64,000 nt of DNA, from NCBI RefSeq assembly GCF_002797935.1, contig NZ_PGER01000001.1, positions 4,960,001-5,024,000 of the forward strand, written 5' to 3'. A program made the translations under genes and the position numbers. Below, piece by piece: positions 1-64,000 of this stretch. Below the pieces are notes generated by a model. It saw nothing but the letters and a program-made list of their open reading frames with translations, was not told where the DNA came from and made no database searches. Every line of letters begins with the position of its first letter. Position 1 is the stretch's first letter. Origin of the DNA: Flavobacterium sp. 1. Its GTDB lineage: Bacteria > Bacteroidota > Bacteroidia > Flavobacteriales > Flavobacteriaceae.

Positions 1-173
1 ACAGCAGTTTTTAAGATGCTGATCCAATTAGAATCGTAAGAAATGGTTTCGCATTCTAAAATTTCAAATGACCATTTATTATTTTTTATTACAAATTGAA
101 TATGAGCCAAATCGACTCCATCCAGCGAAGTTCCTGACATCACTCCGATAACGTTATAGTAATCTTTTTTCAT
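1..173 (-). CDS. anmK: Anhydro-N-acetylmuramic acid kinase, N-terminal part (cut by window edge)
   Basis: The reverse strand from an ATG at 173 reads into the window edge and gives about 57 residues. Near the N-terminus is the phosphate-binding motif GVMSGTSLDGVD (residues 10-21), which is diagnostic of AnmK, the kinase/hydrolase that returns anhydroMurNAc from peptidoglycan recycling to MurNAc-6-phosphate in the cytoplasm. The gene is transcribed away from the acyl-CoA dehydrogenase at 270, with about 95 bases between the two starts. Only the first part is present, so catalytic residues further on cannot be checked. Confidence 0.9.
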   Translation of the reverse strand, partial: MKKDYYNVIGVMSGTSLDGVDLAHIQFVIKNNKWSFEILECETISYDSNWISILKTA

Positions 174-269
174 AGGCCAAATTTACGATTCAAAATTGAA
201 AATTTCATAATTAAAAATTACCTTTGAAAACATTTTTTAAACAAAAACCACACTTTATTTTATATTATT

Positions 270-1409
270 ATGGATTTTAATCTAACCGAAGAACAATTAA
301 TGATACAACAAGCAGCGCGGGATTTTGCTCAAACTGAATTGTTGGAAGGGGTAATCGAAAGAGATGAACACTCCAAATTTCCTACTGAGCAAGTTAAAAA
401 AATGGCTGAACTTGGGTTTCTGGGGATGATGGTTGATCCAAAATATGGAGGTTCTGGATTGGACAGCGTTTCTTATGTTTTGGCGATTTCAGAAATTGCT
501 AAAATTGATGCTTCGGCAGCAGTTATCATGTCAGTAAATAATTCTTTGGTTTGTGCAGGATTAGAAAAATATTGTAACGAAGAACAGAAGATGAAATATC
601 TTGTTCCGCTTGCCAAAGGAGAGGTAATTGGAGCATTTTGCCTGTCTGAACCAGAAGCAGGATCAGATGCAACTTCACAAAAAACAACAGCGATTGATAA
701 AGGAGATCATTATTTGTTAAATGGAACCAAAAACTGGATTACCAATGGTGGAACAGCGTCAACTTATATTGTAATCGCCCAAACGGATATTGAAAAAGGA
801 CACAAAGGAATCAATGCTTTTATTGTCGAAAAAGGATGGGCTGGATTTGACATTGGACCAAAAGAAAAGAAAATGGGTATTCGTGGTTCCGACACGCATT
901 CTTTATTATTTAATGATGTAAAAGTGCCTAAAGAAAATAGAATTGGTGCCGATGGTTTTGGATTTAATTTTGCCATGGCGGTCTTAAACGGGGGACGCAT
1001 TGGTATTGCTTCGCAGGCTTTGGGAATCGCAACAGGTGCCTATGAATTGGCTTTGAAATATTCGCAAGTGCGTAAATCTTTTGGAAAAGAAATTTTCAAA
1101 CACCAAGCAATAGCTTTTAAATTGGCTGATATGGCGACTCAGATTTCGGCGGCCAGATTGTTGTGCTATAATGCGGCTTACCAAAAAGATGCCGGAATGG
1201 ACATTTCGCAATCGGGAGCAATGGCCAAATTATTTGCTTCTCAAACCGCGATGGATACCACTATCGAAGCCGTACAAATTCACGGCGGAAACGGTTATGT
1301 AGCCGAGTATCATGTGGAACGCATGATGCGCGACGCCAAAATCACACAGATTTATGAAGGAACTTCCGAAATTCAACGTATTGTAATTTCAAGAACCCTT
1401 ATTGCATAG
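270..1409 (+). CDS. Acyl-CoA dehydrogenase
   Basis: A 379-residue flavoprotein that would oxidise acyl-CoA to trans-2-enoyl-CoA in fatty-acid or branched-chain degradation, passing electrons to electron-transfer flavoprotein. The order of family motifs is complete: N-terminal helical domain with YGGSGLD, the beta-domain FAD motif AFCLSEPEAGSDATS, WITNGG, the C-terminal R-x-x-FGK and QIHGGNGY motifs, and IYEGTSEIQR with the catalytic glutamate at about residue 363. Length matches short/medium-chain (butyryl-CoA-like) enzymes. It stands alone, divergent from anmK and followed by a terminator hairpin. Chain-length preference cannot be read from sequence. Confidence 0.95.
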   Translation: MDFNLTEEQLMIQQAARDFAQTELLEGVIERDEHSKFPTEQVKKMAELGFLGMMVDPKYGGSGLDSVSYVLAISEIAKIDASAAVIMSVNNSLVCAGLEKYCNEEQKMKYLVPLAKGEVIGAFCLSEPEAGSDATSQKTTAIDKGDHYLLNGTKNWITNGGTASTYIVIAQTDIEKGHKGINAFIVEKGWAGFDIGPKEKKMGIRGSDTHSLLFNDVKVPKENRIGADGFGFNFAMAVLNGGRIGIASQALGIATGAYELALKYSQVRKSFGKEIFKHQAIAFKLADMATQISAARLLCYNAAYQKDAGMDISQSGAMAKLFASQTAMDTTIEAVQIHGGNGYVAEYHVERMMRDAKITQIYEGTSEIQRIVISRTLIA

Positions 1410-1429
1410 TTTTTTTAAACGCAGCATAT

Positions 1430-1463
1430 AAATCCAAACCTGAATTTCGAGTTTGGATTTTTT
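1430..1463 (+). terminator. Intrinsic terminator after acyl-CoA dehydrogenase
   Basis: A 10-bp perfect stem (AAATCCAAAC with GTTTGGATTT) is followed at once by a run of T. It starts about 20 bases after the dehydrogenase stop codon. Confidence 0.8.
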
Positions 1464-1534
1464 ATTTAAAGGACATGCTTTTTAAATCGACTTTGTTTAT
1501 TTTTACACTAATTAGAATACATTCATAAATAGTT

Positions 1535-2212
1535 ATGTACGACGAATTGAAATATTGGTACCTTCGGGATCACAAATTATTTTGGACATTGAGTATGTCA
1601 CAAATCAAGCAGTTGTGTATTATCACGGGTTTTAAAAAAGCCAAAAAAGGAGATGTTATCTATTTCTCTTCTTCAGATGTGCCTCGGGTTTTTCTACTAA
1701 AAAAAGGAAATATTAAAATTGTTGCTGTCGATGAAGACGGAAATGAAACCATCAAAGACATTATCCAAAAAGGCGATTTGTTTGGTGAATTGACATTAGA
1801 GAATGATGTTAATTCCAATGAATACGCAAAAGCATTGACGGATGAAATCATTATCTGCAGTTTTTTATTATCCGATTTTGAAAATTTATTGCTTCAAAAT
1901 CCTAGTTTGGCTTTGTCTTATACCAAGTTTGTAGGGTTGAAAATGAAACGCATTAAAAATAGTTATGCTAATTTGATTTCGAAAGATGCTAAAACCCGGC
2001 TGTATCAATTCCTAAAAGATTGGGCCGAGAGAGAAGGGAAACTTACCGAAAATAGAGTTGTTCTTGAAAATTATCTAACTCAGAATGATATAGCTCAAAT
2101 TATTTGTACTTCCAGACAAACTACTACGCAATTGCTAAATGAAATGGAGGCAAATGGATTATTGTATTATAATAGGAAAGAAATTATTATTGAGGACATT
2201 ACTAAATTATAG
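1535..2212 (+). CDS. Crp/Fnr family transcriptional regulator
   Basis: A 225-residue regulator with an N-terminal cyclic-nucleotide-binding beta-roll (about residues 25-120, with the GDLFGE segment) and a C-terminal winged helix of the Crp type (about 150-220; NDIAQIICTSRQTTTQLLNEM is the recognition region). No CxxC or cysteine cluster suggests an Fe-S sensor. It lies just upstream of the AhpD-like gene at 2328, which has its own promoter. A similar Crp/Fnr plus AhpD-like pair recurs at 54.2-55.3 kb, so it may sense a stress that the neighbour relieves. The ligand is unknown. Confidence 0.88.
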   Translation: MYDELKYWYLRDHKLFWTLSMSQIKQLCIITGFKKAKKGDVIYFSSSDVPRVFLLKKGNIKIVAVDEDGNETIKDIIQKGDLFGELTLENDVNSNEYAKALTDEIIICSFLLSDFENLLLQNPSLALSYTKFVGLKMKRIKNSYANLISKDAKTRLYQFLKDWAEREGKLTENRVVLENYLTQNDIAQIICTSRQTTTQLLNEMEANGLLYYNRKEIIIEDITKL

Positions 2213-2228
2213 TTTTTGAAGAGGGAAA

Positions 2229-2296
2229 ATCGTCCATCACCTTGCGTTTATTGTCCATTTTATAACTTTTAAAGCTGTCGCATCTTTGTAATGTCA
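2229..2296 (+). promoter_or_regulatory. Promoter with paired TCCAT boxes upstream of AhpD-like gene
   Basis: GTCCAT occurs at 2232 and again at 2253, exactly 21 bp apart. A Bacteroidota-like -7 element (CATCTTTG, TTTG at 2285-2288) begins 32 bases after the second box. The whole block is closely matched upstream of the gene at 3160, with identical spacings. Direct repeats two helical turns apart next to the -33 region are typical of AraC-type activator sites, and an AraC gene lies at 4888. Confidence 0.6.
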
Positions 2297-2327
2297 ATAA
2301 AGACAAGCAATTTTAAAATTAAATAAA

Positions 2328-2864
2328 ATGACTACTACAACATTTTCAGTTCCAACAAGATCAGAAGTTTCAGAAAACAACCAAGTAATTTTTGACAACC
2401 TGCAAAAAGCTTTAGGATTTGTACCTAATTTATATGCTACAATTGGATATTCAAAAAATGGATTAGAGCGATTTTTAGCTTATCAAAATGCTAAAACTAC
2501 TTTATCCAATAAAGAAAAAGAAGCAGTAAATTTAATCGTAAGTCAAGTTAACAACTGTACATATTGCCAAAGTGCCCACACCGTTATTGGGAAAATGAAT
2601 GGTTTTACAGATGAGCAATTATTGGATATCCGAAGAGGAAAAGCTACTGATCCAAAATTGAATGCATTGGTTCAATTGGCCGCAGAAATTACTAAAACTA
2701 GAGGAAACGCTAATTCTGATTTAGTTGATGCTTTTTTTGTTCAAGGTTATACTAATGAAAATCTAATTGATTTGATGCTTTTAATAAGTGATAAAACTGC
2801 AATGAACTATTTGCATAATTTAACACAAGTGCCAGTTGATTTTCCTTTGGCACCAGCTTTATAA
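2328..2864 (+). CDS. Carboxymuconolactone decarboxylase / AhpD-like family protein
   Basis: A 178-residue AhpD-like protein. The family hallmark is visible: C77-T-Y-C80 followed by an SAH motif, the redox CxxC plus histidine used by AhpD-type alkylhydroperoxidases. Conserved EKEAVNLIVSQVNNC leads into it. The likely role is peroxidase or a related thiol-redox activity in the cytoplasm. It is followed by its own terminator and preceded by a promoter that matches that of the next gene, so it is probably co-regulated with the thioredoxin-like cluster but transcribed alone. The substrate is unknown. Confidence 0.88.
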   Translation: MTTTTFSVPTRSEVSENNQVIFDNLQKALGFVPNLYATIGYSKNGLERFLAYQNAKTTLSNKEKEAVNLIVSQVNNCTYCQSAHTVIGKMNGFTDEQLLDIRRGKATDPKLNALVQLAAEITKTRGNANSDLVDAFFVQGYTNENLIDLMLLISDKTAMNYLHNLTQVPVDFPLAPAL

Positions 2865-2916
2865 TTGTAATTTGTGTTCAAAAAGGTTAGATCAAGATGA
2901 TAAAGAAACATTAATC

Positions 2917-2951
2917 AAAAGCCCCAAAAAAATAAATTTTGGGGCTTTTGT
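2917..2951 (+). terminator. Intrinsic terminator after AhpD-like gene
   Basis: The perfect stem AAAAGCCCCAAAA / TTTTGGGGCTTTT closes on a short A/T loop. It lies about 55 bases beyond the stop codon at 2864 and separates this gene from the cluster starting at 3160. Confidence 0.8.
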
Positions 2952-3073
2952 GTGTTTTAATTATTGGTAGAGTTTGACTCTACCGACATTAAATTGAGAT
3001 AGTAGCATTAAAATGGTAATTTTACTGAATTAGAAATTAGTTAACTCTAATCGTGACAATTCTATTTGCAGGG

Positions 3074-3140
3074 AAAATTGTCCATCATCTTACGGTTTTT
3101 ATCCATTTTATTTTTGAGTTTCATATCGCAACTTTGTACC
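3074..3140 (+). promoter_or_regulatory. Second copy of the paired TCCAT promoter, upstream of thioredoxin-like gene
   Basis: TCCAT boxes at 3081 and 3102 are 21 bp apart, and TTTG of the -7 element lies at 3133-3136. Box-to-box and box-to-promoter spacing are the same as at 2229-2296. Similarity runs over about 65 bases, including the non-box positions, which is more than shared promoter elements alone would need. Confidence 0.6.
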
Positions 3141-3159
3141 GAATTAAAACAATACAACT

Positions 3160-3795
3160 ATGACAACGGAAAATAATCTTAGCTCCATTACAAATTTAGA
3201 ATACAAAGCCTACTTTCAAAAAGGAATAAATTACAATGAATACAAGGAACACATGGCAGATGATTTGGCTGCTAATTCTGATGTCAAAATAAAAGAATAC
3301 ATTAGCATGAATCAGCATCGTATGCATCGTGTGGAAAAAACATATGTTGTTTCAAATAAATTAATGAAAGAAGTACAACTTTTAAAAAACAAGACCTATT
3401 GGTTGGTTTTAACTGAACATTGGTGTGGTGATGCTTCGCAGATATTACCAGCATTGCATAAAATAGAGGCAGAGAGCGAAGGGAAAATTGAAATGAAATT
3501 AGTTTATAGAGATCAGAATTTGGAATTAATGGATCAGTATTTAACCAATAACGGTCGGTCAATTCCAAAATTAATTCAATTGGATTCTAATTATAATGTA
3601 ACTGGTATTTGGGGGCCAAGACCGGAATTTGCGCAAAATTTAGTTAAGGTGTTAAAGTCCGATCCAACAACGGCAGACACCTACGCAAATCAGCTTCATT
3701 TGTGGTATGCAAAAGACAGACAGAAATCTTTAGAAATTGAAATATCGGAACTTTTAGCGCAATCTGCTTTATTGCAAATAGGCGCTTTATCTTAA
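3160..3795 (+). CDS. Thioredoxin family protein (single-cysteine type)
   Basis: A 211-residue thioredoxin-fold protein. The segment LVLTEHWCGDASQ places W88-C89 where thioredoxins have WCxxC, but the second cysteine is replaced (CGDA). It is therefore unlikely to act as an ordinary dithiol reductase. A cis-Pro region (RSIPKLIQLD) follows at about residues 130-140. The best family match from memory is the Thioredoxin_9-type proteins of Gram-positives and Bacteroidota. It is the first gene of a run, followed by genes at 3814, 4234 and 4888 with short gaps. It may act with the AhpD-like protein in thiol or peroxide metabolism, which is inference. Confidence 0.82.
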   Translation: MTTENNLSSITNLEYKAYFQKGINYNEYKEHMADDLAANSDVKIKEYISMNQHRMHRVEKTYVVSNKLMKEVQLLKNKTYWLVLTEHWCGDASQILPALHKIEAESEGKIEMKLVYRDQNLELMDQYLTNNGRSIPKLIQLDSNYNVTGIWGPRPEFAQNLVKVLKSDPTTADTYANQLHLWYAKDRQKSLEIEISELLAQSALLQIGALS

Positions 3796-3813
3796 TTTAA
3801 AATTTTAATTATC

Positions 3814-4227
3814 ATGGAACAAAGACATCCACTTCCTCCATTTAATATGGAAACTGCTTTGCAAAAAGTACAATTGGCCGAAGATGCTTGGAATAGCAAA
3901 GACCCGGAGCGAATCGCTTTGGCATACACTGTAGATACCGAATGGCGCAACAGAACCGAATTTATTAACGGGCGTGAAGCTGTTAAAGAATTTTTAAAAG
4001 GGAAATGGGGAAAAGAACTCGACTATAAACTCAAAAAAGAATTGTGGGGTTTTCGTGAAAACCGAATGGCGGTTCGTTTTGAATATGAATATCGAAATGC
4101 GGCTGGACAATGGTTTCGCGCTTACGGAAATGAAAATTGGGAGTTTGATGAAAATGGTTTGATGCGCAAGCGTTTTGCCAGTATCAATGATTTGCCAATA
4201 GACGAAAAAGACAGAAAATTTAAATAA
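3814..4227 (+). CDS. DUF1348 / nuclear transport factor 2 (SnoaL-like) family protein
   Basis: A 137-residue protein with the features of the DUF1348 branch of the NTF2 fold: an N-terminal helix ending in [16 protein letters not shown], then [16 protein letters not shown] and a C-terminal block [21 protein letters not shown]2-like cone folds bind small hydrophobic ligands or act as isomerases and hydratases. The biochemical role of DUF1348 is not known to me. It is 18 bases downstream of the thioredoxin-like gene and 6 bases upstream of the PNPOx-like gene, so it is surely co-transcribed. Confidence 0.85.
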
Positions 4228-4233
4228 TTTCTC

Positions 4234-4863
4234 ATGGCTAAAAATTTTGCAGAAATAGCATTTTCGAATGCTGTCAAAGCACTACAAGAAAAGCATGGTA
4301 GTCGAAAAGGGTATGAACGAATGGAAAAATTCAATATCATTGACGGTTTATCCGAAAATGAAATGGGTTTTATAAGCAATCGGGATAATTTCTATTTGGC
4401 ATCCATTGGCGAAAAAAACTTTCCGTACATTCAGCATCGAGGCGGTCCCAAAGGTTTTGTGAAAGTCTTAGATACAAACACTATTGGTTTTATCGATTTT
4501 TCAGGAAACAAACAGTACATATCTGTTGGGAATTTTGCGACCAACAATAATGTAGCGCTAATTATGATGGATTATCCGGGAAGAGCGAGACTGAAAATTT
4601 TTGCCAAAGCCGAAATTATTGAACTCAAGGACAATCCAGAATTACTGTCTAAACTCGATTTAGATGAGTATCAGTTTCGTTCAGAACGGATGATGCTTTT
4701 TCATATTGAAGCTTTTGACTGGAATTGTCCTCAGCACATCACACAACGTTTTACTGAGGAAGAAATACAAATAGCTTTTGAACCGCAGCTTCAATACATT
4801 TCAAAGTTAGAAAAAGAAATAGAAAATCTTAAAAACAGACTAAAAGAATCTGGTTTAAACTAA
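4234..4863 (+). CDS. Pyridoxamine 5'-phosphate oxidase-like (FMN-binding split barrel) protein
   Basis: A 209-residue split-barrel flavoprotein of the PNPOx-like superfamily. The visible core is NFYLASIGEKNFPYIQHRGGPKGFVKVLD, then a strand pair GFIDFSGNKQYISVGN and the segment ALIMMDYPGRARLKIFAKAE, typical of the family members annotated as pyridoxamine 5'-phosphate oxidase-related. The C-terminus ends in a coiled-coil-like helix (YISKLEKEIENLKNRLKES). It lies within the thioredoxin/DUF1348/AraC operon, suggesting a flavin-dependent reduction of a reactive small molecule. The exact substrate is unknown, and a true PdxH function is unlikely. Confidence 0.85.
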   Translation: MAKNFAEIAFSNAVKALQEKHGSRKGYERMEKFNIIDGLSENEMGFISNRDNFYLASIGEKNFPYIQHRGGPKGFVKVLDTNTIGFIDFSGNKQYISVGNFATNNNVALIMMDYPGRARLKIFAKAEIIELKDNPELLSKLDLDEYQFRSERMMLFHIEAFDWNCPQHITQRFTEEEIQIAFEPQLQYISKLEKEIENLKNRLKESGLN

Positions 4864-4887
4864 ATTTGTTTATAAAAATAGCATAGT

Positions 4888-5769
4888 ATGATAGATCAAT
4901 CCACGTTTACTTTAGTCAATCCACAAAACGGAAATTTGGCTTTCAAACTTTTTTCTTTTGAAAGCATTTCTTGTTTTGATCATATTCAACGATTGAATTA
5001 CTATTCCCTAATTTGGATTCAAAAAGGAAAAGGTAAAGTAAAAGTAGATTTTTCAGAATATGATTTTTCAGAAAATCAATTACTGGCTTTTGCACCCTAT
5101 CAGCCTTTTATGTTATCCTCTGATGATGCCATAGAAGGGAAAGTAATTCATTTTCATCCTGATTTTTTCTGCATTATGAAACACCATGATGAAGTAGCTT
5201 GCAATGGGGTTTTGTTCAATAATATTTATGAACCTCCGTATGTGTTGATTGATGAAGCGGCTAGAGCTACATTCAATATGGTTTTGGAACAAATGAAGAT
5301 TGAAATGCAAAATCCTGCGTTAGCACAATATGAATTATTAATATCCTATTTGAAAATTTTTCTCATTACCGCCTCTCGATTAAAAAAAGAACAGCAGCCA
5401 AAAGAACTTGTACCAATAGAAGAAAATACAGCGCCATTTATTCTTCAAAATTTAAAAAATTTCATTGAACAGAATTTCAAAACCAAACATTCTGCCAGTG
5501 ATTATGCCGATTTACTGAATATTTCTCCAAAGGCTTTAGCAAAAATTACCAAAAATCACTTCAATAAAACGTTGACCAATTTAATTGCAGAACGCATTAT
5601 TATCGAAGCCAAAAGGGAATTGTACTTAACGAATAAACCCGTAAAAGAAATTGCCTATGAACTCGGTTATGATGACGAGCATTATTTTAGTCGTTTCTTT
5701 AAAACCAATGCTGAAGTTTCTCCACAAACTTATCGTGAAACCGTTGGTTTTGCTAAAGCAGTGATTTGA
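4888..5769 (+). CDS. AraC family transcriptional regulator
   Basis: A 293-residue regulator with an N-terminal cupin-like sensor domain (about 1-170) and a C-terminal double helix-turn-helix AraC domain (about 190-290). The second helix-turn-helix carries the family signature VKEIAYELGYDDEHYFSRFFK and SPQTYRE. It follows the PNPOx-like gene by 24 bases and is the likely regulator of the cluster. AraC proteins typically bind two direct boxes about 21 bp apart near -35, which is what is seen at 2232/2253 and 3081/3102. The inducer is unknown. Confidence 0.92.
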   Translation: MIDQSTFTLVNPQNGNLAFKLFSFESISCFDHIQRLNYYSLIWIQKGKGKVKVDFSEYDFSENQLLAFAPYQPFMLSSDDAIEGKVIHFHPDFFCIMKHHDEVACNGVLFNNIYEPPYVLIDEAARATFNMVLEQMKIEMQNPALAQYELLISYLKIFLITASRLKKEQQPKELVPIEENTAPFILQNLKNFIEQNFKTKHSASDYADLLNISPKALAKITKNHFNKTLTNLIAERIIIEAKRELYLTNKPVKEIAYELGYDDEHYFSRFFKTNAEVSPQTYRETVGFAKAVI

Positions 5770-5828
5770 TTTACAGAAATTTTGCTTCCAATGTAAACTA
5801 TCCGACATTTAGCCTTTTTTTACTGCTT

Positions 5829-5836
5829 TATATTTG
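5829..5836 (+). promoter_or_regulatory. -7 promoter element of the YHS-DoxX-DinB operon
   Basis: TATATTTG fits the Bacteroidota -7 consensus TAnnTTTG. It would start transcription around 5841-5843. This places the in-frame ATG at 5839 at or before the transcript start and selects the ATG at 5866 for the YHS gene. Confidence 0.55.
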
Positions 5837-5865
5837 TAATGTCAAAATCAATAAAAAAAGCTACC

Positions 5866-6327
5866 ATGAAAAGAGTAATTGTACTGCTGTTGGCTGTCTT
5901 TGCATTCTCAGTAACATTTGCGCAAAGTTCTGTCCAAAAACTATCCGAATATAATTTAGAAAAAAGAGTTGCCATTCAAGGCTATGATCCTGTTGCATAT
6001 TTTAAACAAGGTAAAGCTATAAAAGGCAAAAAGGAATTAATCGCTGCCTATGAAGGTGTGATTTATCAATTTTCTTCAGTGTCAAACAAAGAACTCTTTA
6101 CAAAAAATGCTTCAGCCTATGAGCCACAATACGGAGGTTGGTGTGCCTATGCGATGGGAAGTTCCAGTGAGAAAGTCGAAATCAATCCTGAAACTTTCAA
6201 AATTATAGACGGTAAATTGTATCTGTTTTATAATGCCTATTTCAACAATACCTTAAAAAGCTGGAATAAGGATGAAGCTGGTTTAAAAGCAAAAGCAGAT
6301 GCTAATTGGAAAAAATTCATAAAATAA
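5866..6327 (+). CDS. Secreted YHS domain-containing protein
   Basis: A 153-residue protein beginning at the ATG at 5866, which gives a clean signal peptide (K-R, hydrophobic core, FAQ cleavage site at about residue 20). The upstream ATG at 5839 overlaps the promoter. The YHS-like region is visible in IQGYDPVAYFKQGKAIKGKK, followed by YQFSSVSNKELFTKNASAYEPQYGGWCAYAMG, which resembles metal-binding YHS/TRASH domains. Predicted location is the periplasm. It opens an operon with a DoxX-like membrane protein 6 bases downstream. The function is unassigned, possibly metal or redox-related. Confidence 0.88.
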   Translation: MKRVIVLLLAVFAFSVTFAQSSVQKLSEYNLEKRVAIQGYDPVAYFKQGKAIKGKKELIAAYEGVIYQFSSVSNKELFTKNASAYEPQYGGWCAYAMGSSSEKVEINPETFKIIDGKLYLFYNAYFNNTLKSWNKDEAGLKAKADANWKKFIK

Positions 6328-6333
6328 GAAATC

Positions 6334-6723
6334 ATGAATAAATCAATACTAATTTGGATAGTTCGGCTAACGGCAGCAGTTATTTTATTGCAGACACTGT
6401 ATTTTAAATTCACTGGAGCCGAAGAAAGCGTCTATATTTTCTCGACATTAGGAATGGAGCCTTACGGAAGAATTGGATCTGGAGTGGACGAGTTAATCGC
6501 TGCCATTTTAATCCTGATTCCCAGAACAACTTTGTTAGGTGCTTTGATAGGTGCTGGGGTCATGCTTGGCGCTATTTTCTCGCATCTTTTTGTATTGGGA
6601 ATCGAAGTAAAAAATGACGGCGGAGAGTTATTTGCTTTAGCAATAATTACCTTTCTTTGTTGTGTTGCATTGATTTATTGGGATAAAAGTAAAATTATAA
6701 ACCTCTTAAAATTGAAACTGTAA
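6334..6723 (+). CDS. DoxX-like inner-membrane protein
   Basis: A 129-residue protein with four hydrophobic segments (about residues 5-25, 48-62, 65-85 and 97-115). The N-terminal pattern RLTAAVILLQTLYFKFTGA followed by a short loop and a GSGVDELIAA helix is typical of DoxX/DoxD-like proteins of Bacteroidota. Such proteins sit in the cytoplasmic membrane and are linked to quinone, thiosulfate or stress-redox functions in some bacteria. The specific role here is unknown. It is sandwiched tightly between the YHS and DinB genes (gaps of 6 and 1 bases), so it is part of the operon. Confidence 0.8.
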   Translation: MNKSILIWIVRLTAAVILLQTLYFKFTGAEESVYIFSTLGMEPYGRIGSGVDELIAAILILIPRTTLLGALIGAGVMLGAIFSHLFVLGIEVKNDGGELFALAIITFLCCVALIYWDKSKIINLLKLKL

Positions 6724-6724
6724 T

Positions 6725-7213
6725 ATGCTAATTCCATCTGTAAATAGTAGTCTGAACGAATTAATTGAATTGCTTCGTCAATTGTCCGAAGAGGAATATT
6801 CAAAAGCTTGTTTTGAATTGAGTGGTTCCAGCATAGGCGAACATACGCGGCATATCGTTGAAATGTTTCAGTGCTTAGTTCGAAATTATGATTCCGCAAT
6901 CGTGAATTACGATAAACGAGATCGTAATAAATTGATAGAAACAAATACCAGTTTTGCGGTGCAAATGATTTTAGATATTAAAAACAGTATTTTGAAGGAA
7001 AATAAAAATCTAGAATTGCACCAAAACATTGACGGTAAATCGGTTAATATTCAAAGCAATTATTACCGAGAATTATTATATAATTTAGAACATTGCATTC
7101 ATCATCAGGCATTAATTAAAGTCGCGATTTTGAAATGTGAAAGCGTAGCTGTTGATGATAATTTTGGAGTGGCTCGTTCTACAATCGAATACAGAAAACA
7201 ATGTGTACAGTAA
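6725..7213 (+). CDS. DinB-like metal-binding four-helix protein
   Basis: A 162-residue protein of the DinB/YfiT superfamily. The metal-ligand histidines are visible in SIGEHTRHIVE (about residues 40-43) and in the C-terminal helix EHCIHHQALIKVAI (about 123-127). Family members include bacillithiol transferases and mycothiol-dependent enzymes, many of unknown substrate. This is not the DNA polymerase IV also called DinB. It begins 1 base after the DoxX stop and overlaps the next gene by 13 bases, so translation is probably coupled. Confidence 0.82.
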   Translation: MLIPSVNSSLNELIELLRQLSEEEYSKACFELSGSSIGEHTRHIVEMFQCLVRNYDSAIVNYDKRDRNKLIETNTSFAVQMILDIKNSILKENKNLELHQNIDGKSVNIQSNYYRELLYNLEHCIHHQALIKVAILKCESVAVDDNFGVARSTIEYRKQCVQ

Positions 7214-7911
7214 GTTTTGTTTGTTCCAATGATAAAATTATCATTACTTCCAATCGTGATGAAAAAATAATCCGACCAAATGCGATTCCGCCCAAAAACT
7301 ATACTCTGAACGGGAAAAATATTATTTATCCAAAAGATTCCAAAGCAGGTGGGACTTGGTATGTGGTGGACGAAAACGGAACCGTTTTGGTCTTGCTCAA
7401 TGGAGCCGATGAAAAACATGAAGTACAATTACACTATCGAAAAAGCCGTGGTTTGATTGTGCTTGAGATGATTAGTAGCGCTTCTCCAAAGCAATTTTGG
7501 GATGAAATTGATTTAAAAAATATAGAACCTTTTACCTTAGTTTTGTTTCAGGAAAAACAGCTTTTTCAATTGCGCTGGAATGGAGCCGAAAAATTAGCTT
7601 TAGATTTAGAGACTGATAAAAATTATGTTTGGTCTTCGTCAACTTTGTATTCCAAAGAGATTCGGGAACAACGGGCGAGTTGGTTTTACACGTTTTTGGA
7701 TCTAAATCCCGAAATTACAGAAGAGAAAATGCTTCATTTTCATCGGTATACCGAAGCTGATAACAATCAACATGGTTTGGTAATTAATCGTAATAATGAA
7801 TTGAAAACATTAAGTATTACCCAATCGTTTATTGAGAAAAATAAGGTAACCATGAATTATTTGGACCTGATTGCCGAAAAAGAATATTCTAAAACGTTTA
7901 TTTCCATTTAA
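7201..7911 (+). CDS. NRDE family protein (TANGO2-like)
   Basis: A 236-residue NRDE/TANGO2-domain protein. The N-terminus MCTVSF and the motif ITSNRDEKIIRP define the family, and Cys2 is the presumed N-terminal nucleophile after methionine removal (Ntn-hydrolase fold). Eukaryotic TANGO2 has been tied to heme and lipid handling; the bacterial role is not established. The start lies inside the end of the DinB-like gene (13-base overlap), which supports operon membership. The region AGGTWYVVDENGTVLVLLNG is also typical. Confidence 0.86.
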   Translation: MCTVSFVCSNDKIIITSNRDEKIIRPNAIPPKNYTLNGKNIIYPKDSKAGGTWYVVDENGTVLVLLNGADEKHEVQLHYRKSRGLIVLEMISSASPKQFWDEIDLKNIEPFTLVLFQEKQLFQLRWNGAEKLALDLETDKNYVWSSSTLYSKEIREQRASWFYTFLDLNPEITEEKMLHFHRYTEADNNQHGLVINRNNELKTLSITQSFIEKNKVTMNYLDLIAEKEYSKTFISI

Positions 7912-7936
7912 TAAAGCTTAATAAATAATTACAATA

Positions 7937-8974
7937 TTGAAACTATTCATTCATAAATTGACCCACTGGGAATACTGGCCTTTTCAAATCGTTTATATTC
8001 CGATTTATTTTCTATGGGCGTATTATTCGATTAAGGCAAAATCTATTTTTTTCTTCAATGCTTCCAATCCAACTATTAAAAATGGTGGTTTTATGATGGA
8101 GAGTAAAAAGCAGATTTATAATTTGATTCCTCAAAATTATTATCCCAAAACCGAATTGGTGAAAGCCAGAACTTCTGTTGAAGACATTAATAAAGTATTA
8201 GAAGATGCAGGAATTAAATATCCTTTTATTGCCAAGCCCGATATTGGTCTTCGAGGTTCTGCCGTTAAAAAAATAGAAACTCCAGGTGATTTAAAACAGT
8301 ATTCCGAAAGAGCTCATTTTGATTTCATTGTACAGGATTTGATTCCGTATGAAAATGAAATTGGTGTTTTTTACGTACGTTATCCAAACGAAAAGGAGGG
8401 GAGAATTACGGGAATAGTTGCCAAGGAATTTCTAATCATAACCGGAAATGGAGTAGCAACTATTGAAGAATTAATAAAAGAAAATCCCAGATATGAACTG
8501 CAGTTAAAAGCACTTAAACAAGAATACGAAACTAAATTGCAAAAGGTTTTACCTTTGGGCGAAAAAATGAATCTCGTGCCTTATGGGAATCATGCTCGTG
8601 GAGCCAAATTTATAGACGGAAGTCATTTGATAACACCAAAACTTACTTCAATTTTCAATGAAATGTGTATGCAGATTCCCGGTTTTCATTTTGGAAGATT
8701 GGATATTATGTATGATACTTTTGAAGGATTGGAACAAGGAAAAAAATTCTCGGTTGTAGAACTGAATGGTGCTGCGAGTGAACCAACACATATTTATGAT
8801 CCTAAACATTCTTTATTATTCGCATGGAAAGAATTGGCGAGACACATTACCTACATGTATGAAATTAGTGTAGCGAATCATCAAAAGGGCTTCCCATATT
8901 TAGCGCACAAAGCAGGAATGAAAGAATATCGTTTGCATCAAATGCAGAATATGAAAATTGTAAATTTTCAATAA
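7937..8974 (+). CDS. ATP-grasp family protein (D-Ala-D-Ala ligase-like)
   Basis: A 345-residue protein. A membrane-like aromatic segment lies at the N-terminus (about residues 11-35), followed by an ATP-grasp fold: AKPDIGLRGSAVKKI (glycine-rich ATP loop), VQDLIPYENEIGVFY, then HFGRLDIMYD and the Mg-binding stretch VVELNGAASEPTHIYDP. It resembles D-alanine-D-alanine ligases but lacks their N-terminal domain, so it more likely ligates another carboxylate and amine at the membrane face. The start codon is TTG at 7937; the next in-frame ATG would remove the hydrophobic segment. The following LysE-like gene starts directly after its stop codon. Confidence 0.78.
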   Translation: MKLFIHKLTHWEYWPFQIVYIPIYFLWAYYSIKAKSIFFFNASNPTIKNGGFMMESKKQIYNLIPQNYYPKTELVKARTSVEDINKVLEDAGIKYPFIAKPDIGLRGSAVKKIETPGDLKQYSERAHFDFIVQDLIPYENEIGVFYVRYPNEKEGRITGIVAKEFLIITGNGVATIEELIKENPRYELQLKALKQEYETKLQKVLPLGEKMNLVPYGNHARGAKFIDGSHLITPKLTSIFNEMCMQIPGFHFGRLDIMYDTFEGLEQGKKFSVVELNGAASEPTHIYDPKHSLLFAWKELARHITYMYEISVANHQKGFPYLAHKAGMKEYRLHQMQNMKIVNFQ

Positions 8975-9625
8975 ATGAAGGTCTTCAAAAACATAATGGC
9001 GGGATTCATCGTGAGCTTTGTAGGTTCCCTGCCTCTGGGTTATTTAAATATTATTGGAGTTGAGGTTTTTTCTCAACTTGGAATGGATTCTCTGGTTTCT
9101 TATTTGCTGGGAATAATTGTTGTTGAAGCTGTTGTAATTTATTTTACAGTTATTTTCTCAAACCAATTAGCAGAAAATAAAAAATTAATGAAGAGCATTG
9201 ATTTTTTTGCGGTATTTTTTCTTTTATTATTGGCCTATTTATTTTATGCTAATTCGGATCAAACTAACGAAAAGCATAATTATTTATCAGGCTATGTTCA
9301 ATATTCTCCTTTTTTAATCGGAATGGTATTGTGTGGTTTGAATTTTCTTCAAATCCCTTTTTGGATGGCTTGGAATTTGTATTTAATCAATGCTAAATAC
9401 ATAACACTATCCAAAAAATTTAAATTCCATTACATTTTTGGGACTTTAGTAGGGACTTTTTGGGGAATGTTGGCAGTAATCGTTTTGTTGGATTCGTTGT
9501 CTCAAAAAATATTAGATTATTCAAAATGGATTATTCCAATTGTTATTCCTCTGTTTTTTGTAGTCTTGGCTTTCTTCCAAACTTTCAAAGTTTATAAAAA
9601 GTATTTGAAGAAAACTATTCGATAG
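8975..9625 (+). CDS. LysE-type transporter-like membrane protein
   Basis: A 216-residue polytopic protein with about six hydrophobic segments. The N-terminal pattern IVSFVGSLPLGYLNIIGVEV matches the first helix and proline-glycine motif of LysE/RhtB exporters, which move amino acids or other small molecules out of the cytoplasm. It abuts the ATP-grasp gene with no spacing, suggesting that the ligase product or substrate may be exported, though this is inference. The gene ends 11 bases inside the convergent acetyltransferase gene. Family assignment rests on a short motif and topology. Confidence 0.68.
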   Translation: MKVFKNIMAGFIVSFVGSLPLGYLNIIGVEVFSQLGMDSLVSYLLGIIVVEAVVIYFTVIFSNQLAENKKLMKSIDFFAVFFLLLLAYLFYANSDQTNEKHNYLSGYVQYSPFLIGMVLCGLNFLQIPFWMAWNLYLINAKYITLSKKFKFHYIFGTLVGTFWGMLAVIVLLDSLSQKILDYSKWIIPIVIPLFFVVLAFFQTFKVYKKYLKKTIR

Positions 9626-10187
9626 AAGGTTGATTCATGTCGTATGCCAAAATAAAATAGTTGTTATTGTTGAATTGAAAATCGCCTATAACAGACCATT
9701 TTAGTTTTTTAATATGTGCTTTTTGTGAAGGAATATTGGTTTTATTGATGAAAGTAATGCTTACTGGAAACCTTTTCAAAAGATGGATTCTCATAAAGTC
9801 AAAGAAAGGATTGATTAACCCTTTGCCTCTGTATTTTTTGTCAATGCAAATTGGTCCGTATTGAAAAGTATTAGTGTCGGTCATTTTAAAATTTTTGAAA
9901 ACAAGTCCAGGAAGCATTGGAGTCATGTGATTAAAAATTGCCCACTGGCTAAAATATTGCCAGCTGGCGGCAAAGATATAAGCGATAGTTTTGCCATTGT
10001 CTTTGGCAATAAACAAACCTTCTTGAAGAATCACCTCCTGCAGCTGCTCAACAGTAAAAGGAGTCGTTACAAATCCTGAAGCTTTTTCTTCTTCAGTCAT
10101 GTTGGATACCAAATAAATGTTTTGCAATGCAATTACGCCTTCAATGTCAGTGCTTTTTGCTGTTTCAAATCCAATATTCTCAATCAT
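9615..10187 (-). CDS. GNAT family N-acetyltransferase
   Basis: A 190-residue acetyl-CoA-dependent acyltransferase. The N-terminal strand-helix (IGFETAKSTDIEGVIALQNIY) and the acetyl-CoA motif A region YGPICIDKKYRGKGLINPFFDFM (the R/Q-x-x-G-x-G/A equivalent is YRGKGL, residues about 112-117) are clear. It is transcribed convergently with the LysE-like gene, and the two overlap at the 3' ends. The substrate cannot be deduced. Its own promoter would lie in the 214-base divergent gap before the SDR gene. Confidence 0.82.
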   Translation of the reverse strand: MIENIGFETAKSTDIEGVIALQNIYLVSNMTEEEKASGFVTTPFTVEQLQEVILQEGLFIAKDNGKTIAYIFAASWQYFSQWAIFNHMTPMLPGLVFKNFKMTDTNTFQYGPICIDKKYRGKGLINPFFDFMRIHLLKRFPVSITFINKTNIPSQKAHIKKLKWSVIGDFQFNNNNYFILAYDMNQPSIE

Positions 10188-10305
10188 TACTATAAATTAT
10201 CGATTGTTTTTTTGCAAAAATAGGTAAAAGGAGGATGTGATTTTTTAAGTATGCAATGAATATGATTTTTGAAATTTAAAAGCATAGTTTTTTAACTGTT
10301 TTGAC

Positions 10306-10313
10306 TATTTTTG
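10306..10313 (+). promoter_or_regulatory. -7 promoter element upstream of SDR gene
   Basis: TATTTTTG fits TAnnTTTG. It sits about 90 bases before the SDR start in the divergent gap. No clear -33 partner was recognised. Confidence 0.4.
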
Positions 10314-10401
10314 CTCCATGAAACCAGTTGGGATTTTAAAATAAAATATAAACGAAAAATGGTTATACCATTTTCTGTTAAAAAACAAATATTATTCTCG
10401 A

Positions 10402-11079
10402 ATGAAAAACATTATTATTACAGGAACAAGCAGGGGAATAGGTTTTGAACTGGCTTTGAAGTTTGCCAATGCAGGCCATCAGGTATTGGCCTTATCGAGA
10501 AAAGCTCATCAAGAATTGCTTTCTCATAAAAATATAACTTTTCTTTCTGTTGATTTGTCCAATGAAACAGAATTACAGCAAGTGACAGAATTTTTGGCAG
10601 CTACTTGGCAACAAATTGATGCCATTGTTCATAATGCAGGGAGTTTATTATTAAGACCTTTTTCTGAAACGACGCAGCATGATTTCGAAAACATCTACAA
10701 AGTCAATGTTTTTGGAGTGGCCAATTTAACCCGTATTTGTTTGCCTTATTTGCAAAAAGGCAGTCACGTAGTGACTATTAGTTCTATGGGAGGCGTGCAG
10801 GGAAGCTTGAAGTTTGCAGGATTGGCGGCATACAGTTCCAGTAAAGGTGCCGTAATTACTTTATCTGAGTTATTGGCAGAAGAATATAAAGAAGAAGGAA
10901 TTTCTTTTAATGTTTTGGCCTTAGGTTCAGTTCAGACTGAAATGCTGCAGGAAGCATTCCCGGGATATCAAGCGCCACTTTCAGCAAGTGAAATGGCCAA
11001 TTATATTTATGATTTTACTCTTACCGGAAATAAATATTTTAACGGTAAAGTATTGCCAGTTTCATCAACTAACCCATAA
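10402..11079 (+). CDS. Short-chain dehydrogenase/reductase (SDR)
   Basis: A 225-residue classical SDR. The Rossmann glycine motif TGTSRGIGFELA starts at residue 7, the NAG motif is at HNAG (about 79), the catalytic serine in VTISSMGG, and the catalytic Y-x-x-x-K pair in YSSSKGAV (about 150-154). It would use NAD(P)H to reduce or oxidise a small carbonyl or alcohol. The length is slightly short for the family, with a shortened substrate loop. The 3' end is only 2 bases from the AT-rich repeat that frames the four-helix-bundle gene. Confidence 0.9.
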   Translation: MKNIIITGTSRGIGFELALKFANAGHQVLALSRKAHQELLSHKNITFLSVDLSNETELQQVTEFLAATWQQIDAIVHNAGSLLLRPFSETTQHDFENIYKVNVFGVANLTRICLPYLQKGSHVVTISSMGGVQGSLKFAGLAAYSSSKGAVITLSELLAEEYKEEGISFNVLALGSVQTEMLQEAFPGYQAPLSASEMANYIYDFTLTGNKYFNGKVLPVSSTNP

Positions 11080-11080
11080 G

Positions 11081-11110
11081 AGTTATAAATTATGAATTAT
11101 AAGTTATGAG
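11081..11110 (+). repeat. Left AT-rich terminal repeat of four-helix-bundle gene
   Basis: This 30-base block is built of TTATRA units. Its inverted counterpart at 11452-11481 matches at 26 of 30 positions. The start codon of the gene at 11106 lies inside it, and it begins 2 bases after the SDR stop. Confidence 0.6.
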
Positions 11111-11459
11111 TGAAAGCATTGTCAAGAATAAGAGTTTTGAGTTAGCCATAAGTGGTGTTAATTTTTATAAATATTTGGTTTCCGAAAAGAAAGAATTTGT
11201 AATGGGCAAACAATTTTTGCGCTCTGTAACTTCTGTGGGAGCAAATGTTCGTGAAGCGGTAAATGCTCAAAGCAAAGCCGATTTTATTCATAAATTATCT
11301 ATCTCACAAAAAGAATGTGATGAAACTATGTATTGGCTTGAACTTCTAAAACAAACAGATTACATTTCTGAAAATGAGTTTAATTCAATTCATCAACAGA
11401 GTAATGAGGTTTTGAAAATCATTAGAAGCATAATAATCACTTCAAAGAAAAACTTATAA
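11106..11459 (+). CDS. Four-helix bundle protein (23S rRNA IVP / S23-like)
   Basis: A 117-residue member of the TIGR02436 four-helix-bundle family, first known from intervening sequences in 23S rRNA. Signature segments are KQFLRSVTSVGANVREAVNAQSKADFIHKLSISQKECDETMYWLELL. The fold resembles Avd accessory proteins of diversity-generating retroelements, but no such element is present here. Both its start and stop codons are embedded in inverted AT-rich repeats (11081-11110 and 11452-11481), so gene plus repeats look like one inserted unit between the SDR and SprT-like genes. The molecular function of stand-alone copies is not established. Confidence 0.88.
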   Translation: MSESIVKNKSFELAISGVNFYKYLVSEKKEFVMGKQFLRSVTSVGANVREAVNAQSKADFIHKLSISQKECDETMYWLELLKQTDYISENEFNSIHQQSNEVLKIIRSIIITSKKNL

Positions 11460-11481
11460 CTCATAATTTATAATTCATAAC
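11452..11481 (+). repeat. Right AT-rich terminal repeat of four-helix-bundle gene
   Basis: This block is the reverse complement of the left repeat apart from four positions, all of them purine transitions on the left strand. It overlaps the stop codon at 11457-11459 and ends a few bases before the TTG start of the SprT-like gene at 11488. Confidence 0.6.
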
Positions 11482-11487
11482 TTTACC

Positions 11488-12087
11488 TTGAGCGAAACAC
11501 TTTCAAAATACCTTCCAGAACACGCTGTCAAACCTGTTTTTGAATTAATTGTAGCGAATCAAGTTCATCTCAAAATTGTCAATGAGAGACAGACACGTCA
11601 TGGCGATTACCGAAAAGGTTTGAGCGGGAAACATGAAATCACGGTTAATTCAAGTCTTAATAAGTATAAGTTTTTAATTACGCTGATTCATGAAATCTCA
11701 CATTTGGTGGCGTTTGAAAAATTTGGGCGACATATTAAGCCACATGGAGATGAATGGAAGTATTCTTTTCAAAAGATGATGGTGCCGTTTATTCGGCCAG
11801 AGATTTTCCCAAATCATTTGTTGCCTTTGATAGCGAGACATTTTAAGAATCCATCAGCAAGCAGTGATACAGATGCTACGTTAGCACTCGCTTTAAAACA
11901 ATATGATAAACCAAATGATAAAAATTATATCTTTGAAATCCCTTATGGAAGTGTTTTTAGAATTTCAAATGGGAAGATTTTTAAGAAAATAGCAATACGA
12001 ACCAAGCGATACGAATGTTTGGAAATAAGCTCTGGACGCTTATATTTATTTAATCCAAATGCAGAAGTAGAGTTACTATCCAGTTAA
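11488..12087 (+). CDS. SprT-like zinc metalloprotease domain protein
   Basis: A 199-residue SprT-domain protein. The zincin motif is H68-E-I-S-H72 within TLIHEISHLVAFEKFG, followed by a third ligand candidate in KPHGDEWKYSFQ, as in SprT and Spartan families. The core NERQTRHGDYR and the loop after HExxH fit bacterial SprT-like proteins. The C-terminal part YECLEISSGRLYLFNP lacks the usual cysteine zinc ribbon. The start is a TTG at 11488 immediately after the AT repeat. The original start region may have been altered when the four-helix-bundle unit inserted. The substrate is unknown. Confidence 0.85.
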   Translation: MSETLSKYLPEHAVKPVFELIVANQVHLKIVNERQTRHGDYRKGLSGKHEITVNSSLNKYKFLITLIHEISHLVAFEKFGRHIKPHGDEWKYSFQKMMVPFIRPEIFPNHLLPLIARHFKNPSASSDTDATLALALKQYDKPNDKNYIFEIPYGSVFRISNGKIFKKIAIRTKRYECLEISSGRLYLFNPNAEVELLSS

Positions 12088-12122
12088 AATGGTTCTACGG
12101 AATGATTATTAAAAAAAATAAA

Positions 12123-13178
12123 ATGAATAAAAATTATTACGCAATATTAATGGCAGGCGGCATCGGTTCGCGATTTTGGCCAGTAAGCACAAAAGAGTTC
12201 CCAAAACAGTTTCATGACATGCTGGGTTCTGGAGAGACTTTAATTCAGAAAACATTTAGCCGATTATCACAAATCATTCCGAAAGAGAATATTTTGATTT
12301 TGACGCATGAGAGTTATAATGATTTGATTTTGGAACAATTACCGATGGTGAAGCAGGAGCAAATTGTTTTGGAACCAGCAATGAGAAATACAGCACCTTG
12401 TATTTTGTATGCCTCGTTAAAAATTAAAAAATTGAACCCAAATGCAGTGATGGTTGTCGCTCCAAGTGATCACTGGATAGAAGATGAAATGCAGTTTGTA
12501 GCCAATTTGCAGCGTTCTTTTGATCTGTGCGAAAGAGAAGAATCTCTGATGACTTTAGGGATTTTGCCAACAGCTCCCAATACGGGTTATGGATATATTG
12601 AATTTGATAAATTAGATAGCCGCTCGATAAAAAAAGTTGTTCAATTTCGAGAAAAACCAGATTCTAAAACTGCTAGACGATTTATACAAAGCAGAAATTA
12701 TTTGTGGAATGCAGGTATTTTTATGTGGAGCGTTAAATCTATTTTGAAAGCTTTTGAAGAATTTCAGCCAGAAATGTATGCTCATTTTATGAAAGGCTTT
12801 GAAGTATATAATTCAGAGAATGAACATGCTTTTATACAAGAGAACTATCCAAAAGCAGAAAATATTTCTATAGATTATGCTATTATGGAAAATGCTCAAA
12901 ATGTCTATGTGCTTCCTGCAACTTTTGACTGGAATGATTTAGGAACATGGGGTTCACTGCATGAAAAACTGCCAAAAGACGATAATAATAATGCGGTGGT
13001 AAATGCGAATGTATTATTGCAGAATTCTTCTAATAATATTATCAGAACGGCTTTAGGAAAACAAGTGATTGTTGATGGATTGGATGATTATATTATTGTT
13101 GATAAGGATTCGGTTTTATTGATTTATCCAAAAAGTAAAGAACAGGAAATAAAAGGAATTGTTTCTCAGCTGAAATAA
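12123..13178 (+). CDS. manC: Mannose-1-phosphate guanylyltransferase
   Basis: A 351-residue nucleotidyltransferase that makes GDP-mannose from mannose-1-phosphate and GTP for surface-glycan synthesis. The N-terminal pyrophosphorylase signature LMAGGIGSRFWPVSTKEFPKQF is intact. Further motifs are VVAPSDHWI (metal/nucleotide), GYGYIEF, FREKPD and WNAGIFMW, then SIDYAIMENA and FDWNDLGTWG. It lacks a fused isomerase domain, so it is the short monofunctional form. The ATG at 12123 is preferred over 12102 because it lies nearer the catalytic core, as usual for the family. A strong terminator follows. Confidence 0.93.
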   Translation: MNKNYYAILMAGGIGSRFWPVSTKEFPKQFHDMLGSGETLIQKTFSRLSQIIPKENILILTHESYNDLILEQLPMVKQEQIVLEPAMRNTAPCILYASLKIKKLNPNAVMVVAPSDHWIEDEMQFVANLQRSFDLCEREESLMTLGILPTAPNTGYGYIEFDKLDSRSIKKVVQFREKPDSKTARRFIQSRNYLWNAGIFMWSVKSILKAFEEFQPEMYAHFMKGFEVYNSENEHAFIQENYPKAENISIDYAIMENAQNVYVLPATFDWNDLGTWGSLHEKLPKDDNNNAVVNANVLLQNSSNNIIRTALGKQVIVDGLDDYIIVDKDSVLLIYPKSKEQEIKGIVSQLK

Positions 13179-13190
13179 TTTTGGAATATA

Positions 13191-13232
13191 AAAAAAGGCA
13201 ACAATTTTGTAAAAATAATTGTTGCCTTTTTT
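13191..13232 (+). terminator. Bidirectional-looking intrinsic terminator after manC
   Basis: A 16-bp perfect stem has A-run and T-run flanks (AAAAAAGGCAACAATT with AATTGTTGCCTTTTTT). It lies 13 bases after the manC stop and before the convergent ABC ATPase gene, so it could serve both directions. Confidence 0.88.
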
Positions 13233-13276
13233 ATGTTTTGCGCCCGAATGAACTTAATGTCTTATACTTATGGTGT

Positions 13277-14038
13277 TTACTCTTTTAAATAAGCTTCTCT
13301 TACTTTTTTAAACAATTCTGAAGAATACACAAATTCTACAATGGCTTCATTGTTGGTTCTGAAAATTTCTTCTTTGCTTCCCTGCCATGCTTTAACTCCA
13401 TTTTTTAGAAATAAAATATTATCGCCGATTTCCATCACAGAGTTCATATCATGCGTATTTACAACTGTTGTGATATTGTATTCAACGGTTATTTCTTTGA
13501 TAAGATTATCAATTAAAATTGCTGTATTTGGGTCTAATCCTGAATTGGGTTCATCGCAAAATAAATACTTAGGATTGTTTACGATGGCTCTGGCAATGGC
13601 AACTCTTTTTTGCATTCCTCCCGAAATTTCCGAAGGTAATTTTTTATGAGCGCCCACAAGATTTACTCTTTCTAAAACAAAATCAACTCGTTTTTTAATT
13701 TTTAATTTACTGTCGTTAGTGAACATTCTTAAAGGAAAAGCGACATTTTCGGCAACAGTCATGCTGTCAAAAAGTGCACTTCCTTGAAAAAGCATTCCTA
13801 TTTCAGTACGAAGGTCTCTTTTTTCATCGGAGCTAAGCTCAGAATAAATACGGCCGTCAAAAGAAATAGTACCTACTTCTGGAGTATGGATTCCTAATAA
13901 TGATTTTAATAAAACAGTTTTACCGGATCCGCTTTGCCCAATAATCAAATTTGTTTTACCCGCCTCAAAAACACTGGAAACTCCTTTTAGAATCTTGACA
14001 CCGTCAAACGATTTTTCTAGGTTTTTTATTTCTATCAT
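13277..14038 (-). CDS. ABC transporter ATP-binding protein (Mla-type)
   Basis: A 253-residue ATPase of the MlaF/Ttg2A group, the cytoplasmic motor of lipid-trafficking ABC systems. Walker A is GQSGSGKTVLL, the Q-loop is LFQGSALFDSMTVAENV, the signature is SGGMQKRVAIARA, Walker B is YLFCDEPNSGLDP and the H-loop is VVNTHDM. The start is set at 14038 because its ATG overlaps the TGA of the permease gene (ATGA coupling); an upstream in-frame ATG at 14098 would lie inside the permease. No MlaD/MlaC partner is adjacent. Confidence 0.93.
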   Translation of the reverse strand: MIEIKNLEKSFDGVKILKGVSSVFEAGKTNLIIGQSGSGKTVLLKSLLGIHTPEVGTISFDGRIYSELSSDEKRDLRTEIGMLFQGSALFDSMTVAENVAFPLRMFTNDSKLKIKKRVDFVLERVNLVGAHKKLPSEISGGMQKRVAIARAIVNNPKYLFCDEPNSGLDPNTAILIDNLIKEITVEYNITTVVNTHDMNSVMEIGDNILFLKNGVKAWQGSKEEIFRTNNEAIVEFVYSSELFKKVREAYLKE

Positions 14039-14784
14039 TTTGTTAAGAGTAATTGGGTAATAACGTAATTCAGTAAAATAATAGTAACCGATGTCCATAC
14101 AAATGAAACAGTACTGGCTTTACCAACCTCAAGAGCGCCGCCTTTCATATAATAGCCGTGAAAGGAAGGAATCGTTGCTAACAGCATTCCAAAAATAAAA
14201 GTTTTGGTAAAGGAGTATATAACGTGAAACGGAATGAAATCTCTTTGAATACCTTCAATAAAATCAACATTAGCACCAAAACCGCCGTAAACGGTAGCAA
14301 TATAACCGCCTGCGATGCCCAGAAACATTCCAATTCCAATAAGGAAAGGATATAAAAGCAACGCAATTATTTTTGGGAAAACCAAATAATTAAGAGAGTT
14401 AACCCCCATAACTTCCAGCGCATCGATTTGTTCGGTAACACGCATAGATCCTATGCTTGACGTTATAAAAGAGCCCATTTTTCCAGCCATAATGATAGAC
14501 ATAAACGTTGGGGCAAATTCTAAAATCACCGATTGACGAGTCGCATATCCAATAAGGTATTTAGGGATAAATGAGTTGGTTAAGTTCAATGCAGTCTGTA
14601 TAGAAACAACGCCGCCAACGAAGAAAGAAATGAATGCAACAATTCCTAGTGAATCAATAATTAAATCATCGACTTCTTTGAAAATTAAACCTTTCATAAC
14701 AGACCATTTTGTTGGCTTTTTGAAGATTTCTTTCCACATTAAAAAATATTTCCCAATTTGGGATAAATAGCGAATGAGCATCAT
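14035..14784 (-). CDS. MlaE-family ABC transporter permease
   Basis: A 249-residue inner-membrane permease of the MlaE family, with about five to six hydrophobic segments. Family motifs include FFVGGVVSIQTALNLTN near the N-terminus, FAPTFMSIIMAGKMGSFITSSIGSMRVTEQIDALEVMGVNS in the middle and a C-terminal helical hairpin. With the ATPase at 13277 it forms a transporter likely moving phospholipids or similar lipids between inner and outer membranes. Translation of the ATPase is coupled through a 4-base overlap. Confidence 0.93.
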   Translation of the reverse strand: MMLIRYLSQIGKYFLMWKEIFKKPTKWSVMKGLIFKEVDDLIIDSLGIVAFISFFVGGVVSIQTALNLTNSFIPKYLIGYATRQSVILEFAPTFMSIIMAGKMGSFITSSIGSMRVTEQIDALEVMGVNSLNYLVFPKIIALLLYPFLIGIGMFLGIAGGYIATVYGGFGANVDFIEGIQRDFIPFHVIYSFTKTFIFGMLLATIPSFHGYYMKGGALEVGKASTVSFVWTSVTIILLNYVITQLLLTK

Positions 14785-14898
14785 TTTTTTAGGATTCAGT
14801 TTACAAGTTGCAGTATTCAGAAAGGAATACAGGTATGCAAAAATACTTTATTTAGTTGGAATTTTAGATTTTGTTTTTAATTACAAAAGCATAATTTA

Positions 14899-15747
14899 TT
14901 AAAACAATTTCTCTTTCATTTTTTGTAAACGATAACTGCGTATGAATTTTGCCTGTTCATTAGTAACCAACAAAGGAGTTTTTGCTGATTTTGCTTTCCA
15001 AAAACCTTTTATGTAATCAAGGAAAAGTAATGGTTTCTTTTTCATCATGGCTAATTTGGCCGATGCAATTGCTGTAATCCAAAATCCGTAACCTAATGTG
15101 TAAAAAGCTTCGCCTTGTTTATAACGTGCTGTTTTGTTGTAATTAGCGCCTGTTGGTTTGAGGTGTTTTACGTGCAGACTTTCATTAGTTACTACTTTCC
15201 AATTGTAGAATTTGCAGAGCAGTTCATCAACGGTGTCCCAGCCCATTGCTGGTTTTAAACCGCCAATTTGTTTGAAAGTCTCTTTTCTATAGGCTTTCAA
15301 TGCACCTCGAATATGGTCTTTGTCGGTTAGGTTTTCTAAAACCCAATCGCCGTTTTTCTCAATGTAGCAAAATCCGCCGGCCATTCCAATTCGGTTATCT
15401 GATTGAAAATGTTTGATTATGGTTTCGAAATAATTAGAAGGAAAAATCAAATCGGCATCTATTTTTACGATTAAATCGTAATCTTCATCCAAAGTTTCAA
15501 ATCCTTTCTGAAAAGCTTGAATCACTTTGCTTCCAGGTAAATGTATTGCTTCAGAAGTTTTGTTTACCAAAGTAATATACGGATTTTCTTTGGCGAAAGC
15601 CAAAACAATTTCGGCAGTTTTATCAGTAGAATTATCATTGACAACTACTACTTTTTTGGGTAAAACAGTTTGAGAAACTAGTGACTGCAAAGTCAAAGCA
15701 ATAAATGCTTCTTCGTTATAGGACGGTATGACTATGTAATATTTCAT
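14899..15747 (-). CDS. Family 2 glycosyltransferase
   Basis: A 282-residue GT-A fold glycosyltransferase. The N-terminal strand YYIVIPSYNEEAFIALTLQSL, the nucleotide-binding VVNDNSTDKT and the DxD-like metal site VKIDADL (about residues 93-99) are clear. ATG at 15747 is chosen because it directly precedes the first strand; an in-frame ATG four codons earlier is also possible. Likely substrates are nucleotide-sugars for a surface glycan. The methyltransferase gene lies just upstream on the same strand, so the pair is probably one transcript. Confidence 0.9.
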   Translation of the reverse strand: MKYYIVIPSYNEEAFIALTLQSLVSQTVLPKKVVVVNDNSTDKTAEIVLAFAKENPYITLVNKTSEAIHLPGSKVIQAFQKGFETLDEDYDLIVKIDADLIFPSNYFETIIKHFQSDNRIGMAGGFCYIEKNGDWVLENLTDKDHIRGALKAYRKETFKQIGGLKPAMGWDTVDELLCKFYNWKVVTNESLHVKHLKPTGANYNKTARYKQGEAFYTLGYGFWITAIASAKLAMMKKKPLLFLDYIKGFWKAKSAKTPLLVTNEQAKFIRSYRLQKMKEKLF

Positions 15748-15762
15748 AAGGCTAATCACTAT

Positions 15763-16296
15763 TTACTGATTACTAGTCACTTTCTCTGCATAAACTATAT
15801 AATATCTCGGCGTGAAAAATCGCAGTAGTGGGCGGAAACCGATTTTTTTAACCGGATGGGTAAATTTTTTCCTGTCGATGATTTTCCAGCCTGTTTTTTC
15901 TAATAACCAGTCCAATTGCCAGTCTTCAAACTCATGATAATGTCTGTCCCACATGTCAGTTTTACTTCTATAAGCAGAAGAAAACCAAAGGCGTAACGGA
16001 ATTGATATCAATAATTTATCTGATTTTATTTCGCTTAAAATGGTATAAGGATTGAGTAAATGTTCAAAAATTTCAAAAGCAGTTACTACATCTTGTTTTT
16101 CTTCTGAAAAAATACCTTGATTCACGTCCAGATCTTCACCAGTAGTATTGGTAACAGTGTAGCCTTCGGCTTTCATGATTTTAGAAAAAGGATTGTCAAC
16201 GCCAAGATCTAATATGGTTTGAGAAGGGGAGATGTGTTTCTTTAAAAATTCTAAAGTATGCTTGAATCTTTTATTGGGAAATGTTTTTTCGTACAT
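15763..16296 (-). CDS. Class I SAM-dependent methyltransferase
   Basis: A 177-residue small methyltransferase. Motif I is visible as TILDLGVDNPFSKIMKAEGY (about residues 24-43) and the acidic loop as DLDVNQGIF. The post-II motif is DVVTAFEIFEHLLNPYTIL, typical of UbiE/MenG-like and glycan-associated enzymes. It is co-directional with the glycosyltransferase, which starts 15 bases downstream, so a sugar or lipid-linked acceptor is plausible. The substrate is not determined by sequence. Confidence 0.85.
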   Translation of the reverse strand: MYEKTFPNKRFKHTLEFLKKHISPSQTILDLGVDNPFSKIMKAEGYTVTNTTGEDLDVNQGIFSEEKQDVVTAFEIFEHLLNPYTILSEIKSDKLLISIPLRLWFSSAYRSKTDMWDRHYHEFEDWQLDWLLEKTGWKIIDRKKFTHPVKKIGFRPLLRFFTPRYYIVYAEKVTSNQ

Positions 16297-16437
16297 GATT
16301 TTAATTTTTGACTAACGCTTTTGTTTTAGCGTCTGCAAATATAAAGATTCTGTTTCTTATACCGTTTGCAATTACAAAATTGTCTGATATTATTTGATCT
16401 TTAAAGTGTAGATTGCTGCTTATTTGTATTGAAAGCG

Positions 16438-16472
16438 AAAACCCACAACACTAATAAAAGTGATGTGGGCTT
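16438..16472 (-). terminator. Terminator of the FabH-like gene (minus strand)
   Basis: Read on the minus strand, GCCCACATCAC pairs with GTGTTGTGGGT around a short loop and a T-run follows. It lies about 25-55 bases past the stop codon at 16496. Confidence 0.75.
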
Positions 16473-16495
16473 GCATATAAACGTACAGGTAATCT

Positions 16496-17554
16496 TTAAT
16501 AGCGGTAGACAAAAGCATTGATATTCATTCCTGCGCCTACTGAGGCAAAAATGACAACATCTCCTTTGTGTATTTCCTGATTTTCAATTTGACCTCTAAT
16601 GAGCAGGTCAAAAAGAGTAGGAACGGTTGCAACACTGCTGTTTCCTAATTCGTGTATGGACATTGGCATAATGTTTTTTGGAGGAGTTTGTCCGTGTAAT
16701 TTGTAAAAACGGTGAATAATAGCTTCGTCCATTTTTTCGTTAGCTTGGTGAATCAGGATTTTTTTGACATCCCCAATAGCTATACCGCTTTGATCCAAAC
16801 AGCTTTTCATAGCTGCAGGAACTTGGCTTAATGCAAATTCATATATTTTACGCCCATACATTTTGATGTACTTGGTGTCTGGATCTAACTCTGGATTGTA
16901 TGATTTTCCGAAGTAAAGGAAGTTGGCTTCTTCTGCAGCATAAGTTGCACTTTCATAAGATAACATTCCAGTTTCGTCATCTGAGGCTTCTATAACCGAA
17001 GCACCAGCGCCATCCGAGTAAATCATTGAATCTCTATCGTGGGCATCTACTACTCTGGATAAAGTTTCGCCACCAATGACAAGACATTTTTTGGCCATGC
17101 CCGATTTGATAAAAGCATTGGCCTGCAATACGCCTTCAATCCAGCCTGGACACCCAAAAAGAATATCGTAAGCGACGCATTTTGGATTTTTTATCTGCAA
17201 TTTATGCTTGACTCTTGTGGCTAAGCTTGGAATAATATCAGATTGGCTTGTGCCGTATTTTACATCGCCAAAGTTGTGCGCAAAAATAATATAATCTAGA
17301 GTTTCTGGGTCAATGCCTGCATTTTCTATGGCTTTTTGAGATGCAAAAAAAGCCAAATCCGAAGCGGTGTAATGATCCTCGGCATACCTTCTTTTTTCAA
17401 TACCGGTAATACCTTTGAATTTGTTAATTACAACTTCGTTTGGATAGGCAAACGGAGAGCCGTCTTCGTTTAGAAAAACATGCTCGCTAAAATCAGTATT
17501 GCTAATCTTTTTCTCAGGAATATAGCTTCCTATACCAGTTATTTTTATTTTCAT
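16496..17554 (-). CDS. 3-oxoacyl-ACP synthase III family protein (FabH-like)
   Basis: A 352-residue thiolase-fold condensing enzyme of the KAS III family. The catalytic triad is present: Cys at residue 135 in LFGCPGWIEG, His in LIHQANEKM and Asn in ELGNSSVATVP. The acyl-CoA priming role of FabH or a specialised starter role in secondary lipid synthesis is possible. The gene is monocistronic with its own terminator, away from other fab genes, and the extended N-terminus (INKFKGITGIEKRRYAEDHYTASDLA) is as in FabH paralogs. The true housekeeping fabH may be elsewhere. Confidence 0.9.
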   Translation of the reverse strand: MKIKITGIGSYIPEKKISNTDFSEHVFLNEDGSPFAYPNEVVINKFKGITGIEKRRYAEDHYTASDLAFFASQKAIENAGIDPETLDYIIFAHNFGDVKYGTSQSDIIPSLATRVKHKLQIKNPKCVAYDILFGCPGWIEGVLQANAFIKSGMAKKCLVIGGETLSRVVDAHDRDSMIYSDGAGASVIEASDDETGMLSYESATYAAEEANFLYFGKSYNPELDPDTKYIKMYGRKIYEFALSQVPAAMKSCLDQSGIAIGDVKKILIHQANEKMDEAIIHRFYKLHGQTPPKNIMPMSIHELGNSSVATVPTLFDLLIRGQIENQEIHKGDVVIFASVGAGMNINAFVYRY

Positions 17555-17938
17555 TTTGATAATTTCCAGAATAAATTTCGGCTAAATTAATTATAATAAA
17601 TGTATAATAGACAATATATTTATTATGCATGCATATAATTATGAAATATTAAATATATAGCAAAAATATTGAATATATTTTATTGAAAATGATTAAATGC
17701 GCCATTTAATTCTTAGATTAAGTATAAATAACAAAGCGAGGATTTTTTGTTAGAAAGTTGATTTTGGAAATTAAAAGGATTAATATCATTTTATTTTAAA
17801 TAAAAAGGATGGTGGTTTAAGGACACTAATTTGTGTAAAATTGAAGTTGCATTTTTAGTGAATTTTAAATGCATAAAAACCCCTGACGGGATGTTAGGAA
17901 AGGTGTGAAAATGAGAGGTGTTCTTGCTTTAATAACCC

Positions 17939-17998
17939 GTGTTGCAAACACTACGATATTTATCTTCTAATTTAAGTAGATGCTCGTTGTAAACGAGC
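17939..17998. repeat. Pair of small hairpins with shared GTTGYAAAC core
   Basis: Two perfect palindromic hairpins lie 30 bases apart: GTGTT-GCA-AACAC at 17939-17951 and GCTCGTT-GTA-AACGAGC at 17982-17998. They sit in the otherwise empty stretch 17555-18023, where no gene, terminator or promoter was convincingly seen. They lie just downstream of the three minus-strand cassette-like genes and may mark the outer edge of that array. Confidence 0.4.
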
Positions 17999-18023
17999 AC
18001 CAGTTTAGGATACATGCAAGCAG

Positions 18024-18422
18024 TTAAAATTCAAAAATTTGTGATGCAAATGGATTGTCTACCAGCCATAACCAAATTCCTTCGTCGTTTTTCTTCATCA
18101 TGCAACTTGTTGCACCATTCATTTCAACAGGGCTTCCGTCGGGCATTGTTGCTTTTAACGACCATTTGTCGACCCAAATAGCAAGATTCCCTACGATTGT
18201 TACCCTATGGTTACTTCCTATTATTTCAGGTCTCCACGTGCAAAGATGTTTCATTGATTTTTCAATATTGTCTAATCCTCTAATTTCTTGTCCGTCTCTC
18301 TCAATGTATGCAGCATCTTTGTCGAAACAGCTTAAAGCTCCTTGTAAGTCACCATTTACAATACAACTGCGAAAATATTTTACTGCGTCAGCTGGAATTG
18401 TCCTCCCGAATTTTTCTGTCAT
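18024..18422 (-). CDS. SnoaL-like / NTF2-fold protein
   Basis: A 132-residue protein with the NTF2-like plan: an N-terminal helix AVKYFRSCIVNGDLQGALSCFDKDAAYIERDGQEIRGLDNI, then the four-stranded sheet ending in DGSPVEMNGATSCMMKKNDEGIWLWLVDNP. Such SnoaL/DUF4440-type proteins act as isomerases, hydrolases or ligand binders; this one has no assigned substrate. It is the last of three small genes on the minus strand in an accessory stretch, 53 bases after the FMN reductase gene. Confidence 0.82.
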   Translation of the reverse strand: MTEKFGRTIPADAVKYFRSCIVNGDLQGALSCFDKDAAYIERDGQEIRGLDNIEKSMKHLCTWRPEIIGSNHRVTIVGNLAIWVDKWSLKATMPDGSPVEMNGATSCMMKKNDEGIWLWLVDNPFASQIFEF

Positions 18423-18475
18423 TATTTTTATTTTTGTTGTTTAATAAAGTATCCTTGGTTTTTCAGCAGGATGGA

Positions 18476-19015
18476 CTATTTTTCGTCTGTTAATTTCATT
18501 AAAGCGTCAATAAATTTGTCTAATTGTTTTTTGGTTTCATTGTCAATTAAATTTCCTTGTTCGTCAAATTTTCCTTTTATTCCTTGAATAAGCAAACAAG
18601 TTTCGTCTGTAAATTTTGCCATTGCAGTTTTCATTATAAGCTGCAATTCTTCGTGTCCTTTTTGTCCGCTTGCAGAAGCGGTTATGAGTCCACTTGGTTT
18701 GTCCGAGAAAATTGTTGTCGAGATACACCATTCGATAGCGTTTTTAAGTCCGCTGGGAATACTAAAAACATATTCTGGTGTACAAATAATTAGTCCGTCA
18801 GATTTTTCGATTTCGTTTCTTAATTCTACAATTTGTTTGGGTGGATTGTCAGTGGAAAGTTCTGGGTCAAAATGTGGAAGTGATTTTAATTCGTCATAAA
18901 CTCTCAAGTTTAATTCATTCGCAGTCAAACGAGCAATTTCTTCAACAAGTTTTAAGTTTGCAGAATTTGAACTTGCACTTCCAATAATTACAAAAATATT
19001 TTTCTTGTCGTTCAT
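18476..19015 (-). CDS. NADPH-dependent FMN reductase family protein
   Basis: A 179-residue flavodoxin-like oxidoreductase. The FMN phosphate loop is GSASSNSANLKLVEEIA (residues about 12-28), the middle motif is LIICTPEYVFSIPSGLKNAIEW, and the C-terminal GQKGHEELQLIM helix completes the NADPH_dep_FMN_red pattern of azobenzene and chromate/quinone reductases. It likely reduces quinones or other small electrophiles in the cytoplasm. It lies downstream of palindrome element A, in the same orientation as the SnoaL-like and GNAT genes. Confidence 0.9.
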   Translation of the reverse strand: MNDKKNIFVIIGSASSNSANLKLVEEIARLTANELNLRVYDELKSLPHFDPELSTDNPPKQIVELRNEIEKSDGLIICTPEYVFSIPSGLKNAIEWCISTTIFSDKPSGLITASASGQKGHEELQLIMKTAMAKFTDETCLLIQGIKGKFDEQGNLIDNETKKQLDKFIDALMKLTDEK

Positions 19016-19065
19016 TAAGTTTAGTTGGTTTTTTTGTCTGTAGGCAGTGAGTTGGTGCAGTGACT

Positions 19066-19196
19066 GCTAACGTTCGTTGCCACAGCGGGTTTGGAAAAAG
19101 TACGCCTAAATTTTTGGTTAATCACTAATCTTTAAAACACAAAACAATGCTTAAATTAAGCCAAAAACCCAAATCTATTGTAGCAAATGTTAGCGG
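19066..19196. repeat. Palindromic cassette-boundary-like element A
   Basis: The ends GCTAACGTTCGTTGCCACAG and TTGTAGCAAATGTTAGC are imperfect inverted repeats, with further inner complementarity (GGGTTTGG against CCAAAAACCC). The length is about 131 bases with an AT-rich loop. Its layout resembles an integron attC site, though the exact GTTRRRY core is not present. It shares ends, length and an internal TTAAATTAAGCCA string with element B, and the two frame the GNAT gene. Confidence 0.55.
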
Positions 19197-19218
19197 TTTG
19201 AACTTTTATTTCTTCTAT

Positions 19219-19761
19219 CTAAGTTTCAACATTTAATGTCATAGAAGTATAGTCGTAAGAAATATTGTCAATTCTATACATATCCTTTGTTAAGCTCAAT
19301 TGCTCAAAATTCATTTTTTCGTAAAGTTTGGTTGCTGGGATATTATTTGTCAAAACTTGCAAATCAATCCAACTAATTTTGTGATTATCTCTACAATAGT
19401 TAATAATGAATTCTAATAACTTATGACCAATTTTCAAATTACGAAAATTACTGTCAACTCCCATTCCAAGTAATACTCTATGTTCTGTATTTAACTGATT
19501 TTGGGAACGAATGTCAATATGTCCAACAATATTGCTTTCTTCATTTACTGCAACCCAAACTTTCCTCCATCCAATTTCGTCATTTTTTTTATTCATTCCG
19601 TCCTCAAATTTTGCCTTCCATTCGTTGGAAAGTGTAGATTGTTGTTTAGAAAGTGGTTGAAAAAGAGCTGTTTCGTTTTGTCCGTTTTCAGAAAGATGAA
19701 TTGTCAAGTATTGAATAAAACCGTCAAGATTATCTTTATTTAATTCTTTAATTGAGATCAT
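19219..19761 (-). CDS. GNAT family N-acetyltransferase (cassette-like)
   Basis: A 180-residue acetyltransferase. The acetyl-CoA motif region is LLGMGVDSNFRNLKIGHKLLEFII (R-x-x-x-I-G), followed by WIDLQVLTNNIPATKLYEKMNFEQ, the standard GNAT motif B. The gene is bounded by two related palindromic elements (19066-19196 and about 19817-19950), giving it the look of a mobile gene cassette. Gene type also fits, since GNATs are frequent cassette cargo. The substrate could be an antibiotic, peptide or amine. Confidence 0.87.
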   Translation of the reverse strand: MISIKELNKDNLDGFIQYLTIHLSENGQNETALFQPLSKQQSTLSNEWKAKFEDGMNKKNDEIGWRKVWVAVNEESNIVGHIDIRSQNQLNTEHRVLLGMGVDSNFRNLKIGHKLLEFIINYCRDNHKISWIDLQVLTNNIPATKLYEKMNFEQLSLTKDMYRIDNISYDYTSMTLNVET

Positions 19762-19816
19762 TTACAAATTATTTTGATTAAGTCAACGTCTGTTTTTTGT
19801 CGTTCTAGCCTGATCC

Positions 19817-19950
19817 ATAACATTTTCTTGCTACAAGAGGTTTGAGGTTAAATTAAGCCATGTTTTCGGATTTGCTAAATCACCCCAAATACAAAACCAT
19901 CTTTCCATTAAGCCCAATGCCCAAATCCGTTGTAGTGGCTGTGTGTGCCT
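19817..19950. repeat. Palindromic cassette-boundary-like element B
   Basis: The left end TAACATTTTCTTGCTACAAG and the right end CCCAAATCCGTTGTAGTGGC match the corresponding ends of element A and can fold back on each other. The TTAAATTAAGCCA string is shared with A, though nearer the left end. It lies just upstream of the group II intron, whose presumed 5' end is about 45 bases further on. Confidence 0.5.
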
Positions 19951-19963
19951 TGCATGCACTTCC

Positions 19964-19984
19964 AATTCCTCAAAAGTAGGAATT
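19964..19984. other. Hairpin at the presumed intron insertion site
   Basis: AATTCCT and AGGAATT form a 7-bp stem around CAAAAGT, followed by TTATC, about 12 bases before the presumed intron 5' end (GTGCA at 19996). Some group II introns (class IIC) insert after terminator-like hairpins or attC sites, so this may be the target structure. Confidence 0.4.
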
Positions 19985-20604
19985 TTATCTAGAGGGTGCA
20001 AGTCCCTTATCGGCAAGTTGTTGAAATTATATTGAGCCGATTAGCACGAGGCAAGCTGGTTTGGAGTAATCCATGCAGTGAAGGAAGCCCAACGGCAAAA
20101 GTCTGTACCGAGGAACACAAAGCGCATAAGAGGCTAGCTAAATTGGGTAAGCATGCACAGCAATGCAAAGCCTAGAGACAACAGGTTTAGTTAGTAGATG
20201 CGTCGGGGATAGACGGAAAGAGGAAGTGCTTACCGAGGGAGGTCTTTACAACCACGAGCTGTTTAGGTGGAGAAGTCAGCAGAGGTCATAGTACTTGGGG
20301 CAACGAGTTACCACTAGAAAGGTATAGGACTCACAAACAAGGAAGGACTGAACGCAAATGGTTCTTAATTTCTAACGGAATAACGCAAGTTATAGCCCTA
20401 GAAAAGCGGAACAGGAAGAATTTAATGTAAAACAGCAAGCATGATTGCACAAGTAACACATCCTTACAATCTCCAAAAGGCGCTACGTCAAGTAGTAGTC
20501 AACAAAGGCAGTGCGGGCGTTGATGGACTAAAAACCACTCAACTGGCGGATTATTTCCGTGAACACAAACCAGCATTACTGGAAGATATTAAGAAAGACC
20601 GTTA

Positions 20605-21765
20605 TACCAAACAAAAATATAATAAATACCAATTTTGATAATTGTTTTTTTTAAATTACATTTGGACTATATTATAACAGTGATCATGGCACATCCAAAA
20701 ATTTTGGTAATTAAGGAAACTGAAAAAGAGATTAAAAATCTACTTAAGCAATCTATTCCATTTATTGGACAACGCTTGAGAGTACTTTTAATTTTGAAGC
20801 AAAATGAAGAAACAGGGATTTCTAGACGTGAAGTTGCTAAATTAGCAGGGGTTGCCCCAAACAGTGTTCAGAAATGGCGGACATTATACCTCAATTCTGG
20901 AATTGATGGTTTGATTAAACATGGAAAAACAGGCTTCAAGCCATCTGTTTTTAATGCTGCTGAACACACGATGTTGGAAACAAAACTCAATAACCCTCAA
21001 AATGGGCTTCAAGGTTATGTAGAATTAAAAGATTGGATTGAAAAAGAAACTGGAAAAAGCTTTAATTACAACACCTTGCTTTATTACTGCATCAGAAATT
21101 TTAAATCAAGTGTAAAAGTTGCCCGCAAAAGTCATGTCAAAAAAGATGAAGACCTAGGAAGCTCTTTTAAAAAGACTTCGGAAGAATCTGTCAAGAAACA
21201 GCACTAAATGCTGTAGGCGATTTTAGCTCTGTAAATTTATATTTTCAAGATGAGTCACGTTTTGGCTTATTTACTCGAAATGGAAAATCAGTTACTGCAA
21301 TTAGGGTTAAACCAATTTGCACTTTCCAACAAGTTTTTAAATCAACATGGCTTTCTGGGGCTTTTTCGCCCATAACAGGGGATCATTTTCAATTAATACT
21401 TCCACATTGCAACACTGATAATTTTCAAATTTTTCTAAATAATTTTTCAAAAGAAAACCCCAAAGAACTCAAAATAATGGTATTGGATAATGGGCGATTC
21501 CATAAGGCTAAAAGATTGATCGTTCCAGAAAATATTGTTTTGGTTTTCCTGCCACCATATAGCCCGGAACTTAATCCAGCCGAAAAAATGTGGGCAAAAT
21601 ACAAAAGAGAATTTTCTAATAAATTTTATAATTCAATCGAAGATGTAGAAGATTTCATTATTACTGCAGTTAAAAACACAAGTAAAAAAGAGGTAATGAG
21701 TATCTGTGGTTATGCCTACGTCTTTTTAGATCAAATTTGGTCTAAAAATTAAATGCGTTTGGTAT
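20605..21765 (+). mobile_element. IS630-family insertion sequence in the intron maturase gene
   Basis: About 1.16 kb, with short terminal inverted repeats TACCAAAC (left) and GTTTGGTA (right). It is flanked on both sides by TA, the target duplicated by the IS630/mariner superfamily. Removing it and one TA rejoins the maturase reading frame (…DRY LPQP…). The ends differ by one base in their offset from the TA. Inner sequence is AT-richer than the surrounding intron. Confidence 0.85.
20686..21752 (+). CDS. IS630-type transposase, two frames joined by a -1 shift
   Basis: The first frame (20686-21207) holds the N-terminal helix-turn-helix: RREVAKLAGVAPNSVQKWRTLY and GLIKHGKTGFKP. The second frame is open from 21171 to 21752 and holds the DDE triad: FQDESRFG, VLDNGRFH and NPAEKMWAKYK. 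A -1 slip at the TTTTAAAAAG run (about 21165-21174) would join FKK to DFGRICQETALNAV with no loss, as is common for two-frame transposases. A simple mutation cannot be excluded. The ATG at 20686 is preferred over 20635. Confidence 0.8.
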
Positions 21766-23041
21766 TACTTACCGCAACCTATTCTTGGTGTGGAGATTCC
21801 AAAAGGAGGCGGAAAGTTCCGACTCTTGGGAATCCCAACAGTAGTGGACAGACTGCTTCAACAAGCCGTGTCGCAAGCGATGATGCCTAGATTTGAAAAG
21901 GATTTTAGTGAAAACAGCTTCGGATTCCGTCCCAACAAAAATGCCCGCCAAGCGGTGGGCAAAGCCTTGGGAAACATTCACGAAGGCTGCAATTATATTG
22001 TAGACATTGACCTAAAGACCTTCTTTGACGAAGTAGATCACTGCTTGCTGATGAACCTAATTTACCAAAGGGTAAAATGCCCAACGACTTTGCGATTAAT
22101 CCGCAAATGGTTGCGAGTGCCGATACTCATCAAAGGCAAACTGGTCAAACGCAGAAAAGGTGTTCCTCAGGGAAGTCCGATTAGCCCGCTTTTGTCAAAT
22201 ATTTTGCTCCACGAATTGGACAAAGAACTGACACGAAAAGGCTTGAAGTTTGTCCGTTATGCCGATGATTTCAGTATTTACACCAAATCGAGATATCAAG
22301 CCAAAACGGTTGGAAACGCTGTCTTTCTATTTTTGAGAGACAAGCTGAAACTGACCATCAATCTGGAAAAGAGCGGGATTAGAAAACCCATTCAATTCAC
22401 GATATTGGGATTTTCATTTGCATCAACCTATCAAAAAGGGGTAAAAGGGAGGTATCAATTAACAGTAGGGGACAAAGCTTGGGCAAAACTCAAACAGAGT
22501 CTAAAAGAAGTGACTCGCAAAACCGCACCGAGAAGTTTCGAGGAACGCATTCGTAAAATCAATGAGATTCAGCGAGGATGGTTAAACTATTTTCGAGGGA
22601 CAAGTATTCAAGGAAAGTTACGAGATATTGATGGTTGGCTGCGTAACCGCCTGCGCTACTGCATCTGGACGGACTGGAAGAAACCCGAACGCAAAAGGAA
22701 AAACCTGATGCGTCTAGGTGTTGATAAAGACCATGCTTATGCGTGGAGCAGAACCCGAAAAGGAGGCTGGCGTATTGCCCAGAGTCCGATTCTAAACACT
22801 ACAATTACCCTGCAACGGCTCAAGAAGAAAGGCTATCAATCGATGCTGGAGATTTACATGGAACTCAACCCATCATTTTGCGAACCGCCGTATACGAGAC
22901 CCGTATGTACGGTGGTGTGAGAGGCGCACTCCGTCATTACTGGCGGAGCCGTCTACTCGATTGTATACTGGCTTTTTTTAAGCTCTTGTGACAATTTTCA
23001 TAAACAAAAATGAAACGGTTTTCAATATAAAATCGAATTAA

Positions 23042-24043
23042 TTATTCATTCAGCATTTTCCATAATTTGTCTTTCAATTCAGTCAGCCCTTGTTGAGCAA
23101 CCGATGAAATAAACATATACGGAACATCCTTGAAAACAACATCTAATTCAGCTTTCAATTCAGCTTTCAATTCATCGTCTAACATATCGCATTTTGAAAT
23201 GACTAACAAACGTTCTTTATCAAGCATTTCCGGATTGTATTTTGTCAATTCATTCACCAAGATATCATATTCTTCTTTGATGTTTGGAGTATCAACAGGA
23301 ACCAAAAACAATAAAGTCGAATTACGCTCTATATGACGCAGAAAATAATGACCAAGTCCTTTTCCTTCGGCTGCACCTTCGATAATTCCAGGAATATCAG
23401 CAATTACAAAAGATTGAAAATCTCTGTAAGCTACAATTCCAAGATTTGGTTTTAAAGTTGTAAAAGGATAATCGGCAATTTTTGGTTTTGCAGATGTCAA
23501 TACCGACAATAAAGTTGATTTTCCAGCATTTGGAAAACCTACCAAACCAACATCGGCTAAAACTTTAAGTTCCAAAATCACATCCATTTCAACACCTGGC
23601 AAACCTGGCTGGGAATAGCGAGGCGTTTGATTCGTTGAACTTCTAAAATGCCAGTTTCCTAAACCTCCTTTTCCTCCTTTACAAAGAACTCTCTTTTCGC
23701 CATCATCTGTAATTTCAAATAATGTTTCGCCAGTTTCTTTATCTTTTACAACTGTTCCCAATGGAACTTCGATGTATTTATCTTCACCATCGGCACCAGT
23801 ACTTCTATCTCCACTTCCATCACCACCAAAACCTGCTTTGATATGACGGGCAAATTTTAAATGAAATAAAGTCCAAAGTCCTTTATTTCCCACTAGATAA
23901 ACATGTCCTCCTCGTCCACCATCACCACCGTCTGGCCCGCCTTTTTCAATAAATTTTTCTCTATGCAAGTGCGTAGACCCCTTTCCTCCTTTACCGGACG
24001 AAACATAAATTTTTACGTAATCTACAAAATTCCCTTCTGTCAT
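23042..24043 (-). CDS. obgE: GTPase ObgE/CgtA
   Basis: A 333-residue Obg GTPase that acts in late 50S ribosome assembly and stress control. The glycine-rich Obg fold covers about residues 1-160 ([29 protein letters not shown]). The G domain follows, with [12 protein letters not shown] (G1), [12 protein letters not shown] (G2), [25 protein letters not shown] (G3 and switch II) and SKCDMLD (G4). No C-terminal extension is present. The gene is 84 bases from the CorC-like gene on the same strand. It is typical housekeeping and marks the end of the accessory stretch. Confidence 0.97.
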
Positions 24044-24127
24044 ATTCTTTTCTTTAAAGTTTAAAACTTAGATTTAACTTTAGCTGAATCCAACTAATTT
24101 AAACACTTAAGTTTTTAAACCATTTTT

Positions 24128-25402
24128 TTAAACCTTTAAGGCTTTCACCATTACTTTATCAATCTTCACGCCATCCATATCGATGACCTCTAGCACAAAT
24201 TTTTGCCAAATCAGCTTTTCTCCTTCTTTTGGGATTCTAGATAATTCGGTCATTATTAATCCACTTACTGTGGTCACTTCATAATCATTTATCAAATCAT
24301 CCAACTCAAAATAAGTAAGGAAATCATGCAGTGAATAATGCCCATCTACCATCCAAGTTCCATCTTCTCTTTCGATTAGCTTAAAATCATCTTTATAAAA
24401 ATCAGATGCATTTCCAACCAGAGCTTCAAGAATGTCATTTAAAGTAATTACCCCTTGAAAAATTCCGTATTCATCTGAAACAAAAGCATAATGAATTCCT
24501 GTTCTTTTGAATTGTTCCAATGCTTTATAAGCCGTTGTTTGTTCCATCATAAAAGGAGCTTCGGTCATGATTTCAGACAAGTTGAAACTGTCACTTTCAA
24601 AATGAGCGAAGATGTTTTTCAAATTTACAACACCAACAATATCATCATAATTCTCTCCATAAACTGGGTAAATAGAATGCAGTTCTTTTAGCATAAATTC
24701 TTTTACCTTATTTTTATCGGAATGCAAAGGTAAAAGCATCACCGATTTTCTATGGGTCATCAGCGAATTGATTTTTCTATCGCCAATATGAAAAACACGT
24801 TCTACTATATCTTGCTCTATTTCCTGAACTTCTCCTCCTTCAGTGCCTTCTTTAATGATGGCTTTTATCTCTTCCTCGGTTACTTTTCCGTCAGCGGTAG
24901 GCTTTATTCGCAAAACATCCAGTAAGAAATCGGTCGATGTGGTTAACAGCCAAATAAAAGGAGCTGTTATTACAGAAATTATTTTCATTGGCAATGCAAC
25001 GGCTTTTGCAATGCCTTCGGGATAATTCAATCCAATTCTTTTTGGAAATAATTCTCCTAGTACCAAAGAAAAAAATGTCAGCACCACAACTACAATCCCA
25101 ACTGCTATTGAATGTGCATAAGGAATCAATATCTGAAATCCTTTTACAAACGCTTCGACATCGGCCGTGATTTTATCACCACTGTAAATCCCTGTAAGTA
25201 TCCCGATAAGAGTGATTCCTATTTGTACTGTCGACAGAAATTTATTGGGCGAATTGGCCAAATCTAAAGCGGTTTGGGCATTTTTATTTCCTTTTTTTGC
25301 TGCGGTTTCCAATCTGTTTTTTCTGGCCGAAATCAATGCAATTTCAGACATAGAGAAAACCCCATTTAAGAGTATTAGAAAAAATATTATTACTATTTCC
25401 AA
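24128..25402 (-). CDS. CNNM/CorC-type hemolysin family protein
   Basis: A 424-residue membrane protein with an N-terminal DUF21/CNNM domain of three to four helices (about 1-190; SEIALISARKNRLETAAKKG and LGELFPKRIGL). A tandem CBS pair follows (about 215-340, with VYGENYDDIVGVVNLKNI and YAFVSDEYGIFQGVITLNDILEALVG), then a C-terminal CorC_HlyC domain with GEKLIWQKFVLEVIDMDGVKIDKV. Family members are implicated in Mg/Co ion efflux; the hemolysin name is historical. It is a likely inner-membrane ion transporter or regulator upstream of obgE. Confidence 0.92.
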   Translation of the reverse strand: MEIVIIFFLILLNGVFSMSEIALISARKNRLETAAKKGNKNAQTALDLANSPNKFLSTVQIGITLIGILTGIYSGDKITADVEAFVKGFQILIPYAHSIAVGIVVVVLTFFSLVLGELFPKRIGLNYPEGIAKAVALPMKIISVITAPFIWLLTTSTDFLLDVLRIKPTADGKVTEEEIKAIIKEGTEGGEVQEIEQDIVERVFHIGDRKINSLMTHRKSVMLLPLHSDKNKVKEFMLKELHSIYPVYGENYDDIVGVVNLKNIFAHFESDSFNLSEIMTEAPFMMEQTTAYKALEQFKRTGIHYAFVSDEYGIFQGVITLNDILEALVGNASDFYKDDFKLIEREDGTWMVDGHYSLHDFLTYFELDDLINDYEVTTVSGLIMTELSRIPKEGEKLIWQKFVLEVIDMDGVKIDKVMVKALKV

Positions 25403-25515
25403 TGTTTAGATAATTCGTTTATATATTGGATTTTATGAAAATCCTTTTGTTGTGTAATCTTATTTTAATAGCCCAGATGGAGGTGAAAAGCTCACTGCTA
25501 TAAAAAACTAATTTT

Positions 25516-25577
25516 TCCTGTTATAAAAGAACGACTCCTCACCCCAACCCTCTCCAAAAGAGAGGGAGAAAACAGGA
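25516..25577. repeat. REP-like nested hairpin
   Basis: Inner stem CCCTCTC / GAGAGGG (25548-25566) closes on CAAAA. Outer stem TCCTGTT / AACAGGA lies at 25516-25522 and 25571-25577. The GC-rich CTCACCCCAACCCTCTCC string is unusual for this AT-rich genome and resembles widely repeated intergenic palindromes. It fills the 260-base gap between the CorC-like gene and adk. Confidence 0.5.
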
Positions 25578-25662
25578 TGATTCCTCTTTACTTCTCCTTT
25601 TATGACATAGAAAAATAGTTATTTTATGGCTGTGACTTGAAACGTACAGCTGGAGATTGCTC

Positions 25663-26235
25663 CTATAAATTATCGATAACTGCGGTAAGTCTTTCTGTAA
25701 TTTCCCGAATAGTTCCTATTCCGTTTACAGCGTGAAACTTATTTTGATCCTTATAATATCCTATTAGCGGAGCCGTTTTATCATTGTATTCCTGATAACG
25801 ATTTCTAATTTTTTCTTCGTCTTGATCGTCTACTCTTCCGCTGGTTTTTCCTCTTTCCAATAATCTAGCCACTAAGATATTGTCATCGGCTTCCAGAGCA
25901 ACAGTTGCATTTACTCTTGAGCCAATAGTTGGCAAAAAGGCATCCAAAGCTTCGGCTTGAGCGATTGTTCGTGGATATCCGTCGAATAAAATTCCGTTTG
26001 AATCCAAGTGTTTGTTCACCTCATCAATAAGCATTTTAGTCGTCAATTCATCTGGAACTAAATCTCCGGCATCCATAAAAACTCTTGCTTCTTTACCTAA
26101 CGGAGTGTCATTTTTCAAATTGTAACGAAAAACATCTCCAGTAGAAATATGTGTTAATTTATATTTTTCTTTTAAAAATTCTGCCTGAGTTCCTTTTCCA
26201 GCCCCCGGCTTTCCAAATAAAATTATATTAATCAT
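25663..26235 (-). CDS. adk: Adenylate kinase
   Basis: A 190-residue adenylate kinase, catalysing ATP + AMP to 2 ADP. The P-loop GKPGAGKGTQAEFL starts at residue 8, AMP-binding HISTGDVFRYNL follows, and the DGYPRTIAQAEALD motif and the short LID segment ERGKTSGRVDDQDEEKIRNR are in place. The short LID places it in the short-type group common in Bacteroidota. It is 45 bases downstream of hpt on the same strand, so hpt and adk form a purine-nucleotide operon. Confidence 0.97.
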   Translation of the reverse strand: MINIILFGKPGAGKGTQAEFLKEKYKLTHISTGDVFRYNLKNDTPLGKEARVFMDAGDLVPDELTTKMLIDEVNKHLDSNGILFDGYPRTIAQAEALDAFLPTIGSRVNATVALEADDNILVARLLERGKTSGRVDDQDEEKIRNRYQEYNDKTAPLIGYYKDQNKFHAVNGIGTIREITERLTAVIDNL

Positions 26236-26280
26236 TCCTTTGTTATATTGTGGTTTTTACTATTTTAGTTTCTCTTTTGG

Positions 26281-26811
26281 TTATTCTTTTAACTGATACA
26301 CTTCGGGTAAATTTCGACCTAAACCATCGTAATCCAATCCAAAACCAACGATGAATTTATTTGGAATTCGAATTCCGACATAGTCAATTTTCAGGTCTTT
26401 TTTAAATGCATCCGGCTTGAAGAAAAGCGTGGCAATTTTAAAATGCTTTACATTCTGGCTTTTAAACAATTTTTTTAATTCTTCCAAAGTATTTCCTGTA
26501 TCAATAATATCTTCTATAACAATTACTGTACGCCCCGTTAAATCTTGATTTAAACCAATTAATTGCTTAACGGATTCTGTAGAAGATGTTCCTTCGTAGG
26601 ATGCTAATTTAATAAATGAAACTTCACAGGGTTTTTTGTATAATTTTAAAAAATCGGAAACTACCATAAAAGAACCGTTTAGGACTCCAATAAAAATTGG
26701 CGTTTCGTCAAAAAAATCGTCTTCTATTTGTGCTGCCATTTTTTCAATAGCGAAGTTTATTTCTTTGGCTGAAATAAACGGAACAAATTGTTTATCGTGT
26801 AGTTGTATCAC
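26281..26811 (-). CDS. hpt: Hypoxanthine phosphoribosyltransferase
   Basis: A 176-residue purine-salvage enzyme that converts hypoxanthine (and guanine) with PRPP to IMP/GMP. The PRPP motif is VIVIEDIIDTGNTLEEL and the substrate loop is KLASYEGTSSTE. The C-terminal motif is FIVGFGLDYDGLGRNLP. The start is taken as GTG at 26811 because a perfect -7 element (TATCTTTG at 26836-26843, minus strand) lies just upstream. A longer in-frame ATG at 26862 would fall upstream of that transcript start. The GTG start gives the usual family length. Confidence 0.93.
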   Translation of the reverse strand: MIQLHDKQFVPFISAKEINFAIEKMAAQIEDDFFDETPIFIGVLNGSFMVVSDFLKLYKKPCEVSFIKLASYEGTSSTESVKQLIGLNQDLTGRTVIVIEDIIDTGNTLEELKKLFKSQNVKHFKIATLFFKPDAFKKDLKIDYVGIRIPNKFIVGFGLDYDGLGRNLPEVYQLKE

Positions 26812-26835
26812 AGTTTTATATTTTAAAATATTTGG

Positions 26836-26843
26836 CAAAGATA
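26836..26843 (-). promoter_or_regulatory. -7 promoter element of hpt-adk
   Basis: On the minus strand the octamer is TATCTTTG, an exact TAnnTTTG match. Transcription would begin around 26829-26831, which argues that the ATG at 26862 is not translated and that GTG 26811 is the start. Confidence 0.6.
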
Positions 26844-26899
26844 GGGATTTCACTTTTGACAATTGTCAATTGATTTGTACTTTTAAATCAAAAACAGAA

Positions 26900-27448
26900 A
26901 TGATGGTCACCGAATTCCAAAAAAATTTAGATTATGTAACTGGACATAGAGCCAATAGGCAAAAATATGCCGATGAAGTCCTTAACAATCCCGAACTTTT
27001 CCCTGAGTTAATCCAACTGTGTTTTCAGATTTCGAACAAAAATTCATCCAAAGCCTATTGGATTCTGGAATTTGTATGTTACCAAAAATTGGAATGGCTT
27101 ACAGCACATTTGGATTTTTTCTGTTCTCAAATCAAAAACCTTAAAGACGAAAGTGCCATACGCCCAGTTGCCAAAATCTGCCAGCTTTTGGTATTTTCCC
27201 ATTATAAAGAAAAGAAAATAATTCTTTCCGAAAAGCATTTGGAAGAAATAACAGAAAGCTCTTTTGACTGGCTGATTAACGATACCAAAGTAGCTTGCAA
27301 AGCGTATTCGATGCGGACTTTATATCTTTTGGGAAAGCATTATGACTGGATTCATCCCGAATTAAAAATCATAATTACCAAAGATTTTCCAAATCACAGC
27401 GCTGCTTATAAGGCTGTCGCCAAAGAAGTTTTAAAGAAAATAAAATAG
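26900..27448 (+). CDS. Conserved helical protein of unknown function
   Basis: A 182-residue, helix-rich soluble protein divergent from hpt. Relatives in flavobacteria are sometimes labelled adenylosuccinate lyase, but no lyase signature is present here. The pattern of helical pairs (SKAYWILEFVCYQKLEWLTAHLDFF, KPVAKICQLLVFSHY-like, VACKAYSMRTLYLLGK) suggests a HEAT/armadillo-type repeat scaffold. The ATG at 26900 is followed by a second ATG at 26903, and the longer upstream open frame would run backward through the hpt promoter. Function unknown. Confidence 0.75.
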   Translation: MMVTEFQKNLDYVTGHRANRQKYADEVLNNPELFPELIQLCFQISNKNSSKAYWILEFVCYQKLEWLTAHLDFFCSQIKNLKDESAIRPVAKICQLLVFSHYKEKKIILSEKHLEEITESSFDWLINDTKVACKAYSMRTLYLLGKHYDWIHPELKIIITKDFPNHSAAYKAVAKEVLKKIK

Positions 27449-27487
27449 CATTTTCTACAGCCAAAAATAAGCAAAACAAAAAATATC

Positions 27488-27515
27488 CGTACATTTGTAA
27501 AAACTATACGTACAT
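27488..27515 (+). promoter_or_regulatory. Promoter/operator of the DUF6364-PIN pair
   Basis: TACATTTG at 27490-27497 is an exact TAnnTTTG match. CGTACAT occurs at 27488 and again at 27509, 21 bp apart, so one copy overlaps the -7 element. Paired boxes over the promoter fit autoregulation by a DUF6364/VapB-like antitoxin, which is inference. The start codon is about 90 bases downstream. Confidence 0.45.
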
Positions 27516-27603
27516 GAAATGAGCATGACCTTAAATTGGTTGCAAATGCCAATAAAAATATGCGAATTACATTTGACCGATAAAAAACAATAAATATCTA
27601 CAA

Positions 27604-27852
27604 ATGAATACTAAACTCACATTATCGTTAGAAAAAACCGTTATTGAAAACGCTAAATCGTATGCAAAAAAAACGGGAAGGAGTTTGTCTGAATTGGTGG
27701 AAAATTATTTCAAAAATCTTACCGAAAAGTCAGAAATACCAGATGATATACATCCAAAAGTAAAAAAACTGATTGGTAGAATTACGCTTCCACCCGATTT
27801 TGACGAAGAAAAAGTAAAAGAAGAACATTACAGAGAAAAATATGGGTTTTAA
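27604..27852 (+). CDS. DUF6364-like antitoxin (VapB-type)
   Basis: An 82-residue basic protein with a ribbon-helix-helix-like N-terminus: TKLTLSLEKTVIENAKSYAKKTGRSLSELVENYFKNL (about residues 3-39). An acidic tail (DFDEEKVKEEHYREKYGF) would wrap and block the toxin. The pattern matches the DUF6364 antitoxins paired with PIN toxins in Bacteroidota. It overlaps the PIN gene by 11 bases, supporting coupled translation. It likely represses its own promoter (27488-27515). Confidence 0.82.
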   Translation: MNTKLTLSLEKTVIENAKSYAKKTGRSLSELVENYFKNLTEKSEIPDDIHPKVKKLIGRITLPPDFDEEKVKEEHYREKYGF

Positions 27853-28264
27853 ACATATTTTTCTTGATACCAACATATTGGTTGACATTGTTGCTGACCG
27901 ATTTCCATTTTCAAAAAATGCAATTTTAATTTTCGATTATTGCCAACGGAACAAAATCAAAATGTATTCTTCATCCCATTCTATTGCTACGATGCATTAT
28001 ATAGCAAAAAGAGTAGTTGACGAAAAAGAGTTACGCTCAATTATTGAAGATTTATTAGATACCATTTCAATAATTGCTGTTACGGAATCAATTTTAAAAA
28101 AAAGCCTGAAATCCAGTCACAAAGATTTCGAAGACGCTATTCAGATTACCGCTGCACAATCAATAAATACAATGGATTGCATTATAACTAGAGATTTGAA
28201 AGATTATAAATTTTCAGAAATCAACGTTTTTACTCCAGATGAATTTTTAAATACAATAAACTAA
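27842..28264 (+). CDS. PIN domain toxin (VapC-like)
   Basis: A 140-residue PIN-domain ribonuclease. The acidic active-site residues are visible: D in FLDTNILVDIV (about residue 9), an acidic residue in DFEDAIQITAA (about 100-105) and D in CIITRDLKDYKFS (about 120). Such toxins cut tRNA or rRNA and are held off by the antitoxin encoded just upstream. Its stop codon at 28262-28264 directly abuts the purK start at 28265, so the pair sits immediately in front of purK and may drive or disturb its expression. Confidence 0.88.
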   Translation: MGFKHIFLDTNILVDIVADRFPFSKNAILIFDYCQRNKIKMYSSSHSIATMHYIAKRVVDEKELRSIIEDLLDTISIIAVTESILKKSLKSSHKDFEDAIQITAAQSINTMDCIITRDLKDYKFSEINVFTPDEFLNTIN

Positions 28265-29422
28265 ATGAACTATTTTTCATCCCATTTCAAATTAGGCATA
28301 CTCGGTGGCGGACAATTAGGCAAAATGCTGTTGTTTGACACCCGAAAATTTGACATTCAAACGTATGTACTCGATCCAAGTGACGAAGCTCCCAGCAGAA
28401 TAGCCTGTAATCATTTTTTTCAAGGTGATTTGATGGATTTTGAAACGGTTTACAATTTTGGAAAACAAGTAGATGTTTTGACTTTCGAAATTGAATTAGT
28501 GAATCTTGATGCATTGGAAAAATTGGAAAACGAAGGCAAAAAAGTATATCCTTCGCCAAAAACGCTGAAATTGATTCAGAACAAAGGCATTCAGAAAGAT
28601 TTTTATATCAAAAACAATATCCCAACAGCTCCTTTTAAAAGATATGCCACTTTAAAAGACTTGGTGGTTGATTTAGTAGAATCTAATATTCAACTTCCTT
28701 TTGTATGGAAATGTACCGAATTTGGATACGATGGCAACGGTGTAAAAGTCATCAGACAAACATCTGATTTGGAAAATTTACCAAATGTAGAGTGCATTGC
28801 CGAAACGATGATTCCTTTCAAGAACGAATTGGCCGTAATTGTATGCCGCAATCCGCAGGGAGAAATAAAAACATATCCTGTAGTTGAAATGGAGTTTCAC
28901 CCCGAAGCCAATCAGGTTGAATATGTTATCTGCCCTGCTCGAATAGACGACAAAGTGGCCGAAAAAGCCAGAGCGATTGCATTAAATGTTTCTCAGCAAT
29001 TTAATCATGTTGGTCTTTTAGCAGTTGAAATGTTTCAAACCGAAGATGATGAAATCCTAGTAAACGAAGTTGCTCCACGCCCTCATAATTCAGGTCATTT
29101 CTCAATTGAAGCCAGCTTTACTTCACAATTTGAAAACCATTTGCGTGCCATTCTAGACTTACCTCTTGGAAACACCGACAGTAAAGTGGCAGGAATTATG
29201 GTAAACTTAGTGGGAGCCGAAGGTTTTTCGGGAGATGTCATTTATGAAAACATTGAGAAAATATTAGGCTGGAATGGAGTTACCCCTCACATTTACGGCA
29301 AGAAAGAAACCCGCCCTTTTAGAAAAATGGGACATGTCACGATTGTTAATGAAGATATAAACGAAGCGAGAAGGATTGCCGAGGATGTGAAGAATACGAT
29401 TAGGGTGATTAGTGTTCAGTAG
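28265..29422 (+). CDS. purK: 5-(carboxyamino)imidazole ribonucleotide synthase
   Basis: A 385-residue ATP-grasp enzyme that carboxylates AIR to N5-CAIR using ATP and bicarbonate in de novo purine synthesis. Motifs: LGILGGGQLGKMLL at the N-terminus, then VWKCTEFGYDGNGVKVI (ATP-grasp loop), AVIVCRNPQGE, and VNEVAPRPHNSGHFSIEASFTSQFENHLRAI. Full length is conserved. Unusually, its usual partner purE is 1.95 kb away because an ATPase/HNH-like pair lies between, and the PIN toxin gene ends exactly at its start. Confidence 0.96.
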   Translation: MNYFSSHFKLGILGGGQLGKMLLFDTRKFDIQTYVLDPSDEAPSRIACNHFFQGDLMDFETVYNFGKQVDVLTFEIELVNLDALEKLENEGKKVYPSPKTLKLIQNKGIQKDFYIKNNIPTAPFKRYATLKDLVVDLVESNIQLPFVWKCTEFGYDGNGVKVIRQTSDLENLPNVECIAETMIPFKNELAVIVCRNPQGEIKTYPVVEMEFHPEANQVEYVICPARIDDKVAEKARAIALNVSQQFNHVGLLAVEMFQTEDDEILVNEVAPRPHNSGHFSIEASFTSQFENHLRAILDLPLGNTDSKVAGIMVNLVGAEGFSGDVIYENIEKILGWNGVTPHIYGKKETRPFRKMGHVTIVNEDINEARRIAEDVKNTIRVISVQ

Positions 29423-29459
29423 GCAATATTCAGTAAAATAATTAGTAAATTAATTTTGC

Positions 29460-29467
29460 TAAATTTG
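29460..29467 (+). promoter_or_regulatory. -7 promoter element of the ATPase/HNH pair
   Basis: TAAATTTG is an exact TAnnTTTG match, 15 bases before the ATPase start codon. The inserted pair therefore seems to carry its own promoter rather than relying only on purK read-through. Confidence 0.5.
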
Positions 29468-29481
29468 TAAAAAACCAATAA

Positions 29482-30762
29482 ATGAAAATCTCCAAATTAC
29501 ATATCGATCAGTTTAGACATTTAGAAAATCTAGATTTTGATTTTACGTATCAAAGTGGCGAACGCAAAGGTCAGCCTTTGGATAAGATATGTTTTATTGG
29601 ACAAAGTGCCACTGGGAAAACTAGTTTATTGGAGTTGATTAAAGAACAACACATTGCAGTAAACAACACTATAGTAATTGATAATTTTTTTTCATATAAA
29701 AGTGGTATAGAAATAATAAACGGAAGTGTTACTTTTAATTTAAACAATAATTCATTTGAAATTAATAATGAAAAATTAAATTATAAAAACAACACATTCA
29801 AATATATAGTATCGGGTAGTTTTTCGAATTTATTAACCGAAGAGGAAAAAAAATATCTTTATTATTTTAAAGCTAATTTAATTTCCGACAAAAACATTGA
29901 TCTTTTTACAAAAAACCCAATTGACTTATTTGAAAAACATCCAGGATTAAACGACAAATTCAATTTCAACAACTTCTATTCCAAAGAAAATTCTGTTATT
30001 TTTGACGATACCGTTGAATCTGATTTATGGCTAGTTTTACTGAAGGAAATTTTGCAATATAGAAAAAAATTCAACCAAAAAATGTCAGATTTAATCCACA
30101 AAGGGTTATTAGCAAATCAAAAAAAGTTGAGCGCTGAATTTGAAAAATGGCAGAAGGAAAATCCTAACAAGTTGGAACTATTTGCAGAAAAATTAAATCC
30201 CATCTTAGAAAAATTAAATTTAGAAGTTGATGTTTTTAACACAGAATATTCCATTCCAATAAAGAACAAAAGAACAGATGAAATAATTCCAATCCAAAAT
30301 ACAAGCACAGGAACAAAAGGGTTATTATTATCGTTTTTACCCTTATTCAAACTAGACACAAAAGACTCCATTATTTTAATTGACGAACCAGAACGTTCCT
30401 TGTATCCTGATATGCAAATGGATTTAATGGATCATTACAAGCGATTAGCTACCGAAGCACAATTTATTGTTGCTACTCATTCTCCATTTATTGCTGCATC
30501 GTTTGAACCGGACGAAAGATTTATTTTGTATTTTGATGAAGAAGGAAAAGTAGCCGTGCGAAGAGGAAGTTCTCCAATTGGTGATGACCCGAATGATATG
30601 CTTTATAACGATTTTGGAATTGATTATATAAATAAATATGGTAAAAAAGTCTATAATGAATATCTTGAAAAGAGAAGACAATTGCTATTTGAAAAAAATG
30701 AAGAAGTAAAACAAAAACTTCAAAACGAAATTGAGTCTATTGGAGATAAATATAATTTTTAA
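29482..30762 (+). CDS. AAA/ABC-type ATPase, Septu (PtuA)-like
   Basis: A 426-residue RecF/SMC-like ATPase. It opens with KISKLHIDQFRHLENLDFDF, typical of OLD/RecF-type proteins. Walker A is GQSATGKTSLLEL (residues about 40-52), the signature region is NTSTGTKGLLLSFLPLF, Walker B is SIILIDEPERSLYPD (D301-E302) and the H-loop is VATHSP (H333). The 4-base gap to the HNH-like gene marks one operon. ATPase plus HNH pairs are the composition of Septu anti-phage systems. It lies between purK and purE with its own promoter, in DNA that is more AT-rich than its neighbours. Anti-phage function is inferred from the pairing. Confidence 0.78.
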   Translation: MKISKLHIDQFRHLENLDFDFTYQSGERKGQPLDKICFIGQSATGKTSLLELIKEQHIAVNNTIVIDNFFSYKSGIEIINGSVTFNLNNNSFEINNEKLNYKNNTFKYIVSGSFSNLLTEEEKKYLYYFKANLISDKNIDLFTKNPIDLFEKHPGLNDKFNFNNFYSKENSVIFDDTVESDLWLVLLKEILQYRKKFNQKMSDLIHKGLLANQKKLSAEFEKWQKENPNKLELFAEKLNPILEKLNLEVDVFNTEYSIPIKNKRTDEIIPIQNTSTGTKGLLLSFLPLFKLDTKDSIILIDEPERSLYPDMQMDLMDHYKRLATEAQFIVATHSPFIAASFEPDERFILYFDEEGKVAVRRGSSPIGDDPNDMLYNDFGIDYINKYGKKVYNEYLEKRRQLLFEKNEEVKQKLQNEIESIGDKYNF

Positions 30763-30765
30763 TGA

Positions 30766-31359
30766 ATGAAAAGAGTTTTAAAATCTTCAACTTCTCAAAT
30801 TATTTCTGATAATCTAACTTATAAATCCAATCGAGATAATTCTAAATTGGGTACAATTCTTCTAAAAGAACAAAAAGGATTTTGTGCCTATACAGAACAC
30901 TATATTGGATATGATGATGCGAATGATATTGAACATTTTAACCCAAATTTAAAAGACCAGCTACAAGATGATTATTACAATTGGTATAAAGTCAAACATC
31001 TTCCTAATCAAAGAAAAACAAATAACTGGGTAGAGCCAATATTAATGCCTTATGCAGAAGATTTTGAAAGTAGAGTTATCTATTCTGATGGCGAATATTT
31101 TGCAAAACCAAATGACGATGAAGCTAATAATCTAATTATCCTATTAGACTTAAATAATCAAAAAAGAGTTGAAGACAGAAAAAACTACATAAAGCGAAGA
31201 AGAGAATCAATAAATGACAGAAAACTTCAAACAGATATAGAGATAAAAAAATATTTTCAAGACAAAATTGATAACGAAATTAAATCAATATCCTATTTAA
31301 GAGCCATTCAAGAAGAATTCAAAATAAACATTTGGGAGATGATTCCAGAACCACAATAA
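30766..31359 (+). CDS. HNH-like nuclease, Septu (PtuB)-like partner
   Basis: A 197-residue protein. KEQKGFCAYTEHYIGYDDANDIEHFNPNLKD (residues about 33-63) matches the core of TIGR02646/retron-type HNH nucleases (G-x-C-A-Y-C-E … I-E-H-F-x-P), with the invariant EHF intact. The zinc cysteines are largely missing: CAYT where CAYC is usual, and VKHLPNQRKT where C-x-x-C-N-x-x-K is usual. So it is either a divergent or a zinc-free member. It starts 4 bases after the ATPase stop and ends 13 bases before purE. A nuclease role is inferred from the motif. Confidence 0.7.
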   Translation: MKRVLKSSTSQIISDNLTYKSNRDNSKLGTILLKEQKGFCAYTEHYIGYDDANDIEHFNPNLKDQLQDDYYNWYKVKHLPNQRKTNNWVEPILMPYAEDFESRVIYSDGEYFAKPNDDEANNLIILLDLNNQKRVEDRKNYIKRRRESINDRKLQTDIEIKKYFQDKIDNEIKSISYLRAIQEEFKINIWEMIPEPQ

Positions 31360-31372
31360 ATATAACAAACAA

Positions 31373-31858
31373 ATGAGCAAAGTAGCCATCATAATGGGAA
31401 GCATTTCAGACATGCCAGTCATGCAGGATGCCATAGACATTTTAAAAGGATTTGATATAGCTGTAGAAGTCGATATTGTTTCGGCACACAGAACACCGGA
31501 AAAATTATTTGATTTCAGCAAAAACGCCCATACTCGTGGAATCTCGGTAATAATTGCTGGAGCTGGCGGTGCAGCGCATTTGCCAGGAATGGTGGCGTCA
31601 ATGTCTCCTCTTCCTGTAATTGGAGTTCCTGTAAAATCAAGTAATTCTATTGACGGATGGGACAGCGTTTTATCTATCTTACAAATGCCTGGAGGCGTTC
31701 CTGTAGCAACTGTAGCCTTAAATGGAGCTAAAAATGCCGGAATCCTTGCTGCTCAAATTATTGGCAGTGCCGACAAAACAATTTTAGATAAAATCATTTC
31801 TTACAAAGATGGTCTTAAAGAAGCTGTTTACAAATCTTCTGAAAATTTGAATAAATAA
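31373..31858 (+). CDS. purE: 5-(carboxyamino)imidazole ribonucleotide mutase
   Basis: A 161-residue class I PurE that converts N5-CAIR to CAIR in purine synthesis. Motifs: VAIIMGSISDMPVMQDA at the N-terminus (phosphate loop), SAHRTPEKLFDFSKNA, then VIIAGAGGAAHLPGMVASMSPLPVIGVPV and VPVATVALNGAKNAGILA. The C-terminal tail is normal. It is normally co-transcribed with purK; here it is 13 bases downstream of the HNH-like gene, so expression likely now depends on that inserted operon or on read-through from purK. A strong terminator follows. Confidence 0.96.
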   Translation: MSKVAIIMGSISDMPVMQDAIDILKGFDIAVEVDIVSAHRTPEKLFDFSKNAHTRGISVIIAGAGGAAHLPGMVASMSPLPVIGVPVKSSNSIDGWDSVLSILQMPGGVPVATVALNGAKNAGILAAQIIGSADKTILDKIISYKDGLKEAVYKSSENLNK

Positions 31859-31888
31859 AAAAAGCTCCTAAAAAATGGAGCTTTTTTT
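31857..31888 (+). terminator. Intrinsic terminator after purE
   Basis: Stem AAAAAAAGCTCC / GGAGCTTTTTTT with an A/T loop overlaps the purE stop region. It ends the purK-ATPase-HNH-purE run. The following 265 bases to 32154 hold no gene that I can see. Confidence 0.88.
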
Positions 31889-32154
31889 GATATTGTAAAA
31901 TTCTAAACTTGGGGGAGTTTAATTTTATCAATATCATAGTGGTATTTAATATAAATTTCTTTTGCGATTTGGGGACAAAAAGAGTTTTAATTTCTGGCTG
32001 AATTAACTTAGTGTTAACTAATTATTCGGCAAAAGTATACAAATAATCGATTAAATACACGCTTTTTTAAGATTTTAACATATTTTACTTATTTTTAGCC
32101 TTTACACAAAACTTTTTACGGTCAATCATTTGAGATAAAACAGAACAAATAATT

Positions 32155-34182
32155 ATGAATATATTACTACAAAAATTTGACACCAAGCTAGATACTGCGC
32201 CCTTTTCAAAGATAAATAACGAAGATTATCTTCCTGCTTTTCAAGAAGCAATTGTCCTAGCCAAAGCTGAAATTGACGCCATTGTCAACAATACAGAAAA
32301 TCCTACTTTTGAGAATACAATTGAAACTTTATCTTTCAGCGGAGATACTTTAGACCGAATCTCAAGCATCTTTTTTAATCTAAACTCGGCTGAAACGAGT
32401 GATGAAATGCAAAAAATTGCTCAAGAAGTTTCTCCTTTATTATCTGAATTTGGAAATGATGTTACATTAAACGCAGATTTATTTGCAAGAGTTAAAACTG
32501 TTTATGAGCAAAGAAATTCTTTGACCTTAAATCCTGAACAAAAGACACTTTTAGACAAGCAATATAAAAGTTTTTCCAGAAATGGAGCAAATTTAGCTGA
32601 GGAAAAAAAGAACCAGCTTAGAGAAATTGACAAAGAATTATCAAAGTTGAATTTGCAATTTGGTGAAAATGTTTTGGCAGAAACCAATGCTTTCGAATTG
32701 CATTTAACTGATGAAAAGGATTTAGCAGGATTGCCGGAAGGTACAATCGAAGCCGCTCATTCATTAGCAAAAGCTCAAGAAAAAGAAGGCTGGATTTTTA
32801 CTTTAGATCACCCAAGTTATATTCCGTTTGTGACTTATGCAGACAACCGTGAATTGCGTAAAAAAATGGCTATTGCTTTTGGAGCCAGATGTTTTCAAAA
32901 AAACGAATTTGACAATCAGGAAATTGTTTTAAAAATTGCTAAACTGCGTTTTGAAAGAGCCAATCTTTTGGGTTATAAAACTCACGCTCATTTTGTTCTT
33001 GAAGAGCGAATGGCAGAAAGTCCAGAGAAAGTGTTATCCTTTTCCAATGATTTATTAGCTAAAGCCAAACCAGCTGCACAAAAAGAATTTGAACAATTAT
33101 CGGCTTTCGCCAAAGAACTTGATGGCATCGAACAGCTTGAAAAATGGGACGGTGCTTATTATTCAGAAAAATTGAAACAGCAATTGTTCAATCTGGATGA
33201 TGAAAAATTGAAACCGTATTTCCAATTGGAGAAAGTATTGAATGGCGCTTTTACTATTGCTGGAAAACTGTACGGACTAACTTTTAACGAAGTTTTCGAT
33301 ATCGACAAATACCATGAAGAAGTTACCACTTATGAAGTAACTGATAAAAACAACGAATTGGTCGCTGTTTTCTACGCCGATTTCTTTCCGAGAAAAGGCA
33401 AACGAAACGGTGCCTGGATGACTTCTTTCAAATCGCAATACATAAAAGACGGCAAAAACGAAAGACCGCATATTTCTAATGTCTGCAACTTTACAAAACC
33501 AACCGAAACCAAACCCTCACTTTTGACATTTAACGAAGTGACGACTTTGTTTCATGAATTTGGTCACGGATTGCACGGAATGTTAGCCGATACCGTTTAC
33601 CCAAACCTTTCGGGAACATCGGTTTATTGGGATTTTGTGGAATTACCAAGCCAGATTATGGAAAACTGGTGTTACGAACCAGAAGCTTTGGCTCTATTTG
33701 CACATCATTATGAAACCGGTGAAGTGATCCCACAGGAATATGTAGAAAAAATCAAAGAAAGTGCCAGTTTCCAAGAAGGTTTGGCAACAATGCGCCAATT
33801 GAGTTTTGGATTATTGGATATGGCTTGGCACGGACAAGATCCAACGAATATTACTGACATAAAATCTTTTGAAACCGAACAATTTGCTTCGACACAATTA
33901 TATCCTGATGTAAAAGAAAACGCAATGAGTACCGCTTTTTCACATATTTTTCAAGGAGGCTATTCTTCTGGATATTACAGTTACAAATGGGCAGAAGTTC
34001 TCGATGCAGACGCATTTGATTATTTCCTGGAAGAAGGAATATTTAATACTGAAGTAGCCGAAAAATTCAAAGAAAATGTACTTTCCAAAGGCGGAACGGA
34101 ACATCCTATGCTATTGTACAAACGTTTTAGAGGGCAGGAACCAAAACCAGATGCTTTATTGAAGAGAGCGGGATTGTTATAG
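32155..34182 (+). CDS. M3 family metallopeptidase (oligopeptidase A / Dcp type)
   Basis: A 675-residue zinc peptidase. The catalytic site is H467-E-F-G-H471 in TLFHEFGHGLHGMLAD, with the M3 continuation SGTSVYWDFVELPSQIMENW (third zinc ligand Glu) and the substrate-pocket loop FSHIFQGGYSSGYYSYKWAEVLDAD. The N-terminal helical domain (about 1-230) is complete. No signal peptide is seen, so it is cytoplasmic and likely degrades short peptides. Oligopeptidase A and dipeptidyl carboxypeptidase assignments cannot be separated here. Confidence 0.93.
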   Translation: MNILLQKFDTKLDTAPFSKINNEDYLPAFQEAIVLAKAEIDAIVNNTENPTFENTIETLSFSGDTLDRISSIFFNLNSAETSDEMQKIAQEVSPLLSEFGNDVTLNADLFARVKTVYEQRNSLTLNPEQKTLLDKQYKSFSRNGANLAEEKKNQLREIDKELSKLNLQFGENVLAETNAFELHLTDEKDLAGLPEGTIEAAHSLAKAQEKEGWIFTLDHPSYIPFVTYADNRELRKKMAIAFGARCFQKNEFDNQEIVLKIAKLRFERANLLGYKTHAHFVLEERMAESPEKVLSFSNDLLAKAKPAAQKEFEQLSAFAKELDGIEQLEKWDGAYYSEKLKQQLFNLDDEKLKPYFQLEKVLNGAFTIAGKLYGLTFNEVFDIDKYHEEVTTYEVTDKNNELVAVFYADFFPRKGKRNGAWMTSFKSQYIKDGKNERPHISNVCNFTKPTETKPSLLTFNEVTTLFHEFGHGLHGMLADTVYPNLSGTSVYWDFVELPSQIMENWCYEPEALALFAHHYETGEVIPQEYVEKIKESASFQEGLATMRQLSFGLLDMAWHGQDPTNITDIKSFETEQFASTQLYPDVKENAMSTAFSHIFQGGYSSGYYSYKWAEVLDADAFDYFLEEGIFNTEVAEKFKENVLSKGGTEHPMLLYKRFRGQEPKPDALLKRAGLL

Positions 34183-34207
34183 ATTTTTAGAAATTTATAA
34201 CAATAGA

Positions 34208-34236
34208 AAACCGAAGCATCTCTACTTCGGTTTTTT
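34208..34236 (+). terminator. Intrinsic terminator after M3 peptidase
   Basis: Stem AAACCGAAG / CTTCGGTTT with a T-run of six, about 25 bases after the stop codon. Confidence 0.82.
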
Positions 34237-34246
34237 ATTTCAAACA

Positions 34247-34270
34247 AACTTTCATTTATTTTTGAAAGTT
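34247..34270. promoter_or_regulatory. GbsR operator-like palindrome 1
   Basis: AACTTTCA and TGAAAGTT are perfect inverted arms 8 bases apart. The site lies just upstream of a -7 element (TATCTTTG, 34285-34292) for the GbsR gene at 34318. An identical-arm, identical-spacing palindrome occurs at 34848-34871. Confidence 0.65.
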
Positions 34271-34284
34271 TAAAAACTTTTACT

Positions 34285-34292
34285 TATCTTTG
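34285..34292 (+). promoter_or_regulatory. -7 promoter element of the GbsR-type gene
   Basis: TATCTTTG is an exact TAnnTTTG match, 25 bases before the ATG. The palindrome at 34247-34270 would cover the -33 region, which fits autorepression. Confidence 0.55.
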
Positions 34293-34317
34293 TTTCAACA
34301 AAGGAAATAAATCCAAA

Positions 34318-34821
34318 ATGGAATTCAAAGAAGCAAAAAATAAATTCGTACAAACCTGGGGAGCATTAGGTTCTCAGTGGGGAATCAATAAAACCATGGC
34401 ACAGATCCATGCTTTATTGATGGTTTCAAACGAAGCAGTTTCGATGGAAGATATTATGAATGAATTGCAAATCTCTCGTGGCAATGCCAGTATGAATTTA
34501 AGAGCTTTAATGGACTGGGGAATTGTTTATAAAGAATATAAAGCAGGCGAACGCAGAGAATTTTTTACTGCCGAAAAAGACTTGGATGAATTAGCTTCCA
34601 AAATTTCCAGAGAAAGAAGTAAAAGAGAAATTAAACCAGCTCTTAAAATTTTAAAGGAAGTTTCATCAATCGAATCAAAAGATTCTGCAGAAGAAAAACA
34701 CTTTGTTGATCAAACCACTAAATTGTATGATTTCGTTTTAAAAGCAGATAATATGCTAGATAAAATGACCGAATTTAATGAAAACTGGTTAGGGCGTTTG
34801 GTTCTAAAAATTATGAAGTAA
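34318..34821 (+). CDS. GbsR/MarR-type transcriptional regulator
   Basis: A 167-residue winged-helix regulator of the GbsR branch. KFVQTWGALGSQWGINKTMAQIHALLMVSNEAVSMEDIMNELQISRGNASMNLRALMDWGIV is the family hallmark (winged helix about residues 10-75). A C-terminal helical half follows (about 95-165). Such proteins respond to small molecules such as choline or to stress. It is framed by two identical palindromes, one before it and one before the following membrane-protein gene, so it likely controls both itself and its neighbours. Confidence 0.9.
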   Translation: MEFKEAKNKFVQTWGALGSQWGINKTMAQIHALLMVSNEAVSMEDIMNELQISRGNASMNLRALMDWGIVYKEYKAGERREFFTAEKDLDELASKISRERSKREIKPALKILKEVSSIESKDSAEEKHFVDQTTKLYDFVLKADNMLDKMTEFNENWLGRLVLKIMK

Positions 34822-34847
34822 ATTTCAAACTAAAAAAATTTAATCAA

Positions 34848-34871
34848 AACTTTCATTTTTTTCTGAAAGTT
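34848..34871. promoter_or_regulatory. GbsR operator-like palindrome 2
   Basis: AACTTTCA and TGAAAGTT lie 8 bases apart, with the same arms and spacing as 34247-34270. It lies in the 67-base gap between the regulator and the first membrane-protein gene at 34889. No clear -7 element is visible between this site and that gene. Confidence 0.65.
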
Positions 34872-34888
34872 TAAAACAAAATAAAATC

Positions 34889-35236
34889 ATGAACCTCAAC
34901 ATCATTGGGTATTTTATTTACCTCAGCATTACGGCTTTTATTATTCTGAAAGTTGGTGAAATCTGCTATAAAAACGGAAATGTTTATGTCGCTGAATTGA
35001 TTCCAAATCATAGTGATTTGTGCCAAAAAATAAACCAAATATTACTATTGGCTTATTATCTTCTAAACATTGGTTACTGCGCAATGACTTTGATTTCATG
35101 GGAAAAAATACTTTCAACAAACCAACTTATTGAAATTATCGCTATAAAAACGGCAGCCATTGTTTTTATTATTTCAGCATTGCATTACACAAACATTATA
35201 ATCATTACCAAATACATTCACAAATTAATTAAATAA
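34889..35236 (+). CDS. Small integral membrane protein (paralog of next gene)
   Basis: A 115-residue protein with about three hydrophobic helices (near residues 3-22, 45-68 and 83-104). It is not a family that I can name. It shares a pattern with the next gene: IGY-x-IYL-x-I near the N-terminus, a short F/Y-x-NGNVYV/KIYM segment, then a helix with YLLNIGY/YLLNLGF. The two are a tandem duplication. Its promoter region carries GbsR palindrome 2, so the regulator likely governs it. Function unknown. Confidence 0.75.
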   Translation: MNLNIIGYFIYLSITAFIILKVGEICYKNGNVYVAELIPNHSDLCQKINQILLLAYYLLNIGYCAMTLISWEKILSTNQLIEIIAIKTAAIVFIISALHYTNIIIITKYIHKLIK

Positions 35237-35255
35237 CACTTAAACACTTATTATC

Positions 35256-35627
35256 ATGGAAACTACAAAAATTCTAATCGGTTACGCAATCTATTTACCA
35301 ATTGCAATTTTCTTAACTTATTATGTTTCAAAAACATTATTTCAAAACGGAAAAATATACATGTTGGACATTTTTAGAGGCAGAGAAGAAATCGCAAATG
35401 CAACAAATAAACTTTTTGAAACAGGATTCTATCTTCTTAATCTGGGCTTTGCATTAATGATTTTACAATTGAGTATTTATGACAATAGTTATCAATCACT
35501 TATTGAAGCATTGAGTTATAAAATTGGAGGTTTTTCTATCTATCTCGGATTAATGTTATTCCTGAATTTATATTTCTTTTTTAGAGGAAAAAGAAAAGCT
35601 AAAGAAGCTCAAAATGAAGAAAATTAG
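35256..35627 (+). CDS. Small integral membrane protein (paralog of previous gene)
   Basis: A 123-residue protein with the same topology as the gene at 34889 and shared motifs: IGYAIYLPIA, FQNGKIYMLDIF, YLLNLGFALMIL. A charged C-terminal tail (RGKRKAKEAQNEEN) faces the cytoplasm if the usual positive-inside rule holds. It is 19 bases downstream of the first paralog and in the same transcription unit. Possible partners would be membrane transport or stress adaptation under a GbsR-type regulator. No family name is available. Confidence 0.75.
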   Translation: METTKILIGYAIYLPIAIFLTYYVSKTLFQNGKIYMLDIFRGREEIANATNKLFETGFYLLNLGFALMILQLSIYDNSYQSLIEALSYKIGGFSIYLGLMLFLNLYFFFRGKRKAKEAQNEEN

Positions 35628-35705
35628 TTTTACCATTTAAATTTATAAATTGCCTTGAATCCTGCTTCAATAACAAAAGTAGCTTTCAAGGCTAATTCTA
35701 AAACC

Positions 35706-36610
35706 ATGACCAAACTCATCATTGCAGCAGGAACTGGCTTTTTAGGCCAAAGCTTACTAAATCACTTTCAAGATAAATTCGCCCAAATTGTAATTCTTAC
35801 TAGAGGAAATAACCGAACGACTGGCTCTCTAAAATACGTTAACTGGAATGCCAAATCTTTTTCTGACTGGAAAAGTGAACTAGAAAATGCAACGGTTTTA
35901 ATAAATCTCACTGGAAAATCTGTTGATTGCCACTATACGAAAAAGAATAAGAAAGAGATTTTGTTGTCCCGAATTGAAAGCACGAAAATTTTAAACAAAG
36001 CGGTTTTAAACTGTAAAAATCCACCGAAACACTGGCTAAATTCGTCGACTTCTACAATTTATCATTTTTCATTAGACAAGCAAATGGACGAAATAAACGG
36101 CGAAATCGGAAATGATTTTCCATGAATGTTGCTCAATCTTGGGAGAAATCATTCTTTAAAACTGAAACTCCAAATACTTTAAAAACCGCTTTGAGAACTT
36201 CAATAGTTTTAGGCAAAAATGGCGGAGCATTTATTCCGTTGAAGACTTTAGCTAAAATGGGTTTTGGCGGAAAACAAGGAAAAGGAAATCAATTTATAAG
36301 TTGGATTCATGAAGAAGATTTTGCAAGAGCAATCGAATTTATAATTGAAAATAAAATAACCGGAGCTGTAAATATTGTTTCCCCAGAGCCAATTGTCAAT
36401 AAAAGCTTTATGTCATTATTGCGAAAAGCGGTTGGGATTCCGTTTGGGATTCCAATTAGTGAGCCGTTATTAAAATTCGGGGCTGCGCTCATTGGAACAG
36501 AAACTGAATTAGTCTTAAAAAGCAGAAATGTAATCCCGAAACGCCTTTTAGAAAATGGCTTTCAATTTAAATTCGACACTTTAGAAAAAGCATTAAAAAA
36601 TCTAGTATAA
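35706..36610 (+). pseudogene. TIGR01777-type epimerase, frameshifted
   Basis: The two parts form one NAD-binding epimerase of the SulA/TIGR01777 family. Part one (35706 to about 36120) holds the Rossmann motif AAGTGFLGQSLL, NLTGKSVDCHY and STSTIYHFSLDKQMDE. Part two (from about 36122) holds NVAQSWEKSFF, RTSIVLGKNGGAFIPL, WIHEEDFARAI and the C-terminal DUF1731 helix. One missing T in a run at about 36117 breaks the frame: ...NDF-P-stop instead of ...NDFSMNVAQSWE. It may be a sequencing error in a homopolymer or a real mutation. The ATG at 35706 is the natural start. Confidence 0.82.
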
Positions 36611-36611
36611 A

Positions 36612-37061
36612 ATGACAACCATAAACCTTACAACAAAAATTAAAGCTTCAATACAAACTGTTTTTGACGTATCTCGAAATATAGACATTCATCAGCAATC
36701 AGCTAGCAAATCAAAAGAGAAAGCAATTGCCGGCATCACTTCAGAATTAATAAACTTCAACGAAACAGTAACCTGGCAGGGGAAACATTTCGGATTTTAT
36801 CTCACACACAAAAGCAGAATTACAGCTATGTCCTTTTACAATTATTTTGTTGATGAAATGGAAGAAGGAAAATTCAAAACCTTCAAACACGAACATTTTT
36901 TTGAAGAAGAAAACAGAATTACTACAATGACGGACAAATTGCAATATGAAACTCCATTTGGTATTATTGGAAAATTATTTGATTACTTTCTTTTAAAAAA
37001 TCACCTAACTAATTTTCTTTTGAATAGAAATAATATACTTAAACGAATAGCAGAAAATTAA
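36612..37061 (+). CDS. SRPBCC family protein (cyclase/dehydrase-like)
   Basis: A 149-residue START-like (Bet v1-type) protein. It has the sheet pattern TINLTTKIKASIQTVFDVSRNIDIHQQS, then NETVTWQGKHFGFYLTHKSRITAM and the C-terminal helix FGIIGKLFDYFLLKNHLTNFLLNRN. Such proteins bind hydrophobic ligands. It abuts the epimerase (1 base), as often seen for TIGR01777 and SRPBCC pairs in flavobacteria. A decayed second copy of its C-terminal half is at about 37995-38145. Confidence 0.88.
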   Translation: MTTINLTTKIKASIQTVFDVSRNIDIHQQSASKSKEKAIAGITSELINFNETVTWQGKHFGFYLTHKSRITAMSFYNYFVDEMEEGKFKTFKHEHFFEEENRITTMTDKLQYETPFGIIGKLFDYFLLKNHLTNFLLNRNNILKRIAEN

Positions 37062-37114
37062 GCAACGTATTTAAAACCGAAGCAGCAATACTTTGATTTT
37101 TTATTAATACAAAC

Positions 37115-37150
37115 AAAAAAAAGATTACCCGGTTTAGGCAATCTTTTTAA
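37115..37150 (-). terminator. Terminator of the DUF1842 gene (minus strand)
   Basis: Read on the minus strand, AAAAAGATTGCC pairs with GGTAATCTTTTT with one G-U pair and is followed by T. It sits about 22 bases beyond the stop at 37172, before the convergent SRPBCC gene. Confidence 0.78.
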
Positions 37151-37171
37151 GCAGTTTAGTAAAAATTTGAT

Positions 37172-37585
37172 TTATACCAATTCTTCTTTTAATTTTTTTG
37201 CCGCTGTAACTGGTACATTTTCAATTTGGTGTTGGTAGTAAGAGAAGCCTCCTTTTCCGTTCCAAGCATTATCAATAGCCAAATGAGCATTGAATTCTGC
37301 TAAGAAAGAACCAATTGCAGGTGGAGGAACAGAATGTACGTATTGTCCTTGTAAGCTCACTACCTGAGTATAGCTTCCAATTCCTGTAGAATATATTCTT
37401 CCTTTTACCTGAACAACGATATGGCTATCAGGACCATTTATTGCTTGTGTAATTACAACTGTACCTGATACCGAGTGCTGTGATGGCACAACTACTAAAC
37501 TAAATGCCGCGATAGGAGCACCTGGTGTTCCAACATTTCCGATTGTGCCTTTTGCTAAATAAGCACCTGCTAATAAATCTGACAT
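37172..37585 (-). CDS. DUF1842 domain protein
   Basis: A 137-residue soluble protein that matches my memory of the DUF1842 family: glycine-rich strands AYLAKGTIGNVGTPGAPIAAFSLVVVPSQHSVSGTVVITQAINGPDSHIVVQVKGRIY, then FLAEFNAHLAIDNAWNGKGGFSYYQH. A beta-sandwich is likely. No signal peptide is present. The family function is not known to me. It stands alone with its own terminator. Confidence 0.72.
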   Translation of the reverse strand: MSDLLAGAYLAKGTIGNVGTPGAPIAAFSLVVVPSQHSVSGTVVITQAINGPDSHIVVQVKGRIYSTGIGSYTQVVSLQGQYVHSVPPPAIGSFLAEFNAHLAIDNAWNGKGGFSYYQHQIENVPVTAAKKLKEELV

Positions 37586-37994
37586 ATTTTTCTGTATTTC
37601 TATTTTTCTTACTCGTATGGCTTTTCAGAACCGCCTCGTTTTTTAAAGTGGGTTCTGCTCCACTTTCTTATCTTAAAATTATACCAAATAGATAGACTTA
37701 AGTAAGAAAATGTTACAAAATGAAGATTGTACGCTACAAGAGAAAGAAAAGAAGCTATAAAACAGTTACTTTTTTTTAATCTGTTTTATCAAAAAACCAT
37801 AATTAACCATAAATAAGGATACATTTTAAACAAAAAACCAAATCGATAAAATCCACAAACACATGACCGTCATATAATTATATTCGAAAAATAACTCAAT
37901 AAAGAATATAAACTTTTTTAAATTCACTCATAAAATCCAAACCAAATAATAAATTTCCACAACTATTTTGCAGATAAATGGAAGTGAAAAAATA

Positions 37995-38145
37995 AAAAAA
38001 GGAACATTTTCCTGAAGAAGAAAATGGAATTACTGCTATGAAAGACAAACTGCAGTATGAAACTCCGTTTGAGATTTTTTGGAAAGTTGTTTGAAGTTTT
38101 GTTTTTGAAAAGACATCTTACACAATTTTTTAGAAAGAAATAAAA
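37995..38145 (+). pseudogene. Decayed copy of the SRPBCC gene's C-terminal part
   Basis: In frame this stretch gives HFPEEEN-GIT-MKDKLQYETPFE then, after a frameshift, GKLFEVLFLKRHLTQFF and a stop. This matches HFFEEENRITTMTDKLQYETPFGIIGKLFDYFLLKNHLTNFL of the gene at 36612. It lacks the N-terminal half, and no start is present. The rest of 37586-37994 holds the upstream region of the DUF1842 gene and nothing else that I can recognise. Confidence 0.72.
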
Positions 38146-38167
38146 CTTTGAAAAATATTTCCAAAAA

Positions 38168-39283
38168 CTAAATCTTCAAAAACTCCCTAAAATTCTCTAC
38201 AGTCACAACTGTAAAACTCCCTTTATAATTGTCCGAAAAAGTTTTAGACAATTTCACTTTTTTAGCTTTCCATTTGAACTCATAGGCATTGACTTCATCG
38301 GCAACGGTTTCGATATAATCAATTTCTTGTTGTTGTGTGGTACGCCAAAAATAAGGTTTCGCTACACTGTTTTGATAACTCAATACTTTCATTCGCTCTG
38401 AAATTAGGAAGTTCTCCCAAAGCGCTCCTTTATCCTGACGGAACTCCAAAAAATTAAAATTCCCTATCAGCATATTCCGAACACCATTGTCATAGAAATA
38501 TATTTTTCTGTTGGATTTAATTTCATTTCTAACATTTCGGCTGAAACTGTTCAGTTTAAAAATCACAAAACTTTTTTCAAGCAAATCAATATAATTACTG
38601 ACTGTATTTTTATCAACACCCACTAATTGTGCAATTTCGTTGTAACTCACTTCGCTTCCAATTTGCAATGCCAAAGCCTGCAGAATTTTTTCTAATACTT
38701 CGGATTTTCGAATACCAGTCAAAGCCAGAATATCTTTGTATAAATAACTCGACACCAAGTTTTTCAGAATCTCATACTCATTCCCAAAATTATTGATTAC
38801 ATCCGGATACATTCCGTATAACAACCGCAATTCCAATTGCTGTTGTGCTTTGATGTAACCCACATTATTTTCAAATTCTGTCCAAGAAATAGGAAACATT
38901 TGGAATTCAAATTTTCTTCCAGTGAGCGGTTCCTGCGTCAGATTGTGAATATTCAATACCGAAGAACCGCTCACAATCACCTGAACATCTTTTATTTGAT
39001 CCACAATGATTTTTAGTTTCAAACCAATGTTTGGAATACGCTGTACCTCATCAATAAACACATATTTGTAATCACCTATAATGCTCTTTAAAGTTTCTGT
39101 ATTAGCATTCGATAAAGTATCCATTACCACCGAATCATCTCCATCCAAAAACAAATACGAAATATCCTTTAACAAAGCATTTATCAAGGTCGTTTTCCCC
39201 ACCTGACGAGGCCCGACAAGAACAATAGCCTTTCCTTTATTCAGCCTATCCCTTATTCTATCTATTAAACTCCTTATTATCAT
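38168..39283 (-). CDS. AAA_14/DUF4143 ATP-binding protein
   Basis: A 371-residue ATPase with Walker A GPRQVGKTTLINAL (residues about 21-34), Walker B YKYVFIDEVQRI, a winged-helix middle segment (YNEIAQLVGVDKNTVSNYIDLLEKSFVIFKLN) and the C-terminal DUF4143 nuclease-like domain (NGVRNMLIGNF, ENFLISERM, IDYIETV, AYEFKWK). The start is 39283 because a -7 element (TACATTTG, minus strand, 39299-39306) puts the transcript start near 39292, leaving the ATG at 39301 upstream of it. Cellular role not established; possibly DNA transactions or defence. Confidence 0.85.
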   Translation of the reverse strand: MIIRSLIDRIRDRLNKGKAIVLVGPRQVGKTTLINALLKDISYLFLDGDDSVVMDTLSNANTETLKSIIGDYKYVFIDEVQRIPNIGLKLKIIVDQIKDVQVIVSGSSVLNIHNLTQEPLTGRKFEFQMFPISWTEFENNVGYIKAQQQLELRLLYGMYPDVINNFGNEYEILKNLVSSYLYKDILALTGIRKSEVLEKILQALALQIGSEVSYNEIAQLVGVDKNTVSNYIDLLEKSFVIFKLNSFSRNVRNEIKSNRKIYFYDNGVRNMLIGNFNFLEFRQDKGALWENFLISERMKVLSYQNSVAKPYFWRTTQQQEIDYIETVADEVNAYEFKWKAKKVKLSKTFSDNYKGSFTVVTVENFREFLKI

Positions 39284-39298
39284 CCCATAAATTTTAAA

Positions 39299-39306
39299 CA
39301 AATGTA
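39299..39306 (-). promoter_or_regulatory. -7 promoter element of the DUF4143 gene
   Basis: On the minus strand the octamer is TACATTTG, an exact TAnnTTTG match. It is used to reject the in-frame ATG at 39301. Confidence 0.5.
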
Positions 39307-39320
39307 ATAAAATATTTTAT

Positions 39321-39410
39321 ATTCACCAATTATTATGCTTTTTAGTTATTATGTTCACCAGTTATTATGCTTTATTAATGATTATATTCACCAGTTATTA
39401 TGTTTTTAAA
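39321..39410. repeat. Tandem AT-rich direct repeats upstream of the DUF4143 gene
   Basis: Three copies of a unit containing TTCACCARTTATTATG (at about 39322, 39354 and 39387) repeat with a period of about 32-33 bases, joined by variable AT spacers. They sit just upstream of the -7 element of the ATPase gene and could be stacked operator sites. They are too few and not of a CRISPR repeat type. Confidence 0.6.
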
Positions 39411-39458
39411 ACAATAAATAGTGAATTTCAATGAAAATAAAAGAATCCCTCAATCGAA

Positions 39459-40274
39459 TCAGTGCATTAAAGAAAGAGAAATCCACCAAAAAATCGGCAC
39501 TGCTTCAACCCAAAATGAAGTATAATATTTAGATCTGTTTGTAGCAGCAAAAACAATAAACAAACTCAACATTGCAACCATAATCATATTAATAAAAAGA
39601 TCTTTATAATTGAATGTTGATATCAATAGTTCTAATAAACAAAACGGAACGAGCAATAACAATCCCAAAAGTTTTGTTTTTTTTACGCCTATCGTTTGCG
39701 GTACAGTCTGCAGATGCGGATCATCATTGGCTAAATCGAGAATCTCAAAAACTAAAATAAGTACAAAAACCAAAATAAAACGCTGTATGCATTTTATAAA
39801 AAAATCTGCAGTAAACGGAATCCCAGCATTTATTAAGGGCAGAACCAAAGTCGCTCCCACCCAGCAGACAGCTACAATATAAATTTTTACTCCCGCCCAG
39901 TTTCGGGCATTTTTTCTGTTTGGGAAAAACGGAAGCGTGTACAATGCCGTTATGGCAAGAATTCCAAAAGAAACTATTTGAGTAATTCTTTCTAATTGAA
40001 AAAAATAATAGCCTACTAAAACCAAAGAAACCAAACTCAAAAGTGCAATGATTTTTAACTGATTTCTTATTGGCTTTTTTTTCACGCGGACTAAGGCATC
40101 ATATTTAACAAAATTATACCCCACAATTGTTCCAAAAAAAACAAACAAAGCCATTGGTTCATCATACTGAATATGAAACACATGAAACGTAATCCGCACC
40201 AGTGCATAGCAGGACAAAGCCACATGAATACTGCTATTCAAATAAAAATTCAATATATGTTTCAATAGTTTCAT
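39459..40274 (-). CDS. UbiA-like membrane protein
   Basis: A 271-residue protein with about eight or nine hydrophobic segments. The C-terminal half has DLANDDPHLQTVPQTIGVKKTKLLG, which resembles the second aspartate-rich motif of UbiA prenyltransferases (D-x-x-x-D … T-x-P-x-x-x-G). The first motif is degenerate (YNFVKYDALVRVKK). It may be a membrane prenyltransferase or a derived inactive member. Relatives are common in flavobacteria as proteins of unknown role. It is divergent from gcvP, with about 220 bases between. Confidence 0.6.
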   Translation of the reverse strand: MKLLKHILNFYLNSSIHVALSCYALVRITFHVFHIQYDEPMALFVFFGTIVGYNFVKYDALVRVKKKPIRNQLKIIALLSLVSLVLVGYYFFQLERITQIVSFGILAITALYTLPFFPNRKNARNWAGVKIYIVAVCWVGATLVLPLINAGIPFTADFFIKCIQRFILVFVLILVFEILDLANDDPHLQTVPQTIGVKKTKLLGLLLLVPFCLLELLISTFNYKDLFINMIMVAMLSLFIVFAATNRSKYYTSFWVEAVPIFWWISLSLMH

Positions 40275-40496
40275 TTCTTAAACCTAATCAATTATTAACA
40301 AATCAACTCTTTAGTTATAAATTTCACAAAAATTGACGCTAAAAATACCCATTAAATTATTAATAATACTTAATTTTGCGCCACAAAAAAACAACACATT
40401 TACTGTAAAATGTAATAATCCTGATATAAACTTAATTTAAATTAAAGAATATACTTTGCTAATTACATTTCTTTTTTAAAAAATAGATAGCTACAA

Positions 40497-43346
40497 ATGA
40501 GAACAGATGCTTTTGCTTTAAGACACATTGGTCCAAGAGAAACAGATCTTCAACACATGTTAAAAACCATTGGAGTTGAATCGATCGAACAACTTGTTTA
40601 CGAAACACTTCCGGACGACATTCGTTTGAAAGCACCTTTAAACTTAGATCCGGCAATGACCGAATATGAATTTTCAAACCATATTCAACAATTAGGAAAT
40701 AAAAATAAAATCTTCAAAACCTACATCGGATTAGGATATAACGCAGCAATCGTTCCTGCAGTTATCCAAAGAAATGTTTTTGAAAACCCAGGTTGGTACA
40801 CGGCATATACTCCGTATCAGGCTGAAATCGCTCAAGGCCGTCTTGAAGCAATCTTAAATTTCCAGACTACGGTTATCGAATTAACAGGAATGGAAATCGC
40901 AAATGCTTCTTTATTAGACGAAGGTACTGCTGCTGCCGAAGCAATGGCTTTATTGCTGGACGTTCGTTCTCGTGATCAAAAGAAAAACAACGTAAATAAA
41001 TTTTTCGTTTCCGAAGAAATTTTACCTCAAACCCTTTCTGTATTACAAACTCGTGCTACTCCAATCGGGGTTGAATTAGTTATTGGAAACCACGAAGCAT
41101 TTGATTTCTCTGCTGAATTCTTCGGAGCTATTTTACAATACCCTGGAAAATACGGACAGGTTTACGATTATACCGCTTTTATTGAAAAAGCTGCTGCAAG
41201 CGAAATTAAAGTAGCCGTTGCTGCTGATATTTTAAGTTTGGCAAAATTAACGCCTCCTGGAGAAATGGGAGCTGCAGTTGTAGTTGGAACAACACAGCGT
41301 TTCGGAATTCCGTTAGGATACGGCGGACCACACGCTGCTTATTTTGCAACCAAAGAAGAATTCAAACGCTCTATGCCGGGAAGAATCATCGGTGTGACTG
41401 TTGATACTAACGGAAATCGTGCATTACGTATGGCACTGCAGACTCGTGAGCAGCATATTAAACGTGATAAAGCAACTTCAAATATTTGTACAGCGCAGGT
41501 TTTGCTTTCTGTTATGGCAGGAATGTATGCCGTTTATCACGGACCAAAAGGACTGCAGTATATAGCTAATAAAGTACACGCATTAGCGGCTACTTTGGCA
41601 AACGAATTGCAAAAATTAGGTGTACAGCAAATTAACTCAGCTTTCTTTGACACAATTTTAGTTAAAGCTGATGCTAAAAAAGTAAAAGCAGCTGCCGAGG
41701 CTAACGAAGTGAATTTTTATTACGCTGACGAAAACACAATCTCCATTTCATTAAATGAAACCACAAGCGTTTCTGATGTAAATGACATTATTTCGATTTT
41801 TGCGGAAGCATTATCATTAGAAGCAACAACAATATCTGAATTAACAGAAACTAATCATTTCCCAGAATCATTAAACAGAACATCCGCTTTCTTGGAGCAT
41901 GATGTTTTCAATAAACACCATTCGGAAACTGCTTTGATGCGTTACATCAAAATGTTAGAGCGCAAAGATTTAGCACTAAATCACTCGATGATTTCGCTGG
42001 GTTCCTGCACGATGAAATTGAACGCTGCAGCCGAAATGCTACCGTTAAGCAACCCCAACTGGAACAACATTCACCCTTTTGCACCACTTGATCAAGCACA
42101 GGGATATCAGGAAATGCTAAAAAAACTAGAAGAGCAGTTAAACGTTATTACTGGTTTTGCTGGTACAACTTTACAGCCAAATTCTGGTGCGCAGGGAGAA
42201 TATGCAGGACTTATGGTAATTCGAGCCTACCACTTATCACGCGGAGATGATCACAGAAATATCGCTTTGATTCCATCATCTGCTCACGGAACAAATCCTG
42301 CTTCTGCAGCTATGGCCGGTATGAAAGTGGTGGTTACAAAAACGCTGGAAAACGGAAATATCGACGTAGAAGATTTACGCGAAAAAGCAATTCTTCACAA
42401 AGACAATTTATCTTGTTTGATGGTAACGTATCCATCTACGCACGGTGTTTTTGAAAGCGCTATTCAGGAAATTACACAATTAATTCACGATAACGGCGGA
42501 CAAGTTTATATGGACGGTGCCAACATGAATGCACAGGTTGGATTAACAAATCCGGCAACTATTGGTGCAGACGTTTGTCACTTAAACCTACATAAAACAT
42601 TCGCAATCCCTCACGGTGGCGGAGGTCCTGGAGTTGGCCCTATTTGCGTAGCACCGCAATTAGTTCCTTTCTTGCCTGGAAATCCGGTAATCCCGACAGG
42701 AGGAGAAACAGCTATTACGGCTATTTCTGCAGCTCCTTGGGGTTCTGCTTTGGTATGTTTGATTTCTTACGGATATATTTCGATGTTAGGTGCCGAAGGC
42801 TTAAAGAGCGCTACAGAACACGCCATCTTAAATGCAAACTACATCAAAGAAAAATTAAACGGTCATTACGACACCTTATATTCTGGCGAAATGGGTCGTG
42901 CTGCTCACGAAATGATTTTGGAATGCCGTCCTTTCAAACAAAAGGGAATCGAGGTTACCGATATCGCAAAACGTTTGATGGATTACGGTTTCCACGCACC
43001 TACAGTATCTTTCCCAGTTGCTGGAACTTTAATGATCGAGCCAACCGAAAGTGAAAACCTTGAAGAATTAGACCGTTTTTGTGACGCCATGATTTCAATC
43101 CGAAAAGAAATCGAAGCCGCAACAATCGAAGACAGTAATAATGTATTGAAAAATTCTCCTCACACCTTAGCAATGCTAACAACCGAGACTTGGAATTTCC
43201 CTTACACTAGAGAACAAGCCGCTTTCCCATTAGATTATATCGCCGAAAACAAATTCTGGCCTTCTGTGCGCAGAGCCGATGACGCTTACGGAGACAGAAA
43301 CCTAGTTTGCAGCTGTGCACCAATCGAAGCTTACATGGAAAGCTAA
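40497..43346 (+). CDS. gcvP: Glycine dehydrogenase (aminomethyl-transferring), P-protein
   Basis: A 949-residue PLP-dependent decarboxylase of the glycine cleavage system. It takes CO2 from glycine and passes the aminomethyl group to lipoyl H-protein. It is a single long chain with both halves fused. The PLP lysine is K700 in [18 protein letters not shown], and TRHIG-like [20 protein letters not shown]-like [15 protein letters not shown] and [13 protein letters not shown] motifs are seen. Its length matches E. coli-type P-proteins. No glycine riboswitch was recognised in front. A terminator hairpin follows. Confidence 0.97.
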
Positions 43347-43390
43347 AATTTTAGACTGCAGGTTTCAGTTTGCAGACTTCAGATTACACA

Positions 43391-43425
43391 AAACCCTTTC
43401 AGTTTTTTTATTGAAAGGGTTTCTT
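43391..43425 (+). terminator. Intrinsic terminator after gcvP
   Basis: Stem AAACCCTTTCA / TGAAAGGGTTT around a T-rich loop, with CTTATTTTT after it, about 45 bases beyond the stop codon. Confidence 0.8.
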
Positions 43426-43439
43426 ATTTTTATCAGAAT

Positions 43440-43590
43440 CCGAAAAATTAGGAGCAGCAGTTTTCTGTTTTTTCATCGGCTTCACTCCTGCTGTCCGCTG
43501 TATTCCCGATTAACAAAAACTACGGCAAAAAAAGCCTTGTTTTCTAAATCGGGAGATGCCGCTTCCATCAGGGCTAGTTTACAGCTTTAG
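43440..43590. repeat. Candidate conserved intergenic structured element
   Basis: On the minus strand CCTGATGGAAGCGGCAT leads into CTCCCGATT, a central hairpin (AAGGC ... GCC-type) and AATCGGGA, then ACAGCGGACAGCAGGAGTG. The stem TCCCGATT / AATCGGGA is perfect. I recall similar strings between genes in Flavobacterium genomes, so this is probably a dispersed noncoding repeat rather than a gene. It is more GC-rich than its surroundings. The stretch 43591-43740 holds nothing that I can name. Confidence 0.4.
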
Positions 43591-43749
43591 TTTTTCATAA
43601 GACATTTTCAAAACATTGTGGTGAAAAACAGAAATGGGGCTAAAAACCCAACTTGCCGAGAATGAAAAGCAAATAGAGTAATTGCAGCATGCAGATAAAA
43701 AGTCCCTTTGATGATTTGTAAGGATTAATATGTACATTTGGTTTTGAGA

Positions 43750-43835
43750 AAAGTGTGTATTTTATCACACTTATACACCCGATTTTGGGTGGATATGTGT
43801 GACTGTGTCACACATTATACTAGTTAGTGGCAAGC
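43750..43835. repeat. Cluster of three hairpins upstream of a broken gene
   Basis: Three adjacent stems are present: AGTGTG/CACACT (43752-43771), ACACCC/GGGTG (43775-43791) and a perfect 8-bp TGTGTGAC / GTCACACA with a 3-base loop (43796-43814). After these comes ATACTAGTTAGTGGCAAG. They end about 55 bases before the truncated gene at 43889. Such clustered hairpins suggest a mobile-element end or RNA structure rather than a terminator, as no T-run follows. Confidence 0.45.
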
Positions 43836-43888
43836 TTCCCTGAAAACGAAAAATTTAATCTAAAATAAAATGTTTTAAAAAATAAATA

Positions 43889-44122
43889 ATGATTTCAACA
43901 GTTTCAGATTTTATAGAGGAATTTAAAAAAAAAGCTTTATTAAAAATTAAACAAAACGAAAATGACATTACGCATCGTCCAACTATTGGGAATATATTTG
44001 AAGGGTTAACAGCAAATATATTAAACAAAGCAATTTTTAAGGATTTAAACTTAAAAATAGTAAATAATGCGAATCAAGGGTTGAAAATCAATTGCCAAGG
44101 CGACAAAATAAGAAAGAAATAA
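43889..44122 (+). pseudogene. Truncated gene cut by the IS982 copy
   Basis: Only the first 60 or so codons belong to the original gene (ISTVSDFIEEFKKKALLKIK … THRPTIGNIFEGLTANILN … LNLKIVNN). The reading frame then runs into the IS terminal repeat at 44066 and stops at 44120-44122. The PTIGNIFEGLT segment resembles proteins of the DUF6602 type from memory, but this is not secure. The remainder of the gene is not found beyond the IS, where a minus-strand glycosyltransferase gene ends, so it was deleted or displaced. Confidence 0.55.
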
Positions 44123-44998
44123 CTTTCAAATAATTTGTTTTAAAGTCTGAAAATCGGTACATTTAAGGTGTATTCAACGCACTTTTAAACATATGATTAA
44201 CCAGACTAAAGCCCTAAAATTAGTACATATTTATTTAACAATCTGTGATAGATTTGAAAAAGATTTAAAATATACTTGTGAACGATTCAGCAACAACGAT
44301 AAGCCGGATTTAACAGATGAAGAAATTATGACCATTTATTTATTTGCAATTGAGGAAGAACAACAATTTACCGTAAAACAAATTCACAAATTTGCCGGTG
44401 ACTATTTGCGTCTATGGTTTCCAAATCTAGGCTCTTATTCTGCATTTTCAAATAGATTAAATAGATTATCAGAGTCTTTCAAACATTTAGCTGCTAACTT
44501 GATTTCAGAACATTACCCCCAAGAATGCTATTCTGACCAAAGCTTACTGGACTCAATGCCTATTTTACTTGTTCTGGAAAGCGTTCTGGAAAAGTTGCCA
44601 AAGACATACAGATAAAGGATATTGTTCTACAAAAAGCATGTATTACTATGGGGTAAAACTTCATGCGTTAGCTTTTAGACGAGAAAATAGAATTCCTTTT
44701 CCCGAGGAGATACAAATTACTCCAGCATCTGTCAATGATTTAACCGTATTCAAAGAAGTATGGTCAACTAAAGAAGATAGAATCTTTTTTGGTGATAAAA
44801 TCTATCAAAATAAAGAGTTCTTTTCTGATTTTGAGAAAGAAAAAAACTCTGTTTGAATCCTTTTTTAATTGGTTGATTGAAAAAACAAATATTCAAAGAG
44901 CAGGCAAAGTTAGATCCACTAAAGGACTATTAGTACATCTATTTGGGAAGATCGCAGCTGCCTTTATAAACTTAACTTTTTAACCCTTGATTCGCATT
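44066..44998 (+). mobile_element. Degenerate IS982-family insertion sequence
   Basis: The ends are inverted repeats: AATGCGAATCAAGGGTT at 44066-44082 and AACCCTTGATTCGCATT at 44982-44998 (17 bp perfect). Between them is one transposase gene in pieces. Length is about 0.93 kb, slightly short for IS982 because of an internal deletion. It lies at the junction of a truncated plus-strand gene and the 3' end of a minus-strand glycosyltransferase gene. Confidence 0.88.
44193..44981 (+). pseudogene. IS982 transposase remnant
   Basis: The N-terminus is normal (LTDEEIMTIYLFAIEEEQQFTVKQIHKFAGDYLRLWFPNLGSYSAFSNRLNRL), with the first DDE aspartate in DSMPILL. Then the frame is broken near 44565-44590 and again before TDKGYCSTKSMYYYGVKLHALAFRREN, which continues in a second frame to about 44856. 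A gap of about 40 codons is missing between EKEKNSV and ESFFNWLIEKTNIQRAGKVRSTKGL. So it has at least two frameshifts plus an internal deletion, and cannot be active. Confidence 0.88.
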
Positions 44999-45986
44999 AA
45001 TCATTATAAGTATCAAATAAAAACTGCAGGGTTTCATTGATATTATTGGCTTTCATGGTTGGGTACTTTATTGGCGAATCTAGCCAGCTTTCGATGATTA
45101 AATCGAAGTCATCGCCAATATCATACAATACTGGAACGCCCAGTTTTTTGAGCGCCGCCACATTGCATTCTTGCTCATAATGTTTTCGGATAGGAATTGA
45201 AAGTATTTTTTTGCCCAGATATAAGGCTTCAGCAGGTGTTTCGAAGCCTCCACCTGTGATAATTCCTTCACAGTTTATAAGACTTTTGTTGAAGAATGCT
45301 TGATTTACAGGGTAGTAAGTAATGTTTTTTATGGTGTGCTTGGTTTGTACGCTATTTAAAAACCAATGAAATTTTAGATTAGGAAGTTTATTGAAGGCTT
45401 TTTCTAAACAATCCTGCTGAAACGATGGCAGATAGACACTGATATGGCCTTTGTTTTTTGGATCGGCATTTACAATTTCGTCTTTGATAACGGGAGGGAA
45501 AATAAAATCATCATATTTATCAAAATGCAAGCCAATGTTTTTTGGCGAAGGGGCATAATGTTTTAGAATCATTTCGCCCATAAGGTTTTTTTTGTTGGGT
45601 CTGGGAGTTAATGGCGATTGAAAACTGGCTTGATGTCCAAATTGTACGGAATGTACTTTTTGCATTTTGCACGCCAGTGACGTGATGGAATCAAAATCAT
45701 TGATGACTACATCATAGTTTTTTAAAGGCAGTATATTGGCGTCTTTATATATTTGCCTTGGCTTTACATTCTTGGCAATATCCCAGTAATTCAAACCACC
45801 GCATTTGCTGTAATGCAGACTGCATCCCTCGCTTTTGAATTTTATCGGCAAATTAATATCAAGACTGGCATTGTTGCCGCTTAAGAAAAAATCAACCTCC
45901 CCAAATTTTTGCAGATAAGGATATAATTGTATGGCCCTGCTAATGTGTCCGTTGCCTGTTGCCTGAATTGCGTAAAATATTTTCAT
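44997..45986 (-). CDS. Glycosyltransferase (MGDG synthase/GT28-like)
   Basis: A 329-residue GT-B-fold protein. MKIFYAIQATGNGHISRAIQLYPYL starts the Rossmann half. The C-terminal half has GIITGGGFETPAEALYLGKKILSIPIRKHYEQECNVAALKKLG, the nucleotide-sugar-binding pattern of GT28/UGT-type enzymes. ATG at 45986 is chosen over 46034, which lies inside the preceding gene. The stop codon overlaps the last bases of the IS982 repeat, so the native C-terminus may have been altered by the insertion. The LpxH-like gene lies 19 bases upstream, on the same strand. Confidence 0.82.
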   Translation of the reverse strand: MKIFYAIQATGNGHISRAIQLYPYLQKFGEVDFFLSGNNASLDINLPIKFKSEGCSLHYSKCGGLNYWDIAKNVKPRQIYKDANILPLKNYDVVINDFDSITSLACKMQKVHSVQFGHQASFQSPLTPRPNKKNLMGEMILKHYAPSPKNIGLHFDKYDDFIFPPVIKDEIVNADPKNKGHISVYLPSFQQDCLEKAFNKLPNLKFHWFLNSVQTKHTIKNITYYPVNQAFFNKSLINCEGIITGGGFETPAEALYLGKKILSIPIRKHYEQECNVAALKKLGVPVLYDIGDDFDLIIESWLDSPIKYPTMKANNINETLQFLFDTYND

Positions 45987-46005
45987 TGCTTGCTGTTTAG
46001 GGTTC

Positions 46006-46821
46006 TCAGGAAAGAATTTTGTTGACAATGTCATTTATCTCTTTTTCCTCAGTAGAATCAGAGCCTGTGTAGTGTTCTTTTTTATAATGGTAAAGGCTCC
46101 ATTTTTGTTTCTTATATTCTAATGCCGTAAGGTTTTCTATCCAATCACCGCTATTTAAATACAATACTTTTCCGTGTTCATTTTCAATTTCTTTCATTTG
46201 AGGTTTGTGAATGTGTCCGCAAACGACATAACTGTATTTCTTTTGGATGGCGATTTCAGCAGCAGTAGTTTCAAAATTAGATATAAAGGAAACAGCCTTC
46301 TTCACGCTGTCTTTAATCATTTTAGAATAGCTTCTTTTCTCTTTGCCTAAGAGTCCCAAAAACCAGTTTATCAGACTGTTAATCAGAATTAATAAATCAT
46401 AGCCTTTTCCGCCTAGTTTGGCCAATATTTTAGCATAACCCTGAGTCGAAGAATCGAATACGTCTCCGTGAAAAATCCATGTTTTTTTTCCGTCTAAATC
46501 CAGAATAAGTTTATCTACTAATTCGAAATTACCTAGAATAAAATCGGAATATTTACGTAACGCTTCATCGTGATTTCCAGTAATATAGATTACCCGAGTG
46601 CCGAGGTTTGACATTTTTATAATCTGTCTCAATACATTCATGTGTGATGCCGGAAAATAGCTTTTGGTAAAACTCCACATGTCGATGATGTCTCCATTTA
46701 AAACCAATGTGTGAGGGTTTATTGATTTTAAATACTGCAGTAATTCTTTGGCTTGGCATCCGTAAGTTCCTAAGTGGACATCACTTAAAACTACCAGCGG
46801 AATTTTTCTTCGTCTTTTCAT
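46006..46821 (-). CDS. LpxH-like metallophosphoesterase
   Basis: A 271-residue calcineurin-like phosphoesterase. All metal motifs are visible: VVLSDVHLGTYG (D-x-H), LVLNGDIIDMW (G-D), YITGNHDEAL (G-N-H-D), IFHGDVFDSS and VCGHIHKPQM (G-H-x-H). The family includes UDP-2,3-diacylglucosamine diphosphatase LpxH/LpxI-related enzymes and other lipid phosphatases. The pairing with a glycosyltransferase 19 bases downstream suggests a lipid or glycolipid pathway at the inner membrane. Confidence 0.88.
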   Translation of the reverse strand: MKRRRKIPLVVLSDVHLGTYGCQAKELLQYLKSINPHTLVLNGDIIDMWSFTKSYFPASHMNVLRQIIKMSNLGTRVIYITGNHDEALRKYSDFILGNFELVDKLILDLDGKKTWIFHGDVFDSSTQGYAKILAKLGGKGYDLLILINSLINWFLGLLGKEKRSYSKMIKDSVKKAVSFISNFETTAAEIAIQKKYSYVVCGHIHKPQMKEIENEHGKVLYLNSGDWIENLTALEYKKQKWSLYHYKKEHYTGSDSTEEKEINDIVNKILS

Positions 46822-46938
46822 TTTTAGTTTTTACGAAAGTAAAACCGCTATGTTATCCCAATGTGTTCTCAGTATTATTTGTATATAAAAAAACCGTCAG
46901 GTTGAGACGAGACGGTTGATGAAAAAGTTTGACGATAC

Positions 46939-49900
46939 TTATTGAGTGGTTTTTAACCGAATCCCCTTAGTATGACTGGTAAATTCCGGTGCATACATAC
47001 TTTCGATAGTTGAAATTCCGTTAGAGAAATTTCCTGTGTTATTCACTCGGATATCATATTCCAGCACATAAGTCCCTTTGTTTATTTGATCAAAAAAGAA
47101 ATGTGTTGCAGCGTCTTTGGTGCTTTTATAAAATCCTAAACCACCTTTATATTCGAATCCAGATAATACATCTACAGGCTCAAAACAGGAAGCTCGCATA
47201 TCTTTTAAGTGAACAAATTCCATATCCTCTTTGGATGTAATGAGTATTCGAACGGTAACTAAATCTCCAATTTTCAAAACATTCGAAGCTGTGATTTTTT
47301 GTAATTCAGGGCCTTTGTCTGTGTTTTTCTTGACGTATAATTCTTTTGCAATAGACAAATTAGTTCCCGAATTGGTTTTTATTTTGTCCAAATCCTCAAA
47401 ATATTGCCAATAAACTCCACCGTATCCAGGTACTTTCGATTTATTGGTAATAGTTATTGTGGCCATATCTTTTTTGATTTCATCTGCTTTCCAGTTGAGT
47501 TTGATGTAACCTGTTTCGGCTTCTTTTTCATTTTCGGACAGTTTTTTGCTCACTATTTTCTGCTCTCCAATTTGGAAAGTTGTGTTGTCTTTTACGCTCA
47601 GCCAATCAGAACCCTGCATCAGTAAAGCATAAACTGCTTCGGTGGTTGCTTTTGTGGTTGACCAGTTTTTGGTTTGTTTGTTCTTGATTAACCAAACTTT
47701 CATTGCATCGACAGATTTTGTATCGTTATTAATTTCTGAAAAAGCTTCAATCAGTAATGCTTGAGTTTCTATAGGCGCCTGATACCAATACCAGCCTGCT
47801 TTGTTTGCAATCCAATACATGCCCCAATCTTCGTTATTGGAAGCCGTTTCTTTTAGACTTTCAAGAATTTTTCTGGAAGCAGTTGTCTCTCCAAAACGAT
47901 TCAATACCAAAGCAGTCATCCCTTTTTCATACAAAGAATAGTTTAGCCAATTTTCCTTGGCAGTTTCTAAATAGCGTTTGGTTACTTTCTTTAAAGTATC
48001 GGAAAGCGGATAGTCTTTTAGATAAAAACTGCGCGTATAGAGATAATGCAAATCAGAATTAGGATTTATCCAAATCAATTTATCAGTTGCTTTCAAGTTT
48101 TTGGTTCTTGCGTTATGATATTCTAAAAATTTGCTGTCTATAAACGGAATTCCTTTTTTGGAAATCTCATCTATTTTTTCAATAGTTGCATCATCAGAAT
48201 TTAATTTTTTCAAATGCCCTAATCCAGCTAAAATATGTCGGGTGATGTATTCGTTTTCATCGCTTCCGTCAAACCAGGCAAAACCTCCTGAAGGTTTTTG
48301 TTTTTGTTTTAATTTGTCAAAAGCGGCCTGTTGCGAAGTTTTCATTTTTTCTAAATCAAAGAGTAAAGCCAGATTTTTTTTCTTTTCGTCTTCACTTTGT
48401 GTATCGTTGAGCCAAGGCGTTTCTGCAAGAATAATTGATTTTAGTTCTTCATTTTCTTCCAGTTTGGAATTTAGTTTTCCATTTTTTCTCCAACTTTCAA
48501 AGACGGTAGCTATTTTTGGATTGCTATTAATGATTTTGTTAGCCAATGCATTTGCATAAAAACGAGCGAAAGTCTGTTCGGCACATTCGTGTTCGTATTC
48601 CATCAAGTAGGGCAAGGATTGAATCGCAAACCACGATGGATTCGATGTATATTCTAATGTAAATTGATGATTTTTTAAAGTGGTAGAATTGTTGTTTTTT
48701 AGATTATCAAACATGTATTCTTTCTTTGAATTCTCACGAACCCAAATTGGGATACTTTCGGTAACCAGCATATTGTTTGTCAAAACTGGCAAGATGTTTT
48801 CTTCTCCATCAGAGAAATTTCCAGCTTTTGCCAAAATTTTATATTGAACCCCTTGCAGTCCTTCGGGAATAGTAATTGTCCAACTGGCAGTTGTATTTCC
48901 GAAAGAAGCAATCGTAAAGTTTTTGATGTTTTTTGCATTCAACATTTTTGCATCTATTGGCTGCATAGTTGTCGCATCAAAAAGCAGTAAAATAGCAATT
49001 CCTGTTTTCGCTCCATTGGTCATATTCGAGATTTTCGCACTGATAACGATGGTGTCTTTTTCTCTAAAAAAACGAGGGAAGTTAGGCGTAATCATTAGTT
49101 CTTTTTGAGTAATAACACTTTTTTCCAAATAGCCAGTTACAGCGTCTTTGTTGTGTGCCAATAGACGAAGTTTCCAAGCCGTTAAAGCTTCTGGAGAAGT
49201 AAAACCAAAACTCACTTTACCTTTCGCATCTGTTTTTAGATTTGGAAGAAAAAAAGCAGTTTCAGAGAGGTTTTTTCTAGCTTTTACTTGAGTTAATGCT
49301 TCTAATGATTTTTTTGTTGTGATGATGATTACGCCGTTTGCGCCTTTGCTTCCGTATAAAGCAGTGGCTTTGGCATCTTTTAAAATATCTATCGAAAGAA
49401 TATCCGATGGAGTTATTAATTGTACTTGTTCAAAAGGCATAGGTTCTCCATCTACAATGTACAGCGGATTAACATTTTTTCCATTAATTGATGTGCTTTT
49501 GATTGTGATCCCAGATGCTTTGTCTTCAAGGTTCATTTCTATGCCGGCTAAACTATGAACAGATGTGTCTTCTTCGATAACTTCAACAGTTGCCGCAGTC
49601 AGACTTTTCTTTTTCATTGCCCCATAACCTGTAACAACAACTTCTTGTAATGAAGAATCTTCTTGCTCCAGCTGAATTTCTAACTTATTGGAATAGACGC
49701 TAATGGTTTTTGTTTTAAGACCCATATAGGAAATTTTTAATATTTCTCCAATTGCAGCTTCAATTTCATAAAAACCGTCAAAATCGGTTGAAGTGATTCG
49801 TTGTGTTCTATCTATTGAGATACTTACCCCAGGTAAGGGAAGTCCGGTGTTATCAGTGATAATGCCCGAAATTAATTTGGCATTGAGCGGTTTTTTTGTT

Positions 49901-52900
49901 TTTTTAGTGAGCTGTTTTTGGTATTCTCTTTGCTGATGCACAGAATACGTTTCATTAAAGTCAAATCCAAACCAAATTAATTTGGTGGTTTCATTATTAA
50001 GTTCCACTCTTTTTAAATAAGGATTGAGATTACGGATTGATGAGCTGGTCTTGTCAAATCCTATAGGGTATCTATTATTCAATCCATTGTAGTTGTATTC
50101 ATAAAAGGTTAAACTCTGCCAATTTTCTTTCGTAAATTGATCCAAAGAACTGTCATACATTGATGCCAGTATTTCGAATTCTTTTGCAGTATTGGTAGCA
50201 TTAAGTTTAAAAGACCAATTTTCAGCACTTCCGGGCTGTATTTTGTTTCTGAAACTTTCTATGCTAAAATCTAATTTAGGTTCTTCTTCTTTTAAAGTAA
50301 CAACTAAATTTTGGGTATAGGTTTGGTTTTCGAAAACACTATCAAAACCGATATTTACGAAATTTTTAAATTCATTCCCTAATGGAATTTTTACAATGGC
50401 TTGATTGTTTTTTAAAATTGTATTTTCTTCAAAAAACAGTTTACTATTGTAATTCCCAGTTGTGGTTAAGAAAAGTTCGGGAATGACGGATTTTAATTGT
50501 ACCAATATAAAACCGTCTTTTTTAGGGTCATTATTGAGTTGTTTTAAAGTAATCAGTTTGCTCGGATTTAGAGTGTCTTTACTTTGGGCAATTTCAAAAA
50601 TCGTACTGACAGTGATTGGGTTATCAAATTTATCTTTTGCCGTAAAATCAACTTTGTATTTTCCAGATTTGTAATCAGAAATGAAATCAAGAGGAATGGA
50701 TTTGTCTTTTTCAGTATTTACGGATTTTGTAAAAACCAAATTGCCTTGCTCAAATAGGAAGTCTGTTTTTTCATTGATTTCGTAAGGGAAAAGATGATTA
50801 AAATCTTGATCAGAAATACTTTTTATTTCAGGGATACTCCAAACTCTAGGTTTGAATTTCGAACTATTTTCTTTTAGAAGATATAATTTTATTTCACCTT
50901 TAACAGCTATAAATTGTTCATTTAGATTAGAGCTATTGAGCAGGATTTCATTTTTGTCTTTAGTTTCTATTCTTTTTGGGATTGTAGCTTTTAGTTTCAA
51001 AGCGTGATATCCAATGTTAATTTCAAAAAGGGTTGAATGAGTTTCTCCATTCAAATCAGTAACATCTATCTTTACTCGATATACAAAAATAGGCAGTTTT
51101 TCTTTATTCACCTGGTCATCTGGTACTGCATTAAACTTAATATAGAATTTACCTGTGGAATCAGTTTTTGTTTCTCCGGTAGCGATATTAGCCGAAAGCC
51201 CTTTCCAAGTATAACTCACACCATTTGTAGTATATGTTTCTCGAATTATGTGATAATTTACTTTGGCATCCGTTATGTTGCTTCCTGCAAACGCTTTTGC
51301 ACTTCCATTTATAGTAATTATCTGGTTGATTTGATAGCTTTCCTTGCTTTGGTCAAATGTGACTTCAAACTTTGGTTGCTTGTATTCCTCCACTTTGAAT
51401 ACTTGTCTCGAGGACTCAAAATTCACATTGTCCCAAAATGGATTTTCATCTTTAGTTTTGATGAGGATAAAGTAATTTTCTGAATTTTCTGGTTTTGTTG
51501 CTTCAATGAAAAAATTCCCTGTTATCCCTGTTTTTGGCAAAACAAATTCTCCCCAAAAGGAACCAAAGTCATTGGTTGTAACTTTGATTGTTTTAATTTC
51601 TTTGTAGTTGGCATCTTTTAATGTAACCTTGAAATCGGTCTTTGGGATGATAACTGTTGTATTTTGTCTTTTCTGAATGGCTATTCCTTTGAAAAAAACG
51701 GTTTGCCCTGGGCGATAAATGGCTCGGTCTAAGTAGAATTCTACTTTTCCTTTGAAGTTTTCATCTTCGTCTTTTTTAGAATAATCAATGCCGTATGCAA
51801 CGTAGTTTTTACTAATTAAAATGGTGTCATTAGCAGTGGTTAATAGAATAGGGAAATTATTGGAATAGCTGTTGGTGCCCTCTTTTTGTTTATATGTTGC
51901 CAAACCGTCAGTATTGGTTTTCATTTCAAAATAGGCTGATTTTAAAATGACATTTTCCATCGGTTTACCTGTTTTTCTGTCGAGAACAGTGTAGTATTCA
52001 GTACCAGCTTTTGCATTTGCCAGGACCGAAATATTAGAAACGGTGATGGTTTCGTAGCCATAACCTTTTTTGTCTTTGGAATTGGTTTCGCTTTCAAAAT
52101 AAACCAAATAACTGCCAGTTTCTAACTGTGGTAAAACGACTTCGGTGGTATATTCGAAATAATCTTTTTTGTCAATGAGTTCGTAACTTTTTTTGATTAA
52201 TGGCTTTTTATTAGTTACAATTTGGGTAGCCAAACTGTCACGTTTGTGGGGTATGTTATAGAATTCGGCAATTTTGCTGTAATTTATTTTAAAAATAGAA
52301 ATCGTTAAATTGTTTGTGTTTTTATATCGAATAAAAGCTCTAGCGTTTTCTTTATTATAAATGTATTTTTGAAGTTCAACTTGAATGTTTTTTGAAAGCA
52401 GTTCTTCTTTTTTTTGAATAGCCAATTTGTAGGCGTTCGAATTATTTGTAATTGTCAAAATACTTTCTAATTCAGAAATCGCTTTGGTGTTGTAATCAGG
52501 ATGAATTTCTTTGGAAGCTAATTTGGCGTAAACAGTTGCTTTTTCTAATTGAATTTTTTGCAGTTGAATTGCTTCTTTTGTTTCTTTTTCCAAAGTAATT
52601 AGAGCATTTAACAACTCTTCATTTGATTTTATGAGGAATTGTGAACAAAATAAAATGCGTTCCAATTTGTTTTCGAAAGTTGGAGAATCAGTTTCTAATT
52701 TTTGATAAAAGGAAAGTACTTTTTTTAGGTCTTTATCTTTGATGAAATCCAAGTTTAATTTTGTGAATTCATCAGTACTCCCCAAAAGAGTGTTTTTTTG
52801 ACCTTCATATTCTTTGGGTTGAAACTGCCATTCATTTATTTTGGATTTATAAAAAACAATGTTTTCTTTTAGCAAATAATCATACAGATTTTCTTTTTTG

Positions 52901-53433
52901 AATTTTTCTAAAGTTAAAAAATCAAAAATTGCTTCGTAATTGGTTAAAGGAGTTGCTTTTAAAACAGCTTCGTTTTCAAGTGTTTTTTCAAAAGTTAAAT
53001 TAATTTGAGTGTTAAAATCGTTTTGGTTCCATGTCAAAAAATCTTCATCCAGAATGGTTGTGTTAGTCCTGCTCCGAATAGTGTAGCCGTTTCTGTCAAG
53101 ATACTCACTCAAACATTTCCCATAAACGAAATTCAAAATTGCTTGCGAAGGAATGCTGACTTGCTTGATTTGCGTTTTTAAATTATTTAAAATTTTGGCT
53201 TGCGCATTTTCATCAACTACTTGTAAATATTTGGAAGAATAAAAAAAACATTTAATGATTTGTACTTCCTCTTTTTTGGAAACTGCCTTTTTGTAGATTT
53301 TGGCAACAATTTCATTGGCAGTTTTTATTTTGCCTTCATTTTCGTTCTTGACAACCTTATTCCAATCCTTTTCATATTGTTGGGCAAATAGTGAAGTTGA
53401 TATAAAAAGAAAGGCTAAATAAAAATTTTTCAT
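46939..53433 (-). CDS. Giant alpha-2-macroglobulin family protein with internal CarboxypepD_reg and TonB-plug module
   Basis: A 2164-residue exported protein (signal peptide 1-18 ending SLFAQ). Order: N-terminal helical region with MG domains; MG2-like YLDRAIYRPGQTVFFKG (about 570-590); further MG strands; CarboxypepD_reg-like domain ISGIITDNTGLPLPGVSISID (about 1180-1260); SusC-style EVVVTGYGAMKKKSLTAATV then plug domain PLYIVDGEPMPF … SIDILKDAKATALYGSKGANGVIIITTKK (about 1290-1378). The A2M core follows, with a thioester CAEQ at Cys1617 and a C-terminal receptor-like domain. No beta-barrel follows the plug. A2Ms trap proteases in the periplasm or at the surface; how the plug contributes is unknown. 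Confidence 0.9.
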   Translation of the reverse strand: MKNFYLAFLFISTSLFAQQYEKDWNKVVKNENEGKIKTANEIVAKIYKKAVSKKEEVQIIKCFFYSSKYLQVVDENAQAKILNNLKTQIKQVSIPSQAILNFVYGKCLSEYLDRNGYTIRSRTNTTILDEDFLTWNQNDFNTQINLTFEKTLENEAVLKATPLTNYEAIFDFLTLEKFKKENLYDYLLKENIVFYKSKINEWQFQPKEYEGQKNTLLGSTDEFTKLNLDFIKDKDLKKVLSFYQKLETDSPTFENKLERILFCSQFLIKSNEELLNALITLEKETKEAIQLQKIQLEKATVYAKLASKEIHPDYNTKAISELESILTITNNSNAYKLAIQKKEELLSKNIQVELQKYIYNKENARAFIRYKNTNNLTISIFKINYSKIAEFYNIPHKRDSLATQIVTNKKPLIKKSYELIDKKDYFEYTTEVVLPQLETGSYLVYFESETNSKDKKGYGYETITVSNISVLANAKAGTEYYTVLDRKTGKPMENVILKSAYFEMKTNTDGLATYKQKEGTNSYSNNFPILLTTANDTILISKNYVAYGIDYSKKDEDENFKGKVEFYLDRAIYRPGQTVFFKGIAIQKRQNTTVIIPKTDFKVTLKDANYKEIKTIKVTTNDFGSFWGEFVLPKTGITGNFFIEATKPENSENYFILIKTKDENPFWDNVNFESSRQVFKVEEYKQPKFEVTFDQSKESYQINQIITINGSAKAFAGSNITDAKVNYHIIRETYTTNGVSYTWKGLSANIATGETKTDSTGKFYIKFNAVPDDQVNKEKLPIFVYRVKIDVTDLNGETHSTLFEINIGYHALKLKATIPKRIETKDKNEILLNSSNLNEQFIAVKGEIKLYLLKENSSKFKPRVWSIPEIKSISDQDFNHLFPYEINEKTDFLFEQGNLVFTKSVNTEKDKSIPLDFISDYKSGKYKVDFTAKDKFDNPITVSTIFEIAQSKDTLNPSKLITLKQLNNDPKKDGFILVQLKSVIPELFLTTTGNYNSKLFFEENTILKNNQAIVKIPLGNEFKNFVNIGFDSVFENQTYTQNLVVTLKEEEPKLDFSIESFRNKIQPGSAENWSFKLNATNTAKEFEILASMYDSSLDQFTKENWQSLTFYEYNYNGLNNRYPIGFDKTSSSIRNLNPYLKRVELNNETTKLIWFGFDFNETYSVHQQREYQKQLTKKTKKPLNAKLISGIITDNTGLPLPGVSISIDRTQRITSTDFDGFYEIEAAIGEILKISYMGLKTKTISVYSNKLEIQLEQEDSSLQEVVVTGYGAMKKKSLTAATVEVIEEDTSVHSLAGIEMNLEDKASGITIKSTSINGKNVNPLYIVDGEPMPFEQVQLITPSDILSIDILKDAKATALYGSKGANGVIIITTKKSLEALTQVKARKNLSETAFFLPNLKTDAKGKVSFGFTSPEALTAWKLRLLAHNKDAVTGYLEKSVITQKELMITPNFPRFFREKDTIVISAKISNMTNGAKTGIAILLLFDATTMQPIDAKMLNAKNIKNFTIASFGNTTASWTITIPEGLQGVQYKILAKAGNFSDGEENILPVLTNNMLVTESIPIWVRENSKKEYMFDNLKNNNSTTLKNHQFTLEYTSNPSWFAIQSLPYLMEYEHECAEQTFARFYANALANKIINSNPKIATVFESWRKNGKLNSKLEENEELKSIILAETPWLNDTQSEDEKKKNLALLFDLEKMKTSQQAAFDKLKQKQKPSGGFAWFDGSDENEYITRHILAGLGHLKKLNSDDATIEKIDEISKKGIPFIDSKFLEYHNARTKNLKATDKLIWINPNSDLHYLYTRSFYLKDYPLSDTLKKVTKRYLETAKENWLNYSLYEKGMTALVLNRFGETTASRKILESLKETASNNEDWGMYWIANKAGWYWYQAPIETQALLIEAFSEINNDTKSVDAMKVWLIKNKQTKNWSTTKATTEAVYALLMQGSDWLSVKDNTTFQIGEQKIVSKKLSENEKEAETGYIKLNWKADEIKKDMATITITNKSKVPGYGGVYWQYFEDLDKIKTNSGTNLSIAKELYVKKNTDKGPELQKITASNVLKIGDLVTVRILITSKEDMEFVHLKDMRASCFEPVDVLSGFEYKGGLGFYKSTKDAATHFFFDQINKGTYVLEYDIRVNNTGNFSNGISTIESMYAPEFTSHTKGIRLKTTQ

Positions 53434-53590
53434 GAGGGATTTTATCTAAATGATTTTCGTACAAATTACTGCTTTTTTGGTTAAAACCAAATGATTATTT
53501 TTTCAATATCTTTGAGACTCCCAGTTTTTGTTTTCTAAGAAATGCAGTTGTATTTTCTGTCTGGCAAAAGCAATTTTTAGTAATCGATAA

Positions 53591-54181
53591 ATGAACAATA
53601 TGAATCCTAAAGTTGATTTTTATTTTAGTAAATCTGAAAAATGGCAGTCGGCATTGGAGCAGTTAAGAAGAATTGCTCTGGAATGTCAGCTGACCGAAGA
53701 ACTGAAATGGGACACTCCCTGCTATATGTTTCAGGGAAAGAACATCGTTTTAATACACGAGTTTAAAGACTATTGTGCTTTTTTGTTTTTCAAAGGTGCT
53801 TTGTTAAGTAATGCCGATGGTATTTTAATCCAGCAATCGAAGAATGTACAGGCGGCGCGCCAGATTCGTTTTACAGATGTTAGGGAAGTAATTGAGCAGG
53901 AAGCTATTTTGAAAGCTCATATTTATGAAGCTATTGAAGTAGAAAAAGCCGGTTTGGAAGTGAAATTCAAAAAGACAGAAGAATTTGTCGTAGCCGAAGA
54001 ATTTCAGAAGAAATTGGACGAATTACCTGTCTTGAAAACGGCGTTTGATGCCTTAACTCCAGGACGCCAAAAAGCCTATTTACTCCATTTTTCGGCGCCA
54101 AAACAATCCAAAAAGAGAGAATCACGAGTGGAGAAATGTATGCCTCAAATTCTTGTTGGCAAGGGATTGAATGATCTGTAA
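53591..54181 (+). CDS. DUF1801 / YdeI-type protein
   Basis: A 196-residue soluble protein with a DUF1801 core (DFYFSKSEKWQSALEQLRRIALECQLTEELKWDTPCYMFQGKNIVLIHEFKDYCAFLFFKGALL) and a C-terminal OmpD-associated-type segment (PVLKTAFDALTPGRQKAYLLHFSAPKQSKKRESRVEKCMPQI). This pairing is typical of YdeI/OmdA proteins; the function is linked to stress or antimicrobial peptides in some bacteria. It overlaps slightly the reading frame before the Crp/Fnr gene at 54186, so the two are probably one unit. Confidence 0.82.
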   Translation: MNNMNPKVDFYFSKSEKWQSALEQLRRIALECQLTEELKWDTPCYMFQGKNIVLIHEFKDYCAFLFFKGALLSNADGILIQQSKNVQAARQIRFTDVREVIEQEAILKAHIYEAIEVEKAGLEVKFKKTEEFVVAEEFQKKLDELPVLKTAFDALTPGRQKAYLLHFSAPKQSKKRESRVEKCMPQILVGKGLNDL

Positions 54182-54185
54182 AGAG

Positions 54186-54791
54186 ATGAGTAAGAATGAA
54201 ATTGTTAAAGAAAAAATGTCTGAAATATTTAAAAACCATCTGCAAAAATTTATTGAAATAAACGAAGAAGAGTTTTCGGGTATTTTATCTTTTTTTCAAG
54301 TAATACAGGTTAAGAAAAAAGAAAATTTGCTTGTGCAGGGACAAATTTGTAAATCGCATTATTTTGTACTGAACGGCTGTTTGCGGAAGTTTTTTCTCAA
54401 CGAAAAAGGGATAGAACTCACCATCGAATTTGCCATAGAAAATTGGTGGATGACAGACAATTTTGCTTACGAGCGGGGCTTGTCTACAAATTTCTATATT
54501 CAGGCGGTCGAAAATTCAGAAATTTTAGTGATCAATAGCGAGGCACAGGAAAAATTATTGATAGAATTTTCTAAAATGGAACGCTATTTTAGATTTGTCT
54601 ATCAGCGGGCTTATGCGGCTACACAGGTAAGATTGAAATATCTGTATGATTTTTCTAAAGAAGAATTCTACGATCATTTGCGCAATTCATATCCTGAATT
54701 TGTAGAGCGGATTCCGCAATATTTAATTGCTTCTTTTCTTGGTTTTACACCAGAATATTTAAGTGAAATCAGAAATAAAAAGCGTTCTTAA
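54186..54791 (+). CDS. Crp/Fnr family transcriptional regulator
   Basis: A 201-residue regulator. The N-terminal cNMP-binding roll (about 25-120) contains KKKENLLVQGQICKSHYFVLNGCLRKFFLNEKGIELTIEFA. The C-terminal helix-turn-helix (about 160-200) has IASFLGFTPEYLSEIRNKK. The binding pocket lacks the RSA motif of true CRP, so the ligand is probably not cAMP. ATG at 54186 is used, 4 bases after the DUF1801 stop; an earlier in-frame ATG overlaps that gene. The AhpD-like gene follows 67 bases later. Confidence 0.87.
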   Translation: MSKNEIVKEKMSEIFKNHLQKFIEINEEEFSGILSFFQVIQVKKKENLLVQGQICKSHYFVLNGCLRKFFLNEKGIELTIEFAIENWWMTDNFAYERGLSTNFYIQAVENSEILVINSEAQEKLLIEFSKMERYFRFVYQRAYAATQVRLKYLYDFSKEEFYDHLRNSYPEFVERIPQYLIASFLGFTPEYLSEIRNKKRS

Positions 54792-54858
54792 ACTGGTTTA
54801 AGTTTTTTCCATTATCAGTTCCCGAAATTTGCCCTGTTAATTTAAAACAAACAAAAAA

Positions 54859-55299
54859 ATGGAAAAGAGAATAGACATCAACGAAATTGAACCGCAGGCT
54901 TTTAAAGCGATGTATGCTTTGGAAGGTTACTTGGCAACAGCCCAATTGTCAAAAACATATAAAGAATTAATAAAAATCCGAGCTTCACAAATTAATGGCT
55001 GTGCATTTTGTATCGATATGCATACCAAAGATGCGCTAAAATATGGTGAAACTGCTCATCGTATTTTTTTACTGAATGCTTGGCGTGAAACTGAATTATT
55101 TACTGAGGAGGAAAAAGTGATTTTGGCTATTACTGAAGAAATTACGTTGATTCATAATCACGGCTTATCTGATGGAACGTATAAAAAAGCGGAACAGTTT
55201 TTTGATAAAAATACTATCGCCCAGATAATAATGGCTGTCGTTACCATAAATGCCTGGAACAGAATTGCAGTAAGCACACAGCTGGAGCCAGCGAAATAG
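54859..55299 (+). CDS. Carboxymuconolactone decarboxylase / AhpD-like family protein
   Basis: A 146-residue AhpD-like protein. The CxxC-x-x-x-H signature is NGCAFCIDMHTKDA (about residues 51-64), preceded by YKELIKIRASQI, the usual helix. It is a different family branch from the protein at 2328 and shorter. Likely peroxidase or thiol-redox function. Together with the Crp/Fnr gene upstream it repeats the arrangement seen at 1.5-2.9 kb. A terminator follows. Confidence 0.88.
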   Translation: MEKRIDINEIEPQAFKAMYALEGYLATAQLSKTYKELIKIRASQINGCAFCIDMHTKDALKYGETAHRIFLLNAWRETELFTEEEKVILAITEEITLIHNHGLSDGTYKKAEQFFDKNTIAQIIMAVVTINAWNRIAVSTQLEPAK

Positions 55300-55318
55300 A
55301 GGTTGTTATTAAGTATAC

Positions 55319-55353
55319 AAAAGCGTAAGAGTCAGTAACTTTTGCGCTTTTTT
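55319..55353 (+). terminator. Intrinsic terminator after the AhpD-like gene
   Basis: AAAAGCG and CGCTTTT close a hairpin with an inner GAGT/ACTT stem and a T-run of seven. It begins about 20 bases past the stop at 55299. Confidence 0.7.
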
Positions 55354-55369
55354 TGGTTAATTTGAGATC

Positions 55370-55515
55370 GATAATGGCAAAAAGGAAAAATCTATCTCCT
55401 TAGCTCCGATTGCTTCGCCAGCTCGCTTAGCTCGTGTGCAGTGGAAATCCTTATGGCCTGGGGTTCGGGCATAAGATTGCAACGGAAAACGGGACAATGC
55501 TTGCTGAAAAGGCCT
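55370..55515. repeat. GC-rich conserved intergenic element
   Basis: A stretch with clearly higher GC than its surroundings. On the minus strand it reads CAGGCCATAAGGATTTCCACT, GCACACGAGCTAAGCGAGCT (palindromic AGCTAAGCGAGCT), GGCGAAGCAATCGGAGCTAAGGAGATAGA. An open frame of 72 codons exists across it, but its product looks random. I recall near-identical strings between genes in other Flavobacterium genomes, so it is probably a dispersed noncoding repeat. It occupies most of the 362-base gap between 55300 and 55661. Confidence 0.45.
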
Positions 55516-55661
55516 AATTTTTCTGCTCCAAAAAATATTAATTGAGTTCAGATTATTAAAGTCAGTAGTTCGCAAAATTTATTGCTGTGAAAAATTTAAT
55601 TCCATTCCTATTTTTAAGTTAAAAGACTTCTATTCTTTTAGAAATTCTTTATTTTTGGAGG

Positions 55662-56351
55662 ATGAAACAACTGCTAAACTTCTTTTTGTTATTCCCGCTA
55701 TTATTGTTTTCTCAATCTTTTGAAAAAGGAGAAAAATTGTTTGTTGACAAGAAATTCGACCAAGCTCAAGTAGTTTTTGAAAATTACTTAAAAAGCAATC
55801 CAAATCATCTCAAAACTATAGAATATTTAGGCGATATTGCTGGTCAGGAAAAATCTTGGGACAAATGCATTGGCTATTATAAAAAACTGAAAACTTTGAA
55901 ACCTAATGAGGCTAATTATTACTATAAATACGGAGGCGCTCTGGGAATGAAATCTTTGGAAGTAAGTAAATTCAAGGCATTAGGAATGATTGGCGAAGTG
56001 CGGTCTTCTTTTGAAAAAGCCATCGCTTTAAACCCAAAACATATTGAAGCACGCTGGGCATTAATCGAACTGAATCTGCAGCTGCCTGGAATTGTGGGCG
56101 GAAGCGAATCCAAAGCCATCAAATATTCGGGTGAATTAAGGGAATTGTCACCAGTTGATGGGTATTTGTCACGCGGCTATATCGAGGAATATTTTAAACG
56201 ATACGCCAGTGCCGAACAGCAGTATAAAAGAGCCATTTTGATAGGAGAATCCAAAGTTTGTTATCAAAAATTGGCCGATTTGTATAAAAATAAAATGAAG
56301 CAGCCTGAGAAAGCTAATAAGGTTTGGGAAGAGTATAAAAACAAAAAATAA
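55662..56351 (+). CDS. Exported TPR protein
   Basis: A 229-residue protein with an N-terminal signal peptide (KQLLNFFLLFPLLLFSQSF) and tetratricopeptide repeats (FDQAQVVFENYLKSNPNHLKTIEYLGDIAG, WDKCIGYYKKLKTLKPNEANYYYKYGGALG, EVRSSFEKAIALNPKHIEARWALIELNLQLPG, then ASAEQQYKRAILIGESKVCYQKLADLY). It is probably periplasmic and acts as a protein-interaction scaffold. It precedes mpl by 59 bases on the same strand. No specific partner can be named. Confidence 0.87.
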   Translation: MKQLLNFFLLFPLLLFSQSFEKGEKLFVDKKFDQAQVVFENYLKSNPNHLKTIEYLGDIAGQEKSWDKCIGYYKKLKTLKPNEANYYYKYGGALGMKSLEVSKFKALGMIGEVRSSFEKAIALNPKHIEARWALIELNLQLPGIVGGSESKAIKYSGELRELSPVDGYLSRGYIEEYFKRYASAEQQYKRAILIGESKVCYQKLADLYKNKMKQPEKANKVWEEYKNKK

Positions 56352-56410
56352 CGGTTACTCGACAGCATTTTATCGATTAAACCTACTAACGAATAAACGG
56401 ATAAATATAA

Positions 56411-57766
56411 ATGAAAACACATTTCATTGCCATAGGCGGAAGCGCAATGCATAACTTAGCATTGGCATTACATAACAAAGGATATCAGGTTACGGGAAGT
56501 GACGACGCGATTTTTGAACCATCCAAATCCCGTTTGGAGAAAAAAGGAATCTTGCCAGCAGAGTTAGGCTGGTTTCCAGAGAAAATCACTGCCGATATCG
56601 AAGCTGTAATCCTTGGAATGCACGCCAAAGCTGATAATCCTGAACTTTTGAAAGCACAGGAATTAGGATTGAAAATTTATTCGTACCCAGAATTTTTATA
56701 TGAGCAGTCCAAAAATAAAACGCGCGTAGTAATTGGCGGTTCTCACGGGAAAACGACTATAACTTCAATGATTTTGCATGTGATGCATTACCACAATATC
56801 GAAGTGGACTATATGGTTGGAGCGCAGTTAGAAGGTTTTGATACTATGGTTCATCTTACCGAAGAAAATGATTTTATGGTTTTGGAAGGAGACGAATATT
56901 TGTCTTCTCCAATTGACAGAAGGCCTAAATTTCATTTGTACCAACCGAATATTGCTTTGATTTCGGGAATTGCTTGGGATCATATCAATGTTTTTCCAAC
57001 TTATGATTTTTATGTGGAGCAGTTTGAAATTTTTATTGATAAAATTACAAACGGCGGTATTTTGGTTTACAATGAAGATGATTCAGAAGTAAAGCGTGTT
57101 GCCGAAAAAGCGGCTAATCCTATTCGAAAAATACCTTATACGACTCCAAAATATGAGGTAAAAGACGGCATTACACTTTTGGAAACTCCCGAAGGATTTA
57201 TGCCTATTGAAGTATTTGGTGCGCATAATTTAAATAACTTGGCAGGAGCCAAATGGATTTGCCAAAATATGGGAGTTGATGAAGCCGATTTCTACGAAGC
57301 GATTGCTAGTTTTAAAGGGGCTTCGAAACGTTTGGAGAAAATTGCCGAAAGCAAAACCAAAGTGGCTTACAAAGATTTTGCCCATTCGCCAAGTAAAGTG
57401 GCAGCAACGACCAAAGCGGTAAAAGAGCAATATCCAAACCGTACAGTTGTAGCTTGTTTGGAACTGCATACTTACAGCAGTTTGAATGCCGAGTTCTTGA
57501 AAGAATACGAAGGCGCACTAGAATATGCTGATGTTGCCGTTGTTTTTTACTCGCCGGATGCTGTAAAAATAAAGCAATTGGAAGAAGTGACCTATGAGCA
57601 AATTGCGAAAGCTTTCAATAGAGAAGATTTGATTATTTATACGAATCCAAATGATTTTAAAGACTACCTGTTTAATTTAAATCTGGAAAATTCGGCTTTG
57701 TTATTGATGAGCTCTGGAAATTATGGAGGATTGAATTTTGATGAGGTAAAAGGATTGGTTGAATAA
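56411..57766 (+). CDS. mpl: UDP-N-acetylmuramate:L-alanyl-gamma-D-glutamyl-meso-DAP ligase
   Basis: A 451-residue Mur-ligase family enzyme used in cell-wall recycling to attach the tripeptide to UDP-MurNAc. Motifs: N-terminal IAIGGSAMHNLALALHNKGYQVTGSD-type Rossmann motif (MurC/Mpl-like), P-loop VVIGGSHGKTTITSMIL (residues about 107-123), LEGDEYLSSPIDRRPKF and AWDHINVFPTYDFY, then AHSPSKVAATTKAVKEQYPNRT and LELHTYSSL in the C-terminal domain. It complements anmK at the left edge, as both serve peptidoglycan recycling. The next gene overlaps its stop region slightly. Confidence 0.95.
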   Translation: MKTHFIAIGGSAMHNLALALHNKGYQVTGSDDAIFEPSKSRLEKKGILPAELGWFPEKITADIEAVILGMHAKADNPELLKAQELGLKIYSYPEFLYEQSKNKTRVVIGGSHGKTTITSMILHVMHYHNIEVDYMVGAQLEGFDTMVHLTEENDFMVLEGDEYLSSPIDRRPKFHLYQPNIALISGIAWDHINVFPTYDFYVEQFEIFIDKITNGGILVYNEDDSEVKRVAEKAANPIRKIPYTTPKYEVKDGITLLETPEGFMPIEVFGAHNLNNLAGAKWICQNMGVDEADFYEAIASFKGASKRLEKIAESKTKVAYKDFAHSPSKVAATTKAVKEQYPNRTVVACLELHTYSSLNAEFLKEYEGALEYADVAVVFYSPDAVKIKQLEEVTYEQIAKAFNREDLIIYTNPNDFKDYLFNLNLENSALLLMSSGNYGGLNFDEVKGLVE

Positions 57767-57770
57767 TTTT

Positions 57771-59423
57771 ATGGAAAACTTAACTTTTGATAATTATCAG
57801 GACATTGCTCTGAAGACCGTTTTTGCAAAAGCAAAAAAAATGCAGGCAAGAGATATAGAGGAAATCTCTCCTAATAAATTCGTAGCTTATGTTGATGATG
57901 AAAAGGAAAGCTACGATGTTACAATTGAATTTGATAAAAAAAATATTTTAGATATAAGTTGCGACTGTCCAAAACACACGACCTTTTGTGTACATAAAAT
58001 TACTTTAATTAATTTTTTTAAAACTAAGAAACCTGCCAAGGGGATTGTTTCTGTAAAAAGAAAAAAAACAGAATCTGAAGTTATACTGGAACAACTAGAT
58101 GAAAGTACATTAAGATTGTGGGCATCTGAATTATTTAAAAAGAACAAAGATATTGAGTTCTTATTTGTAAATGAGTTTTCTAAATCTGAAATTCAATATA
58201 CCAAAAAAGAAGTTAGTGCCGTTGTCGATAAAGCCATAAGGTCGGTAATTAAGAATAAAAAGAAAATTGATGCTACTGAACTCAAACGAATAATAGACAC
58301 ATTAGATTTGGCTTTGGCACCAGTTTCAGAATATTGCAAAGAAAATATTGTTTTGCCAGAGACGAATGAGCTTTTTTTATTTTCTAACAGTATTTTGTTT
58401 GAATTTCATAACAATATGAATTTGAATTCAATAAAGTTAATTCGCTTTATTGAAAAAAGATATAAAGAAATTAATTTATACATACACAGTATTCAAAATA
58501 GAAAACATTGGGAAACGATAGTGGATGAAAATATTAAATTCCTGTTGCTTGAAAATAGTATGTATGGAATGCAGATGGAAACTGTTTTTGATCTTTATGA
58601 AAGTATAGATACAAAGGAGAGAAGAGCTTTTTTTTCTGGCGTTCTTTTTGAGATACATACAATTACTGTTAATAAAGGTACACGTTATATAAAAGAGATA
58701 ACACAATTTTTCCTGAAAGTGTTTTCAGAAAATGATATGTTTAGGAAAGTATATAAGAACTTTAAGCCAATACGTTATGATAATGAATACAATGTTTTTT
58801 TAATTGAAAAATTAATCGAAATAGAAATGCTAGATTTGGCAGAGACCATAGCAATCCAGCAAATTGAGGGTAATTACCAAGAGAGATACAATGTTGGCTA
58901 TTACCAGTTGTTGTCTAAAATTTATACAATTTCTGCTGATGAAAAGAAAATGGCTTTACTTCAAATGAAGTTGATTTTTTATAACTTTTCACTGGATTCA
59001 TACAAACTTATACAGAAACATGCTGAGGTTGATGTGTTTAAAAAGTTTAGAATTAAATTGTTGACGGCATTTAAAAGGGATTTTTATGGAAGCGACAAAG
59101 CGGTTCAAGCTTATTTTGAAATATTATATTTTGAAAAAAAGTTTAAAAACATGATTGATAATATTTCCGAACATACATCGTATGAACTAATTTTTAATTA
59201 TAAAGAAGATTTATTTTTATTTGATAAACTATCTTTTTTATTATCACTTTTGAAGATTGAATGGAAATCATTCTATTACAAGGAAGATAAATTAATAGCT
59301 GAGCACAGAGAGAAATTTGTTGATTGGATAAAAGAAAAATATGACAATATAACAATTCAGACAGTTGTTGATAGTAGAAAAAAGTATGGAATTTCCAAAT
59401 TAATAAAATCTTTAGAAGTATAA
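57771..59423 (+). CDS. SWIM zinc-finger protein of unknown function
   Basis: A 550-residue soluble protein, starting at ATG 57771 (an in-frame TTG four codons earlier overlaps mpl). Near residues 60-77 is a SWIM zinc finger, ISCDCPKHTTFCVHKITLI (CxC…CxH). The remainder is helix-rich with charged segments and no motif that I recognise: no helicase motifs, unlike many SWIM-SNF2 proteins. It resembles the N-terminal domain of SWIM-helicase pairs but stands alone behind mpl. Nucleic-acid or protein binding via the finger is expected. Confidence 0.72.
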   Translation: MENLTFDNYQDIALKTVFAKAKKMQARDIEEISPNKFVAYVDDEKESYDVTIEFDKKNILDISCDCPKHTTFCVHKITLINFFKTKKPAKGIVSVKRKKTESEVILEQLDESTLRLWASELFKKNKDIEFLFVNEFSKSEIQYTKKEVSAVVDKAIRSVIKNKKKIDATELKRIIDTLDLALAPVSEYCKENIVLPETNELFLFSNSILFEFHNNMNLNSIKLIRFIEKRYKEINLYIHSIQNRKHWETIVDENIKFLLLENSMYGMQMETVFDLYESIDTKERRAFFSGVLFEIHTITVNKGTRYIKEITQFFLKVFSENDMFRKVYKNFKPIRYDNEYNVFLIEKLIEIEMLDLAETIAIQQIEGNYQERYNVGYYQLLSKIYTISADEKKMALLQMKLIFYNFSLDSYKLIQKHAEVDVFKKFRIKLLTAFKRDFYGSDKAVQAYFEILYFEKKFKNMIDNISEHTSYELIFNYKEDLFLFDKLSFLLSLLKIEWKSFYYKEDKLIAEHREKFVDWIKEKYDNITIQTVVDSRKKYGISKLIKSLEV

Positions 59424-59494
59424 ATAGGGTGTTTTAAATATGATAATTTATTAAATGGAACCAGATGATTTCCTAACAATGAATTGGCACATTT

Positions 59495-60121
59495 TCATTT
59501 TACATATTTAAAATGCCCCACAATTTCATAGCTGAACAGGCAATCCTCCAAAACCTGTCCGTAGCCAACATTGTGAACGATAAGATTTCGTTTCCCATCG
59601 GTTGATTTTTTGTTCGTAATGATCCCAATGTGTGGTAACTTTCCGTTAATCATCCAAGTTACTATTTCTCCTGTTTTATAGTCGTTTGCATTTTCAGTAA
59701 CGGCCAATTTTATTCCCTTTCTTTCGAAGAAAGCTTCCAAATTTGGCACTCTTCGATGGTCAATATTCGTGTCCGTTTTTGTCATTCCCCACTTTTTTAA
59801 ATTTGGATATTGCGAAAAATTGGCTTTCATATCTTCATGAACTTCTTTTTGCAAATCAATGCCAAGTTTTCGGTAAGCCCGTATCACTACATCGGTGCAA
59901 ACGCCTTTGTTTTTTGGAACATCTCCATTTGGATATTTTATCGAAATATAAGCTGGGTCATAATCTATGGTTGGATCAATTATGGAGATTGCCACTCTGG
60001 ATAATTTTTCTTCAAAAGTTGTAGCTGCAACTTCAGTATTTACTGCCTGAATTTTATTTTTTTCTTTTTGGTCACAGCCTAAAAATAATATTGCGATTAA
60101 TAATACGGCTATTGATTTCAT
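59495..60121 (-). CDS. DUF1287 lipoprotein
   Basis: A 208-residue protein with a lipoprotein signal (MKSIAVLLIAILFLGC at the N-terminus, lipobox LGC with C16). The mature part is the DUF1287 fold: TIDYDPAYISIKYPNGDVPKNKGVCTDVVIRAYRKLGIDLQKEVHEDM … SQYPNLKKWGMTKTDTNIDHRRVPNLEAFFERKG … DYKTGEIVTWM … HIGIITNKKS … IVHNVGYGQVLEDCLF. The invariant Cys, His and Asp in these blocks suggest an NlpC/P60-like papain-fold hydrolase acting on cell-wall peptides. Confidence 0.9.
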   Translation of the reverse strand: MKSIAVLLIAILFLGCDQKEKNKIQAVNTEVAATTFEEKLSRVAISIIDPTIDYDPAYISIKYPNGDVPKNKGVCTDVVIRAYRKLGIDLQKEVHEDMKANFSQYPNLKKWGMTKTDTNIDHRRVPNLEAFFERKGIKLAVTENANDYKTGEIVTWMINGKLPHIGIITNKKSTDGKRNLIVHNVGYGQVLEDCLFSYEIVGHFKYVK

Positions 60122-60221
60122 GTTTTTGTTTTAAAAATAGTCATTATAAAAATATGAATAAATTTTATTGTGTGATTTTTCTCTTTTTTAATATATTAGC
60201 AAAAACTAAGACTATAGATTT

Positions 60222-60680
60222 ATGGACTCAAAATTAAAAGTTGTAAAAACAACCAGTGAAAATCCTGATTTTGTGTCTTTGATAAAGACCTTTGATAATT
60301 ATTTGTGGGAACGTTATTCAGAATTAAAAACCAATTATTGGGGAAACAATGTCATAGAATTGAATCCAAATGTTGTTGTTATTTATTTGGAAGAAAAACC
60401 AGTTGCCTGTGGTTGTTTTAAAAGATTTGACAAAAACACGATTGAGATAAAACGGATGTTTGTTTCTCCCGAAGCCCGCGGTTTGGGTTTGGCTCAAAGA
60501 GTATTGCAGGAATTGGAGCTTTGGGCACTGGAATCTGACTATTCAGTTTCTGTTTTAGAAACATTGTATAAACAGGAAGAAGCAATTAGTTTGTATCAAA
60601 AAGTTGGATATTCAATTATCGATAATTACGGACCTTACGTGGGTTTAGATAAGAGTGTTTGCATGAAAAAAGAAATTTAA
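60222..60680 (+). CDS. GNAT family N-acetyltransferase
   Basis: A 152-residue acetyltransferase. The acetyl-CoA motif is IEIKRMFVSPEARGLGLAQRVLQELELWALE (ARGLGLA is the loop), followed by SVLETLYKQEEAISLYQKVGYSIID. Length and pattern fit single-domain GNATs of the aminoglycoside/peptide-acetylating kind, but the substrate is unknown. It is divergent from the DUF1287 gene and 11 bases upstream of radC. Confidence 0.86.
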   Translation: MDSKLKVVKTTSENPDFVSLIKTFDNYLWERYSELKTNYWGNNVIELNPNVVVIYLEEKPVACGCFKRFDKNTIEIKRMFVSPEARGLGLAQRVLQELELWALESDYSVSVLETLYKQEEAISLYQKVGYSIIDNYGPYVGLDKSVCMKKEI

Positions 60681-60691
60681 AAAGATAATCT

Positions 60692-61387
60692 ATGTCTGAA
60701 ACTTCATTTTGTCCCATTACCAATTGGTCTGAAGACGATAAGCCTCGTGAAAAATTGATGCTCAAAGGAAAAAGTGTTTTGAGTGATGCTGAATTAATTG
60801 CAATATTAATTGGCTCCGGCAGTCGAAATGAATCGGCAGTAGATTTGAGTAAACGGATTTTGGCCAGTGTTAATCATAATTTGAATGCATTAGGGAAGTT
60901 GTCAATCTCTCAATTAATGAATTTTAAAGGAATTGGCGAAGCCAAAGCGATTTCGATAATTGCTGCAATGGAGTTGGGGAGGAGAAGGCGAAGTGAAGAT
61001 GCAGTAGAGCTGAAAAAAATCACATCTAGTAAAGCGGTTTTCGAAGTGATGCAGCCCATAATTGGAGAATTGCCCCATGAAGAATTTTGGGTTCTGTTTT
61101 TAAATAATTCCAATAAAATACTTTTCAAATCACAGTTGAGCAAAGGCAGCATGACGGGAACAATGGTTGATGTCCGAATTGTTTTTAAAATAGCATTTGA
61201 GCAAAATGCAACCGCAATTATTTTGGCACACAATCATCCTTCAGGAAAGCTGCAGGCCAGCGATGCCGATATTCAAATAACCAAAAAGATAAAAAATGCA
61301 GGACAGCAATTAGATATTCCTGTTTTAGATCATATAATTGTAACTGAAACTGGTTATTACAGTTTTGCTGATGAAGGAATATTTTAA
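60692..61387 (+). CDS. radC: RadC family protein (JAB/MPN domain)
   Basis: A 231-residue protein. N-terminal helix-hairpin-helix region (about 1-90: KLMLKGKSVLSDAELIAILIGSGSRNESAVDLSKRIL … LMNFKGIGEAKAISIIAAMELGRRR). C-terminal JAB domain with the zinc motif H-x-H-P-S-G in LAHNHPSGKLQASDADIQIT, plus the upstream glutamate in the EFWVLFLNNSNKILF segment. Its historical role in DNA repair is doubtful. It ends 53 bases before the Xre/RES pair. Confidence 0.93.
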   Translation: MSETSFCPITNWSEDDKPREKLMLKGKSVLSDAELIAILIGSGSRNESAVDLSKRILASVNHNLNALGKLSISQLMNFKGIGEAKAISIIAAMELGRRRRSEDAVELKKITSSKAVFEVMQPIIGELPHEEFWVLFLNNSNKILFKSQLSKGSMTGTMVDVRIVFKIAFEQNATAIILAHNHPSGKLQASDADIQITKKIKNAGQQLDIPVLDHIIVTETGYYSFADEGIF

Positions 61388-61440
61388 AAAATTTGCTCAT
61401 ACAAGACATTTGACTTATATTTACAGTCAAATGTCTTTTT

Positions 61441-61944
61441 ATGGAAGCAATAAAATTAAAATCAGGAGAAGCTATTGACAAAGCCGTTAGAGTTTTAGTT
61501 AATAGGGTAGAACAGGAGAGAGGATATAAGATTTTGAATAAGAACATCACTTATGAAGAGTTTTTGAAGAATAGGATGTTGATTGTTCATGCTATCCGTG
61601 AAGGAATTCCCTATGAACTTTTTAACCTGATAAAGGAAATAACGCCTTTTAATGAAGATGATTGGGCCTCTTTTCTAGGGATTTCTACAAAATCACTGCA
61701 GCGAAATAAAATCAAAGAAGATTTTATTTTCAAACCTTTACAATCCGAAAAAATATTAGAATTAGCCGAAGTTACTTCACTAGGAAATGCAGTTTTTGAT
61801 ACCGAAGCACAATTTTATATGTGGCTGAAAACACCTTCGTTTGCACTAGGAAACCTCCAGCCTATTGAATTGCTTAGAGATTCTTATGGAAAAGAAATGG
61901 TAGTCAATGAGTTGAATAAAATTGATCAGGGAATTTTTGTTTAA
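61441..61944 (+). CDS. Xre/MbcA/ParS-type antitoxin (DUF2384)
   Basis: A 167-residue antitoxin of the RES-Xre system. The N-terminal half (about 40-110) holds the Xre-like helix-turn-helix, with SFLGISTKSLQRNKIK. The C-terminal DUF2384 toxin-binding domain is seen in ILELAEVTSLGNAVFDTEAQFYMWLKTPSFALGNLQPIELLRDSYGKEMVVNELNKIDQGIFV (about 105-167). The gene overlaps the RES toxin gene at ATG/TAA (1 base), so translation is coupled. It likely represses its own promoter. Confidence 0.9.
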   Translation: MEAIKLKSGEAIDKAVRVLVNRVEQERGYKILNKNITYEEFLKNRMLIVHAIREGIPYELFNLIKEITPFNEDDWASFLGISTKSLQRNKIKEDFIFKPLQSEKILELAEVTSLGNAVFDTEAQFYMWLKTPSFALGNLQPIELLRDSYGKEMVVNELNKIDQGIFV

Positions 61945-62402
61945 TGAAAGTTTTCCGATTAGCACGCAAAAAATATCCTGTAGAATTATCAGGAAAAGGT
62001 GCGTCAATTTCAGGTGCCCGTTGGAATTCAAAAGGAACTGAGATTATTTATTGTGCCCAGAGCAGGGCATTGGCAATGGCGGAAGTTTTGGTTCATCTTT
62101 CATTGGCGACATTGCCAAGCGATTTTGTGATGCTTACAATTGAAATTCCGGATGATATTTCTGTAGAAGTTTTAGATACTAATAAATTATCTATCGATTG
62201 GAATGTTTTTCCTTGTACCTTTGAGACACCGCTTTTGGGAGACGATTTCATAAGGAAAAATGAAGCCTGTGTTTTGAAAGTTCCATCAGCGGTAGTAAAA
62301 GGAGATTTTAATTTTTTGATTAATCCGTATCACACGGATTTTTATAAAATTAAAATTATAGAACAGGTTGATTTTCCTTTCGATAAACGAATTTTTAAAT
62401 AA
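61944..62402 (+). CDS. RES domain toxin (NAD+ phosphorylase type)
   Basis: A 152-residue RES-domain toxin that depletes NAD+ in known homologs. The name-giving residues appear in RLARKKYPVELSGKGASISGARWNSKGTEIIYCAQSRALAMAEVLVHL: Arg in ARWNSKG (about residue 28), Glu in MAEVLVHL (about 45), and a serine further on. The rest fits the beta-rich RES fold to residue 150. It follows the antitoxin directly and precedes the HAD gene by a few bases. Cargo-like location after radC suggests acquisition. Confidence 0.92.
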   Translation: MKVFRLARKKYPVELSGKGASISGARWNSKGTEIIYCAQSRALAMAEVLVHLSLATLPSDFVMLTIEIPDDISVEVLDTNKLSIDWNVFPCTFETPLLGDDFIRKNEACVLKVPSAVVKGDFNFLINPYHTDFYKIKIIEQVDFPFDKRIFK

Positions 62403-62411
62403 TTGCATTAC

Positions 62412-63101
62412 ATGTTATCTTCTAAAATAACCGATATTTTCTTTGATTTAGATCATACGCTTTGGGATTTTGATGTCAATTCTGAACTGGCTTTTGAAAC
62501 TATCTTCAAGAAAGACCACCCTACAATTGAAATTACCGATTTTATAGAAAAATATATTCCTATCAATCAGGCCTGTTGGAAATTGTATCAGTACGATAAA
62601 ATAACCCATGCTGAATTACGTTATAATCGTCTTAAACATACTTTTGATGCATTAGAGTATTTCGTTTCCGATGATCAAATTGAAAGTATTGCGCATGATT
62701 ATATTCAGCTTTTGCCTGAAAACAACCATTTGTTTGACGGAACGATTGAAGTGCTGGAATATCTGGAAAAAAAGTATAAATTGCATATTATTACCAACGG
62801 CTTTGCCGATGTGCAGTACAAGAAAATAAACAATTCGAATATTGCGGGATTTTTCAAGACAATTACCAACTCGGAAATGGCAGGTGTTAAGAAACCCAAT
62901 CCCATTATTTTTGAGCATGCCCTTAATTTGGCGAAGGCCAAAAAAGAAAACAGTCTGATGATTGGAGATTGTATGGAAGCTGATGTGCAGGGAGCTTTAG
63001 ATGCTGGATTAGATGCCATTTTTTTTAATGACAAAAACATTGAAGTAGAACAAAATATTAAGCAAGTAACACATTTATTAGAACTAAAAAAATATTTATA
63101 A
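62412..63101 (+). CDS. HAD family hydrolase (YjjG-type nucleotidase)
   Basis: A 229-residue HAD phosphatase. Motif I is FFDLDHTLWDFD (nucleophile Asp at about residue 11), motif II LHIITNGFADVQY, motif III lysine in GVKKPNPIIFEHA, and motif IV MIGDCMEADVQGALDAGLDAIFF. The C1 cap with helical insert fits the YjjG/noncanonical pyrimidine nucleotidase group, which acts on nucleoside monophosphates. The ATG at 62412 is used rather than a TTG at 62403. It lies 9 bases past the RES stop, so the TA pair is likely upstream in the same transcript. Confidence 0.9.
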   Translation: MLSSKITDIFFDLDHTLWDFDVNSELAFETIFKKDHPTIEITDFIEKYIPINQACWKLYQYDKITHAELRYNRLKHTFDALEYFVSDDQIESIAHDYIQLLPENNHLFDGTIEVLEYLEKKYKLHIITNGFADVQYKKINNSNIAGFFKTITNSEMAGVKKPNPIIFEHALNLAKAKKENSLMIGDCMEADVQGALDAGLDAIFFNDKNIEVEQNIKQVTHLLELKKYL

Positions 63102-63104
63102 ATC

Positions 63105-63866
63105 ATGAAGTCAAAATTTCTATACCTATTATTGCTTGTCTCAAGCTTTGGATTTTCTCAATCAATTAATGATTATACAGGAGTGATTATTCCTTTGAAA
63201 TATGATTTTCTTAAGTCTGAAAACCAATACCGTCTTGCTACTCTAACCAAGGTTAATTTAAAAAAAGCTGGTTTTGAAGCTTTTTATTCGAATGAAACTT
63301 TCCCTGGAGGGTACAATGACAGATGCAGTTTGTTAAATGTGGATGTAATAAGAGATAATGCATTTTTAGTAACGAAACTTTACGTTGTTTTTAAGGATTG
63401 CAGCGGTAAAGAGATTTTCAAATCTCAAGTGGGGAAAAGTAAAGAGAAAGATTATGAGGTAGCGTACTCTGAAGCATTGAATATGGCTTTTGAATCAGTA
63501 TATGCATTGCATTATAAATATGATGGTACACCAGCGGTAAATAGTGCAAATACAGCAGTAGCAACTCCTGCGGTTGCTTCTGTTGCCGTTCCAGTGACAG
63601 TTGCTGCCGTAGCAGTGAATGTACCTAGCAGCAGTACCGAGCCAGATGGTTCAGTATTGTTTGCACAGCCTATCAAAAATGGATTTCAATTAGTGGATAG
63701 TACGCCAAAAGTGGTTCTTAAAGCTTTTAAAACTACAAATCCATCTATTTATTTAGCATCTAAAGGTGATCTACAAGGAACGCTAGTTCTAAAAGATAAT
63801 CAATGGTACTTTGAGTATTACGAAAAAGATACTTTAATGTCGGAGAAAATTAAAGTGAAGTTCTAA
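63105..63866 (+). CDS. Exported protein of unknown function
   Basis: A 253-residue secreted protein (signal peptide KSKFLYLLLLVSSFGFSQS). The N-terminal half has NDYTGVIIPLKYDFLKSENQYRLATLTKVNLKKAGFEAFYSNETFPGGYNDRCSLLNVDV. A low-complexity linker of Ala/Val/Pro-rich repeats (NSANTAVATPAVASVAVP, about 145-180) separates it from a beta-rich tail (SVLFAQPIKNGFQLVDSTPKVVLKAFKT). No family name is available. The linker suggests two surface or periplasmic domains. A terminator follows. Confidence 0.75.
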   Translation: MKSKFLYLLLLVSSFGFSQSINDYTGVIIPLKYDFLKSENQYRLATLTKVNLKKAGFEAFYSNETFPGGYNDRCSLLNVDVIRDNAFLVTKLYVVFKDCSGKEIFKSQVGKSKEKDYEVAYSEALNMAFESVYALHYKYDGTPAVNSANTAVATPAVASVAVPVTVAAVAVNVPSSSTEPDGSVLFAQPIKNGFQLVDSTPKVVLKAFKTTNPSIYLASKGDLQGTLVLKDNQWYFEYYEKDTLMSEKIKVKF

Positions 63867-63906
63867 TCTCTTAGGATTAAAAATTATATAGAAAATTGTT
63901 CACAAT

Positions 63907-63939
63907 AAAACCTCGGGTGCTCTGCTCTGAGGTTTTTTT
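63907..63939 (+). terminator. Intrinsic terminator near the right edge
   Basis: AAAACCTC and GAGGTTTT form an 8-bp stem with a T-run of seven, about 40 bases after the stop at 63866. Nothing further is recognised in 63940-64000. Confidence 0.82.
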
Positions 63940-64000
63940 ATTAACTGTAATTGGACTTTCTAAAATCTGGAATTCAAAATCTTAATATCCGTATTTGTTC

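Follow-up and report, generated by a model that had tools for sequence, protein, structure and literature searches.

A probable multi-allelic Septu (PtuAB) anti-phage locus at the purK-purE junction of Flavobacterium, with separately swapped modules

The junction between purK and purE in Flavobacterium probably holds a multi-allelic Septu (PtuAB) anti-phage locus, fixed at this place, whose modules have been swapped separately from one another. For a fuller reading the chances seem about even, namely that this is a combinatorial innate-immune locus in which a sensing domain and a unit of docking tail plus nuclease are reassorted among Flavobacterium lineages at purK-purE, by recombination across conserved stretches of the ATPase, with a zinc-free HNH protein as effector. 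The proteins are of known families; what appears new is a constant site at which modules are exchanged separately. Among the literature matches listed (titles and abstract openings) there was no description of a purK-purE Septu locus, which does not prove its absence from print.

The pair and its nuclease

In the window, the whole 64,000-nucleotide stretch of Flavobacterium sp. 1 DNA that was analysed, purK (28265-29422, Pfam ATP-grasp and PurK_C; the left flank), ptuA (29482-30762, 426 aa), ptuB (30766-31359, 197 aa) and purE (31373-31858, Pfam AIRC; the right flank) follow one another on the forward strand. A sequence-only reading of this DNA had the coordinates and gene order right and gave the ptuA-ptuB gap as four bases, where three are measured (30763-30765); purE starts 13 bp past ptuB. 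Immediately 5' of purK, at 27604-28264, lies a pair of genes for a DUF6364 (RHH-type) and a PIN-domain protein by Pfam, likely a toxin-antitoxin module. This pair is patchy in relatives, being found in G105, G178, G675, G733, G749 and DG2-3, in part in G614 (at the locus end), and also in G167, whose purK-purE site is empty.

Profiles and predicted folds alike identify the two genes flanked by purK and purE as Septu. PtuA, an ABC/RecF-like ATPase, scores 574.6 bits against the PADLOC model PDLC00274 over residues 1-426 and the neighbouring PtuB 289 bits against the PADLOC PtuB model (the models of the pair being PDLC00274 and PDLC00347), and the AlphaFold models of both proteins match solved PtuA and PtuB structures in a fold comparison. 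The latter was required because a profile sequence search with PtuB against the PDB gave a chance match only and phmmer gave weak matches only. Residues 364-384 of the PtuA model, covering the tail start, are of low confidence. In NCBIfam PtuB stays below the cut-offs of the retron-type family TIGR02646 (25.9 bits against 52.15) and of NF041761 (30.4 bits against 150). PtuA bears a Walker A, an STGTK signature, a Walker B and an H-loop; the signature is identical in 32 of 32 loci, the H-loop reads ATHSPF in 31, Walker B reads LIDEPE in 28 and Walker A reads GQSATGKT in 27, the remaining five differing at one position. The Walker A, Walker B and H-loop motifs of the earlier reading are thus present and conserved over the 32 loci, its Septu assignment is upheld by the profiles and folds, and the second protein proves to be structurally an HNH PtuB and not something unrelated to such nucleases. 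Its further idea of a divergent or new defence subtype does not hold at the level of the proteins, both of which fit the existing PADLOC models.

The cysteines of PtuB deserve separate treatment. A CxxC zinc motif is usual in PtuB, that of retron Ec78 carrying CAYC. The window's PtuB has a single cysteine (C40) and no CxxC, so that the zinc cysteines said earlier to be mostly missing from the HNH partner are indeed so. CxxC is found in none of the 32 loci and in none of 120 PtuB relatives among the matches listed (own protein included; 384 passed the search), of which 85 have one cysteine, 34 two and one three. Throughout the relatives seen, then, and beyond the window's strain alone, the motif is absent from the sequences. 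PtuB of G079 and G1023 has four cysteines and that of G751 and G675 three, in other arrangements, and these may form an alternative metal site. The HNH catalytic His and Asn are kept: H57 and N81, the candidate catalytic pair, are invariant in 29 of 29 loci and in a 47-sequence alignment, and C40, Y42, K77 and K84 are likewise invariant in the 29 loci. In a weak alignment to retron Ec78 PtuB, N81 stands opposite an Asp. H57/N81 were equated by motif, and not by alignment, with the H75/N91 given in the available part of PMC13096335. Judged by sequence, a PtuB group without the zinc motif appears new, and such a family raises the question of what holds the HNH core together.

The cassette seems to carry its own promoter element. 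The box TAAATTTG (29460-29467, forward strand), of a type which we take to be the Bacteroidota −7 consensus, ends 14 nt 5' of the ptuA ATG, and the −7 element ascribed to the pair beforehand is real in that the pattern TAnnTTTG recurs in 27 of 30 loci, 13-15 nt upstream of where ptuA begins (it is missing in G700, G718 and DG2-3), these loci being related and the 27 occurrences not independent. The pattern is found in none of six empty purK-purE spacers and in none of the 30 ptuB-purE spacers, several of which are only 6-13 bp long; the G160 spacer, with a gene remnant, has one box, TATTTTTG, 109 nt upstream of purE. Read-through from ptuAB into purE is plausible from this arrangement.

A near-constant place in the genome

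Two overlapping sets of Flavobacterium genomes were surveyed, 199 searched with PtuB and a larger one of 398 with a 24-row profile. Among the matches listed for the 199, purK and purE could be paired in 125 genomes, and in 115 of these the gap is 10-845 bp, confirming their usual adjacency; in the other 10 it is 1953-2198 bp, and all 10 hold ptuA-ptuB. The site is empty in five close relatives of the window's genome, whose purK is 94-96% identical, and tblastn at E 1e-3 matched no ptuAB remnant in any of 27 junctions whose gaps measure 222-845 bp. The empty spacers of close relatives (L157-L162) show by eye AT-rich, palindrome-like stretches that differ between genomes, possibly small repeats.

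In the set of 398 (threshold E 1e-6) PtuB was matched in 34 genomes and not in 364. In 28 of the 34 the pair separates purK from purE and shares their strand; it is intact in 27, and in G042 ptuB is frameshifted. The remaining six comprise G160 and G694, in which only a C-terminal ptuB remnant adjoins purE, G131, with an intact pair in another housekeeping gene row, flanked by a ribBA-type gene and a gene for an M20 peptidase (L092 8121-10024), G148, with a match at a contig edge, and G102 and G692, with other PtuB types at other places. The pair is again at purK-purE in three Flavobacterium genomes out of 395 sampled across the order, in Flavobacterium sp. DG2-3 and, in a family-wide sample (397 genomes, E 1e-8), besides the window's own, in a single genome of another genus, G404, with a purK of 73% identity. 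Remnants excluded, 33 of 34 context-readable loci are at purK-purE. The spacer before ptuA is 29-124 bp, G056 (278 bp) and G097 (1028 bp) excepted, and that between ptuB and purE 6-98 bp. None of the distant PtuB types (G102, G186, G692 and a second one in G718) adjoins purK or purE within the stretches examined; G937, from another family of the order, gave a weak match of 38.9 bits, and the initial match in G029 was due to chance, its stretch holding neither ptuA nor ptuB. The pair is not a genus-wide feature of vertical descent but patchy, and was not inherited along with its flanks.

Other small cargo is found at the same junction. In four genomes, G028, G152, G025 and G145 (L152, L153, L154 and L156), ptuAB is replaced by a PemK/MazF-like toxin and a small partner that resembles an antitoxin and matches no Pfam family, so the junction is a site for small cargo and accepts unrelated genes. 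In G056 a remnant of the antitoxin-like gene (29 residues, 76% identical; L084 9405-9491) lies between purK and ptuA, from which the two cargoes may have shared the site. A thioredoxin-like (AhpC/TSA) gene stands in the junction in G065 (L155 457-1266) and in G097 (L087 5202-6059), in the latter ahead of ptuA and within the 1028-bp spacer.

The tie to purine metabolism proposed in the sequence-only reading holds for location only. It can be framed as an explanation in its own right: PtuAB would read the ATP or purine level, its position would give co-expression with purK and purE, and selection would keep it there. The near-constancy of the location speaks for this, as does the binding of ATP by Septu-type PtuA, an ATP-bound retron PtuAB complex being among the structure matches, and Li and colleagues are said to have found in 2024 that ATP inhibits PtuAB cleavage. 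Against it, most loci show a promoter-like box belonging to the cassette itself, the great majority of genus genomes do without any match, the PemK/MazF-like pairs occupy the same junction, and the G131 pair lies elsewhere. On account of the last two, purine sensing was set aside as the main explanation, and it seems unlikely.

Separate histories of the modules

Pairwise protein identities were correlated over 32 loci (G042, G160 and G131 left out), with p values by permutation, the variable domain of PtuA being taken here as residues 55-245 and its tail as 380-426. The flanks go together (purK against purE, rho 0.80), and purK follows neither the variable domain (−0.03) nor PtuB (−0.10). The tail goes with PtuB (0.83), and the variable domain with neither PtuB (0.10, p 0.17) nor the tail (0.06, p 0.30). 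Positive controls within genes gave 0.76 for the halves of PtuB (0.60 for its outer quarters), 0.87 for the halves of the variable domain and 0.89 for those of purK. When loci are left out one at a time the tail-PtuB value stays at 0.80-0.85 and that of the variable domain with PtuB at 0.05-0.17, and omitting the four most divergent loci alters the correlations little. Weak links remain between whole PtuA and PtuB (0.23, p 0.02) and PtuA and purE (0.33, p 0.02) in 29 loci, and between the PtuA core and purE (0.26, p 0.04) in 32.

A scan of PtuA in 15-residue windows, whose borders set those of the modules, places these histories along the protein. Residues 1-15 track purK (0.69). Residues 46-285 (29617-30336) form a variable, sensor-like module, the windows of which correlate with the reference 90-160 at rho 0.42-0.85 (those inside 90-160 overlap the reference), with PtuB at 0.00 to 0.22 and with purK at −0.16 to 0.12; PtuA is least conserved here, at 61-120 and 151-180. 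Residues 301-360 (30382-30561), from Walker B to the H-loop, are a conserved anchor between the two modules, with a median identity of 73-93% per window over the 32 loci. The C-terminal tail, residues 376-426 (30607-30759), covaries with PtuB at rho 0.50-0.84. Clustering at thresholds of the authors' choice (50% for the variable domain, 70% for PtuB) gave 17 variable-domain types and 9 PtuB types in 25 combinations among the 32 loci.

Single pairs of loci illustrate the same. G786 and G626, sisters on the flank tree (support 100), have purK at 98%, PtuA at 64% and PtuB at 49% identity, and in their ptuA genes DNA identity falls from 97% to 65% between successive 100-base windows at about codon 375. 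For G153 and G178 the values are 98%, 61% and 47%; G705 and G739 have PtuA at 81% and PtuB at 59%, and G079 and G751 the reverse, with PtuB at 90% and PtuA at 63%. Overall three blocks, the flanks, the variable domain with the mid-ATPase, and the tail with PtuB, have largely separate histories.

Trees, which were quick ones with several forks open, were set beside these figures. On the flank tree the window's genome (G000) falls with G056 and the five empty genomes (support 100, inner order unsettled), G000 and G056 being the only pair-bearing members of that clade. The PtuB tree places G000 in a clade with G105, G705 and DG2-3 (SH-aLRT 99). In AU tests of groups picked after the identities had been inspected, this grouping is rejected by the flanks (p 7e-51) and by PtuA (p 0.0024), and PtuB rejects G000+G056 (p 3e-5) and G153+G178 (p 2e-7), the last test being less telling as that pair are not sisters on the flank tree. 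Two groupings escape rejection, G079+G751 by the flanks (p 0.19) and G000+G056 by PtuA (p 0.59). For the second of these the constrained tree even beats that of the quick search, which indicates that not every piece of the alleles has been exchanged and that the quick trees are imperfect.

These data bear on a reading in which a single insertion was inherited vertically, with fast diversifying selection, many losses and no exchange between lineages. It would fit the fact that 33 loci, one of them from another genus, share their site, strand and order of genes, the remnants in G160 and G694 do show loss, and PtuA tolerates G000+G056 as just described. What tells against it is that G000 has PtuB at 84-87% to G105, G705 and DG2-3 though their purK is just 86-88%, and that G056, of the same flank clade as G000, has purK at 96% and PtuB at 59%; to this are added the conflict of PtuB with the flanks in the AU tests and a purK that tracks neither the PtuA variable domain nor PtuB. 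Purely vertical descent is accordingly very improbable. Hardly better placed is a mobile element with strong site preference inserting ptuAB at purK-purE, which the same site in G404 and the other small cargo would suit, for the spacers (bar G056 and G097) could hardly accommodate an integrase or transposase, and insertion of a whole element would not account for exchange within ptuA. Carriage by phages, plasmids or viruses was rejected as well: no relative was matched in 50,697 phage records, in 72,556 plasmid records or among viral contigs, where eleven stretches matched a pattern and none encoded a relative.

Proposed working and relation to known systems

For the multi-allelic locus with separately swapped modules, the following working can be proposed. 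Homologous recombination would bring in alleles by way of purK, the conserved N-terminus of PtuA, its conserved Walker B/H-loop segment and purE. Identity profiles make this the probable exchange route, purK and purE probably acting as recombination arms. Because the flanks of G404 are too diverged for easy recombination with Flavobacterium, long-standing presence or insertion with a preference for this site may play a part as well. Covariation suggests that the variable domain, between Walker A and the ABC signature, would recognise infection and that the tail would dock the cognate PtuB. When a phage infects, PtuB would be released or licensed by the assembled ATPase and would then cut nucleic acid, halting phage growth at the cell's expense. 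The available text of PMC13096335 describes a Septu of E. coli that cuts tRNA-Tyr and depends on both active sites, and in that of PMC11555353 retron-Eco7 PtuAB depletes tRNA-Tyr; since one of these sources also cites another Septu as a cutter of nicked DNA, the target of defence here could be host tRNA or DNA.

The trigger of Septu is unsettled in the literature examined, and the shuffling supplies candidate borders for a sensor (PtuA 46-285) and a PtuB dock (376-426). Natural pairs with near-identical flanks and differing modules, such as G786 and G626, are ready-made comparisons for this.

Several known systems resemble the locus in part. PARIS (AriA/AriB) has as its effector AriB, a Toprim nuclease in the portion of PMC11455837 available, where the second gene here is an HNH PtuB, which separates the two. 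Type I-A retrons (Ec78/Eco7, Ec83) share the PtuA and PtuB effector folds and have a reverse transcriptase and an msr-msd RNA next to ptuAB. A retron was rejected here, as no reverse transcriptase is among the ORFs of 27000-34000 (the larger forward-strand ones being the DUF6364/PIN pair, purK, ptuA, ptuB, purE, a Peptidase_M3 gene and a 270-aa ORF with no Pfam match) and no Rfam RNA matches in 27000-33000. The P. aeruginosa cDHS1 and cDHS2 hotspots likewise keep their defence genes at a set position flanked by core genes, but cDHS1 contains a mixture of systems and ranges from 1 to 224 kb (median 26 kb), as opposed to a single system of 1.9 kb here, present in many alleles within a pair of housekeeping genes (PMC10250203, as far as available). 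The discussion in that source proposes homologous recombination through the flanks as a possible transfer route, and a constant site trading alleles is evidence for this route, proposed and not shown there for core defence hotspots.

Compared with Septu in the form of PADLOC PtuA1/PtuB1, the locus differs in a PtuB lacking the CxxC motif (zinc-site cysteines of classical HNH proteins are not required by the family name), in its near-constant chromosomal site and perhaps also in the separate exchange of the PtuA variable domain and of the tail with PtuB. In type I restriction-modification the specificity domains of hsdS are exchanged at a fixed locus and the motor part is kept. Domain exchange at a fixed site is thus common to hsdS alleles and to the purK-purE locus, with the differences that here the variable part lies in an ABC ATPase and that the nuclease and the tail make up a second unit of exchange.
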